Shown piece after piece: positions 1 to 64,000 of a stretch of DNA of 64,000 nucleotides (its first letter is position 1; each line of letters begins with the position of its first letter). The stretch is taken from the NCBI GenBank assembly GCA_025024175.1, contig QCXZ01000137.1, positions 76,756,680 to 76,820,679 of the forward strand, given 5' to 3'. The notes below the pieces were generated by a model that saw nothing but the letters and a program-made list of their open reading frames with translations, ran no database searches and was not told where the DNA came from. A program made the translations under genes and the position numbers. Origin of the DNA: Rhyzopertha dominica. Taxonomy: Eukaryota; Arthropoda; Insecta; Coleoptera; Bostrichidae.

Positions 1-181
1 ATTTGATACGTAATATAACATGCAGGTACATACACTATTTTTTTTTTAATAAATAGATCTAGTGGATGCGAAAATTTTAGGAGAAGAGGTGATTCTGTTT
101 TTGAACTATATACCTACTTTCATAATAGTTAATAAAGTAAGTTGTAATAAATAACAATTTTTAGTAAAAGTATCAAATTTA

Positions 182-1482
182 CAGTCTCTACAACGTATGG
201 AACCAGCAGCATATTTCAGGTTCTGTTCGACCGATTTTTATGTAATGTGAAAATGTTCATGGGCCTATGGATAACTAAAATGCACTTTCTGCAATTTTTT
301 TCAACTTCGTGTCAGCTCTCGTTGCATTTTTTTATAGGAATGGGGGGGTCAAAAGGTACATTATTGAAAATGATATTTCAAAAATGTATCACACTTGTAA
401 ATTTATTGCTTTTGAGTTGAGAAAAGTGAAAATAAAATAATTTTTCCACGATTAGGGAACAGGCACAAGAGCTGTAAATACTTGACCGCATTCAAATTTC
501 CATTGATGAAAAAAGGACCACCGATAATACCACACCAGACAGTCACTTTCTGGGGGTGTTGTGTGTGGACTTGTTCCATCCAATGTGGATTTGTGTCCGA
601 CCAATATCTGCAATTATATCTATTCACATTATCATTGAGGCAAAAAGTCGCTTCGTCAGAAAACAAAATCCAATTTAATATCTTTCTATCTTCATCTATC
701 ATGTTCATAGCAATTTCGCATAATTCTATTCTACGATCGAAATCCTTTTCGCTCAGTTCTTGTAATAAATGAATTTTGTATGGATAATACTTTTCTCTTT
801 TTTCAAATTTTCTGAACAGATCTTCTGCTTATATGGTGAGTGAGAGCACGCTGTTGTACGGAACACTTAGGATTCTCTTGCGTATCTAAAAGGACATTCA
901 AGCTACTTTCCTCACTCGTAACAACCTTTGGACGTCCTGGTTTTTGACGACTTTTAACACCGCCGGTTTCGTCAAAACGTTGGAGTGTTTTAATAACTGT
1001 TGATCTGGCAATTAATGAATTGCATTGTGGAGAGCAACTACTTCCGAATAACTTCGCCTTTATCTCCATAATCTATCATCAAAAATTTCGATGCGATCAT
1101 GTTCACTTGAAAATTATAACCAGTCGCGAGGAAAATGGGGACACCTGGAGTTTTTATTCTTACTTAGCGATAACGAATATGGTTTTTATCCCGAATTTTT
1201 TTGCAAGACCCAAGTTTTGTCATCATATTTTTCTCAAGTCAGAAGCAGTAAATCGTACAAGTGTGATTTTAGAAATCAGGAAAAAATAGCATTTTCAATG
1301 ATTTTAACCNCCATTCCTATTTAAAAAATGCATCTTGCGCCCATATCTCGAAACCGAGAGCTGACCAGGAGTTGAAAAAATTCTAGAAATTTTAGTTTCA
1401 ACAGGCCCATGCTTAGATTCAGAAAAATCGGTCGANCAAAACCTGAAATATCCAGCTGGTTCCATACGTTGTAGCGACACTG
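182..1482. mobile_element. Tc1/mariner-superfamily element with ~165-bp terminal inverted repeats
   Basis: The left end (182 to about 346) is repeated in inverted orientation at about 1315-1482. Shared landmarks are CTACAACGTATGGAACCAG, ATATTTCAGGTT, CGACCGATTTTT, CATGGGCCT and GTCAGCTCTCG. TA dinucleotides flank both ends (180-181 and 1483-1484), as expected for a Tc1/mariner target duplication. The interior holds a minus-strand transposase relic that lacks the second half of its catalytic domain, so this is a non-autonomous, internally deleted copy. TIRs of this length are unusual for classic mariners. Confidence 0.85.
440..1069 (-). pseudogene. mariner-like transposase relic (HTH plus first part of DDE domain)
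   Basis: Read on the minus strand, 1069 to about 805 encodes a helix-turn-helix region with RSTVIKTLQRFDETGGV and a GRPKVV linker. After a frame break near 825 the reading continues through YYPYKIHLLQELSEKDF to about 440. The catalytic domain begins with ILFSDEATF (first Asp), then NRYNCRYWSDTNPHW and VTVWCGIIGGPFF. The second and third catalytic acids are missing because the sequence runs straight into the terminal repeat. In the family this enzyme cuts and pastes the element at TA sites. The long TIRs on both sides show that the deletion is internal. The protein is broken by a frameshift and the deletion, so it is dead. Superfamily assignment is firm; subfamily is not. Confidence 0.8.
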
Positions 1483-1484
1483 TA

Positions 1485-3959
1485 TAGCTCTTTTTGTTAT
1501 TAGCTTTAGGTTAAATGTCAAAATTTCGCAAACAAATACCAGTTACAAATTTTACAAGAAGTTTAATAACTTCTTTAATAATTGTTACGCTGATGAAGAT
1601 TTTCACTGTTGCAGACCAAATACAAGGTCACAATATCCAATACGATACCATACTATACAAGTACTGCCAGAAAATCCTAATAAATATGTAAGCTATGTTG
1701 TTTTACTCTACTAGTTGTAGTAGCATTGCTAAGTGCTTTCAATGAGTTAATTTCTTTAATGTTAAGCAGTGTGCTCAAAACCATTCCACCAACCGAGCTA
1801 CCGAATGAGCCTATGTATATTTTAACGCGGTGCTGAATTCATTTTCTCTCAGTTCGGCATTCTCAGGTCGTAATCACCGACATCTTGGTTGGGGTACTTC
1901 CCCTTGATGACAAAATATGCGGCGGCTATTTATGCAGTTTTCGGCATAAAACTTTGAAGAGTCGAGAAAAGCGGCTTAGTGCCCCAATCACGGCTGAGAA
2001 GCGTGAAATCGTTTAAATCCGAATTAAGTTTCAGCTGCTTAGATCCCATTCTAGTTACTTCCAATTCGCGGATTTAGCGCCCCTCGGGTGACTCTAGAAA
2101 TTCGCATTATTTTATAAACGTAATCATGATAAATTATCTCAGCCGCTGTTTAGTATATTGTTCAACACCAATTGTATTATTTCAGGGAATTTACCATATG
2201 AAGAAGTGTCCAGTGTCGCAGAAGTCACTCGAGTATTTGCCAGTGTCCGATGCCGTATGGAAGGTGAATCTTGTTGGATATGACACCGGCGTGGAGATTT
2301 GCTGTGTGGACTACGAAGAACAAATCACTGCTTATAGTAGAAGGCATTAAAGGAGGCTGAAGACCAGTGAACAGCGAAAACTCTCTACTGAACGCTTTTT
2401 ACTTCTGAAGTCGCATGAACTTTATACTAATAAAATTTACCAAAGGAGTAGCCTATTCTTAATAGAGGGTCGAATGCTTATTATGCGTATGAAAATTGCA
2501 TTTTTTACAAACGCCTTTAGAAAGATGTATCACGATTTTTCCCTTGCTTACGCCTGGGGATAGAGTTTGGAAACTTCAATAATATAATAATATGGTTGTA
2601 TTCCTAATAAAAATTACAATTGACTGCAAAATATTCATCACAATGAACTTTCCCTTTGATTATAGATCAGGCACGAAGGAAAAAGAGAAGGAACACACAA
2701 TTCTGCAGCAAGTTGTGGATATAGAAAAAGAGTTTGGCATCAATAGTAGCAGTATAAACGATGGACACAAATCCTCTGGCTTTGCCAGCCAGGTCACGTT
2801 TAAAAAGCTTTTTTTTGCAGTCGATTGACTAGCTGCCACTCCTAATTCTTCTGGTTATTACAATATTTTTGATTAAAAAGACAAACCTTTAAAGAGTACG
2901 CTCTACAATTATTAAACGATAGAAAGGAAGTAGAACTTGAAACAAGGGAGCGGCAGGTCTTGAGATGAAAAAAAAAGACATATTAGATTTGCGATACCAA
3001 AATATGAAAGTGAGAAGAAGAACCTGCAAAGGATGAAAACAATACAAATGTTTATTAAAAGGATAGCTAACAGAAATTGATCCAACTTTAGTTATACATT
3101 TTTTTAATATCAGAGTCATTTTTCAGTTTATAATAACGCGTCTTTAGAGTATGAAAATGCATTGCATTTACTATTCTTGAAAAAGAATGCACTACATCTT
3201 TGTTTCCATAATATTTCCCATGTCTAGAATAAATACCCACAAATAAATCCCAAAGGTTCCACGTTCTAAACCAAATAATTTCAAGAATTACCAAATGCAG
3301 CATAGGCTCATAAATATATCACGAGGATGTGGATGTTTAATTTAACTGTGAACATGCATCTAAATTGAAAGCAAATGACCGAAATTACATCGATTTCCGA
3401 ATTACATTATAATTTCAATTAAAACAGAATACGACTACAATGAGCAAGACCGCGCATAAGCGATGTACCGCAAACAAAATATCTGTTATTCCAGGTTAGT
3501 ACCTAATCAATTAACGAAAACGTGCATCCAGATTCTGAACGAGAGCCGAATTTTCCCGTTCAGAGCAAACGCCAAACGAGCCCTTCACTTCAGCGTTCGG
3601 CAGTTAATGATTTAATATGATTTTCGGGCCTTTAATGGAATGCACTTTGCCGATGGCCGTTACAATTTTCGTCGATGTCCGGCGCTTAACGCGACAAATT
3701 GTTGCCTTTTATTATCGAATTTGGGGAGCGCTGAGGTGAAAAGATAATCTAATTGTCGGGCTCCACACAACACAGAATGAATTATAAATATTCGGCAGGA
3801 CCACAAGCTGTCCTCCCATTAAAGCAGTACAATGGAGGAATCCGCAATTTTCTAAAAAGGATAAATCAGCTAATTCTCTTTTCATTCATGGTTATAAACT
3901 GATTAATAAAAAGATCGTGGGAAAGGAATATAGCTATGTAAATATGTACGTAGTAGATG
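1485..3959. other. No recognised gene; two exon-like ORF stretches of unknown nature
   Basis: Mostly AT-rich, with a GC-richer unique stretch at about 3540-3790. Two short open stretches follow acceptor-like sites. At about 2196-2349 one runs after a pyrimidine-rich TTTCAG and stops at a TAA, with AATAAA-like sequence further on. At about 2667-2790 an open stretch with KEKEKEHTILQQVVDIEKEF follows a TATAG. I recognise neither protein. They could be orphan exons of a host gene or chance ORFs. Confidence 0.25.
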
Positions 3960-4440
3960 ACCTTATACAACTGTGAAGAAAAAGAGGTATCTCTTCTGTA
4001 CTATTTACCGCTCTCCCAACTCTAACTTTTCTCAATTTATAGATGGGTGTCAAAATTTTATAATCTCACATATACCCACAAACGATAACAGCAAAGCTAT
4101 GGGTGATTTTAATCTATAGATTAAATTATAAGGAACTTCTAAATAGTCTCAATTTAGTTCAAATAGCAACAGAACCTACACGTGTAACTGAAAATTCTTA
4201 TTCCATGGTTGACCACATCCTAACAACTAATGCAGATATCATACTTACTTATATACATACAGAATTGATAAAGACATTAATATTTTCAATGACACATTGA
4301 GGCGCTTGTTTGAAAGTTAACAAAACTAGGGCTCCCTGGCTCACGGAGAATGTCAAAATGTTACAAGCAATTGAGAAACTTTACTACACTAACGGTGAGA
4401 AATGAATAAAAATCATATTTTTAGTACGTATTATTCTAAA
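3960..4440 (+). pseudogene. LINE (non-LTR retrotransposon) endonuclease-domain fragment
   Basis: Translation with frame breaks gives CTIYRSPN (about 3990), then MGDFN (about 4097-4110), the two strand motifs of the APE-type (EEP) endonuclease of LINEs. The clearest part is 4150-4240, LVQIATEPTRVTENS followed by MVDHILTTNADII, a typical stretch of this domain. APWLTENVKML at about 4327-4362 matches the region between endonuclease and reverse transcriptase. In the family this domain nicks target DNA to prime reverse transcription. Several stops and frameshifts make this a dead fragment. No RT follows directly. Related RT scraps lie at 6765 and 39120, but common origin cannot be shown by eye. 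Confidence 0.75.
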
Positions 4441-5819
4441 AGAATATAAAAATACTTAAAAAATTGGAATATAAATAACAATACTGCTGCTTCTTTATCG
4501 ACTGAATTAAGTCATGTAAACGTTATCACTAAATATTTATTTGGCCGACCACCCTAAGTGATTCAACCGCAACTGTAAGGGACGAATATAAAAAAACGTA
4601 CGGTTTCACACAAAAGCAACAAAAGATTTACTGCCAGAAGTGTGAATACAAAATTAGAAATGAATTTAATATATTAAAATACAAGAGGATTATTAAATCA
4701 AATATACGCTATAAAATAACAAGGTAAGTATCCTTTAAAAAAATTAAAGCTTATTGGATTAATAAGGTAAGTATGCGTTCGCGATAATATGAATACAATT
4801 TTTTTTATATATGTACCTTTTCTTTTGTTTCAGGGATAGCGATGGAATACCGTTAGTGTGCACACGTACGTTTACAAGTTCTTCCCTTTACAAATTGTTC
4901 TTTCAGAAATAAACAAAAACAAGTGAACAAGTGACATGTATAACTGGCGAATTAAGTTAAGTCTGATTTAAATGTTATATAATATTAAATTATATATGTA
5001 TTTTACACTTAAACAATACGTAATATTTATTAAAATTGCAATTACTGTACTTTATCAAACGAAATCTTAATAAACAATGATTGAATGACGTTGACCTGGA
5101 GTAAGTTCATTTATGATCTAAATGTTGGAAAAATTAAGCTATAAAATCTCGGGAAAACCACATAAAACCGTCAATTAGAACTAGAAACTAGTGTCGACTT
5201 ATCTGTTACGCAAGCAGTGGGTTGAAACCTAGGGGATGTTGAAAACCCCTCGATACGGGACTGAGCTGGTTCGGTTCTGGTAAGATGACCTCCAGAATTC
5301 CTGGCGTGTACGATAGAATCTTCGGGAAAACGTGGTGTGATCAGCGGCCTCCAAAGAATCCAGGAACCAGTCAAGGAAAGCGATCGTTCACAAAAGCAGT
5401 TCGAACAATCGATCACAATCAAGAACGTGAAAAGAACCCTATAGTTACAAATTCGTCTTACAACAAAGCCAAAAAGAATCGATTATAACACTCGCCTCTG
5501 AAGAGGGTTCCTACAAGAAGCAATATCGAGCGAAACGTGTGGCGCTGTGATTTAAATCCCGCAAAAGCGGCTTGGACGAAGCTCAAACGAAACAACCAAT
5601 AGCTTCTAACGTCCAAATAGAATTCGTTGGTCGGATAATCCCAAAACTTTTGGATGAACGTTGCACAATATGTTCATAGACCGACCAGCGAATTTTCACA
5701 ACACACCTGTTTCAAATGCTACCAAATATGAATCTAACGGCTCGTGGAAACCACACTGATTCGCATTAATCTCTCGCGGTTTTTGTCGGCGGCGCGGTAA
5801 AAGGTGGTCCACAAGAAGC
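4441..5819. other. No supported gene
   Basis: AT-rich to about 5090. The stretch 5170-5560 is GC-richer and carries overlapping short ORFs on both strands (67 codons on plus from 5285, 83 codons on minus from 5422) with no recognisable motif. These look like chance ORFs. Confidence 0.3.
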
Positions 5820-6025
5820 ATATTCCACTGGAAATGCAGATGCGAAAGGAAAAATACTTTGAAGAGAATTCTGACAATACGGGGGAAGTTCAGAATACTA
5901 AATCGAAACATTAGAAATATTACGTTGCAAAGGTATTCCACTGGAAATGCCGTCGTGATTAAATGATGGAAAATGCGAAGAAGACAACTCTAACAATACG
6001 GGGAAAGTTGAATATGTTATTTGGA
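5820..6025 (+). repeat. Imperfect tandem duplication, two units of about 115 bp
   Basis: ATTCCACTGGAAATGC occurs at about 5820 and again at about 5935. Each is followed by a similar series: GATG/GAAA-rich spacer, GAAGA, (T/C)T(G/A)ACAATACGGGG, AAGTT, then ATTAGAAATATT or a diverged equivalent. Unit identity is visibly imperfect, so the duplication is old. Confidence 0.5.
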
Positions 6026-6048
6026 AATATTTCAAAAAATTATTGTAA

Positions 6049-6525
6049 CAACCAGCACGACGGCGCACCACCACATTGAGACAGAGAAGTAACTACCTGG
6101 TTAAAAATAATTTTCCAAATCATTGGATTGGTAATGGAGGTCCAGTAGCGTGCCCGCCTCGCTCGCCGGATTAGATTTATCTGTGGGTCATATGAAGCAG
6201 CTGGTTTGTCAGGTGGAGATTACCAATCGCGAGCAACTAATACAAAGTATAAATAAACGCAAGCCATGTAATAAGAAACGATCCAAATTCTGTGCAGCGC
6301 ATAACACGGTCTTTAGTTCGATGATGTGAAGCTTGTATTCTAGCGGAAGATGGTTATTTTGAGCATTTTTTATAATTTATATTTAGATTTTTATTAAACC
6401 TGCTTTAAGCAAATTAAATAATGTAACTAAAAGAAAAAGGACAATATTCATATAACATTGTTTATTTTCAATATCATCATTATTCATCTGTTCAAGTTTG
6501 GCATAGAGCTTATAGATCACCCTGT
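6049..6525 (+). pseudogene. C-terminal half of a mariner-like transposase with one possible 3' terminal repeat
   Basis: From about 6049, translation with small frame corrections gives HDGAPPH (second catalytic Asp region), WLKNNFPNHWIGNGGP, RSPDL (third Asp region), a WGHMKQLV stretch, and near 6320-6365 the tail ACILAEDGYFEHFL. This order is typical of an insect DD(36/37)D mariner-like transposase. The upstream HTH and first Asp are absent, so it is 5' truncated. TAGATCACCCTGTA ending at 6525 looks like the outer end of a 3' TIR, although no matching 5' end is seen. Several frameshifts and stops make it non-functional. Confidence 0.7.
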
Positions 6526-6764
6526 ATTACAAGCTAACATAAACTTCTACTCTTTCCATAACATAGTAATTTCTCAGTATATTTATTTCACCTTAGTGTA
6601 TGAGGATTTAGTTAGTAAGATATTACGAATTATCACTATTTCTTGCTCTTATATATTAAGGTTCACTTTACACATTGTTAACTCCTGTTTTTGGAGGGAT
6701 ATTTTCCGGACGTATGGATGTAACCTTTGGATATACCTCTACCAAAAGTAAAGAATGCTCTTGA

Positions 6765-7060
6765 ACACAAGGTCCTCTGGTCTTAGATTTAAGACGTGGT
6801 TATAGCTATTCTACCGCACTTGCAAAGGTAACAGATGATATACTGTGCGTAACTGATAAAGGTATGGAAACTTGCTTAGTTTTTCTTGATTATTTAAAGA
6901 CTTTCGATACCTTAGATCGAAACCTAGTGTTTGCTACTTTAGATTACATTGGTTTCAGCTATCTGGCTGTAAATTTTATGAATTTTTATGATTTTATCTA
7001 ATCGCTTTCAGCGTGATGATCTGGATACTGTTTTTGTAAATAAAGCCGTTATAATTTTAT
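6765..7060 (+). pseudogene. LINE reverse transcriptase fragment (fingers/palm)
   Basis: An AKVTDDI stretch is followed by METCLVFLDYLKTFDTLDR, the RT motif A region (family form is F-x-D-[YF]-S-K-A-F-D). VFATLDYIGFSYLAV and a broken motif ending in SNRFQ-like sequence come next. Both flanks lack the rest of the ORF and frame breaks interrupt it. It is a short dead piece of a jockey/CR1-like LINE. It resembles the RT scraps at 39120 and 53985 in layout, but identity cannot be measured by eye. Confidence 0.7.
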
Positions 7061-8825
7061 ATTATTAAAGAATTCTGAAATATGAAATAAGAAGCATGTC
7101 AGCAAAAAATATAGGTATAAAAATCTAACTTAAAGAGTATAATATGTAACAGGTAAAGCGCTTGCAGCAAATAATAACCATCATCAATGCCTGATACAAA
7201 GTAAAAGAATCACAAAAGGGAATTAAATTCTTTCTTTGTCTATTACATATTTGTAAATAAAGTGGATAAAATTGGACTTTGTGGAGATGGATCTTTATAC
7301 AAGTTACATAACTAAACATCCATTCCGAGTGAATGCATCAGTTTACAATATTTTATAGATATTAAGTTGAAAGGACCTAAAATCGCCTCTAGAATCTGTT
7401 GTTTCACAAGAACATCTTGAACAAGAATTTACTACACTTGCAGCTACCGCCAGGCAAATATGTACTAGAAAATAAATAAAGANTTTATTGTTATAATTGC
7501 AGACATGTAAACTAAATAGACTTATCGATATGTAGTTGCTGAATCCAACCNAAATAGAAAAAAAGGTACAGTAGTCCGCNAAATGAAATTTCAATCGGAA
7601 CCAACAATAGCCGTGATCGATTGGTTTATCTCGAGAATACCGGATAATTTCTCGGTCGGGCGACTGATGCCCACTGTCACTTTGATAAATCAAAGTGTAT
7701 TTNGTCATCGTGAATACTGCTGTAAATATCATGGGACTGTCGCAGTAGCTCTGCGAAAAAGATTAATACGCTTTCCGAGATCTTTTCCTGCTGTATGTAT
7801 TACGCCCAACCCTGCTTATTTGAGCTGACATATCAATTTGACAAATTCGACCGCGGATGCTTTCAGGTCCGTCCAGGGGAAATATTTTACCTGCGATCTC
7901 TCCCTTATCCTTATAACGAACCTTCGCGAACCCTTGAGCTAACCATTACAAGTTGTGTTACAATAAGGCGCATTTCCCTGCCTAATTATTTTATAAAGAT
8001 GCGGCTCATCATACAAGAGCGCATCGAACATGCCCTGAACGGCTAAAGAAGATTTACTCGTTAGCTTTGCAAACTTTAAAGTTCTATAAAGTTACACGGT
8101 GCTCCAGATGCCACGCTACGAATGCGAATGTCGTAGTTTTCAAGAAATTCCAAACTGCTTGCTGGATACAATTTAGTAGCTGCTTATGTAGATATTATAC
8201 ATGAAAATTTGCTGTAATTTACATACCTAGCCTAAGCGTTGCGGGGAAGACATGCTCGCTTACCTGGAAAGAAGAAACATAATTAACAAAATGTTGCACA
8301 CATAGTGTGAGTACCCAATTAAAAAAGACAGTGGTCATATTTCTCCCTTGACTTTATTCTCAACCATGTCTCTTCATTTTATTGCGGCGGCTAACTGAAC
8401 AGTGACATAGTATATTTGCTCTTAAAAGCTGTAAGAATACGCTGTTCTTAAGTTGTAGCTAAACAGACAAAAATTAACTCAGAAGATAAAATGGCTTGTA
8501 AATGTCGCCGTGAGAGCAGTTTGTCGTTCTTTAATAACATGTGTTTTGTTGATCATTAACATTAACATCAGGTAAGAAATAAGATTTTTAAAAGCAAACG
8601 GTTCTGAAGTACAATGGTGATGATAATAGCTATCATTAAAAAAAAGCCATTAAAACAAACAACCATTTATTTCGGGTACATTAAAGTTAAATTAAAAGAT
8701 CTTATACTTAACTATAAGTAGCAAAATTATGTATTCACAGGCGTCGTTGATACACACATAATTTTCTTTTAGGAAGCCCACGAACTAAAAACATGGTCAG
8801 AATTTCTAGATGTAGTTGCAAAATA
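7061..8825. other. No supported gene
   Basis: Contains three short ORFs (129 codons on minus 7732-7343 and two overlapping plus ORFs 7583-8046), interrupted by N bases and without recognisable motifs. The rest is AT-rich sequence with nothing I can assign. Confidence 0.3.
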
Positions 8826-8990
8826 AAAATAATAATAATCTTCATTCAAATAATACAATTACAATTCACTTACAAACTACACAAGTTTACATTAGACAAA
8901 CTATACACGTTCAGGATGAACAAGATTAAACAAATTTAGAGTGTAAAAATTCGTTGATTGTATAAAATGCGTTTGAGATCAGGTATGTCT
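8826..8990 (-). repeat. Possible LINE 3' end with an (ATT)n-type tail, minus strand
   Basis: Read on the minus strand the stretch ends in TTGAATGAAGATTATTATTATT, the usual look of a LINE 3' UTR finishing in a short ATT/TAA repeat. No coding part is attached. The call rests on the tail alone. Confidence 0.35.
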
Positions 8991-9163
8991 TTAACGTTTG
9001 TTTTAGAGCCTTGATAGATGGTTTGATGATTTGATTACATGTGCTTGACACTTCAATATTCTTGTTTTATTCGTATGACAACGCAAAAGGTTATACATCA
9101 TCAGGGCTTACTACAACAACAAGGTACAGCTTAAATTAATTTCTTAATAAATACATTCTTATA

Positions 9164-10293
9164 CAGGATGTTTCACGAATAACAATGACCCTGACGAAAT
9201 TAAAAATTCAACCCAAAATACACATAATGGTATTATTTTAAAAATAAATTGACGAAAATCCTAATATTAGTCAAAAGGTAGTCTCAAGAGCAACCGGTAT
9301 TAGTCTGTCTTCAGTACACCGAATAATTAAAGGCAATCAATCTCATCCGTGTCACTTGCAATTGGTTTAGGCCTTAAAGGAAACAGATTATCTAAAAGAC
9401 TGGCTTTTTGTAACTTTTTTTCGGGAACACTAAAATTTGAATGTAAGATTTTATGACAACATTTGCTTCTCAGATGAAGCAAGATTTTATAATGATGGTG
9501 GAGTTAACAAACATAACATGCATTATTATGGGCGAGAAAATCCACGTTGGATTCGAGAAGGACATTTTCAAACCATCTACTCGACGAATGTCTGGCGCGG
9601 AATATTGGGGAATCAAATTGATGGGTCTTATTTTTTCGCGATATTTTAAACGGCAATACTTATCTAATATTTTTAAGAAACATTTTACCGGTACTTCTCC
9701 ATAATGTACATTTACAAGTAAGACAAGATCTATGGTTCCAACAAGATGGGGCACCTGCACATTATCATAGAATAGTGCGAAATCATCTTGATTTGGTTTT
9801 GCCTAACCGATGGATAGGAAGAGATTCAATTAATCCGTGGCCACCGAGAAGCCCGGACCTTACTCCTTTGGATTTTTTCTGTGGGGAATGGTAAAAGAGC
9901 AAGTATACCAAACACCAATTGGAAGTGTAGAACATTTAGAAAATAAAATACGTGATGCATGTAGATCCATCACTCCAGAAATGTTAATACGTGTTAAAAA
10001 AGATCGTTTAGGGCTCGAATTCAAGCTTGTGAAAACCGCGGAGGGCGACATTTTGAGCATTTATTGCATTAATGTTATTGAATAAACATTTTTCAAAAAT
10101 AAAATTTGTTTTACAATACCGAATTTACTTAAAGCAAATGATTGAAGTTTATGTCAAAATTTACGAATTTATACAGTTCTCTACGTTTTATAGTTTTTAA
10201 GACGATGAACAATCATCAATGTTATCTCTGCAAATGTATTTTGGGTTGCATTTTTAATTTCGTCAGGGTCATTATCATTCGTAAAACATCCTG
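9164..10293 (+). mobile_element. TIR transposon family A, copy 1 (internally deleted)
   Basis: The ends are inverted repeats of about 60-70 bp. The left starts CAGGATGTTTCACGAAT and continues TGACCCTGACGAAATTAAAA; the right is the complement and ends at 10293. TA target duplications sit at 9162-9163 and 10294-10295. A second copy is at 27259-28651. Compared with copy 2, this copy lacks roughly 280 bp between the left TIR and the HTH coding region (the join is near 9249). Confidence 0.9.
9246..10085 (+). pseudogene. Mariner-like transposase of family A, copy 1
   Basis: The coding region starts mid-HTH with NPNISQKVVSRATGISLSSV (9249 on), then runs through frame breaks into the catalytic domain. 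CFSDEARF is near 9468, ENPRWIREGHF near 9540, FQQDGAPAHYH (second Asp) near 9738, and WPPRSPDLTP (third Asp) near 9850. The C-terminal part stays open from 9837 to the TAA at 10085 and ends YCINVIE, like copy 2. The amino-terminal HTH seen in copy 2 is deleted here, and frameshifts separate the three catalytic residues. In the family the protein cuts at the TIRs and inserts at TA. This copy cannot make an active enzyme but may still be mobilised in trans because both TIRs are present. Confidence 0.85.
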
Positions 10294-10295
10294 TA

Positions 10296-12035
10296 TCACT
10301 TACATAAATTTGCGATTAAATTTTTGAACAGCGAAACTAATATAACATACGCCGAAATGTCAATTTTTATTATGTCAATGTACCATATACAAAAAATTAA
10401 CCCAAAATTTTAGTAACATATACACGTATTTACCATCATAGAAAGTACAGCATGGCTATAATAATTAATAGGTTGTTTTGTTGTGTGACTAAAAATAGGA
10501 TTTTAAATCTAGTATGGTGTGGTACATCTGACATCATAAAAATTGATATTTTGGCGTAGATTAAATTGGTTTGCTGTTCAAAAAGATACGAAAGCTTGGC
10601 AATAGAAAAAAGAGTGTCATAATTTCTACTCCAAAGTCAAAATCCCCCTAAATGCGTTTTATAAATTATTTTATATGAGCAAACAGACTATTTTTATGTA
10701 TGGCATATTTTAGCAGAAAATTCTTTACCTGGAAACCTTTACAAAAGTAAGCTTTTTCACAGCCATACCGTTTTCAGAAATTCAGTTTTGTTACAATTGC
10801 ACTGTGGACGCCAAACTTTGACAGAAAAGCATCATACTTGTTACCATAGCAACCAACTTAAATTTTGTTTACTGGGAAGTATTCGCGCCAACTGAATATC
10901 AATATTAAGTGCTGGTACTACAACTAGGAGTGTGTCTTCCAAATGGAGACGAAGAAAAGTATGCGCCGTCACGTAGATATATAAATTTACGTAAATAGAT
11001 TCTAGAATCGAAAGTTTCTAATTAAGTTTACTCGCCGAATGCATGGTGCGGAGAAGCAGCGAGCCCGTCACAATGGAAACTAATAAAGAAAATTAAGAAC
11101 TAAAGAAATGCGAATGCCGAAATGAATTTTTATCGGTATTGTATTTCTAAATACAATGGCAGCGGGAATGCTAACGCTCAGTCTTTGTTCGGTAATAGAC
11201 CGCCTTCCTCCTTTTACGATGTAAATCTGGAATGAATGGGACAAAAATTATTCTCGAAGACCTCGGAGAATAAATTCCACTCGCCGAGATGAAATGCGCG
11301 GTTTATTTTCGTAGGTAACTAAAATGTTGATTTAACTTGATATAAAGTTGCTCGCATAAGCGAACTAAAAAGTTGGTCGGGGGAGCGCGCCCTCAAGATA
11401 CGTTTTGTCATAATTAAACGCTCGAGGTACTTGAAAGGCACAAACTAAAATCCGGATTTGCAGACGTTTATTAAGTAGAATGTGCCGTGGCTCGTGCGTT
11501 GCAATATACCCATGGGAAGCCTCTCTGCCGGTGTATCACAATGCAGTGGAATTACAGTCGAGAAAGAAAAAAAAAGCACGGGTAATCGAGATGGAATTTG
11601 CGGCTTGTTGTAACTGGATTTTGTACAGCAGGTACAAAATATTTACTTCAGGCTAAATTTTTACCATACCATTTCTTATGGTACAGAACAAAGCAATTTC
11701 TTTCCTTTTTTACACATAAATGTACCTTACATACATATGTAGGTCACAAAAAGTGAGTTTTTTTATCGCATCGTTTGTCTTCGTTGGTTCCATCAAGATG
11801 TGGCAAATGGTCGATGGCCTGAATTCTTCACTTCCTTTTGATACTTTAAACCTAGGGATTTTAGGGGTCCGGCTTCTTGATCTTAAATCTTTTGCATTGA
11901 ATCTGTACTGGCTTACTCACTTTTACTACTAAACGTAGGCGAAAATCCAAGAGACCCATCTAAGAGTTCTTTGTAAACTGTTGGTAATAACCAAATCTAG
12001 TCCATGAAAGATTGGACAAAGTGTCCACTTTTTGT
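10296..12035. other. Unique AT-rich sequence with a GC-richer core; no supported gene
   Basis: About 10860-11600 is more balanced in base composition and has no long ORF, resembling non-repetitive intergenic or intronic DNA. ORFs at 11720-11932 and on the facing strand have no motif. Distant remains of the piggyBac 3' half could extend into 11760-12035, but I cannot show it. Confidence 0.3.
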
Positions 12036-12760
12036 CTAGGTCTGAGCCAGTAGAATCCCCTTGATAAACTGCAAGATGCAAGCCATTCCAGATCTTTTAC
12101 ATACAACAAATATTATTGCACCCCAAAGAGTTGGTATACCTTTTATATATTGCTTTACTAACAAGTGTTCCTTTAAATCAACGATTTGTTCGTTGATGAT
12201 TAAATTTTCTTTCAAATCTAATTCTGTGCAACAATTTCTGGCATCGTAAAGAGGCCGTACATAGTACAAAATGTTGACACAATGTAAATTTGAATCTTCT
12301 TATTGTCTCAGTAAAGAGTTAAATACATATATAATAATAGAACTTTTGGAAAATTCAGACAACCGATCGCAATGTGCAATCCAAATATGCTGTTTAGTTT
12401 GGCTGCATTTGTTGATTTGGAATGAAGGTTTTTTTTGATGGCCATAAATGTTAGTGAAGTTTGCCATTTTCTTCGCACTATGCATCATTTATATATTTGC
12501 GAAAATATTTTAAAGGGCTTAGTACGTGAAGCTCATCATTTATTTCCAAATCATTCTAGACTATCTCAGGATTTTGAAACTCACGTTTACAACACTTTAT
12601 GTCATCCTTTTTAGTTATAATATCCTGAAATTTTGCCTCATTTACTGGCCAAGGGCAAATTATCTTCATCGTTTCTATAAGAATCAGAAATTTTAAATTT
12701 TTTGGGTTGAATTGATCATCGTCGTTCAAGTCTAAATCAGAACAGTTTTTTGAGAAAATC
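12036..12760 (-). pseudogene. piggyBac-like transposase relic
   Basis: On the minus strand the stretch from about 12269 to 12045 reads YYVRPLYDARN, then LIINEQIVDLKEHLLVKQY, then WGAIIFVVCKRSGMACIL. This matches the layout of the piggyBac DDE domain (LYKVRPLLD, xxDEQIVxFKGxxxxKQY, PxKWGxKxFVLCxxxGY). In the family the D of DEQ is catalytic; here it is an Asn, consistent with decay. Upstream (12760-12520) an acidic stretch with LDLNDDDQ and SPLKYFRKYI fits the start of the domain. Stops separate the pieces and downstream motifs are not recognisable. No TTAA-flanked ends were found. It is an old, inactive copy. Confidence 0.7.
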
Positions 12761-13361
12761 CAATAAAATGCTGTACCCGCATCGTATTTTCTTTCATATC
12801 TTCTATCTAATATAAAACAATAATTATTATTTTGTCAGAAACGGTGCGTAGTCTGGAAAAAGGTCTTGAAAGCTAAAATTTAGAAAAATGGATTTTCACG
12901 TCACATATTTCGTTGCACATCCCTTACGATATAGCACGTAGTGTTTTTGGAACATTTTTTTGGTTTTATAGCATACTTTTAAAACATTGAACAGCGTATA
13001 TATTTTTAAAAATGTTCTAATGAAAGTGAAATGAGCAAGGCAACTGAATTATTAAAATTACTTAAAAATTTTAAACAAAATCGCTTCTTGGGGTTTGTTT
13101 CTATTATAAATAGCTTCTCTAAATTATGGTCTATTAATTTTTACGCACAAATGATCAGTTCTAAATGATCAAAATTGTATTGTACAAGAATACTAACTAT
13201 TTAGGTCTTTATTGTTTGCGGAAATTTGCATACAGGTGAATGTAACATTTGAGGTGGCTGTGCAATTTCGCGTAGCTAAGAGATATTGCTTACTTGACAG
13301 CAGACGTGAAAAGCGTTTTGGGTAGTTTCAATTATAGAATTTTGTATTGAAGAACTAAAAA

Positions 13362-14458
13362 ATGACTAGAGGAAAAGTCATTGATCCGAACATTCGTTCA
13401 ATTACTATTCGTTTATATGAATCTGGCAGATCTAATGCAGAAATTGGACAGTTATTGGGGTTGTCAAGATACAGTGTTCGCAATGTAGTGCAGTTATACA
13501 AATCAAGCAATAATGTCGAACCTAAACAGAGGTATGTGAAAAAAAGTGCACTTACTGATACTGATCGGAGGGCGTTGAAACGAATAATTAAACAGAACAG
13601 GACGGCAAACTACGGTCAACTAAGCACATTTTGAAGTGATGTTGTAGGAAGGCATGTTTCAAGATCCACCTGTCACCGGGGAAGCACTAAGATTGGGTTT
13701 TGGAACTTACAAGGTAAAATCTCTTGTTTCTAACTTTTGAAAAGTTTTCAACAAAAATACGGTTTTATTGCCTAGGCCAAGGAAAAGCCACTGTTAACAA
13801 CAAACAAAAGAAAAATCGGTTGAAGTGGGCAAAATGACAAGTACTTGGAATGACAAGTACTTGGAGTCCTGAACAATGGAACAGTGTACATTGGAGCGAC
13901 AAGATTTGAAGTTTGTGTAGGCAACAGTCGCAGCAGAGTTATTCGGCAAAAAAATGAAATTTATCATCAAGATTGACTGAAGAGAAAAGTTAAATTTCCA
14001 GCATCTATTATGGTGTGGGGATCAATGTCTGCAAGAGGAGTAGGAAAATTACATTTCGTTGAGGGCATTGTGAACACCGAAAAATATCTTAATATCTTAA
14101 GTGAATCTTTGCTACCCACTAGGGACGAGTCACTGACGTCAGGAAATGATTTTGTTTTTCAACAAGATGGCGCTGCATGTCATGTATTCAAAAGATCTTT
14201 ACAGTACTTCATCGCCAACAGTATTCCGCTTTTAAAATGGGCACCAGTAGTCCTGACCTTTCTCCTATAGAAACTCTTTGGCACATTGCGAAAAAACAAC
14301 TACGCGCCACTCCTACCAGGTCGATTCCCGAATTAAGGCATAAACTTCAATTTATATGGGATGAGTTCACACCACAGGATTGCCAGATTTTAGTGAATAC
14401 AATGCCAACAAGAATAACCGCTGTCATAAAAAGTAAAGGTGATGTTACCCAATGGTAA
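13362..14458 (+). pseudogene. Tc1-like DD34E transposase relic
   Basis: The ATG at 13362 opens a 90-codon N-terminal paired-like HTH with ITIRLYESGRSNAEIGQLLG and YSVRNVVQLY. After a stop and several frame changes come LLT/KQKKNRLKWAK (near 13800), TWSPEQWNSVHWSD (first catalytic Asp, near 13860), SIMVWGSMSARGVGKLHF, FQQDGAACH (second Asp, near 14160) and SPDLSPIETLWHIAKKQLR (third acid, Glu). Allowing one base for the frameshift near 14250, 34 residues separate the last two acids, the DD34E spacing of Tc1 elements. The C-terminus is open to the TAA at 14458. Terminal inverted repeats were not found. A 62-bp GT...AG insert at 13714-13775 may be an intron. Inactive as it stands. Confidence 0.85.
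13714..13775 (+). other. Possible short spliceosomal intron inside the Tc1-like transposase
   Basis: The Tc1 reading GFGTYK stops at AAG|GTAAAA and resumes as AKEKPLL right after TTATTGCCTAG. The 62-bp insert has canonical GT and AG ends, is AT-rich with stops, and sits where Tc1 proteins run continuously. It could be an intron carried by the element or a random insertion in a decayed copy. Confidence 0.45.
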
Positions 14459-16139
14459 CCTTTGGAGAAATAGATTAAGTCAGTTGTTTGTAACTCAGGT
14501 TTTCTCATGATTTGCTTCAACCTGGTAGTTAAGCATAAATAAAATGTTTGAATTAGACAAATGAATAACTGATTAATAAGTGGGAAAAGTTGTGGTGAAA
14601 AATAATTAAATATCTGTTTCATAATAGTATTGCAACTCGTATCCATTAAATACAAAGAAATAAAAAATTGCAACTGGGCCAATTGAAATGGGACTGGGCT
14701 CATATGCCATATTCGAACCTATATACCTGCTTAACTGTCACGGATGTATGTAGCCTTTAAAATTCTTTATAACTTACACTATAGTTCGAATTAGCATATA
14801 CGACCTATACGTTCCGGAAAAGTGAAATTTTCGAATAAGGTATTTTTACCTCACATTTTTCGTCAAATATTACTTCATATTGTGCTATTCTATATCTATT
14901 CATCCGAGACAAAAAAATACCTTTGAATGAGTTGTAAAAAATTGAAATCATACAAATTATATGTAGGGCCCCTTTGGTTGGTTTTGATACCAAATGATAT
15001 AATAACTGAATTCCTTAGATAATAAGGGCTTATATGATTTAGGGTCATGCATACGGTTTCATTGAAAAAAAAAACTACGGCGTTATATCTTCATCATGAT
15101 CTGTTTCATGCATATAGAAATAAATCTCTTTTCGGCGTTTTTTTTCTATTTTGCACATAACCCTTGCCTTGATTTTTATGCGTTACTTTATCAAAAATCT
15201 GCATACACAGTATGTTTTACACATGCTATGTATTTCAGTTCTTCTATACTTCTGTAAAATTCGTTATACGAGTACTGTATTAATTTACTACAGCTACGTC
15301 TTTGTTTTTATAAAAACCTGCAAAGAATCTTGACAGACTTTGGGGAGACAAATGATAACGAAGCATCTGCTTCCTGCAGAAAACTGGTATAATTGGGTCT
15401 TGCCTAAGCAGTAAATATGAACGGTGGCACTCGTTCGCCGTTATGGACTTGTAATGAAAATAAATGAGGGAGTGGCTCGCCATATTTTACAATACACCAT
15501 TCCCATAGAGTGTAGTTTTAAGAGAAATTTCAGTTAATTATAGCGACAGAAGCTTACGTTATTTTCCGGAAGTAATGCTCCCAGCTCAATTCTGATTTTC
15601 CTTTGTTCGCGGCGGCGAGATTTGTACGTTTTCCGGATTCCGCTCTGCGTCGGCCAATGATTTAGGTGAGTTGACTTTGAGTTTGCTTTATTACACTTAA
15701 ATGTTCAGTGGATTGCGAAAATCTCATTAAATACCTTAACGTTAACATTATTTTCTTTTGACTATTGATTACGGTCCCGGAGTACAGTCCCTTTCCACGG
15801 CAATTTATTTTGTATCGGCAATCCGTAGCTTTAGTGCCCGGCTGGCAGTTTTAATTTAAATTATTGGTGGCGCATTCGAGCTTTCGGGAATGGAGGCACT
15901 TAAAATTCATTATACGTGTTACTAATCCCCAAACGATGGATATCCAAATTTTACGGGTACACGCTTTATATCTATTATATGAACAAATTACTGTGACATA
16001 AATTATCGAATATAGATAATAAAATCATTACACTTTTACGATTGTTTTATATACAGAATGTCATATAAAATTCAAAATAATGGCTATTCGCCACGAGTTA
16101 GTAAAAAAACACGCTGAAACAGGTAACTGAAGATGTTTT
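14459..16139. other. No supported gene
   Basis: AT-rich unique-looking sequence. ORFs at 14703-14347, 14993-14805, 15151-15333 and 15483-15280 carry no motif; the first is a shadow of the transposase. About 15560-15900 is GC-richer. TACAGAATGTCATATAAAATTC near 16051 resembles a terminal repeat of a TIR element but lacks a partner. Confidence 0.3.
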
Positions 16140-17200
16140 TCAGGAATTCAAGGTTCCACTAGTAATTTGGCTGGTCATCTTTCCAAAATATTTACTACAG
16201 CATATGACACTGAAAACACCTATTGCATTAAAGATTCATTTAATTTTGCAGAATTAGTTACTAATATGTTAGTTCCACCTGAACATGAGGTAGTTTCATT
16301 AGATGTAGTTAATTTATTTGGAAAGATTTTAAGAGAATCGTTTGACACGTATAGAACCACATTTTATTTGTCCTAGAATTCTATCAAATAATAGTAAAAA
16401 AGCTCTTTTTAGAGATAGTTAAATTCATTTAAGACAACATTTTTTTCATATACGAAAATACTGTAGATAAACAAAGTTTTTGGTTGCGTGATGGGCTCTA
16501 AAATTAGTTCAATTTTAGCAAAATATGTGATAGATCCATTACTTGATACCTGCAAACCACAGTTGTATTTTTCAATAAATTTTATGAAAAAGATATGTTG
16601 ACGATCTAATATTGATATTACCTTCAACAGGTATTAAAGAAATTTTACGAAAATTTAAATCATATGACACCCACATTAAACTTACAGTTGAGAGAGAGTT
16701 TTCAGGAAAGACAGCATGATTCATTTAAACTGGTTAGAAAACTTACGGTTTTGGGTAGATACATTAATTTTCGTTCAGATTATTTAAAAAAAATTAAACT
16801 TAATTTTGTTAGACAAATGAAAATTAGAATATTACGGATTTGTCATCCCAGTTCTGTTGCAAAAAGTCGTAAACCTTTAAAATTACATTCTCCTTCAAAA
16901 CTCTTACATTAGTTCATTTTAAATCTAATGTTATTTACTGTTTGAGTTGTAAAGATTTTAATAATGTGTATGTGGGGCAGACTTCACAATGGTTGAAAAA
17001 TAGATTGTCATTGCACAAAAGTGATATTAATAATAGAAGAGACAGATGTTCATTATTTATGCATTTTTTCAAAGATTTTAAAATTCTTGATATGGAATCT
17101 AATTTAAGTAAAAGATTAGTTTTAGAAATGTGCCACATACACAAGATCAATAATGCCAGTAACAAAAACAAGAAGTAATAAATGTATATATTTATTGTCG
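16140..17200 (+). pseudogene. Penelope-like element: RT C-terminal part plus GIY-YIG endonuclease
   Basis: The RT region reads SNLAGHLSKIFTTAYDTEN, then FNFAELVTNMLVPPEHEVVSLDVVNLF (16240-16320; motif A of PLE RTs is xSLDVxSLF). A broken MGSKISSILAKYVID (motif B region) is near 16490 and LGRYINFRSDY near 16750. A frame change leads into the GIY-YIG nuclease at about 16930-17180: SCKDFNNVYVGQTSQWLKNRL, then LHKSDINNRRDRCSLFMHF and MESNLSKRLVLEMCHIHK. In the family the RT and nuclease are fused in one protein that copies RNA into the genome. The YVDD region of the RT (motif C) is not visible, and frameshifts break the ORF. Its 3' side runs through a hammerhead-like motif straight into a PLE N-terminus at 17500. 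Confidence 0.85.
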
Positions 17201-17336
17201 GATGATATTAAATTATAACATTAGGGGTATAGTTTTGTACCGACTTTGTTTTGACACCTGTCGAATTTTGTATTATAAGTAAGTTTTCCACATACGTAAT
17301 TTTTAGTTATTATGTATGCTGTAACTTGCAGAAGCG

Positions 17337-17376
17337 CTGACGATGACTTCCAATAAAAGCCGAAAGCTTGGCTAAT
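17337..17376 (+). ncRNA. Degenerate hammerhead ribozyme motif in PLE tail
   Basis: CTGACGA at 17337-17343 fits the hammerhead core CUGANGA. GAAA at 17362-17365 is the second core block, followed by GC-UU as a minimal helix III and cleavage triplet. The segment between can pair only partly (GACTT with AAGCC), so helix II is decayed. The position between a PLE 3' end and a PLE 5' end is where PLEs are known to carry hammerheads. Confidence 0.5.
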
Positions 17377-17499
17377 GAAAACACAGTCCATATAATTTAT
17401 TTCCTTAAGGTCGAGTCCCCCAAGTTATATAGTTCAATATATAAAACACTATCTTCTGTAAGACAAAGTAAGCAAAAACCACTTCAGCGCGCCCTTTCA

Positions 17500-18070
17500 C
17501 TAATACGAAATAAAAACAAAGCTATAAATAAGTTTGTTTGTTTCAGTACATTCGACCGAGCCTATAAGAATTGGTATCGAGATATTCAAATCCACATTAT
17601 GCTCAAAACTTAAAACTAAAATTTCTCTAACAACGGCGGATTTGTGGTTCCTTAACCAGTGTAAAAGCAGTGGCATATGCCAAAACTTCATGAAAGTACA
17701 TACCAACAAATACCACAAGGATTTATAAAAGGTGATGGACAAGGCTAAGACATACTGGTTGAAAATGGAAATTGCAGATCTACACCGAAGAAGGCAAGAA
17801 CTACAATTGGAAGTTTATTCAAGGCATCTAAAATTGGCAGCGTTTTATTCTCCAATTGAATGGGATTTTTTCGAAGAAAAAGTGCACACAGTGATTAGTA
17901 AAAAAGTGAAAAAGAAGTATCGGAAACTAAAATTAAAAGTGCTATAAAGTTCATCGTCATCACACAAGTTACGCAGAATGAGAATAAAATGGACACTCCT
18001 TCGTCATCACACCAAGTTGCACATAATGAGATGAAATTGGACACTACAATAACAGTACATAATAAAAGTA
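17500..18070 (+). pseudogene. Penelope-like element N-terminal coding fragment
   Basis: Frames joined by small shifts give KISLTTADLWFLNQCKSSG, CQNFMKV, then one open stretch (17732-17947): KAKTYWLKMEIADLHRRRQE, YSPIEWDFFEEKVH and a Lys-rich end KKVKKKYRKLKLK. I read this as the N-terminal domain upstream of the RT in insect PLEs, mainly from its position and general character. A serine/threonine-rich stretch (NENKMDTPSSSHQ) follows, duplicated in tandem, and ends in HNKSNVV where the repeat at 18072 begins. RT does not follow in this orientation. It sits head-to-tail behind the PLE C-terminus at 16140-17200, the arrangement that creates PLE pseudo-LTRs. Confidence 0.6.
17953..18047 (+). repeat. 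Tandem repeat, two units of about 49 bp
   Basis: CGTCATCACACAAGTTACGC begins unit 1 at 17954 and CGTCATCACACCAAGTTGCAC begins unit 2 at about 18003. Each continues with AATGAGA(A)T(A/G)AAATTGGACACT-type sequence. The unit lies inside the coding region of the PLE fragment (Ser/Thr-rich linker). Confidence 0.6.
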
Positions 18071-18071
18071 A

Positions 18072-18160
18072 TGTAGTATATAGGTTAATATTGGGATGGG
18101 GACATTAAAAGACATGTATGTATCTTTGCCGACGTTTCGAAGTCGTTTACATCTTTATCT
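18072..18160 (-). repeat. PLE terminal direct repeat, downstream copy
   Basis: About 88 bp starting TGTAGTATATAGGTTAATA and including GGATGGGGACATTAAAAGAC and GACGTTTCGAAGTCGTTTA. The same sequence in the same orientation is at 19166-19253. The pair brackets a minus-strand PLE RT fragment. On the minus strand it contains CTTCGAAACGTC, the right half of a PLE hammerhead; the left half (TGATAAAG) is degenerate. Confidence 0.75.
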
Positions 18161-19165
18161 TTACCACAATATCGGAAAGTCATTTGTACTTTTGAGATTA
18201 TTTTTAAGGTAATTTAAGAAAAGGTTAGCTAAAAAAGGTGAAAGAGGGTTTCCCATTGCCAATGCAAATTTCTGTTTACAAAATGTTTGATTAAATATAA
18301 ATGCGTTTTGTTCGATGCACAGTTTTGTTAGCTTCAAGCATTCGTCAATGACCGCTCTATCAAGTTTATTTTGTTCAAAAAAATCTTCCAAAAATTCTAA
18401 AGCTTGAGGTACTAGTACGCTATTGAACAGTGATTTGACATCAAAGGATATTAGTCTGTGATTAGGTTTAATATCAAAATCTTTTAATCTATTTATTAAA
18501 TCTATGGAATTTATGATCGAACAGTCACTATTTAACGTTAATTTACTGAATTCATTAGTCAACCACTTTGCTAATTTTTAATTTGGAGCGTTTACGGTTG
18601 AGACTAGCAGGCGATACTATTACCTGGCTTATGAATTTTTCGTAGAGCATAGCTTTTTGATATCAACGTATTTTTATTTTTAACTTGTATTTAAGATTAC
18701 TATTTACTAATAAACCGCAACTGTTCGAAGTATGATTAACCTCTTCTATAAATTTTTTAGTGGATTTTGCTTATTACATCATACGGACCGGTTTCTAACA
18801 TAGAAGTAATGTCATTGAAATAATCGTCTTTTTTAATAACTATGGAATTTCCCTTATCAGCTTTTACATAAAAACAACTCTTAACATTTAAACTTTTTAA
18901 AACATTTGTCTCTGAAGGAACTGCACATTGTCTTTGATATTTTTCATGAATTTTTTTTTGCTTTTTCTTCTCACTTCTGTTTTATTTTCTTCATTGAAAT
19001 TTACAATCACGTTTTCAATATCGAAAATTATGTATTCTAAAAGGAAATACTTTTGGTTTTACTGCATGTTTTAAGCCGTGTTTTAACAGATCAAGTTCAG
19101 TTATAGAAAATGAAACATTACTTTTATTTTGATTATGTTGTTCTTCGTCCCAGTTTTAAATTGTA
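18161..19165 (-). pseudogene. Penelope-like element: N-terminal region and RT up to motif B (minus strand)
   Basis: Going down from 19165, short pieces read QNKSNVSFSITELDLLKHGL and KPKVFPFRN (N-terminal region) with many stops. The 133-codon open stretch 18562-18161 holds RT: LKDFDIKPNHRLISFDVKSL (motif A, FDVKSLF), EQNKLDRAVIDECLKLTKLC, then FALAMGNPLSPFLANLFLNY (motif B, GxPLSPxLA). The RT stops right after motif B, where the terminal repeat begins, so the YVDD motif and the endonuclease are missing. The flanking direct repeats suggest a rearrangement or template switch that removed the 3' half. RT N-terminal pieces contain frameshifts. Inactive. Confidence 0.85.
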
Positions 19166-19253
19166 TGTAGTATATAGGTTAATAATGGGATGGGGACATT
19201 AAAAGACATGTATGTATCTTTGCTGACGTTTCGAAGTCGTTTATTTCTTTATC
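19166..19253 (-). repeat. PLE terminal direct repeat, upstream copy
   Basis: Matches 18072-18160 with a few differences (AATAATGGG against AATATTGGG, CTGACG against CCGACG). It continues into TTATTTCTTTATCAAG. On the minus strand this is the 5' border of the PLE piece. Confidence 0.75.
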
Positions 19254-19739
19254 AAGTCTGAAAGTATAGCACCAAATTAGCAATCACAATAAAATAAAAC
19301 ACTTAACAAATATCAGACATTAAAAACTTTAGCAACATATAATATCACAGTCATATTCGTTAATACGTTAGTAAACAATCAATAAAAACTTTGGTAACAT
19401 ATTTTATCACAGTCCTACTAGTTAACAAACAATCAATAAAATCGTAACCTACCTCCAATACCACTACATTCAGGAATACATCGATAGTTTATTAATTTCT
19501 TTAAAAACCGAAATCAGACAGCTCATTCATCGGCGTACTCGGCAACACAAGGACTGTGTCCAATATTTTACGATACCGATGTACTCTACACAGAGCAGTG
19601 GGGGGTCACATTGTCAACCTATGATCTTCAATAAACTGTGTTAGAACAAACTAATAACACGCGTAAAAACTAGTCCACATAAATTAAACATAAACATTTT
19701 TTTAATAATAATAATTTAAAAAACTAATAGTTTAATACA

Positions 19740-20290
19740 TAGATTACTAAATGTTCCATTATCTACAGAAAATTACAGAAATGAACTATCACATATTTAT
19801 AATTTAGCCAATTCAAACGAATACAAAAAAGAAGTGATCACTAAGTTATTAAACAAACACAAATATAAATTGAATTTGCAATCTCACACGCATCTTAGCC
19901 ACGTACCATCCTTCAATAGAAAATAAATTTTAACATTTATTTTCTAAATTTAATATTAATCTTGCTTCTGGGAACAATTACACATTAAGAAACTTATTAG
20001 GCAACACCCTTGATAAAGAAGACCCGTTGAACAAATCCGGTATTTATGAAATTAAATGCTGTAACTGCCCAAAAAGGTACAAAACGTAATCCAAATATTA
20101 GATTCAAAGAACATATGCACCATGTAAACAATAGAAATCTAGAAAAATCTGCACTAGCACTACATAATATTGAAACAGGTCACAAATTTAATATGGCCAA
20201 AGTGAGGAACGTAAAAAACGTCAACACGCGCCAACTTGAACCCCTTAGAGGCCATTTACATGAAACGCAATTCTAGCCATCTGTTAAATA
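19740..20290 (+). pseudogene. Penelope-like element: connector and GIY-YIG endonuclease (plus strand)
   Basis: NKHKYKLNLQSHTHLSHVPS near 19850 and LASGNNYTLRNLLGN near 19965 are the connector. GIYEIKCCNCPKRY at 20040 starts the GIY-YIG nuclease (GIY motif intact; the YIG strand is damaged by a small change). NPNIRFKEHMHHVNNRN and SALALHNIETGHKF carry the conserved Arg and His region. The open stretch runs 20046-20276. RT is absent, so this is a 5'-truncated copy, as is common in PLEs. It faces the opposite way to the PLE at 18161-19165. A hammerhead-like motif follows at 20448. Confidence 0.8.
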
Positions 20291-20443
20291 CTGATCTCAC
20301 ACCCTTAAATAATCCACTTGTAGCAATAGTAAAGCCAAAAATGTGATTTAAACAAATTGTTTCCCCACACCACACAACTGTGTATCAATATTTACCATAT
20401 GTCAAAATGTCTTTTAGTGTTTTAATTTAGTTATCCTTGTTAA

Positions 20444-20482
20444 GCCACCGAAGAAGGCCGCTTGGCGGTTGAAACGCTGGCA
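20444..20482 (+). ncRNA. Hammerhead ribozyme-like motif downstream of PLE
   Basis: GCCA, then CCGAAGA (one base off CUGANGA), then a strong hairpin in which CCGC pairs with GCGG (about 20457-20468), then GAAAC at 20471, then GCTGGC. GCCA before the core can pair with TGGC after it as helix I. One core base and the cleavage triplet have drifted, so it is probably inactive. Confidence 0.6.
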
Positions 20483-22340
20483 TTTGGCTTTGCCAAAAAT
20501 AAAAATTGGAAGTAGGATAAAAACAAGTGTTTTATTATTATTATCATCCACATTATGCGTTTTATATTACTTCATGTATTGTTGCGAAGGAGTCAAACTA
20601 CAGATTTCACAGCTAGCGCCTCAACATATTCCAATAGTGAGAACTACCGCATTAAATGAAGCTTCGAACTAGGCTAAACTTAAAAACTGTATACGGGTCA
20701 CTTCAATCTTAGCACTACCTTTCGCCTAAGCCGAACGGGTAAGGAATATAAATGTAGCCGTGGCGAAATTAATTTCGACCGAAAACTCTTCCGAGCAAGT
20801 CACTCCATGAAAATAAATCGAGAGGACTCGAAGAGTTTAAAAATTAAAATCTCGAACAAACCCCAGATGATTCGCCGTACACTTCGGATCGTCTCGCCCC
20901 AGAAGCACCAAGACATAAATCTAAGAGACGGGAGGCTGCACAAGTAACACAGGACCTCTTTCACAGCTGCTCATTGTGGAAAATTAATGAACCCACCCTG
21001 CCCGACTCGTGTTTGTCGGCTGAGCATCGGGTGCGTGGATGAAGAATGGTTGGGTCGATTATAAACAAAAAGACGTCAATTTGTGCGCTGCAATAACACC
21101 CTGAGTGAAAAGCCCACGACCTGTCAGGAACCATTAATATCGATGGGAACGGAACTATCCATCTGGAAACAAATGCTGTGTACGTGGCCTGGAAGAATCA
21201 TGCAGGACGCGCGGGAAGGCTGGTTGCAGCTGACGTCTTAGTTAATGCACTTTGTTACTCTAGATAGTGACAATTAATCACTAAACATAAGTCGGTGAAA
21301 TATTTTGTGACTGAGTATTAGTTATCAAGAATTTAAGGAAAAAAACCATTAAAACAACTCTATTTTTGTTCAATAAAAATATTTCAAAGTAACATTATTT
21401 ATTTGAATTTTAAGTCATCCCGCACTCTGTTTTATTTCAAATGTCTCTTTACAAAGTTTTCCTAGCTGTGGGGCTTTGGCAATCTTCCTTCTCTGTACTT
21501 TTTCCAGCAGCATACATTTCTTTTTTTCCATTACATTTTCATTTGTTCAAGTTTCTTTTCCGTTTTCGCCTCTAACAATGTTTTCCTGTTCAACTGCATT
21601 ATTCTGTTGTCTTCATTGGTATATTCTGGAATCCCTTTTTCTGCATCTTCATCGGCTTCCTTCTCAGTCAACAAGTGATCCAATATTCTCCAATAATATT
21701 TCGCTTCACACAAGGGTATTCGTAAATTCATGAAGGTAGTCCACAGTAGTATAGATTGTATAGTCAGTAGAAAGCTACAGACATACATTATAAAGATACA
21801 AGAAGAATTCCAGTACACCGCAAGTGTCCATGTTCTACCCCTGGGTTAGATTGATGGCGGAAAGAACAAAAAGCTGCAGAAAGCAAAAAACACCACCACG
21901 GGATCTAACTAAATGTAAAAAAATGTAATTACTGAATAAGGCATGTATTATAGACGATATAAAAGAAGCACGTAGCGTTAAAAACATCAGCAGAAATAGC
22001 AAGAAGACCTACTGGCGGTGCAGGTGCAAATTTATAATTAACCATTAATCATATTCAGTCCGCAGATATCCTAGAGAGACTTTAGTTTCTGTTTACTGTC
22101 TGTAAAGTTGGTAACACACACTCGAAGCGTTTTTTCCTGCACGATTTATTGAAATTGGTATAAACTCTTTTTCATAACATTCACTGGTTTTATCTGAAAA
22201 AAAAGGACGGAGAATTTCTCCACAAAATGTGATAAACTTAGGCGAGACCGAGCGAAGCAGGTAATAAAAAATGACATTTACATTTTGGTTTGAAGGCTTC
22301 CGTGGTTGTTGTCGATGACATGTTGTTTTCCGGGCTGGTT
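20483..22340. other. No supported gene
   Basis: About 20690-21240 is GC-richer, single-copy in look and without long ORFs. ORFs at 21476-21733 and 21818-21531 overlap on opposite strands and have low-complexity composition. Nothing else was recognised. Confidence 0.3.
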
Positions 22341-22357
22341 CCTACGTTGGTTATTAG

Positions 22358-22400
22358 ACCTTGACGTTTCGACACTCATGTCGGTGTCTTCCTCAGAAGT
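22358..22400 (-). ncRNA. Hammerhead ribozyme motif, PLE type
   Basis: On the minus strand CTGAGGA (22396-22390) fits CUGANGA. A 5-bp helix II, GACAC pairing with GTGTC, closes the loop, followed by GAAA and then C-GUC with cleavage expected after GUC. ACTT before and AAGG after the core give a short helix I. The two-base-pair helix III is the form reported for Penelope-like elements. All core blocks match. Confidence 0.75.
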
Positions 22401-22420
22401 AGCTCTGAAACTGAAGTGTC

Positions 22421-23368
22421 CTAGCCTGCTCGGGTATTTATACTCGTCCGGGTCACTGACGTGTGGGCGTTGTTACGCATGACCGGTTTCCAGATTCCAG
22501 GTAGNTCGATGCCCCGGTCTCGATTGTAATTGTNCGGATTCTTCTGGATTTCCATGGCTTCCTTGTACAGTCTCGGCCAGAATCTCGCTTCCCTCGACAG
22601 CATTTGTGCTTCCTCGAATTTGATGATGTGGCCAGTCTCCATTCGATGTTCTGCTACAGCCGACCTATCACCTTGCCGGTCTCTGGTGTCCCTCATGTGC
22701 TCCTTGATTCTCGTGCTGATGTGCCTTCCGGTTTGGCCGATGTAAACCTTCCCACTGCTGCATGGGACGCTGTACACACCTTGTGTTTGTAGCTCCTCGG
22801 TCGTCGAACGATATTTCGGAAAGGCGTTAGCTATCTTTCTCGAGGCGGTGAAGATGGTGTTTATATGATGTCTTCTCAGCAGCCGTCCGATCTTATCTGT
22901 ACATCCATTGACGTAGGGCAGGTATGCCGCAGCGATATGCTCCTCTGGTTCCTTCTTCCGTGGTTGCTTGTTGATAGCCTTCTCAATCTGTGCCTTAGGA
23001 TATCCGTTATTCTGTAGTGCACTGCGTAGATGTTCTAATTCCTCTTCTAGATGGTCTAGTTCACTGACTAGCTTCGCCCGCTGTATCAGCGTGTTGTTGA
23101 CTCCTTGTTTTTGGGCGGGGTGGTGGTGTGAATCTGCAAGCAGGTAGCGATCCGTGTGGGTTGGCTTCCTATAGACCCGATGTCCTAGCGTGCCGTCTTG
23201 TTTCCTTGTCACCATCACATCCAGAAAGGGGAAGGCGCCGTTGGTCTCCATCTCCATCGTGAATTGTATGCCGTTATGGATGCTATTTAGATGGTCCAGG
23301 AACTCCTTTATGTTCTGTTCTCCATGCGGCCATACGTATAAACTAAAGGAAGCTCGTTGGTTGAACAT
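22421..23368 (-). CDS. Penelope-like element: RT C-terminus plus GIY-YIG endonuclease, long open frame
   Basis: A single 315-codon frame with only two N-containing codons. It begins within the RT just after motif C (LYVWPHGEQNIKEFLDHLNS), continues through FTMEMETNGAFPFLDVMVTR and HRVYRKPTHTDRYL, then a long helical connector. The nuclease follows: GVYSVPCSSGKVYIGQTGRH, STRIKEHMRDTRDRQGDRSA, VAEHRMETGHIIKF. This order is that of PLE proteins, where the RT copies RNA and the GIY-YIG nuclease nicks the target. The first residues up to about SFSL are outside sequence: the copy is 5' truncated near 23340, so the Met is not a real start. Its GC-richer codons and lack of stops mark it as the youngest PLE here. 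A hammerhead lies just 3' of the stop. Confidence 0.9.
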   Translation of the reverse strand: MFNQRASFSLYVWPHGEQNIKEFLDHLNSIHNGIQFTMEMETNGAFPFLDVMVTRKQDGTLGHRVYRKPTHTDRYLLADSHHHPAQKQGVNNTLIQRAKLVSELDHLEEELEHLRSALQNNGYPKAQIEKAINKQPRKKEPEEHIAAAYLPYVNGCTDKIGRLLRRHHINTIFTASRKIANAFPKYRSTTEELQTQGVYSVPCSSGKVYIGQTGRHISTRIKEHMRDTRDRQGDRSAVAEHRMETGHIIKFEEAQMLSREARFWPRLYKEAMEIQKNPXNYNRDRGIXLPGIWKPVMRNNAHTSVTRTSINTRAG

Positions 23369-23639
23369 GGAACGTCGTCGTTACTTTCATTCAGTAGTCT
23401 TATATCATAATATAGTTTTATACAAAATGCCTCAGTACCTATACAAATTAATAACTTTTAGAACGGACCTGCAACATGTCAACATCAGGAGGAAAAGTAT
23501 CATTACCGTCCCTCAGCTTTTCTCACAACATTCCCAAATTTTATAACAATTTAAAAACGCGTTTCAAATCTATGTCCCCGATTAACATAAAGAAGAAGTT
23601 GCGTGAATTTTTGCTTGAAAAGGTGTAACCGGAGCGAAC
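23369..23639. other. No recognised feature
   Basis: Unassigned sequence between the truncated PLE end and the LINE-like tail. Confidence 0.3.
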
Positions 23640-23862
23640 ATGAGTACTCATAGCTTTGTTGTTCGGGTGCTGCCGGCGACAGATCTGTTTCTCGTGGGAT
23701 CGCTTGTCGCATTACCCCTGTCCGCTGTATTTTTCACTTTTTCTCTTCTGTTTTCTCCTCTCCTTTCACTTCTTCGCTGTCTTATTTGTTTCATGATATT
23801 TCTTTCACCATTGTGTTGCCCCTTGTGTCTTCCGTACAATTCTAGTGGCTGGTGAGAATAAA

Positions 23863-23894
<32 letters not shown>

Positions 23895-23895
23895 A
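23640..23895 (+). repeat. Probable LINE 3' UTR with (ATT)n tail
   Basis: Pyrimidine-rich sequence ends in GGCTGGTGAGAATAAA followed by about 11 ATT units (23862-23894). The look is that of a LINE 3' end with a polyadenylation-like signal and a simple tail, similar to 52400-52475. Two opposing short ORFs across it are low complexity and not credible genes. Confidence 0.45.
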
Positions 23896-24705
23896 ACAAG
23901 TGATAAGATTTAAAAGGACGCAAATGCTTTAATGACTGGCCGATAAGGAGCAACTGCTCATATTATTGAACATCTTACCTCAATAATAAGACTCGCTGTA
24001 GTTAATATCTCTGATGCTTTCCGTTCAATTTATTTGGAATCTATTTTATAACAACACACCCCAGTATTACAGAACACTCTTTGAATTTTTGGCCGATCGA
24101 CGCCATGTTGCGGTGTTCGAACAATAACCCAATTATTATATTAAATTTACGTGAACCGGCTCGCTTTGCAGACTTATGCTCCCCGACACAAAACGTAAAT
24201 GTCATTCTTTATTACCTGCTTCGCCCGTGGTGTTTCGGCGGATTTGATCGTACGTCTACCTTCATAAATGTAGTATTTGTGGCTGAGGTACAAACCGAAC
24301 GCAATACGAGCAACGCGATATTCAATTCAATAACGACGAGCTACACCAAGGTGCCATTATTGAAAAACAGGGGTGACGTTTCATAAAACGATTTTAGTGG
24401 GTGACGCCAGGGTTCGTTACACGTCAATGTGCAGATAACTAGATAATTGTTGAGTTGCAGCACCTGATTTAGGCATAATATATTCGTCTTATATTTTCCA
24501 CTTAAAATCTTTATTTCCTAAGCGTACAATAGAGAAAATTATAATATACGCGTAAACGTGCATCATTGATTGAAGTATGAGCATGAGAAATGGACGCCTG
24601 AAGTATTGAGAGATGCAACCCTACATTCTCTTCCTATCTGCTTTAGGGTTTGGTTGAGCTCTGACGTTCTCGAGTCAAGTTTGTACCATATTAAATAATG
24701 ACATT

Positions 24706-24740
24706 CTGATGATGCCCCTTACAAGAGGTGGCGAAACGTT
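24706..24740 (+). ncRNA. Hammerhead ribozyme motif upstream of PLE
   Basis: CTGATGA (24706-24712) is an exact core. TGCCCCTT and AGAGGTGGC can pair as helix II (GCC/GGC and CCT/AGG with one mismatch). GAAAC at 24733-24737 is followed by GUU. It stands just before a plus-strand PLE coding region, as expected for a PLE terminal repeat. Confidence 0.7.
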
Positions 24741-24769
24741 GATTTTATTACCATAAATTGCAATGGTCT

Positions 24770-25845
24770 AACCCAGAAAGATCAAGAATTATTTGATGAC
24801 AAGGCGATTTAAATCATTTAAATGAAACAATAAATGAACTTTTAACATTCCTGTCAAATATAGAAAAAACTGAGCTAGAATATTGGGGACATTTGCATAG
24901 ATCAAAGTTATTTTACGTTCAATGACACCTTCTACAAACTAGACGATGGGCCGCCAATGAGTTCACCTTTGTTGCCAGCCTTGGCCGAAATTTTCATGTC
25001 AAATTTCGAAGAAAAGCTTTATGCAAAGAACAATGAAATTATTAAAAATGTATCATTCTGGACTAGATATGTTGATGATATTTATTGTATTTGGACGGGA
25101 ACTGACATGCAGTTGGATGTATTCTTAAAATTCTTAAATACAATAAATAAAATGACTCAATTTACCCTAGAAAAAGAAAAGGATGGAGTTCTTCATTTTA
25201 GTAAAATTGACTGAAATTTATAGAAAACCAACACAGTCAGATGTTATAATNCCGACTTCTTCAAATCAATCATTACAGATTAAGTATGCCGTGCTTTATA
25301 GTTTAATAAACAGACTAATAAATATACCTCTTAGAAAAAAAAGTTTCGAAAAAGAATTGACGACAATTAAACAAATAGCCTTTAACAGTGGATATGACAC
25401 AAAAATTGTGGACCAAATACTTAAAAAGCAATATAAAATTAGAATACAAAGAATGCTGTACAATGCTAACATCAATGAAAAAGAAAATATTTTTGCCGCA
25501 GTAAATTATGTCAAAGGAGTTAGTGTTTGTGTTAAAAATAGGCTGAATATACTCAGAATACAACCAATAAAACCAAATAAAATGCATGCAATGTGGCATG
25601 TTACACATAAGACAATCAGGTAGAGCTATTAAAAACAGAATTAAAGGACATGTTGAGAATATAAATTCAAACAAAAGCACAACAGGTTTTGCTGACGACT
25701 GCATAAGAAATAACCATCACTTAGATGAAAACGACGTCAAAGTTTTACATTGCGAAAGGAAAGGTAAAAAACTGAACATTTTAGAACTTTTGGAAATTAA
25801 AAAGCTAAGTATCAGAAGAAACATTTGGCAAATACACAAATAGAA
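24770..25845 (+). pseudogene. Penelope-like element family B, copy 1: RT and GIY-YIG
   Basis: The decayed 5' part (24770-24955) gives ICIDQSYFTFNDTFYK-like sequence. The RT then reads SSPLLPALAEIFMSNFEEKL (motif B; family G-S-P-L-S-P-x-L-A), FWTRYVDDIYCIW (motif C, YVDD intact) and TQFTLEKEKDGVLHF. After a frameshift at about 25210: TEIYRKPTQSDV, the connector, and AAVNYVKGVSVCVKNRLNIL. A second shift at about 25590 leads to CGMLHIRQSGRAIKNRIKGH, the GIY-YIG fold with the YIG replaced by HIR, then CIRNNHHLDENDVKVLHCER. Several shifts and one N make it inactive. A second copy of the family is at 54350-55280. Confidence 0.9.
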
Positions 25846-26110
25846 ATTCCCACGTCCAATACGCCTTTGGTATTGCCGAAATTATAAAGTGGGCCTTCAA
25901 AACCCAGGCGAGAGGTTTTACAACTGTACTTTACAACCCCTGTAAAAAAGGGGATGCAAACAAAATTCTGCACATCTGAGTTTAGTATAACGCTGTTATA
26001 TCTTTGACAATGACCGTGTGATCGAAACAATCGTCAGAGTTATCTGATAAATCAAGTAAGACAAAGCACTTTGTACAATCAGCTTGTTTCCATGCTACTC
26101 AACTGATAAA
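25846..26110 (+). repeat. 3' non-coding end of PLE family B, with degenerate hammerhead
   Basis: AATTCTGCACATCTG and CGTCAGAGTTATCTGATAAAT are shared with the tail of the family B copy at 54350-55280, so this belongs to the element. At about 26004-26033 TTGACAA, a TGACC/GATC pairing and CGAAAC followed by ATCGTC look like a worn hammerhead. Confidence 0.65.
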
Positions 26111-27257
26111 AGAGCACGACACCTTTTAGTCAAAGTATTAATACTCCCAGGTCGCAGTAGAGTATTATGAATTAGTTATTCGGAAAGCTCTTAACGCTGC
26201 ATTTTTTTTAAAGAATTGTGTGTTTTCTTCGGACTGTGTGGAAATTTAAACAAAAAAAGCAATGCGAATATCATTTTTCGTCGTTCACTTGGAAAATGTC
26301 CGAACCGTCTCATTTGTAAGTCTCGTATACGGCTAAAATTCACTCTTCTAAAATTAGTTCACTGTGACACTTTACGTCCATCGTTAGTTGAATAGGGAAA
26401 CGAAATTATGTCTTCAAATTTTCCCTGTTTGAAACAGCCGTAGCCTTGCAAGACAATATAATTTTATTATATTACTACTATTCATGTGCCATGTTGCGGT
26501 GCCTGCTAAAGTACGACAATAATATGGTGATAAATCGAATCCGCCTCATACAAATTCAATAATCTTTAAGAAAAAAGTCACAAAAGACTCCTTAAAAGTT
26601 TTACCCACGCACACGTGAACGCGTAACGGGAGATTGCACTTAACCTATTTCTCGCCCATTTCTTTCAGCCGTAAGAATGAGCTCTCACGGAAGGCAGCAG
26701 GACGACCCCTGTGACTCATTTAAATGATCCTGTCGCCGATATCATGCCAACCTTTGCTCGAATCTAAAATTTATGGCCACAATGAACCCAATAAGCGTTG
26801 GTCACAGCCACGCCAAACCTTTAGGCAAACACGGACGGTCGGGGTTTGATTTTTCGTTCATTTTGGTCGGATGTTCTTCGCTCTGGTCGATTGTACGATT
26901 AAACCCGTTAAAAAAGTGGTTTTTGTCAACGCTTTTGGATTTCCTCTGTTTTAAACGAAGTATCCAGAGTTTCAAAGCGAAACATGTGACTTGAAGTCTG
27001 TAGCATACTATTCAGTTAATTAAAATTACAACTTATGCCTTGTATTTAAATCCAAAGAGTTTGATTGTTAGTTTGTTAGTAAGCATTAGAATTAGACATT
27101 GTATAAAACGGTAAGAAGCTAGCAAACCATCAAACCAGAAGAAGGAGTTTAAAATAAATTTAGAAATTTGTATTTTGAATAAAAAATAAACTAAATGATT
27201 CTTTTTACTTTATTCAAATACACCGAACCGTACCAGGACAAGAGAATATTCCCTTAT
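26111..27257. other. No supported gene
   Basis: About 26620-26990 is GC-richer, includes a 73-codon ORF with no motif (26773-26994), and looks single copy. The remainder is AT-rich. Confidence 0.3.
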
Positions 27258-27258
27258 A

Positions 27259-28651
27259 CAGGATGTTTCACGAATGATAATGACCCTGACGAAATTAAAA
27301 ATGCAACCCAAAATACATTCTCATAGCCAATGTAGTTATTTTACATAACGGTATTATTTTAAAAATAAATTGGGAATCCATGACGGATATGCGCTATGGT
27401 TCCTGTCGCTGTATTTATTAAAAGTCAAAATGTATTCAAATGATGAAAAAACAGATATGATTTTGAATTAGTGTGAATGCAAGAAAAATGCTTCCGCTGC
27501 TGCCCGTTTATACAGATAACGTTTTCCAAATAAAAGAGCTCCTGTCGATACAATTTTCAAGAGACTAGAATTAACTTTAAGGACAGACTGGCCACCACCG
27601 AAAAAGTCAAGAGAAAGAACAGCAACAGGCCCTGACAATTAAATTAGAGTATTGGAAATGATTGACGGAAATCCTTATATTAGTCAAAGGGTAGTCTCAA
27701 GAACAACTGGTATTAGTCTGTCTTCAGTACACCTAATAATTAAAGGCAAACAATTTCATCCGTATCACTTGCAATTGGTTCAGGACTTAAAGGAGACAGA
27801 TTATCCTAGTAGACTGGCTTTTTGTAACTTTTTTCGGGAACACCAAAATTTGAATGTGAGATTTTATGACATCTGCTTCTCAGATAAAGCAAGAGTTTCT
27901 AATAATGGTGAAGTTAACAAATATAACATGCATTATTATGCGCAAGAAAATCCACGTTGGATTCGAGAAAAGACATTTTCAAACTATCCGCTCGACGGAT
28001 GTCTGGTGTGGAATATTGGGGAATCAAATTGTTGGGACTTATTTTTTCGCGATAGTTTAAACGGCAATACCTATCTAAATTTTTTAAGAAACATTTTACC
28101 GGTACTTCTCCAAAATATAAATTTACAAGTAAGACAAGATCTATGGTTCCATCAAGATGGGGCACCTGCGCATTATCATGGAATAGTGCGAAATCATCTT
28201 GATTTGGTTTTGCCTTACCGATGGATAGGAAGAGGTTCAATTAATCCTTGGCCATCGAGAAGCCCGGATCTTACTCCTTTNGATTTTTTTCTGTGGGGAA
28301 TGGTAAAAGAGCAAGTATACCAAACACCAATTGAAAGTGTAGAACATTTGCAAGATCACTCCATGTTAAAAAATCGTTTTGGGCACGAATTCAAGCTTGT
28401 GAAAACAGCGGAGGGCATTTATTGCATTAACGTTGTTGAATAAACATTTTCCAAAGATAAAATTTGTTTTACAATGCCGAATTTACTTAAAGCAAATGAT
28501 TGAACTTTATGTCAAAATTTACGAATTTATACAGCTCTCTACGTTTTATGTTTTTTAAGATGATGAACAATTATCAATGTTACCTCTGCAAATGTATTTT
28601 TGGTTGCATTTTTAATTTCGTCAGGGTCGTTATCACTCGTGAAACATCATG
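27259..28651 (+). mobile_element. TIR transposon family A, copy 2 (longer copy)
   Basis: Same TIRs as copy 1: CAGGATGTTTCACGAAT at the left, complement at the right (ending 28651; the right end shows CATCATG against CATCCTG). TA duplications lie at 27257-27258 and 28652-28653. The interior retains the HTH region that copy 1 has lost but has a small deletion near the C-terminus relative to copy 1. Confidence 0.9.
27431..28443 (+). pseudogene. Mariner-like transposase of family A, copy 2
   Basis: The start reads MYSNDEKTDMILN then a stop, ECKKNASAAARLY and DTIFKRLELTLR, an insect transposase N-terminal HTH of the DUF4817 type. From 27652 one frame of 263 codons runs to 28443: NPYISQRVVSRTTGISLSSV (second HTH), ICFSDKARV (first Asp region), ENPRWIREKTF, FHQDGAPAHYH (second Asp) and WPSRSPDLTP (third Asp), then FFLWGMVKEQVY. 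I count 36 residues between the second and third Asp, so a DD36D-type spacing. GHEFKLVKTAEG and YCINVVE close it, with about 18 residues missing against copy 1. Stops in the N-terminus and scattered changes (SDKA for SDEA) make activity unlikely. Confidence 0.88.
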
Positions 28652-28653
28652 TA

Positions 28654-31142
28654 TACGTTCAATTCTGAATTCATTCACTGATTAGGCTAATGACGATTTG
28701 TGGACCTAAATCAGGACATCGATAAATAAGGAATGAGATGTGGGCTCTAATAGTGTTCTTACGAGATATCTATAGCACCCTCTCTGGGAGTCTGGGAGTC
28801 GAGAGTTAAGGCCGTTAAGGGGAAGAAAACGCAATTACTATAAAGCATTGTCTGAGAACTAGGGGTCGGACAATTTAATGTAATTTCTTTCATGAGACCG
28901 CAGAGCACAGATTTTGCTAACTTTGTCAACGTGCACGCCACGTCCATTTAAAGGAGACATTAACACGATGCAATGCAGTTTTTACGAGACAATTTGTTAC
29001 GCGGGTTACTAAAATATGACTTTCGTTCCATATGCAAGAACAAAGAATTGTTAAATTAATTGGACATCACAATCGTGACCTATAGGAATCTTATATCAGC
29101 AAATACTATTGTCTATAAACGACTTAGATTTAAGGTTGTAGATTCGTGGAAATTAATTACATAAGTATCGCAAATACAAGCTACCGCTAGTAGTGCTTTA
29201 TAGCATAATAAACGTGGATGAAGTTGACGGTGCAAATACTTGATGAATGTTTGCGCGACAGATGATGAAAAATATGCTCTTCAGTTAGTTTGTGTCGCTG
29301 TTGACTCTTTACAGATGAGTACTGATCACTTTTTATTATATCCTACAAATAAACGTGATACACTGGTCCAATTTCCATAACTTTAAACATAATTACGTAC
29401 ATTTATACATTTGAGTCACTTATTACCACAGTTTAAATATTAGAAGCCTAATCTTGAGACTTATATAGTAAACGGAGTCGTGTGATTTCTTAAAAAAACG
29501 ATCTATAGCTTCTTGAATTTTGAAAAGGAGTATAATTTAAAAAAAATATTATCAGAGGCTCTTAACCGATTTACTTCTGACGTAATTTATAGAAGATACC
29601 TACCAATGAGCTAAGCTAATACACAGAATCCTTAATTTATTTTGGCACTTTGATCTCGTCCTCTTTAAGACGTTAACACAACTTTTTATCATAAATAGCA
29701 AAAGAAACGACGGCAATATGCTATCAGCGATGAGGCCGCAGCCACCTGCGGTCTGTAATGCATTTACCTGCTGTGACAAATTGTCGCCTGTGCTGACGTC
29801 ATACACTAAAACTGTGGGTGAGCTTTTTTTGGACGAAATTGTGCCGCATTCCATCATATCCTTAAAGAAATAGCAACTGGCATATAATCAATGTCATCGC
29901 TGTTAAAATATCGACATTGTATTATAGCTTGTAATTATTTGAACTGATTTACAATGGTGGTAACCACCACTTATATTCGATTTAAACTTAATTTCCATTT
30001 TATAGCATTCTGATAGAAAAGCCTGTGTAGCTACAGGGTGGTATTGATATCAGGCGTTGAGTGCTAAGTTCTGTTGTGTTTTTTGATAAATTCAAAATCT
30101 GTCCAAGTCTAGCTAAATTACACAAAAACAAAACAAATACATATTCTGTATGAATGACTTGGCAAAAAGTGACTGGCATCTCGCTTTTCGCATGTCGTGA
30201 AAGGTTGAATGTGATTTTAAATTGTCATCCGTTAAGGGATTTACTTTTCACAACATATCTGTGGTGACTTTATTTGGTTGTTAGTTTATCGTGAATCTGG
30301 GCACGATTGTATTTTGGAAATTCTGGGATTTTGAAGAAAAACCAGTTCTGCACCTGCTAACGTGCTCCCCTTAATTGATTGGATTGGTATAAACGAAGCC
30401 CTCAGGGAGGTGAGCACATAATATATTTGCTAGTTTCGCATACTTATGTGAGTTCTAAATTTTAAGGGTTTCTACCAGGACTCACTGAGTTTCGTTTGTC
30501 GAGATATCGGCCTTAATCCCTGTGCGAGTTTTTGCCTGGATGCCTTGAATGTATTAATCGATTTGGGGTTGCGATTGCAGTTAGAAACAGGGTCTCTAAT
30601 ATCATCCCCTTGCTTCCCGGATAGCTCATTCTTGTGACGGTCCAGGAAGGTTCATTTTGCAGGTCAGATCGATACCATTTTTTTATTCGACAGTTAAAGG
30701 CGTGACGTCCTTCTCCCTTCAGAAAGACACAAGTTTTTAAATCATTAGATTATTCTTTAAATGATTGCATTAACTTTGTTGTTTGAAACAGAAACAGGTC
30801 GCATACTTAGTTAGGAAAATTACAAGACTAATCATAATTATTTGCTTAATTGTTGTATATTGGTACACATTTACATTTTATATAGACTTTTGCTGTCATT
30901 TTCTGCTGTAAAGACACTTTGCAGTTCGGGTTGTTATTTGTTATAACCGTTCATCCCCCTTTTTGGTAATTTTTCTTTGAATAATTTATAAGATTATTTT
31001 ACTTGTTCGCGTAGTTAAATAAATTGGAAATGTCTTCTTTAATAAAGAAAACCTATTTTTAATTGTGTACTATTTTCTCAGTGGTTTTCATTGTTTTAGG
31101 TTTACGAACATACTTACGTTGTATATTATTTTGCAACTTACT
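28654..31142. other. No supported gene
   Basis: AT-rich to mixed sequence. ORFs at 28759-28947 and 29600-29857 (both minus) have no motif. CAGGGAGGTGAGCAC near 30405 resembles a splice donor, but no coding context supports it. Confidence 0.3.
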
Positions 31143-31262
31143 TTTTTTCCAATGTCAAGCTTTCGACTGTACTCAAGTCTTCGTCAGGACTTCTACAAGC
31201 AGTATACAATTTTTATATACAAAATATTCTTAACAATTATGTACTTACAGGACTAACAAAAA
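31143..31262 (-). repeat. Hammerhead-bearing terminal repeat, left (inverted) copy
   Basis: About 118 bp whose complement closely matches 31660-31775. On the minus strand: AGTCCTGACGAAGACTTGAG, then CAGTCGAAAGCTTGACATTGG. CTGACGA (31187-31181) and GAAA (31164-31161) are the hammerhead core, GACT pairs with AGTC as helix II, and GTC before the core pairs with GAC after the GCUU helix III/cleavage stretch. Confidence 0.75.
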
Positions 31263-31659
31263 ATTAATTATAAGTTTTCAATCAGAAAATGTAAAAATTG
31301 TAGTTAGAAATGTTAAAAGGGGATATAATTTATTTAACAAATTAAAATCTATATTTGTAATCACTAACTTAACATATTTAGTATTTTCAAAATTACAGTC
31401 TGTTATTTTCTGCTATATATAAATTAAAGAACAGTTCAAATTAAAAATAATAATGATAATAGTTATTTATATTATGTAGTAGTTGGTCATATTGATGTAT
31501 TGGTAGTATTGTTTTGTAGTCTTGAAATTGTTTTAAATTTGAATTTGACAGAATTCGAAATACAAAAATATGTTACATTTTTCATTCCATTTTTTCGTTA
31601 AATACCAGGATCATACAAATACAAAAAATAATATCATAGGAATTGCATAATTTCAAATT
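31263..31659. other. AT-rich spacer enclosed by inverted hammerhead repeats
   Basis: About 400 bp without a readable protein in any frame. Its placement between the two inverted repeats suggests it belongs to one insertion, perhaps a badly decayed PLE interior. Confidence 0.4.
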
Positions 31660-31775
31660 TCCTGTAAGTACATAATTGTTAAAAATATTTTGTACATAAA
31701 AATTGTAAACTGCTTGTAGAAGTCCTGACGAAGATTCGAATATAGTCGAAAGCTTGACATTGGAAAAAAGGGTAT
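31660..31775 (+). repeat. Hammerhead-bearing terminal repeat, right copy
   Basis: Contains TGTAAGTACATAATTGTTAA, TGCTTGTAGAAGTCCTGACG and GTCGAAAGCTTGACATTGG. CTGACGA lies at 31725-31731 and GAAA at 31748-31751; helix II is GATT with AGTC (one G-U pair). It is the inverted partner of 31143-31262 and differs at only a few positions. Confidence 0.75.
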
Positions 31776-34080
31776 TCTTTCAATAAATCTAAGGTCGAAT
31801 AAACCCCAAAATAACTAGAAACATTGATAACTACGACCGCTACTTCCTTTAAATTTAAATAGATATTTAGTATTTCAACATACGGCTATTTTATTTATGT
31901 GATATACTTACCTTTTTTGCTCATTGTTGGCCATTATTCTATCTATCTTTGGTAGGTGCAGGTAAGGGCCACATTTTCAATTGGCTTTAAGGAAGCTTTA
32001 CCAACTTAGGGGTATTTAGTTCATTTACCTGGCGCCCAAATATTTTGTCAGCGTTAATAGGTCGGTAGTTAGGCATATTTAGAGCATATATTAGTTTTGT
32101 AACGCGTTTTATTACCACACGCTCTCTCCGACGATTAGCTAACGGGTACCTCTTTGCTTCAGGGTAATCTTAGCATAGATTTTTAAAAAAAATTTTTTTG
32201 AGCGTTACACGCATTGTATTTTTCTACTTGCAAGTTTTTCATACTTTTCTAAATAGCCTTATGCCATATAATCGATTCCTTCCATATTTTTTAGCTCAAA
32301 AGTATAATCATTGTAGTATCTAGTCACTTCAATGCAGAAAATGTCATCCTCCTCCACCAGCGATCACTATATCAAGAAATAAAAAAAAACCTTGTTAAGG
32401 ACCTACAGGCAACTCACTTAAATTTCCGAATTAATAAATGGCAAGATGACGACGCAGGCTACGCCGGAGAAAATCGTTTAATGCCCTGAGTAATAACCTC
32501 CTTCGCAGCCCTTTTATGTAACCTTGTCGAGTTCTCAATAACCCGGGGAACCTAACAAAAGCGAGAAAAACCGACCCGGAATATGTGCAACGTTGTGCTG
32601 AAATCGACATAAAATAAAGCGTGTCCCCGTAATGCGTCTTACGATAAGAATAAGAAACACAATCTTGGTTGATGCGAACCCGAGATGGCATAGATATCCT
32701 GCGACTCAACTCATGCAGAACGAGACGGCCGAGCCCGAACAATGACAATTTGATTAGACATTTACAACGCAGATAAGGAAATGGCGCTGGCTGGATCTGC
32801 CGTTACCCACCACAACTTATTGATAAGAGCCGCACGGAGATATAATTCTCTATTGCTTTCGGTATCCGCTCTAGCTGTCACATAAATTATCGATTTAGGG
32901 TTTCTTTACTGTAACAATGGATATTAAAAATTGAGAAGGGATTCCGTGAAATTGAAGGGGGTTTCCTTCGGCTACTTTTAGGATGTCACCGTTTTACGTC
33001 AATGGCAGCTCCTTTGTAGACGCGGGTTGTCGTGTTATTAAAAGAATTCTCTTCTTTTTAATAGCTCCTACGAAGATTTTTACTTCTTGAACCTATTATA
33101 TCTTGTCTGTCCCCATATGCATCTTTTTTTGTATAAAGGCAAACGAAAAACTCATATGCAGCCCGAACGCTGCAAAATTTTGCTTGAAATGAGCTCAAGT
33201 TGGAACTACATTTACTTTACTTATCCACTAGGTCCACTGCACGTTTGGACACAATGACACAAAGGGCAGGACTTGGTCTTTAATGAGCAGAGACATAATT
33301 TTTGACTAGTGCAAATAACAAAAGCAGTAGACATAATAACTAAAGAGTGCTCTTATAACAAAGTGTATAGAAGAGCAATAAACTGAATCAGTTAGTATCA
33401 CTTATAACCCTGTGTTTTTTATTCTAATCAAACGGCAAGTTCCCGATCTACTTCAGAAGCTCTTTATATGTCTGTTATTAGAGCGATTTACATAGAAATA
33501 TCAGGCAGTGTAACTACAGATTTTACAATACTTGCTTTCAAAAAATATGCCGCGAGAAGAATACTTCCATCGCTAAGCTTGAAGAGGGGCGAATTACGAT
33601 TAGAAAAGACTTTCCCAGATTGGATGTATTAAATACCATACACTGAGCAGTTTTGCGATAAGATAATTGCGTATTGTAAAAGAATTAGGGTTAAATTATG
33701 CTGAAAGGAACAAGAGTTGTGGATGTTAAAATCATATGCAGAATATTTAAGTTACTCTTAATTTGGATTGCTTAGAAACCTCTGAAAACTAAGCAATTCG
33801 TTATTCTTTTGCGAGAGAGAAGTATATTGCATTTTATGTACCTACTCAGTAATGGCATGATAAAAAATATTATAACTGAAACAAAAAGACAGCTGCAAAA
33901 AGGCTTACAAAAGGTAATTTGCAAAATTTACTTTTAATAGACTTAATAATAAAGAAATAGTAGTTATTATATGGTAATTTGATATTTAGGACATTAAAGT
34001 GAATGGTTGGTAATTATAGACTTAGCATTTAAAATTAACATGAAACCTAATGTTCATTCAGTAAACAAGAAATTGTGTCA
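31776..34080. other. No supported gene
   Basis: A GC-richer block at 32430-32860 holds a 105-codon minus ORF (32748-32431) that is Arg/Leu-rich with no motif, probably chance. The rest is AT-rich. Confidence 0.3.
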
Positions 34081-35742
34081 TAGTGCCAATTAGCTTGTTC
34101 AAAATTCACCCACCCGCCATGGAGCTACCGAATCACTTGTTCAGCATCCCTATTGGAATTATCCGTAGTCTCACCTATGTAAGTTTTTCCGCAACAATCC
34201 TGTGATTCAGAGCGGTTCATTCACTATACAATTATTCTCAATGGAAGAAGCTATTTGTGCTATGGAAGCCCGCAAAGCCGCTGGTTTGGACGTATTTACC
34301 CACAATTCTGGAAAAACTTAGGCCCGAGTGCTTTAAAATGGTTGTTATTATTTAATAATAATATTATTGTAATATTTAGGATACTCTTCCAAGTCTGTTT
34401 CAGAAAACAAGGGTGATTGCTGTCTTAAAGCCTTGGATTCCTCCAAATGAAGCAGAATGTTACCGACCCATTGCCTTCCTGAGTGTCTTGGCTCCAACAA
34501 CATATGCTGAAGCTGGTTTCCAGAAATGATTAAAAACTGGAATACTGTTCATAGATTTATTGGCGGCCTATGATACTGTGTGGAAAGACGGATTGATCCT
34601 CAATCTATTTAATACTCTCAAATGAGGAAAAACTGTGAAACTTATGGAACGTATGCTATCCGAACGTCAACTCAGACCGTTTCTGGGAGAGAAAAACAGC
34701 AAATTCAGGATTCTTCTACAGGAATCGGCTCTGTCGCCTATTCTTCGCAACCTTTACATAATTGACCTGCAAAGTGAAGATTTTTGTGTACTTGAACAAA
34801 ACCTTTCGGTAGATATCGAGATTCTGAATTGCTATTTCAAATCTTGGCGCTTGTGCTATAATCTATTGAAGACAGAAGTAACTTGTTTTCTTCTCGACAA
34901 TCATCAGAAGACGAAACAATTCCAAATTATGTNAAATAACATCATTCTTAAACATAACTTCTCGCCAAAATACCTTGGATTGACTCTAACGTACAAAATA
35001 CATCTAGAAAACATCAGTAAAAGATTACACACACGAAAGTACATCCTGTATAATCCACAAGTTGGGGTGCAAACGCAAATGTGTTTTGTACTTCTGCAAC
35101 TGCCTTGCTTTATAGCACCTCTGAGTACTGCTGTCCTCTGCAATGTGACTAATCCATGAAACAGTTATAAATCAGCTCTATTACTTTGGCATCCGATTCT
35201 TTCAAACATTGCTTCTTCGGAGATTCGCAGGCAGTTTATTACACATAAAGCTTGGCAAAAATATCAAGCAGCTCCTAATGACTTTCTGAATTCCCTATAT
35301 CTGCAAGAACTACCTACAACACGGCTAACTTACAAAAACCTCTGTAAACAGATGATTTCCTTCCTGCTCCTTACACCATTGAATATGGATGGTGTTCTGT
35401 TTGGCAATTAAGAAACATGATATATTCAATCAACAGCTTATAGATGATTCTACAGAAAAGGTAGCAGGAACTGATCTCCCGAGAAAGTCTTGGGTCACTC
35501 TAAATCGTCTTCGTACTAGTCATGGGAAATGCAACTTTTTTCTTAATAAATGGGACCTTTCTTGTGAATGTGGAGATTCCCTCCAAACAATTGAACATAT
35601 GATACAAATGCCCCCGTACAACATGGCTTGGTGGTATTGCGTCTATTCATCGTGTTGATGGAGGTGTTGAAGATTGTCTTAAAACAATCGAGATCTGATT
35701 GGAGTTTTTCTACGGTTTTTCTTCAATACTCTATCCAAAATA
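34081..35742 (+). pseudogene. jockey/CR1-like LINE: reverse transcriptase and C-terminal Cys/His domain
   Basis: Pieces in order: MEEAICAMEARKAAGLD (34250), TRVIAVLKPWIPPNEAECYR followed by PIAFLSV (34410), ILFIDLLAAYDTVWKDGL (motif A, near 34550; L-x-D-L-x-A-A-Y-D-T). Then one 174-codon frame (34635-35159): MERMLSERQLRPFLG, LQESALSPILRNLYIID (motif B region), LNCYFKSWRLCYNLLKTEV and HNFSPKYLGLTL. The catalytic motif C (YADD) is missing between LYIIDL and the later part. The end piece at 35455-35640 has ELPRKSWVTLNRLRTSHGKC-like sequence and CECGDSLQTIEHM, the usual C-terminal CCHC-like ending of such LINEs. Frame breaks are numerous. A mariner has inserted at its 3' border. Confidence 0.8.
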
Positions 35743-37006
35743 CAAGGCATGTTTTTTTAAGTAAGTACCGTTTTGGAATTAAAAAAAGACGTGCAAAGAT
35801 ATCGCAATAATTTTATCTTACATGAAAGCCTGTACCTTAATCTNCTTTTCTACATAATTTCCGTGAATATTGAGGCACTTGTCATAACGTGGCACCAGTT
35901 TTTGAATACCCTCCTCATAAAATTCTGCCGCCTGACTCGTTAACCACTGTATCACAAATGTTTCGACTTCGTTATCGTCTTGAAGACGCTGACCACCCAG
36001 GTGTTTCTTCAAGTGCAGGAACAAATGGTAGTCGCTGGGCGCCAGATCAGGGCTGTATGGAGGATGATCTAAAGTTTCCCATTTAAAAGATTTGATGAGA
36101 TTTTTGGTCCGATTAGCCACATGTGGACGGGCATTGTCATGCGGCAAAACGATACCCTTACTCAACTTGCCACGTCTTTTGTTCTGGATTGCACGACGCA
36201 GATTGTTCAATGTCTTACAATAAGACGCTGCATTGATTTTCTCATTACGAGGCAGAAACTCCACTAGCAATACTCCTTTTCCGTCCCAAAAAACTGTGCA
36301 CGTGATTTTCCGGGCAGAAATTGTTTGCTTAAACTTCACTTTTTTGGGTGATGATGAATGTCGCCATTCCATGGATTGTTGTTTCGATTCTAGTGTGACG
36401 TAGGCCACCCATGTTTCGTCACCAGTAACAATTTGGTCTAAAAAATCTTCACCTTCATTGTCATTTTCGGAACCCAACGTGAACACAATTTCCAGTAATT
36501 CAAGTTCTCGGTCACAATGCGATACAAAACACTACGAGAATATTGAGGAAAGCAGTCGCACAATGATGAAATTGTAAAGCGTCTGTTTTCTCTCACCTTT
36601 TCGTTCACTTTCTGCACCAAATCTTCATTAACGACCGAAGGACGCCCACTCCGTTCATCATGCACATTTGTGCGGCCATCTTTAAATGCTCTCACCCATT
36701 TCCTTACCATTCCATCACTCATAATGTTTTGTCCGTAAACTTCACAGATCTCACGATGAATATCGATCGGTTTTACGCCTTTAGCACTAAGAAATCGTAT
36801 AACAGCCCGTACTTCACAATCGGCGGGACTCAAGATTGTCGGAGGCATCTTAAACACTCAGTAAACAACGTATACAATGAAGAATCAAACTGTAATGGCG
36901 TCAGTGCGTAGACAAGAGATGTAGGTAACCAGCGCGCATGCGCGGAACGCCGACCGTAGCCCTGCGGCGGCGGAATCGCAAAACGCTACTTAAAAAACAT
37001 GCCTCG
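35743..37006. mobile_element. Mariner element, full length (1264 bp)
   Basis: The left end CAAGGCATGTTTTTTTAAGT and right-end complement CGAGGCATGTTTTTTAAGT form TIRs of about 25-30 bp. TA duplications are at 35741-35742 and 37007-37008. The length is typical of mariners. It carries an almost complete minus-strand transposase. It sits at the 3' end of the LINE at 34081-35742. Confidence 0.93.
35818..36857 (-). pseudogene. Mariner DD34D transposase, nearly complete, one frameshift/deletion
   Basis: The N-terminal frame (36857-36438) holds the bipartite HTH: CEVRAVIRFLSAKGVKPIDI, MSDGMVRKWVRAFKDGRTNV and DERSGRPSVV. The C-terminal frame (36486-35818) holds the catalytic domain: IVTGDETWVAYVTLESKQQS (first Asp), VLPHDNARPHVANRT (second Asp), then YSPDLAPSDYHLFLHLKKHL with the third Asp 34 residues after the second, the DD34D signature. 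The WVPHxL-type linker is changed to WVPKM and roughly 20-25 residues before GEDFLDQ are missing or out of frame near 36480. One N lies near the stop. The family cuts at TIRs and inserts at TA. With one junction defect this is the best-preserved transposase in the window. Confidence 0.93.
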
Positions 37007-37008
37007 TA

Positions 37009-39110
37009 GATACATGTCTACATGTGTGTATCTATTCCAGATAGAGCGCAAATACAAGATCTCTTATCGTTGCATGAAAAGATATTTTATTTCAACGCTT
37101 TTATAAAAGTCGACCGTACTTGCATGAAATTAACAGTATTGTGTAATGTACCTATTAATGATTTTCATAAGAACATAACAGTCTGTAGAAAAAGATAGTT
37201 CAGTACAAGAGTCACCCTATACTTTTAAAAGCGATGCAATAAATTTCACTTTTGATATCGTCTGTTATTAAAAAATATTGTTCTGCTCAGTTTAAAGCTT
37301 CATACCGTAACCTTCCGTAATTAAATTTCGGTGTGTAATAAATTGTGAAAAGTGATGTCACGGGGAATTTCAGGTCCATTCGGTTCCACTGTACAATAAA
37401 TTCGCGGTGTTCGTGATTTACACCGCATATTTATTAGCGGCGACAGTCTCGTTTATTGCAAATTGTTCGCAAAATTTAAATGCGAAATGCTACTGTACGG
37501 TAACATGGAATGACAACAAATTTAGAAAAATGTATGTTTGGCTAACTGCATTTCTGCTGGACAATTTGTCTGAACGCACTTCAGTCTGCGTCAAAAAATT
37601 TTATTTGTTATTTTTTAGGGTATATTTAGGTATATAGCCTAAGAAAGAGGTGTGCCCTTTTCGATTTTCGTTTTTATTTTCCTATGTCCGCATTTTGTCA
37701 AAACTTTTATTGGCGACAACCTTTTCTCGTAAAGAGGAGCGGAAACATTTTGTGTTGTATATCGGTTGGAGTGGCTTTTATTACAAAAATAGCTTTATCA
37801 TAAAGTGTTTTCCACTAAGTTATCTATAAGCTGGTATTTTTTATATAATTATGCGGACCAGTAGGAAAATTAAAAAAAGACTCTTTCTTGGGCCAATACT
37901 TTTGTAATAATAATTACATGTCAGTTCAAAAGTTTTGCGTATCCATTTCAGCCTGCTTCCCGGAATAAGAGCACTGGATCTAGAGGTACAGTTAATTCCC
38001 ACTATCAGAGGATGAACTTGCTTCCGCAACATCAATTATTTGCACGTCAGTGACTGAGCACATTCCAGCTGTCACTCTTGGCGGTAAGGGCAGCACGTGT
38101 GCAGTCCTGTGTTCGCCAATCAATGTCAGTTTCGCACCTCTAGATGTAACTATGTGCTTAAACGCATTCGCAATCCTGTAAATGCCTCGATTCATGCTGC
38201 ATGCTGATTATTTTCATGACCGAGAAACTTAGCGAACAAATTTTAGTTCTCTGTGCTGACTTACTGTCGGATAAGGAATAAGAACACTCAGTAGTACATG
38301 CTTATTGTGATGAAGCAGTAATGCCGTACTTCTAGTTCTTCGCGTTCTGCCTTTCTGGGTATATCATCATGTAATAGTTCACTTCAGTGCTTAGACTCAT
38401 GTTCGTTCTAGTATTCTACTTTCATTCGAGAAAATGTGGAATGGAGAACCAACAATTGTTTGGAATTTTGTTGAGATCTCAAACCCAAGTAACTGGAATC
38501 GTACTATAAAGTAGGTAGATTAATGTTATGTAGGTATGCCCCATGATCCTCATTGGACTTGAAATAAGGCTAACTATTAAGTAGTGCTGGATGGTTGTGC
38601 CTTGAGGTAAAGATGCTGACCCATCAGTAGCTCTAAAACAGTTTGCTTTTAATTGTAAAAAAATATTTTTATTTGGATTTCCAATATTTTGCTTATTTAT
38701 TACTTTTTAGGACGCCAATAATATAAAAGCATCCTTTAAGAAAATACTGTTCTATTTTCTTCTACATCAGGTTTCATAACGGAAAATAAATAGCACGGCA
38801 ACAAACTAGAGTTTTGTTGAATAGAACAATATGAATCATTCGTTCTGCTGACAACGAAAACAAGTGTCACAATGAAAGAACATTTAAATTTCTTCCAAAC
38901 TTAACGGCGTTTTTCCAGTATTCATAAAAATGTGCGGATACTCTAATTCAACCTCTAAACATTATTTATAGCACATTTCACTGCCGAGCTTTGCATAAAA
39001 TATGGAAACTTACTGAAATAAACTATTATCGAAAAACAGCATGGTTTTTGCATTATTGTTCATTGGAACCAAATGTATTATGTTTTTTCTGATTTTGTAC
39101 TGGAATAGGT
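37009..39110. other. No supported gene
   Basis: AT-rich. A 67-codon minus ORF (38195-37992) reads GIYRIANAFKHIVTSRGA, then RVTAGMCSVTDVQIIDVAEA ending in a Ser-rich tail. It has protein-like composition but I do not recognise it. Others have no motif. Confidence 0.3.
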
Positions 39111-39114
39111 TGAC

Positions 39115-39265
39115 ACTAGATCACAGGTTGACGCTGTTTACACCGACTTTAGCAAGGCCTTTGGCAAAATCAAGCATTAATTGATTGCTGAGGGGATGTG
39201 CAGTGCAATTTTGAGTTGGTTCAAGACACAGATATCTGACAGGAAAGCTCTATTTTCTGAAGACT
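39115..39265 (+). pseudogene. LINE reverse transcriptase fragment (motif A)
   Basis: QVDAVYTDFSKAFGKIKH, a stop, then ILSWFKTQISDRKALF matches the motif A segment (YxDFSKAFDKVxH) and the following LLxWFxSYLxxRxQ of LINE RTs. About 50 codons; nothing of the rest is adjacent. It is cut short by a transposase fragment. Confidence 0.75.
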
Positions 39266-39830
39266 ACATGGCTCGTGTAAACTTTTGTAATACTATTATC
39301 AAACCCCACAACGATGACAGAAATTTCAAGGTTTATTTAAAGTTCATTACGAACACAGTTGGAGTGACGAGAATCTTCATTTAAATGTAGAACGTGGTTT
39401 CCAAAACAGGTTTTCTGTTAACGTGTGGGCTGGCATTGTAGAAAACTATCTAATTGGATCATATTTTTCCCTCCTAGTTTGAATGGTGAGATTTATTTAG
39501 GTTTTCTAAGGAACGATTTGCCTGTTGCATTGGAAGAAATACTTCTTCAAATAGGAAATTACATGTGTTTGCTTCAAGATGTAGCGCCAACCCATTTTAG
39601 TGTTGATGTGAGAGAACATTTTAATGAAGCTTTTCCTGACAGATGGATTGGACATGGCGGTTATGTACAGTGCCCTGCAGGGTTGCCTGATTTAAATCCT
39701 ATCTAGCTATCCTATTCTAGCTATCTAAAATTTCGTGTATAAAACCTTGCTTCATAATGTTGAGGAACTACGACTAAGAATTGTTGAAAATTGTGAAGCA
39801 ATTAAACAGAACAACTTACATAAAAACAGA
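39266..39830 (+). pseudogene. Mariner-like transposase fragment (DDE domain)
   Basis: With frame breaks: WSDENLHLNVERGFQNRFSV, VNVWAGIVENYLIGSYF, then from 39425 LNGEIYLGFLRNDLPVALEE, LLQDVAPTHFSVDVREHFNE (second catalytic region; Asp retained in QDVA, family HDGAPAHF), AFPDRWIGHGG and LPDLNPI (third Asp region, family RSPDLNP). A tail with VEELRLRIVENCEAI follows. The HTH region and TIRs are not seen. It belongs to a common insect mariner-like group that differs from family A in this window. Confidence 0.8.
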
Positions 39831-40225
39831 AACTATAAAGACTTTAAGGACCATGGAACGCTTATATTTCTATTATGTATTTATTCACATATCATTCGCT
39901 TACATTACTTGTAATCCTTAATACGCAGTGAATATAAAAAGAATAATGCTCAAAATAAATTTCCGAGGTTTCTTTTTTTGGAAAGTTTACAGCCGTTACT
40001 GAAGAACGATATTCGATGTAAAGTTTAGAGGATAGACGGACTATGTCAGATTTCTGTATGTTGCATAATAATATTCCGTATCGCAGAAACAATAGAGGGC
40101 AACATGTATTTTTTTATTCTTTGGGTATAAGCATATAAACTAGCCATATGTTTAATTGAGGATTCTATTTTGGTACTATGGACTGTCTGTAACATAAAAA
40201 GCAACGAATAAATATTATAAATAAA
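39831..40225. other. AT-rich, nothing recognised
   Basis: Short ORFs at 40092-39892 and 40237-40046 (minus) lack motifs. Confidence 0.3.
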
Positions 40226-40227
40226 TA

Positions 40228-41745
40228 CACTGCTCAAAATGGTCTAAGGAACTTACAGTTTTTCTGGGTTTTCATTAAATTTGAAACTATTCTAATGTTA
40301 ACAATACTTGCAACTGCAACTTGTAATAACAGCCAAAATATAGTATAAAAAATAGACAAGAATTAGAAATTTCATTGGTAATTAAATACAAATTAACTAA
40401 AATTTTGCGAAAGATACATTTTATAATAATGAATTACAACACACGAACACAACAAAATTCAAAAATACAGATTTTTCTTCAATTCTTAGTGAGCCGAGTT
40501 CCTACGCTGTGTTACCACCTCGAGCATTAATAATGGCCTGACATCTCCTAGGTATGCTCAAAATGCATCGATCTTGCGGAATAAAATTCCATTGCTACCC
40601 CAAGAGATTCTCAAAATCAGGACGGTTATGAATATTCGGCATAAATGGTGTTAACCTTCTTGGAAGCACAATAGGATTCATGGCGATTGAGGAGGCCATG
40701 GAATAACACGAATCTGTTCATCAGCCAACCAGTTGGTTACTCTCTGATCAATATGTGGTCGTGCATTGTCATGCATATACAGTAAATCTGGCCCGGCAGC
40801 CAATTCAGCGAATGGTTGAACAACAGGTTCTAGAACTTGCTCAATGTATCGATCCTGAGTCATTGTTCTGTCGACGCAAACGAGGTCTGTTTTATGGTGG
40901 AGCATCATACCGCCCTAAACCATGACAGATCCTCCTCTGTACATATGGGCCTCCTGAAAGTTCCTGATCCTCTCTAATTCACCCTTTCCACGCCCTTACT
41001 CTTCTGCTATCTGGCAGAAACCTAAACTTAGACTCATCCGTGAAGAGAACATTCAATCTAATTCATATGTTCTTGGGCCCACTGTAAACGACGGTTGCGA
41101 TTGCCCCTGCTTAATGCAGGAACTGTAATTGAACGACAACTGTGTAGACCTGCTTCACGTAGACGGTTTCTGACAGTTTGGTCTAATTTCTGGAGATAAG
41201 AAACAATCTCCCTTGCCGTAGTTTCTGGATGACGCCTGGCCTCAATAATAATGTTCCGGTCCTGGACTGGTGTTGTAACGCGTCTAGGACATATGTGCCT
41301 TTCGGCCACATCGCCTTTTTCTTGGTACCTTCACCAAAGTCTACAGATTACGCTCTTTGAAGTGGCAAATCCAGTCGCAGTTTGAGTTTGAGCACAACCA
41401 CCCTCTAACATTCTAGCAGCACCTAACATTTCATCCCCAGTTAAATGTCGACGCTCCAAATTCCAGTTTTACCAATGAACACGTTATTATTGCACTGAAT
41501 ACACCTTATCACATGTGTCAAACTTCAATTTAAAACAAATGAAAGCAAAACAAGCCTGGAGCAGGACCTACGATTTGACGACGAGGCATAAATACTGAAG
41601 TTAAAGTCCGAAATTGGTGGATTTTGATTTATAATGATCCAGCTGATCAAAAACTTATTTGAGAAATCATTTGGCCTCACCGGGCATGAAATTTCCAGAT
41701 GAAAAGATAATAAAGTGTACGTTCCTTAGAACATTTTGAGCAGTG
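40228..41745. mobile_element. Tc1-like element (1518 bp) with ~29-bp TIRs
   Basis: Left CACTGCTCAAAATGGTCTAA followed by GGAACTTAC; the right end is the complement with minor differences (AATGTTCTAAGGAACGTAC). TA duplications are at 40226-40227 and 41746-41747. It contains a minus-strand transposase relic. A further copy of the right TIR lies at about 42041-42072. Confidence 0.92.
40500..41455 (-). pseudogene. Tc1-like transposase relic
   Basis: Start region (41455-41310): RHLTGDEMLGAARMLEGGCA and TATGFATSKSVICRLW, the first HTH. An open frame follows (41309-41058): RRVTTPVQDRNIIIEARRHP, TVRNRLREAGLHSCRS and RNRRLQWAQEHMN, the second HTH and linker. A later frame (40908-40678) gives LYMHDNARPHIDQRVTNWLA (second catalytic Asp) and RVIPWPPQSP. 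The SPDLNPIEHxWD block with the third acid is deleted here, and the protein resumes near 40590 with IPQDRCILSIPRRCQAIINA, the usual C-terminus. The first catalytic Asp segment (SDESRF-like) is damaged. Inactive, but the TIRs are intact. Confidence 0.88.
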
Positions 41746-41747
41746 TA

Positions 41748-43990
41748 TTTTAAGCCTTCCTTTATTTGAGCATTTCTCATGCTGTAGATGCGTTTTATTG
41801 AACATGAGCACCATCCTGTTTTACTGTAATTGTCAATTTGCCTAAATACATATTTCCTACGTTTTTTTTTACACTTTTGAACCCTTTTACTACATTTAAT
41901 ACTCTTTTAACGACCGCTTTTATTTTATCCTAGGTTTCACATTAAGTTTACCATTTTAAGGTAAATTTCGTCTGTTGCCAAGTTCATTAACTCTCAAAAT
42001 TTTCTCTTAAAGTTAAAATCTTAGAATTAGAAATCATAATAAAATGTATGTTCCTTAGACTATTTTGTGTATATAATTTGTGGTTTCACATTTCCATAAA
42101 ACCCTGATTGTATATGCAATAAGATGTTAAGGTGGTTCAGTAGATGAAGATTTTCTTGATATTGAAATATGATCACTGCCATTATTCATGACCAACAGTA
42201 TCGAAGGCGAAGAACGAAGAACGCTCGACCGTTACAGACAATTAAAAATATCCCTAATTGTTAAAATTCCACGATTGACGACGGTGACTTCGCATCAGGT
42301 CTTGCGATATCAGCTTCACGCACGAAAACTGGTTCTGAGGCAACCGCAGGCGGCCTTCGTATATGCATACACTCCCTGTACGTCTGATACGGTTTCATTT
42401 ACATTTGCCAACAATTCGTTTTTGTCTCCAGATGCGATTAAACTTAAGGCCATTGCCCAGAGACACTGCACCGATAATTCAACCTCAGTCTCTTTTCTTT
42501 TCCTTAACCGCCGCGACTATTACCACGTTCCATTCGCATGCCTTGCCAGACGCCCGAGCTGATCTATCAGCCTCTAAATTTAAAGCAATCCGGCAAAAAA
42601 GTTCATCTGCGCTCCCGGGTCGCACACTGCGAATCTCGAACTGAAACCGCAATATAGCAATTTTTCACATTGTCAAGGAACGCAAAAACTTGCGGACGAG
42701 GCGTAAGTTGGGGATAAACCGGCTAATACCCGGGTAAGTAGGTTGAGTGGAGTGCTTAGTTTTAAGCGAGAGGAGCGATGTGCTCAGATATTTATTCGTT
42801 CTACTGTGAGGTAACGTAATGGACAAGAAACGATAGTATTAGAAAAAAAGTATCAGTCGCATATCTTCTCATTCTTTACAATCCTAAGAATGCTCACCTC
42901 GCCCTGTGCTAGCCTATAGTGGAGGTAAAAACGGAAATCTTTTGCACTTGGTTTGTCTTTTCCATAGTAGCTCCTAAACTGCGCGTTTTTGGAGAAGATA
43001 CTTTCCTTTTTTAATGCACATAACATTTTCAAAATAATATCATTATTGTAAGTCAAATAGTTACTGAAACATAGGTCTCCAAAGATGCAACACTTTTTTC
43101 AAAAAGTGCAACTGATATGTCCCACATTAGACGTCCTCAAAAAGCAACCTATAGGTAAATCGTCAAGCTTAGAAATCAGGTAGGCGCAGGTAGTTCTAGT
43201 GGTCTCCTAAGGATTGACAAAAAAAAACGATAAATGAAGAGAACATGCCTTTTTTGGCAGAAAGTGAGAAACATCGTTCACCAACAAACGGTTTGTAATC
43301 AAATCTTGAACTCTAAAATGATTCCCATTTGCTTGATACGGACAGAATTTCCAAAGGAATGAGAACAGATTGGTTGGAAACAACAGAAAATCAGACATTC
43401 GGAAAAGTTGATAGGTGCAACCGTAAAGACAAAGTCGTACCCTGGCAAGTTCAATAGCGCTATAAAAATGAGACGAACGAAAATTTAAATTAACACTCTG
43501 ACAAAATTTCAGAGAGTTAGCATCGCGGAAGGTTCTGACACAGAGCTGAAAAATAACTTCAACTACGAACTAGCTCGCTACCCTATATGGCTGTACCCAA
43601 ATCAGCGTTGTACTGATAATTGTTGTTGATGATGGCTACTTGCTCTATGAGTATACTTCTTTATTGAAATAAAACGTATGATTAAATAAAATTTAACCTG
43701 GCTGTGACAACAATGTTGACAACAAATAGTGTTACAGTTTATTTACTTATGCCCTAAAGACAGACATCATTCAATCCAATAAATTGTGAAACTTTCAGAA
43801 GTCATACTGTTGGAGTATACGCCGAGAACATAACCCAACCTCCGAAACTAAAGAAACTAAGATTATAACTAGTAATAGAAGTATTTTAATGGAAAACAAA
43901 AGACGCTCTGACCGCTCCATATAAGTCATGAGTGCATTAAACAAACAAATGTGTGTTACATTTGATACACTACTATGTTTTTTTTTGGAA
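41748..43990. other. Mostly unassigned; relic TIR at 42041-42072 and a GC-richer unique block
   Basis: GTATGTTCCTTAGACTATTT followed by TGTGTATA at about 42041-42072 resembles the right TIR of the Tc1-like element. About 42190-42740 is GC-richer with overlapping ORFs of 124 and 93 codons that have no motif. The remainder is AT-rich. Confidence 0.4.
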
Positions 43991-44417
43991 CTACAAAAGA
44001 AATTTGTGAGGGAATCCAGTTCTCACTTTTTGATTTTCAGAAGCAATACCTCTAGAATTTCTTGATTTCTTGTATGCAATACTCTAGATGCTTAGAAATT
44101 TGAATTTCTCAAAATGGATTGCTGCTCTTCAACCTCATATTTTTGCTAGCACAAAGATTATATCAACTAAATTTAAGTTATTGGTGGAGCAATTTTGGCT
44201 AACAAAAACATATGAGGTTTGTGACTACTTGTTTAACAAGAAAAGCTAATACGGTTTTATGGTTTACCTTTTAAAAATAATAAACAAGGTTGAGGAGGAG
44301 CAATCCATACACAGAAAATCAAATTCCTACGTACCTAGGGCACTATTTATAAAAATTCAAGAAATTCTACGAATTGCTTCTGGGAATCAAAAACCAGGAA
44401 AGTTCCTTTTCTTGTAG
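43991..44417. mobile_element. MITE-like stem-loop element (~427 bp) with ~120-bp inverted repeats
   Basis: The left arm (about 43991-44130) contains TTTTTGATTTTCAGAAGCAA, TAGAATTTCTTGA, TAGAAATTTGA and GGATTGCTGCTCTTCAACCT. The right arm (about 44288-44417) is the complement with modest divergence (TTTTTGATTCCCAGAAGCAA, GGATTGCTCCTCCTCAACCT). The loop carries no ORF. The outer ends share CTACAA(A/G)A. Family not recognised; target duplication not clear. Confidence 0.75.
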
Positions 44418-44432
44418 CTGCAACAAATATTA

Positions 44433-44499
44433 TAAGTAAGAAATTATCTATCTGCAGTTGGTTGAGCTGTGGACAGCACAGCATAGACATGCATTTTAA
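44433..44499 (+). mobile_element. Short retrozyme-like insertion related to 61692-62378
   Basis: From 44446, TATCTATCTGCAGTTGGTTG followed by AG, then GGACAGCACAGCATAGACAT and GCATTTTAA, matches the hammerhead 3' strand and adjoining unit at 61975-62028. The copy ends at the same GCATTTTAA as the larger insertion. It starts with TAAGTAAGAAATTA, close to the inverted 5' start of the large copy. Flanks TGCAACAAATATTA (44419-44432) and TACAACAAATAATA (44500-44513) agree at 12 of 14 positions, consistent with an aged 14-bp target duplication. Confidence 0.65.
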
Positions 44500-44513
44500 T
44501 ACAACAAATAATA

Positions 44514-47500
44514 TTGTTTAGCCCATATTCTACTTCTTCTGTCCGTTCTCTGTATTATGTTCTAGGTTAAAATATGTACTGGACCGGCAGATGTCTGTAT
44601 TAGTGTACTTCGCCACTGTATCCATTGGTATCGTACAAATAACAATAAAGTCACTAACAACTAACAGAAGTGCGATTCAAAACTTTCAAAAACCCAACAG
44701 TCAAACGTTAGCTTTGAATTTTGCGCACACCATTGTTTGTTCCCATCGGTTGTTTGTACTTGCCGCAACTATTTCTTTATTTCAATGCCTCAGCTCCATC
44801 TATTTAACAGCTATTTGACGCCACTTCAATCTTGCCCCCTGCGACTGCAGCGGCTGAGATAAAAGCCCGTTTTATGATGCGCATCCTTGTTAGAGAATCG
44901 ACCTGCTGTTAAACAGCATCGAGTTATAATATCGCGATTATTGCTCAAACAAGATTTTAAACGAATTAGCATAAATAACTCGCGAACGCCAATTTCAGCA
45001 ATGAGACATGTGGTCCTAATGCCTCGGGTTGGTTGTAAATAACCTTAGTAGCATAGCGGCAACGTTATTCGGCGATCATTATGGATGGTTATGTGTGAAT
45101 CAACCACGTAATTAAATCCCCAATTAGACTGATTCATAACCTTAGTAGCAGTTAATGGCAGTTATAAGCTCTACCTGTTGCTCGACGTCAATGCCTTATC
45201 TATGGAAAGTTAGGCATGAGGTTCCCCATCTAATGCCGTGGATACCTACTCGGTAGGAGTATTACAGTTTACTTCAAATCTAATTAGGAATTCGTTCCTT
45301 CTCATTGTCAAACAATGAAAGTTTTCTATCAGACTGCATTACTGTGCTTTTCAATGCATTTAAAAATGTTTTTGTATTTTGCGTTCATAATGAGCCCATT
45401 ACGACACGTTATTTGCGTTTCTTAATAAAGCCATTTCGAAACGCATCTTTTTATTTTCTAGTGTTGGTATCACGAAAAAACATCAAACAAGCATAGTGGG
45501 ACGAGTAATCGAAAATCCGTGACATTGACCAAAATTTTGTTTTAATTACAACCATAAAATGTGATAGGTTAGAGGAGAGGCGCCAAAAAGTTTTTAACTG
45601 TTATATTTAAATAAATCACTCCAAAGATAACAAATCAGTTCGTACTGGTCGCGAAATTAGCTGTCTTTATACTTTTTCAGATTCAGTTATAATTTTTTTA
45701 AATTGTGGATACGAATGTATTCATTCTAAAGGGGTTTTAAATTAGGTAAAAAGCAATTCTGGGAAAAATTGAGGTACTAGATATTTTTAAATTTACAATT
45801 TTCTCTTGAGTTACATTTTTTTTATATTCAACAAGAAAAACGAGTACTGAATTCGCAAGAATCCCATCCAACACACGTCCGACTCGGGAAAATTTTAATA
45901 TTTGAATAATAGGTACCCAAATAAACTTTATCTTGGATTTAATTTCATTAATCCAGTCATTTTAAAATTAAACAAAAAAAAACGATTTTTAAATCAGCCG
46001 GCTTAAATGATGTCAGCGAATAAATAACGGCATATGCAACTACAGGGATTGATATGATGACGTAAAAATTAAGTTTCTATTTAGAAAAATTGTTAAATTA
46101 AAACAAACTTCTTCATTGTGAAGAACAAAGTTTTAATGAAAGCTTTTCTCTTTAAAATTTCCTATAATTAGAAATGTACATTTGAAGTAATGATCCTGAC
46201 TTTCTAGAAGATAGAAATGTTTTCTCGTAACGCATAAATTAAGTTATATCTTGTCGTTAGTTCACTTTATTTAACAAAATACTGAACAGTTTTATCTATA
46301 ATGAGAGTAAAAAACCTATATGCTTTTATTTACTAATATTACTGTATTCTTTCATAATTATTATCTATAAGTTCTTAATATTATTGTTTTTGCTTATGGT
46401 TAAAACAGAAGCCTAACGCCAAAATAACAACTCTCCTTTGTATCTAGTTACTTTATATTTGAAGATTGTAGTGGAAATAAGCTTGAACCCGTTTTCATTT
46501 TTAATTAACATTTTATTTGATTACATATTTATTGTAACAATGCAAATATCAAAAATATGTGGCAGTTCGAGTTGTTTAAAATGGTCTTAGAAATAAAAAA
46601 AAATATCGTTGTAAAGATTTTTCTCGAGTTTGAAGTATTGGCATTGGGTTAAGATACTTCGCCTAAATATTCGTTTTTATTTTCATTTGCATTTCTGCAA
46701 AATTCTGTCTGTTCATGTTCTGGTAGTAAATTACTAAAGATAAAAATTTAAAAAAAATAAAATTAAATTATAAAGGAATATAGGTACCAATTTGCTAAAG
46801 AAACGACTGCTTATCCATAAATTAAAAAGGAATACAAAATTTCTGTTCCGAAAAAAAATCTTTTAAATAATGCTTTAGGAAGGATAACAAAACATCATCC
46901 TTTCGTAAATGTAACAAGAAATCCTTGTCACTTACAAAGTCAATTTTTGACAGATGTCGAAAATACGTGATGTAAACGTAAATATTTTAGCCATTTTTTT
47001 GTAAGAATTTGGCATGTCTGACTTCATATTCATGTTGCTTGTCCTCGAAAACATATTGATGCCAAATATTAAATAAGTCGGACATCTTTTGCGAACTCTA
47101 GGTGCATGTTCATGAGAACATCCCTATCGTCTCTCTGTGCCTCGTAATGTCTCGTCGTAACTGTCATGGGTCTTGTCAAAATTGACACTTAAGCAACTTA
47201 AGCGTGGCAGGTTAAATTTCCCAAAATATTTTATTTTTATGAAATTTCTCACATTTTCTTGTGTAGAATATGCGAAATAGAAAAAATAGTATAAAAAACC
47301 TTTGGCTCATTTTGCAATCTTAGAATGCGTGCTACAAAATGGCGCCTTAAAAACTAGTCTTTTAATATACTATTACAACATATGGCTGAAAATTAAACTT
47401 CTCAACGAGCAATACCTATACTGTACCGAAGTATTCGCAGAGGATAGCAAAAATAATAAAGGTGTGATATCAATAAACTGCATTAAAAACAGCCCGCGTT

Positions 47501-49018
47501 CATTCTCTCTCATCTCAATGGCAATAAACTACCCAGAGGTTGTTTTGCCGGGAGCCCGCGGTTAAAAACGTTCGGTCCCGGACTACGGGAGCGTTTATAA
47601 TAATAATTATTATTGCACGAGCTCATATAATAAAGGAAAGTAATTGCTGCTAGACAAAGCAAACAAATCGACTCGCATACCGTCCCAAGGCATACATTAT
47701 GCGTGTTTTATGGATAAGTTGCCGGGAAAAGTGTAGGTATCCTGCAGCTTCATGTTTACAAACCGGTGTTCTAGGTGATTTACGATTATTGCATATGAAA
47801 AGTACGTAATTTAAATTCACTATGTCAGTTATAGGTTCAGTTGACATTCAAAGGTTAGCGTTCGTTATTTGTTGCTTTATGAATAGCATGCAGACTTGCA
47901 AATGTCATTCTTGCTTAATTAACATTATGCGACAATTTAGCTATTTTACTTTGAAAATGCTTAGAAAGTCTACATGTTTGAATGCAAATCACCAATACGG
48001 AAGAACAGGCATTTGCTCCTTTAGCCGTCTTTGCAAATTTATGCAACACTCAATTTAGCATTCAACTCGGTAACAAATTGGGCTATCCTTGTACTACACG
48101 CTGGAGGCTGGGTAGTAACCAGCCTTAAAGATATTTTTGTAAGCAGACATGCAAATAATGTACTCTTCCTAGCGCTGGACAGCCTCGATTTCTATTTCTG
48201 TCGTATCCGAGGAGGCCAAGTCATGCCGGAGACCTTTGGCGATCCAAGGAGAATTTCAGGAAAATCTAATGTACGTGGCTGATCTTACTAATGCAGTGCT
48301 AAGACGTCTCAGTGCCTTAATTTAGGCCTGAAGGAGACATGCAGAGTACTAACAGCCAATAAAAGTTTTATTAGACTACGCATTTTTCAAATTTTTAACT
48401 CATAATAAAAATGCAGTTTTGAGTTCATTTTACTTAATTTCTTTCTTAGTTTTAATAAACTATTTAGTATGATTTTGCACTTGAGCTTAAGGGACTAGGT
48501 ATGTCATTTAAATATATCATTTAAAAACAATTTGGTGTAGTATCTAACTAATTTAATCATAGCATAGCGACCGCAGTGAATATGCCACATGAACCAGAGT
48601 GTTTTAAATGTTTCACATTTGACTATATTAACTTCAATATAGTTGTATGTGCAGCAAGATTTACCATCTTGAGTGTTGCAGATCAAAGAAAAATAAAATT
48701 GATGATCTTGAGAACGAGAACGTTATGTGGATATACATTAATACAAGTATTGCGGAGCAGTATTTTCGATCTACTTAGGTCCTTGAAAAGTACAGTTATA
48801 AATTGTCAGGACATGGTTGTTAAACAAGTAGAAACTACACTTTTGTAAAATGGGACGTTCTCATTTTCNTAAGAATTAATTGCTGTTAACGTTTACGAAC
48901 AAAATAGTTAAGTAAGTACAATGCATAATAAAGATGCATGTTTGTGCTAGGCTGTCTGCAGCACAAACAACTGCAGACTAATCTGTTATGCTTTCGTTAA
49001 AGCTCCGCAGTGTAGTTT
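44514..49018. other. Long AT-rich stretch without supported gene
   Basis: About 44820-45290 is GC-richer and unique-looking. 45500-47250 is very AT-rich with no ORF of note. About 47470-47650 and 48000-48300 are mixed composition with motif-less ORFs (for example 48031-48282). Nothing assigned. Confidence 0.3.
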
Positions 49019-49800
49019 ATACAGAGTGTCACAAAATTAGCGTGCAACAATAAATCACCGATTCTCTGACTAAAAAAAAAAAGATTTTTTTATATAAACA
49101 TAGCCCTGTAAATGCTTGGTTTTTGTGATACAAGGTGACACTGCGTCATAAAGCCTACAACTTTTTCTTATTCTTTGGAAAAACTACTTTGTAGCTTAGA
49201 CATCACTATCAGTTAAACTGAAACACTTTTTTCTAGCTTTTGCCAAGACTTATACAGATGAACTTTCGGTAATTTCACCTAACTGTCTTATCCTATCATT
49301 CAAAATAAACAAAAATTGTACTTATTTTTCACGTGTTTAAAATGTACCACTCCGTCAGAAAATAAGAACAAAGATTTATGCTACTTATCATCAAGTAGGG
49401 ATAATAATAGGCCGTAATGAGACAAAAGCTTATTTACTTAATTATCTGTCACATAGAAAACAAGTTTCTTTGGCGATTTTTTCATTATTTGAAGTATTTC
49501 TATATCGTGATATCGTGATAGTGACGATGACGTACTTTGAAAACTTCATTTTTAACTTCGAAAATCATGAATGGTTTTACGAATAGCGAGCTAGCNCACA
49601 TATACTTTATTTATGTATTGTACAATGGAAGGACGTTAGGTGCTCAAAGAGAACATCCAAACAGAAGGTAGCCAGGAAGGCGAATGTTTTCTACAATACA
49701 TAGAAATCTGATGGAAATAGGATCTTTAAAAGACCACAAACAAATTTTAATTTGGAAAATGCTGTAAATCATTTTAAAAACGATCCTAGAGCGAGCCTGA
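49019..49800 (+). pseudogene. 5' end of a mariner-like transposon with transposase N-terminus
   Basis: TACAGAGTGTCACAAAATTAG at 49020 looks like a terminal repeat. Downstream (49600-49800) broken frames give TLGAQREHPNRR, RRMFSTIHRNLMEIGSLKDH and ENAVNHFKNDPRASLRTVKR-type sequence, the DUF4817-like HTH of insect mariner-like transposases. The sequence then switches abruptly to the minus strand of a related copy at about 49800, so the catalytic part of this copy is gone. Confidence 0.6.
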
Positions 49801-50560
49801 GAACAGTAAAAAGGTAACATTTATTTTTAGAAAACTAATTAGTGTTAATATATTTTGCCTAATTTCAAGATGCACATTTTCTAAAACCTCTACTGAAGTG
49901 TTTTCTAGAAATTCCAAGTATGAGCCTGCATTAAGTCGCTCAAGTAACTCAGCTGGTCCTATTAATCGATTTCCAATAATATCGCACCACATGTTAACTA
50001 AAATTGACGCTAAAAATTGCAACGTCTTACTAAAAGGAGGTTTTCATTCGACCACTGATGGTTGTTATGGAAATTTATGGCGCCATCTTTATGAAATGTT
50101 GCTTCGTCAGTCCTAATATTGTAGGTATCAAATTTTCATTACAATTTAACCATTGTGAAACTTTTTACCGTAAGCGTAAATCCGCATCCTGTAAATTCCA
50201 CACTCTTTGATAGTGATACGGATAAAGCCCTGAACTTGCAGCATTCTGCCAAGATGTAAAATGAAACTAGTTAATTGTCAAGAAATAGATATTAGAAGTT
50301 TTCATTACTGTTGCCTTTTGTATGTTAGTTACTATTTCTACTGTTCTCAAGCTAGCTGTAGGATCGTTTTCAAAATGATTTAAAGCATTTTTTAAATTAA
50401 AGTTTGTGTGTGGCCTTCATTGACCACGCAGTTTTTTGAAAAATGTCTTTGTTAAATTTCTATATACGGTAAAAATAATAGTTTCCTGGCTGTCTTCTGT
50501 CTGGATATATGCCTTGATGTTTGATTTTTACTTTTAATTGTATGGTCGTTGTCAAAAAAT
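49786..50560 (-). pseudogene. Mariner-like transposase, HTH and first half of DDE domain (minus strand)
   Basis: On the minus strand from 50560: YPDRRQPGNYY (HTH), ALNHFENDPTASLRTVEIVT near 50370, GLYPYHYQRVWNLQDAD near 50240, then TDEATFHKDGAINFHNNHQW near 50110 (first catalytic Asp) and, in an open stretch 50022-49786, VNMWCDIIGNRLIGPAELLE, SYLEFLENTSVEVLENVHLE. The second and third Asp regions are missing where it meets the plus-strand copy. It and 49019-49800 are pieces of the same family in opposite orientation. Confidence 0.75.
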
Positions 50561-50589
50561 CAGTTATTTATAGGTCAAACTGGACAAAA

Positions 50590-52475
50590 TTTGAAAGAAG
50601 TCACAAATTTTTGAGGTAAACAACACATCAAAAAGGCAGAAGTACCTGATTTGATGAGTCGCTGAATGCCTAATTTGACTAGACGAATTCGTTTCTACTA
50701 TTTGGACTCATTTGGATGGCTTGTGTTTTAGCACTGTGACTACAGATGAGGTTTTAAAAATTATTGCTGGCATTAAGGGTAATGCAATTTGTATTCATCA
50801 TATTTCGCTAAATATACTTAAAATTATTAGCCAACACCTCTTGAATCACTTTACTTATCTTTTAAACACTTGTATATTGTCTTCCACATTTCCATCACTC
50901 TGGAAGCATGCCAGGGTGTTGCATATGCCTAAAATAGCTAACCCGTCCACTCTCTCACATCTCAGACCAATAAGTATTCTACCAACAATGTCGAAGGTGC
51001 TGGAGGCTGTTCTATGGAATCAATTGGCTGAATACGTTTCTAGTAGGAGCATTATTCTGGCTTCAGACCAATGCACAGCTCAGCTACCGCTCTTATCCAA
51101 ATTACTAATGATATATTCAAAAGATTGGATACTGGAAAATTTACATGTTTAGCGTTGCTGGATTATAGCAGAGCATTTGATACCCGGAAACATGACGTTC
51201 TTTGTGCTAAACTGAGGTGGTGCGGTGTTACTGGCAACGCAGTAGCAATGATTTGGAGTTTCCTCAGTGATCGTTACCAAAGTGTCTTTCTGGATTCTCT
51301 TTTGGGACCTCTGCTGTTCTCCGTGTATGTGTCAGAATTCTGGCAATACTTAGATAACTGTCATATGCACCAGTACGCGGATGACACTCAGCTTTGGCAC
51401 AGCCTCGTTGAGGGAGAAGTGGACCACGCCGAGGGAGTTATTAATGCTGATCTGAGAAGCCTCTTGGATGTTTCTGTGGCACATGGATTAAATCTAAATC
51501 CTGGCAAATCGTCTGTGGTGCTATTTGGAAGCAAGCTTAAGCGCCAAGAAATAAAAGACAAACTGAGTATTATGATTAGTGGGGTAGCAGTCCAATTTAG
51601 TCAATCATGTAAAAACCTTGGTCTCTGCATGGACGAAGGCTTAAGATATACGCTTCACGTAGGCAATCTGTGTCAGGGATCTTATCTCACATTAAAGCAA
51701 CTATTTCCTAATCGACATATTATGTCACCTGAAACTAAGTTGACCATTTGTAACTCGTTGATCGTATCCCGTTTGTCGTATTGCGACGCAGTTTATGGAC
51801 CAGCTCTTCGAGCAAGCGATGAGATGAGATTGCAGAGAGTCCAGAATTCGTGCATTAGGTTTGCTTATGGAATAATGAAATATGACCGCGGAATTACGAG
51901 TAAACTTCTAGAAACGAAACAATTAAAATTAGAAACCTTACGTCTCTACCACTTATTGTGCCTGACTCATAGATTCATAACAACGAAAGTGCCTAGCTAC
52001 ATTAGTAAATATTTTGAGTGGTAGCATAATCCAACGTTGGGTAGGTCGTCCAGGCGCAGTCGCATCTTGCAGTTCCACGCCACGCTACTGCTTGCTTTCA
52101 ACGAAGCTTTTTGTATTCCGCTTGCTGACAGTATAATAAACTAGAAGATTCATTTAAGGATATGCCTATGCGCAATTTTAAGCAACGGTTAAAGCAAAAA
52201 TACCTGCTTGACGTTTGTGCAAATTGATGTTACATTATTACTTGTTTACTACATTTAATATTATTACAATAACATATATGTTGTTGTATAGTTAAAACTG
52301 TGCGGCATTCTTATTAGTTCAAGAATCAGCTTTTTGATTTATATATAGGTTAGGTTGAAAAGCAGCCTAGGTTGAACCTGCCTATGCAGTACCGATTATA
52401 ACCTTTTGTGTTCAATAAGGAATAAAGCCTATAATAGTAGTAATAATAATAACAATTATTATTATTATTAAACGA
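50590..52475 (+). pseudogene. CR1/jockey-like LINE, RT domain to 3' end with TAA-type tail
   Basis: Frame 1 (50712-51152): STVTTDEVLKIIAGIKGNAI, FPSLWKHARVLHMPKIANPS, LSHLRPISILPTMSKVLEAV (RT fingers). Frame 2 (51071-52024, 317 codons): FTCLALLDYSRAFDTRKHDV (motif A), SFLSDRYQSVFLD joined directly to SLLGPLLFSVYVSEF, then HMHQYADDTQLWHSL (motif C, YADD intact), GLNLNPGKSSVVLFGSKLK, CKNLGLCMDEGLRYTLHV (thumb) and a long C-terminal region ending KVPSYISKYFEW. About 19 residues with the GVPQGS block of motif B are deleted between VFLD and SLLG. The 3' UTR ends AATAAAGCCTATAATAGTAG and an ATT/TAA tract. One frameshift near 51100. It is 5' truncated; the endonuclease is absent. Confidence 0.88.
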
Positions 52476-53510
52476 CTAAGTGGTAGTACCTAGAGTAATA
52501 CCATTTTATACAGACTTGACGAAATTTTATCCCCCCACGAAATAATGTTCTTTAGGAAGCCGAATAAAGGGATGATATGGTTCCACGAACAGAAGAAGTT
52601 ATCACTCCCCACCGTTTAGGAAAACCTCATTTTTGATCAAGTAACCCTTGCGCGACCTATATTCCGGCGACTGTCCACTTACACCATGCACTCCCCGTTT
52701 GAGGGCGCAATGCCCGTTGGTTCATTAGTTTTTAATGCGACCCGAAATTCGGGTTGGCTCAAGTGTCCATCAAATAAAGTTCGAGACTGACGCTGCAAGA
52801 CCTTTCTGGTGGTGCTCGTAGCTGTTGGCGGCGCTAGTTGCGCCAGTCAAAGGTTTTGGAGTGCATCTCGGTCCGGTGTTGGCGGTTAAGTTTGCGGCTT
52901 ACGCGAGGACCGTACGGTTGTCGAGGTCAAAGCACTGCAGACCTTTGACCGCCGCCAGATGATTTCATCATTCAAAACGTCCACCCTCATGCAGTCTGCG
53001 GTCGCGCGGGTGCCACATTCCTGCCGAACTTGTAACCGACTACCGCTCGATATATAGATGACTGCCGATACCGTTCTTATGGTGAATTGACGGACAGATG
53101 AGGAGGATTAGCGCTAATGGATTTTCGTGATGATAGCGGCTTGATCGTGTGTAGCAGGAACTTCATAACAAGTAACTAATTCTGCACGGGTTTTTGTCTA
53201 GTTGATAAAGCCTATGTCAGATGGGAGCAAAAGTATAACTTCCTGAACTGAACTGCAGGTTTACAAAAAATCCTGGAACAGGGCAATTTCATCTTGAACG
53301 AAGGAGGCATGAACAAAACGCTGATGCAATTTTATCGATCAATAACAAAAAACAAATGACCACATCCAAAATTAAATCAGAAGAATCCCCCTCATTGTTT
53401 GTAATCGCTCTGTACCTACAAATAGTTCTGCCACTTTTTTCAGTATGAAATATTTGGTAAAGAGGGAATGGAAACGCTATATCTAGAAGAGGAAATCAGT
53501 TAAGTGGGCT
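52476..53510. other. GC-richer unique sequence, no supported gene
   Basis: About 52640-53110 has balanced base composition, no ORF over 60 codons and no repeat partner in the window. Confidence 0.3.
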
Positions 53511-53873
53511 CCACAGTCAAGTTACAAATGCTAGAGTAAATTTAGATGTTTTATGTAATATTTTTGTCCATACTTACTTTTCGCAAAGAAAATGAAACTT
53601 AGCTCCGCAGACTTATTATATCTAAATATGTTCCCAAAATTTCAACAGATTTNCCCTATATATANACGAGTATTTTGGATTTTTCCAAGAGAGGTGCNAA
53701 TTATCATTATACTCATTTATTTACAGGGAAATTTTGTTNATATTTTGGGAACACATTTAGATATAATTAGTCAACGGCGCTACGTTTCGTTTTTTTTGCG
53801 AAAAATTAAATATGAACAAAAATAATACATAAAACATCTAAATTTACTCATGCATTTGTACCTTGACTGTGGA
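53511..53873. mobile_element. Palindromic MITE-like element (~363 bp)
   Basis: The left arm TCCACAGTCAAGTTACAAAT, AGTAAATTTAGATGTTTTAT, TTTTCGCAAAGAAAATGAAAC and ATATCTAAATATGTTCCCAA is mirrored on the right (TCCACAGTCAAGGTACAAAT and so on, read from 53873 backwards). Arms are about 150 bp each, leaving a short centre. Four N bases lie inside, typical of assembly trouble at a hairpin. An ORF at 53592-53825 is an artefact of the palindrome. Confidence 0.75.
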
Positions 53874-53979
53874 ACGCTCTACGCCAGTAAAACAAGCACT
53901 ATGGAAACACTCTCTTGTAGTGCCACTTTCTAAAGTAAACTAGTCATCAAAATCGGGATTCCAAAGTATGTAAGTTGCA

Positions 53980-54165
53980 GAACTGCTCTCGTTGATATTT
54001 CGGATGATACTTTTAGAGAAATCGATTAAAAATACTTCAGCTTTGGACTCACTAGATTTCAGCAANGCATTTGACATTATGAATCATGATATTCTTAATG
54101 CAATGGCTCACTATCTTGGCTTCAACGCTAGTGCACTGGAAGATACCTCAGACATAATAATAATA
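53980..54165 (+). pseudogene. LINE reverse transcriptase fragment (motif A)
   Basis: ALDSLDFSXAFDIMNHDILN then AMAHYLGFNASALE matches the LLDFSKAFDTxxHxxLLxKLxxxGF stretch of LINE RTs, resembling the piece at 6765-7060. Frame breaks on either side; it ends in an ATA microsatellite (54157-54170). Confidence 0.75.
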
Positions 54166-54339
54166 ATAATAACGTCTGTTAGTGTCTCTCAACGGAGTAT
54201 CATACGTATTGAAAGAACGCCGCTAAGCCCTCAGTGATCCTTTCTTGAAGTGAATGCAGCATGATACTCATCAGTAATCAAGTAATATCGTTTGTTGATT
54301 GCCGGAAGATATTGGGTCTACACATTTAGACTACAAGCT

Positions 54340-55280
54340 TAAAAATGCTAATTTTGGACCAGTGGCTGACAATAATGAAAACGAAAATATATTGAATGGT
54401 TTCAAAAATAAAATAGAAAACTGCCACCTATCAAACACAGAAAAAAACTATTGGATTTTGCGGAAATTTGCATAGATCAAGGTTATGTTACATTGAATGA
54501 CATTGTCTACAAGCAAGAGTCTTGGCCGAAATTTAACAAGTCGAATTTTTGCAAGAAAAATGAAATTATCAAGAATGTGTAATTCTGGGCCAGATGTGTA
54601 GACAACTTTTTTATATTTGTGCGATAACTGACAGGCAGTTATATTTTTAAAAAGAATTGGCAAAAATTAAACAAAAAGCCTTTAAGAATGGATAATGGTT
54701 ATGACACAAAAATTTTGAACCAAATGCTTAAAAAACAATATAAAGTTAAAATTCAGAAAATTTTGCACAATGCAAACATAAATGACAAAGAACATATTTT
54801 CGCCGCAGTAAATTATGTCAAAGGAATAGATTCGCAATAAAAGCAGTTTGAGAGGTCTTCTAGTTAACAATAAGCCAAAATCCAATAGATTGAACAGAAG
54901 CGGTATTTACCAACCAAAATGAATCCGATGTGATATGGTATTGAAAAGGAATTAAAAATATGTTGCGAACATAAATTCATAAAAAATAGTCATTACTTAA
55001 GTGAAAACGACATCAAAGTCTTACATTGCGAAAGGAAATGTATAAAACTAAAACTTTTAGAGCTTTTGGATATTGAGAAAGTTTAACTATTTGGCAAATA
55101 CCCAAACTATGAAGTCAGCCTTCAAAATCCAGGAGATACTTCACAACCCCTGTAAAAAAAAGAGACGTAAGCAGAATTCTGCACATCTGGGGTTATTATA
55201 GACGATCGTCAGAGTTATCTGATAAATAGAGTGAAGCAAAGCTCATACGTTCAATCATCTGTTTTCCGAGCTACCTAATT
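54340..55280 (+). pseudogene. Penelope-like element family B, copy 2
   Basis: Shares with 24770-26110 the strings TTTGCATAGATCAAGGTTAT, TGAAATTATCAAGAATGT and ATGTGTAGACAACTTTTTTA (motif C region, decayed), then TATAAAGTTAAAATTCAGAA, GCCGCAGTAAATTATGTCAA and TTTTAGAGCTTTTGGATATT. The nuclease region is mostly lost by deletion (CATTACTTAAGTGAAAACGA remains). The tail GAATTCTGCACATCTGGGGT, then CGATCGTCAGAGTTATCTGA, matches copy 1 and includes the truncated right half of its hammerhead. Many stops; older or more damaged than copy 1. Confidence 0.8.
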
Positions 55281-58200
55281 GATCGATAATATGTGTAAAT
55301 TATGTCTAGTATCTTGCACCTTGCGCCTACCGTCTCCACGCATAACGTAAAAGCATATTTTAGAGCCGTGGCTTAAATTCAAATGTGTAATTCATATTTT
55401 GAACTTATTTGTGGCCCGATTAAATTTTGTCTTTCTCCATTGCAGGCAAATAATTGAGGGAACTTTCAAATAAAGCAACTTTATAAGACCATACATTAAC
55501 ATGTAACACATTCAATTACTAAAGTAAAGTGAAACAATTTAAAATTACCTCGTCAAGGGAGCAGCAACATAAAATGGCCCGTACAATTGCTGGCTTGTGT
55601 CTTACCTGAAACAAAGAAAAATTCTTCGCATTAGTAACACTTATTTTGGAGATGAAAATTTATATCAACATGTAGAGGATGGTTTCTCAATTTAATATGG
55701 GTGGCAGTAAACAATATTAGGTTTGTTGGAGAGCAACTTCAAGAATTTTTCCTAAACTGAAAAATCGAAGGCCGTCATTAAATAAGCACAAGTAACATTA
55801 ACTTGTTTAAAGGTCAACAAATGTAAACTTTAGATAGTCACGAGATTTTTGTTATTGATTTGCTTTGAGCCATGTTGGTTCTGATGATATGATAATTGTG
55901 AAGCTGCATATTATACTGACTATAGGTCTATAGTTGTAGACATTGCAACAATTTTGATTCACGTACAATTAAATTGTAACAGTACCACAACTATTAATAC
56001 AAGCAGCTTACACAGTCTTTCATGAAAAAGGCAGGTATTTAATCACAGCACATACGTAATAAGCTAACCGCACGGAATGTGCATTTTAGCGGCATGTTTA
56101 TGTTGCTAGGGTTAACGAAAAGAAATGTTGAGAAAATGTACTTGAAAACCTAGCATCATAGCAACACCAGAGGGGAATGAAGAAAGCGTGCACAAAGAAG
56201 GTTTGTATACTAGTGAGGCATTTACTATGAAGAATGGAAGCAGGCAATCTCAAAATAGGAACATTGGTGCCCAAGGTGTCAAACCGTTTTTGTAAGATAT
56301 ATTTGTTCTCGGTACTGAAAACGAAAAAAGCTCTTATTAAACGACCAGGTTTTGCATGAATTCAAAACACTGCGTGTACAATAATTGCTAAAGCTGGACT
56401 GCATTGATTCAGGTCTCTTTTGGAAAAACATCGGAAAGGTTTGTCACTAGTTAGAGCTCAGAGATTAAACGGAACTGTGTGTCAATTTTTTTGAACTTCT
56501 TTAAAATGTATTGTCTAAAAATAATTTAATAAATTCCGTCTACCATCCCTAACCTGGATCAAATGGGTGTGCAAACGTTAAAGAGACCTTAGTGGCTTCA
56601 AAGGCTTCAAAAGGCGTTCGTGTCTTCACATCCTGTCAAGGAAGGAAAAACATAATCGTGCCAGCATGCTGTAGTGCTAAGGAGTATATTTGCCACAGAT
56701 TTTGTTTATTTTGTTTAATTTATCAATTCCGAGCTCTTTTAAAGATAAATGAGAGGACAATTTATTCCATGTAGACCGAAAGTAAACATATTGTTAATAT
56801 TAGACGGGCACACAACTGATATGTTAGAAGTTGCTGACCTTCCTTCTCATTAAACCAATTTTGCTAAATCACTGTTCCCTGCACTGAAGCAATGTAACCA
56901 CGTGACAGAAGTGTTTTGACCTATGAATTGTTATTTTACACAAAAAGGGGGTTAGTATGTTAATCGAAGTCACCACATAATTCAACGAGGATTACAAAAA
57001 TGCAATAATCTAAATTTAAAATAATGATGTCGATTGCATTTACTCCAGCCCTACACTTCATCAGAAAAGATCGATGCAACCTCCCCACATCTCTGGGCTG
57101 TCAATTAGGCAGGCCGGGGGCACTTTACAAGGTGTCTTTTNGGTTAAAAAGTTTCCGTTCCTGGGAATTACGTGTCTGTTTTTCCCTTCCTTTCTAACTT
57201 TCCGCCTTAGTTTTACATCTGTGACCGCGCTCTGCGGGCCTCATGTGGGTTGTTTAGCTGGGAATTCTTTAAATAAAACGTCCGCATCTCCCATACGTAA
57301 AATAAATCGGCCTGCCGGCGATATGCGAAATTATCGGTTCTGGACGAATTTTCGAACTGGACTGGGCATCCGTCGTAAATCAGAACGCTCAAGGTATGCC
57401 TTAAAGGTAACTGTAAATATTTTTCGCGGCGAGAACAATAATAAATGTCGCGTTCATTTTATTTGTAAATTATGGAGCACAGACCATGCCTGCTTTGGGG
57501 ATTCGATTTAGTTTTGTTCGTTCAGGTAGGCTGTGAAGGTTTTACCTGTGACTTTTGTACAATGTATAGGAAACAAATTATTGTGATGCTGTAAAATTTA
57601 CGATAGTCGATTTTTATCTTTATAGCCTCTAAAGCTGCAGTAAAAACAGACGATCTTCACCTTTTACGTTTAAGGAAACAAATTAAGATACCCACACTCC
57701 AAACTGTTTCTAGATTGGCCAAGAAGAAGATGTATTGTTAGTTATTGGGTTCACACACAAACAGTTCGTAAGTTTTAAAGAGTGAAATAATCTAAGTACG
57801 TGTTTAAGAAATTAACGAAGTAGGTTATTGTTGCGACTATGGGCTCAAAAACTGTAGATTTCTGACTTAACTCCCATATCTTAAAATACTTGCATCAAAT
57901 GCAGAAGGCGATGAATCCCAACGACATTGATTAGTTACCCTTTTTCTAGAAACAATTTTTTTTTGTAAAGGTTTAATTTGGTGTAATTATCTTAATCAAA
58001 TGCTTTGTATTGTGTGTTTATCCAGGAATATACTTCCGTTATTATATTGGCATTTTCATTCCGCGTAGAGGAACAAGTCTTAAAAGAACCACTGCACCTG
58101 TATCTAAGAAAAAGAAATATACCATAAAACAAGGTTAATAAGGAATGCAAAATTACTTTCCGTTTTATGTGATGTGGACATCACATTCCACAAGTGAGGA

Positions 58201-59299
58201 GTGCATTTTCTATTCAATATGCAGCCTATCCTACAATATAAAATGTCAAATTATTATAATATCACATTTTTATCAAGGAAATGCAAGGTTTGTTAATAGA
58301 ATGTCTAGGAATATTTGTGTTCGCCATACTAAAACGTATACCTAAAACGTTTAACTTTATACTTCACTTAAGAGTTAATTAAGATTTTGTTTGTGTTGTT
58401 TATTTGTGATCTTGAAAACTCGATAAAAAACCGCTGCTGCAAATTGAATCAATACTTTCACATCCAAATGTCAAAATGAGATTTACGTTTTTATTTCTTA
58501 TACTATACGATTAGTAATCAGGTTTTGAGTATGTTTTTCTCTCTACACATTTTTTTCTAAGACAAACGGTCCTCGTGATATTAGCAAAAATACATAAATT
58601 TTTAAAATCTATTTTTTCAAAAGAACACGAAAAGTATTAACTTAACAAAAAAAAATACACAAGAGTGCTTTCTGATCAAAAATTTTATTTTCTATATAAT
58701 ACTAAAATTTTTAAAAAATTGTAGGAGTAGGGTCCAAAATAGGTTTTTTGGAAATATTTCGAAAATGTCAAAATTTTGGATAAATTTTTAAGACACTTTT
58801 TGTGAGAAATTTTATTTCTTATGTGATGGTATTTTCATTTTTGAATATATTAAATATATTCGGATATATTTAGGAAAAACCGTTTTCTTTAAGTGACGCC
58901 CTTTTGCTAATATCTTTTAAACGGTTTGCTGCATCTTAATTTGTAAGAACGAATAATACTTGCAAAAAAGGGTAGTTACCCCCCAAATTCGCCCCCTTCC
59001 CGATACCCTACTTACCCCACAAAGAGTAGGTCGCTTTGGGTAGTTGAGATTTATATGTTTGCCAAATTTCAAGTTCATATATTAAGTCTTTCGAAAGTTA
59101 TCGTGTCCACGAACAAAACCACAGACACACACGCCCACACACAGACAGAGACAAGAAATTTGTTTTTGCTCAAATTTTGTTTTTTTTGCATCCTCGACCA
59201 TTTTAAAGCGAATGAGCATATACAAATTTTTGAAAAAATTTTTCGCGATACAATGCTTCCCATCCGTTGGATGTGGAAGTAATATATTTTTAAATTACA
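55281..59299. other. No supported gene; AT-rich with low-complexity patches
   Basis: A 145-codon ORF at 57074-57511, in a GC-richer block, contains one N and no recognisable motif. 58400-58900 is rich in homopolymer runs. 59125-59150 has a short CACACA tract. ORFs near 59055-59282 on both strands shadow each other. Confidence 0.3.
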
Positions 59300-59339
59300 C
59301 AGAATACTATAATCGGAGTGTCGATCATGATAAATAAAA

Positions 59340-60110
59340 CAATAATTTTTATTATTTCAGAGCTTTCGGATCTTCAGGGCCTAAAGTCTATTGGTTATTG
59401 TATTTGTAAAAAACACACCACACTTACGAATCATAAAAAGGGATTTAATATGATCATTGGTAAATTAGCCATAGCCTTGATGAAACTAATAATTACGTAA
59501 AAACCTTAACAAAATAGGGTATAAAAATAAGAAAAAGGATCTATTACAATATTATATGCATTGCAAGGTCTTCTACATACTAAAAAAGTAACTTCAAAAT
59601 TTAATTAATATTATAATAATTGGTTATTTTCTTTTTGTGGGTTTTGGTTCCTCTTTTAAATTAAAAAGAACTTGTAGTTTGTTGTGATATTACTATCTGA
59701 ATTGCGATGTTAATAATGGTGTTTAATTTTATATTATAATGCGGTGTATGGTACTCAATCCTTGTGCATCTGTTGTCATTGTCATTGCCACAGTGTTTTA
59801 TGCTTTTTTTAATATAAATCATTTCCAGTATTGGTCTCTTACGTATACGTTGCTTAGGCTCTAATATTTTGGTGTTGCCGAAATGAAAATTATGGTATAT
59901 CTCAATTTCATGTTCTTCGAGTGCTGTTAAATTGCTATTATTTTTGTGTTGTTTAATTCTGGTTTTGCTGTTCTGACCTCATTGTCCTATGTAAATTTTG
60001 GAGCAGTCTATGCTTGGTATTTTGTATATTGTATGTGTAATATCGTTTTGGATTGTTTTAGTTATTAGTTTTGTATAAAACTGTATATTGGGAAAACCAT
60101 ATTAGCAAAC
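59340..60110 (-). pseudogene. Penelope-like element: GIY-YIG endonuclease end (minus strand)
   Basis: From 60060 down on the minus strand: HTIYKIPSIDCSKIYIGQ (GIY-YIG core; family GIYKIPCxxCxxxYIGQT), then KTRIKQHKNN, ALEEHEIEIYHNFHFGNTKI, QRIRKRPILEMIYIKKS. Stops interrupt it. The rest down to about 59350 is non-coding tail. At 59377-59354 the minus strand has CTGAAGA and a later GAAA, a doubtful hammerhead remnant. No RT is visible upstream (above 60110). Confidence 0.75.
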
Positions 60111-61677
60111 AGAAAACAGAATATAATTAATAACTGATGAAATATATACTACCATAAATACCACCACTCATACAAAAAATGCTGCCAGAGTTTATAAATA
60201 TCGTTTTGGAAGTATAAAGTAAAACAAGCATTCTTTGATCCAGCTAGAGAAACGTACCTACTTGTTATACGACTTTAAAAACAAAAAAGTAAATAAAAAA
60301 GGTTATTTTTAAACCTGTAAGGGAACCATTGCAGCATTCGTAAAGCCAGGCATGTATTTTTCAGAGATCATAACAATTATACAAGTTTGTTGTTTGCCGA
60401 AAAGGGTAATGTAGCGCCACAAACATTTTCTTACCCCTTTAACCAACACAACTAATTTATAAACCCCAGATTACTTCCACGTGTACGATATACTACCGAC
60501 GCATTTAAATATGCATTAAACTCACTGACTGAATCTAACGGCCCTTTCGAGGATTCACCGCCAGAATTACCTACAGTTGGGAAGGGCGGCCACATCCTCG
60601 GTGCCAACTCCGGGGGTTAGATCCGATTTGGCTTTGAATAAAACTTCGGATCGATAAGGCGCTAGTGGGGCCGAGCCGTATAGATAATGGGCATATCGTC
60701 CGTCTTAATTAAACCGGTTCTGCATTCGTTTTATCGAACTCGTCACCTAAACGCTTATCGAAGCAATCTTTTGTGCTTTAAGTCGACCCGGCTGCGATGT
60801 GGTTGGCGTTGAATTTATTCCCAGCCACATTAAGAACATTCCAACAGCCGTCGTTAGAAAGAACTATGCTGATGATGCCGGGCTTAATGCAAATTTTGGC
60901 GGTTGTCGTTTGGTTAGGGAGAACGGCAAGACTAATTTTCCGATGAATAGCGATGGTTGGTTATTCCACAATGCTGGAGGTGTGTCGTCCACGAGCGATT
61001 CATGTCAACGAACTGATTTGCTATTGTGAATGATGAGATTTTAGGACAGAAGTAATCAAGAGAAATCTCTAGGTCTGCAGTTTAGCAAATATGATTAGGA
61101 ATTACCACCAAATTGGCAGATTACGTGCTACAAAAAGTTTTCCTCATAAAGTGACCATTGTACCACATCCATATCCACAAATGTTCAATGATGGTGAATA
61201 ACCTTCTCTCCAGCACCAATACAAGAATTAGATCCGGGATAAGTAACTTCAATGACAGGCTGGGATCTCAGATTTTGAANTTTAAAATTAAAATAACAAT
61301 ACAAACTTGCTAGTATAGATATTCCTTCAAATGCAACAGGTTTTCTTGTATAAGGCTCCAGATTTAGCTTATCTTCTACTAATAGGGACTTATCAAAAGC
61401 CAAGTCTCTAGCAGTATAGCTAGTTATTTGAAAAATTCAAATGAAGAACATTAATCCTGCTACAACCAAAATTACGAATGCACAACTAACTTTCTTTCAA
61501 CTTCAGTTATAAACAGAAAATCAGCTTCTCACAAAATTAAAAAAAACTAGTAACATTCTCAATCAGAATAAAGACATGTTTATGAGATCAGATCAGAAGT
61601 AATGTCACTACTAAAGAACCTGTGGGTACTAAGGACAGCACATTATAAAGCTCACGTCTAGGTTTTCACAGAAAAAT
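60111..61677. other. GC-richer unique block and unassigned sequence
   Basis: About 60500-61030 has balanced composition with a motif-less 76-codon ORF (60799-61029). A minus ORF 61403-61185 reads LNLEPYTRKPVAFEGISILA with one N; protein-like, but I do not recognise it. Confidence 0.3.
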
Positions 61678-61691
61678 AAGTATAGTAGTAA
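61678..61691 (+). repeat. Target-site duplication, left
   Basis: AAGTATAGTAGTAA, identical to 62379-62392 on the far side of the retrozyme insertion. Confidence 0.85.
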
Positions 61692-61917
61692 GTAAGAATT
61701 TAGGATGGCAATGCCATCTGTCAGCATTACACTGACATGATGACAAAGCCACCTAGCTACCTTAACGGGTACTACTTCCTAAAGGAAGTGACCTGTAGCC
61801 TAACAAATTGGCATGCAACTGCATACTTCAATTTGACAGCAGGCCCCCAGGCACTTCCTAAATTCTTACTTACATCATACCATTGCTTTGGTATATAAGC
61901 AAAACCAGTTCTATGGC

Positions 61918-62007
61918 GTGCTGTCTACACTAGACCTAAACTGCACTGATGAGCTGTAATGACAGCGAAATAGATCTATCTGCAGTTGGTTGAGGTGTAG
62001 ACAGCAC
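61918..62007 (+). ncRNA. Type I hammerhead ribozyme, complete
   Basis: Outer helix I: GTGCTGTCTACAC (61918-61930) with GTGTAGACAGCAC (61995-62007), 13 perfect pairs. Internal loops are 61931-61938 and 61988-61994. Inner helix I: AACTGCA (61939-61945) with TGCAGTT (61981-61987), 7 perfect pairs. Core CTGATGA (61946-61952). Helix II GCTGT/ACAGC with loop AATG. Core GAAA (61967-61970). Helix III is a self-complementary TAGATCTA, so only about 3 pairs with a GATC loop form in a single molecule. The cleavage triplet AUC puts the cut after 61980. Every conserved residue is present. Confidence 0.9.
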
Positions 62008-62269
62008 AGCATAGACATGCATTTTAATGTATGTCGGTTTTTGCCCGCTAGCAAAAAGTGCCATGGGGGCCTGCTGTCAAATTGAAGTATGCAGTGGCAT
62101 GCCAATTTGTCAGGCTACAGGTCACTTCCTTTAGGAAGTAGTACCCGTTAAGGCAGCTAGGTGGCTTTGTCGTCATGTCAGTGTAATGCTGACAGATGGC
62201 ATTGCCATCCTAAATTCTTACTTACATCATACCATTGCTTTGGTATATAAGCAAAACCAGTTCTATGCC

Positions 62270-62359
62270 GTGCTGTCTACACTAGACCTAAACTGCACTG
62301 ATGAGCTGTAATGNCAGCGAATTAGATCTATCTGCAGTTGGTTGAGGTGTAGACAGCAC
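62270..62359 (+). ncRNA. Type I hammerhead ribozyme, second unit (one core change)
   Basis: Same fold as 61918-62007 displaced by 352. Differences inside the motif are an N at 62314 in helix II and GAAT instead of GAAA at 62319-62322. The changed base normally pairs with the U next to the cleavage site, so this copy is probably weak or inactive. The cut would follow 62332. Confidence 0.85.
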
Positions 62360-62378
62360 AGCATAGATATGCATTTTA

Positions 62379-62392
62379 AAGTATAGTAGTAA
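62379..62392 (+). repeat. Target-site duplication, right
   Basis: AAGTATAGTAGTAA, the exact partner of 61678-61691. Confidence 0.85.
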
Positions 62393-62639
62393 TCTTATGC
62401 TCTCTCTTAAATGAAAGAAGTACTGCCCTATGGCCTGTGCCTATTATAAGCATCTCCTCATTCTGATAAGTAAATGCAACTTACATATTATGTAAGATAA
62501 AATTTTCTGCTATGATGCATTACGATATCAGTTCTCTAAAGCTTCGTCGCACGAAAATTTTGTAGAGCTTTTGACTTTTTTATCATTGTAACCTCAAAAT
62601 GGAAATAACGTACGACAATAAATTTTAACATTATTTTCA

Positions 62640-64000
62640 CATACAGTAGCTAATAGGCATACAGGCCAACTGGGACAAAGGAATGCTGGAAGAAGCTTTA
62701 AACCTCATCAAACAAGGATAATCTCAATGGTACGTTGAGCAAAGGTATGGTATGCCGAAACCACATAAAAACTCAAAGGACGAAAACTGGGTAGGCATAC
62801 AGTGTTTATCACACTCGGGGAGAAAAGTTACAAAGTTGGCCAACAAAGGTTCTCCACTTACATGAGTTACTAAGAATATCTGTGTATACATATGTGGAAG
62901 AAAATAAATTTCAACACCGTTTCAACCAAGAAACCAAACTTGCCGGTAGAAAATGGTTAAAAGTTTTTTTGGAAGAATCATCTGAAAATTTTCAAACGTC
63001 CTATCTGTTAAAAGAGAAAAACGACTGCATTTAATTTCCCAGGAGTATACAGAAAATACCACCATCGTAGTATGCGCTAATGCCTCCGTTATTGTATTCA
63101 AGGGCAAATAATGAAAGCCACGTATTCAGATGGTTTACCTACTGGCTCAATGGTCATGATGCCCCCAAAGGAAACATGACAATAGAAACATTCACTAAAT
63201 GGCTCGATCACTTTGTCGCCTCCACCTGCAGCTTTAATTTTTGATGTTGTTAAATGCCATTTAGATATTACAACTGCCAAGAGAGCAGAAGAATATGGGA
63301 TCCACATGTTTGCCTAGCAACATAACGCATGAACTGCAGCTTATGAATAAGGAAGTTTTAAGGACATATGAATCATTTTGGGATAAAGAATTGATGAAAT
63401 ACTGGGATATACATCCTACTAGAGATTCAAACCGAGAGAGATTTTCGGATATTTTTACACCAACGTGGGAAAAGACGATGATAATATCAAAATGGTTAAC
63501 GGAATTCGAGTTACAGGTATTTGCCCTTACGAAAGAGATATTCTTCTATCTGAGGCATTTGCTTCTAGCCTGCCAACTAGCTAGCTAAAACGAATCTATA
63601 CTCTTACTGATTCTGAATGTGATTCAGATGATCATCTAGTGTTAAGTGCCTTGCAGCAAAAACTATTTCTCGGAAGTATTACTCACACCATATTTGGTAA
63701 AATAGAAATCTGTTCAAAAGCTACCAATTATAAAGCTATAGAGGTCAAACATGCTGTGTTTTCGAATGACAATTTTTAGACCGCAGTATCTTCGATTTCG
63801 GCCACTTTCAACCCAAAAATTAGAGAAGCTTCCACATCTTCTCCTGGTAGCATGGTGCCTACAAGTTCTTCCACGAAGTAAAATGGTTATGTGTGATTTG
63901 TGACAGAAGTACGTGGCGGATATGAGGAGATGCGACCAATATGGGTGGTATGAGAAGTGTGCAGGGTTAACTGCCGAAGATGCAGATCCTTTTCTGTGCC
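62640..64000 (+). pseudogene. Pogo-like (DDE_1 superfamily) transposase relic with C-terminal zinc-finger remnant, cut by window end
   Basis: Translation with frame breaks gives NWDKGMLEEALNLIKQG (psq-type HTH, 62660), FNQETKLAGRKWLKVFLEES (CENP-B/Tc5-type HTH, 62920), TENTTIVVCANASVIVF (63050), then ATYSDGLPTGSMVMM and PKGNMTIETFTKWLDHF (63117-63215). IFDVVKCHLDITTAKRAEEY (63236-63295) carries a catalytic Asp, and LPSNITHELQLMNKEVLRTY (63308 on) matches LPxxTTHELQPxDK with the last Asp changed to Asn. IRVTGICPYERDILLSEAFA ends the DDE region. Near 63890-64000 WLCVICD, RRCDQYG and a later CAGLTAEDADPF recall a PHD-like Cys finger found at the C-terminus of some insect pogo proteins. Frameshifts, stops and the Asn make it inactive. 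Confidence 0.8.

Follow-up and report, generated by a model that had tools for sequence, protein, structure and literature searches.

Two-armed insertions of a hammerhead retrozyme family in Rhyzopertha dominica suggest Penelope-type reverse transcription of a circular template

Organisation of the locus

The DNA analysed here (hereafter the window) is a stretch of 64,000 nucleotides from the beetle Rhyzopertha dominica (contig QCXZ01000137.1, positions 76,756,680 to 76,820,679 of the forward strand). Near its right end lies an element with a 687-bp body, enclosed by 14-bp target duplications (window positions 61678-62392), which consists of two head-to-head arms and not of a plain tandem. Its features, together with the related and Penelope-like sequences of the window, are listed in Table 1, where u1 (61981) is the first base past the predicted ribozyme cut and u352 (62332) the last base of the unit. 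The 352-nt unit has a GC content of 44%, and no frame of 110 amino acids or more is present among the open reading frames listed at 61692-62378.

Table 1. Features of the retrozyme locus and of related and Penelope-like sequences in the window
Feature	Position	Strand	Remarks
PLE2, second, older Penelope-like family	18071-19253		89-bp direct repeat around reverse transcriptase fragment
PLE1, 3' part of Penelope-like element	22286..23380	-	endonuclease end of frame; GAAACGTC motif 22363-22370; site 1 ~22316; site 2 22286
Third Penelope-type reverse transcriptase-like frame	24879-25623		Pfam RVT_1, E 3e-4, below cut-off
Further fragment, same retrozyme family	44446..44500	+	short, ends at site A (u48)
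Older degenerate relative of the retrozyme	48924..49019	-	76% over 97 columns, end near site A
Left target site duplication	61678..61691	.	AAGTATAGTAGTAA
Inverted arm, partial unit without ribozyme	61692..61856	-	outer end site B (~u241), inner end u76
Direct arm	61857..62378	+	u229-352, full unit u1-352, then u1-46; outer end site A
Hammerhead copy 1, type I, complete core	61918..62007	+	predicted cut 61980|61981
352-nt unit u1-u352	61981..62332	+	predicted monomer RNA
Hammerhead copy 2, type I, damaged	62270..62359	+	predicted cut 62332|62333
Right target site duplication	62379..62392	.	

A sequence-only reading of the window had described the element as tandem 352-bp units, each with a full hammerhead. 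The two hammerhead-like folds do lie exactly 352 bp apart, the direct units are about 97% identical (172 of 177 positions) and the 14-bp target duplication is exact. The tandem description holds for about one and a half direct units, but one arm is inverted: the stretch 61692-61856 holds part of a unit in inverted orientation, 97% identical to the reverse complement of 62056-62225. Similarly, the core is complete in hammerhead copy 1 but damaged in copy 2.

Hammerhead ribozyme motifs

The fold of copy 1 was recovered as previously described: CUGAUGA, GAAA and the UAUC triplet are all present, helix I has 13 + 7 perfect pairs and helix II is 5 bp long. In copy 2, GAAT replaces GAAA and one N is present. 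The Rfam model HH9 scored 29.0 bits (E 1.9e-4) on copy 1 and 21.8 bits (E 0.04) on copy 2, its gathering score being 52, and an Rfam scan of the window returned nothing at or above the gathering score. The sequence-only reading had named a covariance-model score below threshold as evidence against itself, and on that point the result goes against it. Since the Rfam score stays below gathering, the ribozyme call is based on the complete core and the repeat family. A strict hammerhead descriptor matched once in the whole window (both strands) and never in 100 dinucleotide shuffles, and hence the fold is more than a chance occurrence. All 12 tested core positions are kept in 166 of the 181 family units covering the core; an exact core match was not found in IMG/VR.

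Helix III (61970-61979, u342-351) is a 10-base palindrome, AUAGAUCUAU, which permits either closure as a short hairpin or pairing with a second molecule. A double change, A346T + T347A, is carried by 44 of 78 insertions and turns it into AUAGUACUAU, which is still palindromic; the two changes always occur together, except in one unit of locus L106. Retention of the palindrome is what ribozymes working as dimers would need. As the double change looks like one inherited event, it gives only a hint that dimer pairing of helix III may be kept in the family.

Genome survey and selection of insertions

The surveyed genome comprises 479 Mb in 138 contigs. With the window unit as query, at least 119 genome matches were obtained (40 of 2220 first-look candidates scored), and with a second unit at least 179 (40 of 1674 candidates scored). 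The other genome copies that the earlier reading had asked for thus exist as a dispersed family. Together with the type I hammerhead with short helix III, the 352-nt unit and target duplications longer than 4 bp, this bears out the retrozyme assignment, and by its sequence features the window element represents a new family within the known animal (non-LTR) retrozymes.

Altogether, 77 loci were read, of which 75 were usable; they gave 78 match groups, equal to 75 insertions once split ones were rejoined. The insertions read are the best-scoring copies, among which complete and young ones are over-represented. Duplicates (L007, L042 and L043), loci in which the match touches the locus end (L100 and L105) and groups with fewer than 150 aligned bases were left out. 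The counts of concordance, arm lengths and inner ends given below use the automatic grouping of 78. Rejoining was done post hoc and was aimed mainly at exceptions, namely L016 and L094 (one-armed with duplications) and L095, L022, L002, L021 and L107 (split or rule-breaking); hence both the automatic and the corrected tallies are given.

Insertion ends and target duplications

An arm has its outer end, on the 3' side of its RNA, at one of two unit positions. Where duplications are present (44 insertions), copying ends with a base at u40-49 for site A, in 33 of the 44 at u44-47, and with a base at u238-245 for site B; the duplications are 9-15 bp long with a median of 13. The automatic tally gives 53 two-armed head-to-head insertions, comprising 46 A/B, three B/B, no A/A and four with one undefined end. 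Duplications of at least 9 bp are found in 44 of the 46 A/B insertions vs none of the seven other two-armed ones (Fisher 2e-7), and when flanks were swapped between insertions as a control, 4 of 311 passed. The 25 one-armed insertions of this tally (13 A, 11 B and one undefined) include four with duplications.

After rejoining, L002, L016, L022, L094 and L095 are resolved as one A/B insertion each, the duplications being 12-14 bp long. The corrected tally thus has 55 two-armed insertions, of which 51 are A/B (49 with duplications), one B/B and three undefined, duplications being present in none of the four that are not A/B; among the 20 one-armed insertions two carry duplications and 18 do not. 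The remaining exceptions are L039 (B/B) and L021, L086 and L107 (undefined end), wider reading of L021 and L107 having left their end assignment unchanged. Since a free choice of A or B by each arm would give about half A/A or B/B, the end choice of the two arms is coupled.

The duplications overlap with the RNA by a mean of 2.2 nt at A and 1.4 nt at B (0.7 and 0.5 nt for swapped duplications), a weak excess that is partly a product of how the duplication borders are drawn. Where the arms meet, a 2-4 nt overlap is seen in 28 of the 53 two-armed insertions. Inner ends recur near u140, u172-175 and u219-228, and the same head-to-head junctions are repeated in unrelated insertions (u251/u140 in L005 and L026; u223/u172 in L002 and L009), as if the cDNA had preferred places in the RNA to stop or join. 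Non-retrozyme filler occurs between the arms of single insertions (L095:779-882) and, in L022, between the joined parts.

Unit concordance and the nature of the template

Arms range from 24 to 1441 nt and are longer than one unit in 32 of 46 A arms and 31 of 46 B arms. For the seven transversion variants present in at least five insertions, agreement is 98% between laps of one arm and 98% across both arms of an insertion, vs 52% between insertions. Transitions are less concordant (0.90 and 0.89 within a locus vs 0.46 between insertions), and an initial run, covering 42 groups and every variant present in at least four, gave 0.63 and 0.70 vs 0.13. The variant T222A is carried by five of five units read in L084 and by four of four in both L026 and L093, in the latter two across both arms, and by one of three units in L038. 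Private transversions at sites covered at least three times (n = 93) are confined to one unit in 80 cases, shared by all units in nine and by some units in four; being mostly single-unit changes, they indicate that the loci have not been homogenised since insertion.

After alignment extension, 4 of 131 inner ends lie at u352/1/2 (p 0.026). An apparent pile of inner ends at u1 (9 of 131, p 8e-8), which ribozyme run-off would have explained, proved to be an artefact of alignments split at the unit border. Five further inner ends lie at u348 and may be due to the T347A variant in those copies. Inner ends thus show no clustering at the ribozyme cut, where they would be expected with cut linear monomers as the usual template. 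Arms of several laps with a single sequence would be most simply accounted for by an RNA circle, which we infer from the anatomy of the insertions.

A genomic unit of L004, treated as a circle, folds to -142.9 kcal/mol, compared with a mean of -95.9 for 200 shuffles (z -8.0), and hence has strong self-pairing. In the predicted structure, site A falls on a hairpin loop and site B within a 16-base unpaired stretch; by predicted accessibility the windows at A rank 19-69 and those at B 6-54 of 352, neither being the most unpaired.

Penelope-like elements of the genome

The PLE1 family has at least 126 genome matches (125 of 12538 candidates scored). Its copies end at two sites 30 nt apart, located 47 nt (site 1) and 77 nt (site 2) past GAAACGTC, a motif which we take to be the end of its minimal hammerhead; an Rfam search of PLE1 gave no hammerhead up to E 10. 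All 12 two-armed insertions that could be resolved combine an arm ending at site 1 (within 3 nt) with an arm ending at site 2, and 11 of them have duplications of 12-16 bp (median 13), L048 being without one. This set derives from nine opposite-facing pairs among the 126 listed matches, eight of which were resolved (not L070/L071), and four more insertions from L044-L055. Read by itself, L050 shows site 2 at both ends; the wider reading of this insertion (L056/L057), with site 1 and site 2, was used.

In the open frame of L054, Pfam assigns with confidence only a reverse transcriptase domain. The homologues listed for this frame include an Anolis carolinensis protein with 46% identity (P0027), P0034 with PF01541, the GIY-YIG domain, and P0068, named a GIY-YIG endonuclease; from these homologues and by eye, PLE1 probably carries a GIY-YIG endonuclease. 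In their longest matches the PLE1 loci are 96-99% identical to L045 or L050, and the retrozyme units are mostly 94-98% identical to the window unit, which indicates that both families are young. Comparison of the retrozyme with PLE1 revealed no shared sequence beyond chance (best E 0.33) and no common tail motif.

The Penelope families compared were PLE1 and, in part, PLE2, which has at least 43 genome matches (40 of 79 candidates scored), several of them as opposite-facing pairs. PLE2 (L074-L083) was considered as a partner on account of a repeat with ACATG and TTTTAATGT like site A, and was rejected as its copies end elsewhere, about 60 and about 100 nt beyond its GAAACGTC and away from the site-A-like stretch; they are also more diverged, and the likeness to site A is probably due to chance.

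Proposed mechanism

We consider it probable that an RNA circle of the retrozyme is reverse-transcribed by Penelope-type machinery with one start site per target strand. A transcript of the 352-nt non-coding repeat would be cut by the type I hammerhead into unit-length RNA, which would be ligated to a circle and serve as the insertion template. Transcription, ribozyme cutting and circle ligation are reported for other animal retrozymes (PMC7229834). A Penelope-type reverse transcriptase-endonuclease would break both target strands, and 3' overhangs of about 13 nt are suggested by the duplications together with the two primed ends. One overhang would then prime cDNA at A (the hairpin loop region, u43-47) and the other at B (u238-245); the pairing of A with B is shown by the insertions, from which we infer the commitment of each strand to one site. 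Each cDNA would be of variable length, often more than one lap, and the two cDNA ends would be joined head to head, often via 2-4 shared nt. The expected product would carry a duplication of 9-15 bp and hold several nearly identical units in two inverted arms, whose outer ends lie at A and B; the end rule, the duplications and the unit concordance are observed here. One-armed copies without a duplication could represent a failed second start.

For the Penelope enzyme of Anolis, cutting and extension of both strands are reported, with internal starts at two adjacent, tail-matching sites (PMC11167929). In the same assay top and bottom strands showed no difference in start site, which fits poorly with a strict rule of one site per strand, and the ribozyme was dispensable in vitro, ribozyme mutants leaving insertion unchanged (PMC11167929). 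The paired end sites and 13-bp median duplications common to PLE1 and the retrozyme speak for a Penelope link, as does the position of PLE1 site 1, 47 nt past its GAAACGTC; the lack of shared sequence beyond chance and the spacing of the sites (30 nt in PLE1 vs about 197 nt in the retrozyme) speak against it. A broader proposal, for which our confidence falls just short of even, regards the retrozymes of animals as satellites of Penelope-like elements: one ribozyme-made circle would be held by a dimer of the Penelope enzyme, with each broken strand committed to A or B, and the insertion would be a coupled pair of multi-lap cDNAs made by two-sided target-primed reverse transcription.

Alternative explanations

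The most serious rival, which we nevertheless regard as unlikely, retains two-sided Penelope-type priming but places it on an uncut linear multimer from a fresh homogeneous locus, the ribozyme having no role in insertion. Such a multimer could equally yield concordant units; sources of this kind exist, as 18 of 78 insertions contain at least four same-strand segments, and the indifference of in vitro insertion to ribozyme mutants (PMC11167929) is in its favour. However, units collect private changes, as the 80 of 93 confined to one unit illustrate, and a linear template would pass these on as differences between laps, yet the inherited transversions are concordant as given above. The conservation of the tested core positions in most family units is likewise at odds with a ribozyme without a role.

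The remaining rivals concern the origin of the two arms. Self-priming by a single folded-back cDNA or antisense transcript agrees with the recurrent inner ends and has been proposed for palindromic head-to-head Penelope junctions (PMC3846280), but it predicts A/A or B/B insertions, whereas 46 of 53 are A/B and none A/A; it is thus already disfavoured and appears very improbable. A comparably small probability is assigned to a LINE-type enzyme with twin priming, from which inverted insertions with target duplications also arise (PMC2837659). Both retrozyme ends are fixed and coupled, unlike the L1 pattern. In L1 twin priming one end is fixed and the one internal start is scattered. A DNA transposon or MITE bounded by terminal inverted repeats, carrying a hammerhead-like motif by chance, would have inverted outer parts and target duplications on both sides as seen here, but its ends would not be different unit positions, nor would its duplications vary from 9 to 15 bp. 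Such an element, which the sequence-only reading had named as speaking against itself, is excluded by the variable arms, the inner ends and duplication lengths being variable as well, and its probability is negligible. Reverse transcription of a circle with coupled starts at A and B is the preferred reading.

Relation to known elements

The family resembles the animal non-LTR retrozymes (Cervera and de la Pena 2020, PMC7229834) in its type I hammerhead, a unit within 170-400 nt of low GC, the occurrence of dimers to multimers, the lack of LTRs and of coding capacity, duplications longer than 4 bp and the co-existence of Penelope-like elements. Those retrozymes are described as direct tandem repeats, whereas two-armed insertions with two coupled ends prevail among the copies read here; a term search of the available text of PMC7229834 gave neither 'inverted' nor 'head-to-head', and a literature search covering few subscription papers returned no two-armed, two-site rule for retrozymes. 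The repeats are stated to show no motif betraying the machinery used (PMC7761336).

With Penelope-like elements (PMC3846280, PMC11167929) the retrozyme shares head-to-head arms, two alternative 3' ends, target duplications, a tail on one arm, partial tandems and, ahead of the start site, a ribozyme motif; Penelope elements with inverted pLTRs, one arm of which bears a tail, have been described (PMC3846280). The differences are that Penelope-like elements encode their enzyme, which the retrozyme does not, that their end sites are about 30 nt apart and not about 197 nt, and that the duplications are 8-10 bp in A. vaga Penelope-like elements (PMC3846280, PMC11167929) compared with the median of 13 here. 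Plant LTR retrozymes are likewise non-autonomous with hammerhead-processed circular RNA (PMC4918200), the circle being putative in the present family, but they have type III hammerheads, LTRs, a primer binding site, 4-bp duplications and Gypsy machinery (PMC7229834, PMC7761336).

The anatomy of DNA insertions thus connects a family of retrozymes with a Penelope-type signature and provides genomic evidence for a template acting like a single-sequence circle, and the coupled two-site rule can be checked in the genomes of other animals as well as with the in vitro Penelope system already established.

Other transposable element remnants in the window

Fragments of a mariner-like transposase (Pfam Transposase_1) occur at 35818-36857, and a degenerate stretch beside the retrozyme, at 62660-63560, resembles by eye a pogo/CENP-B-type transposase.
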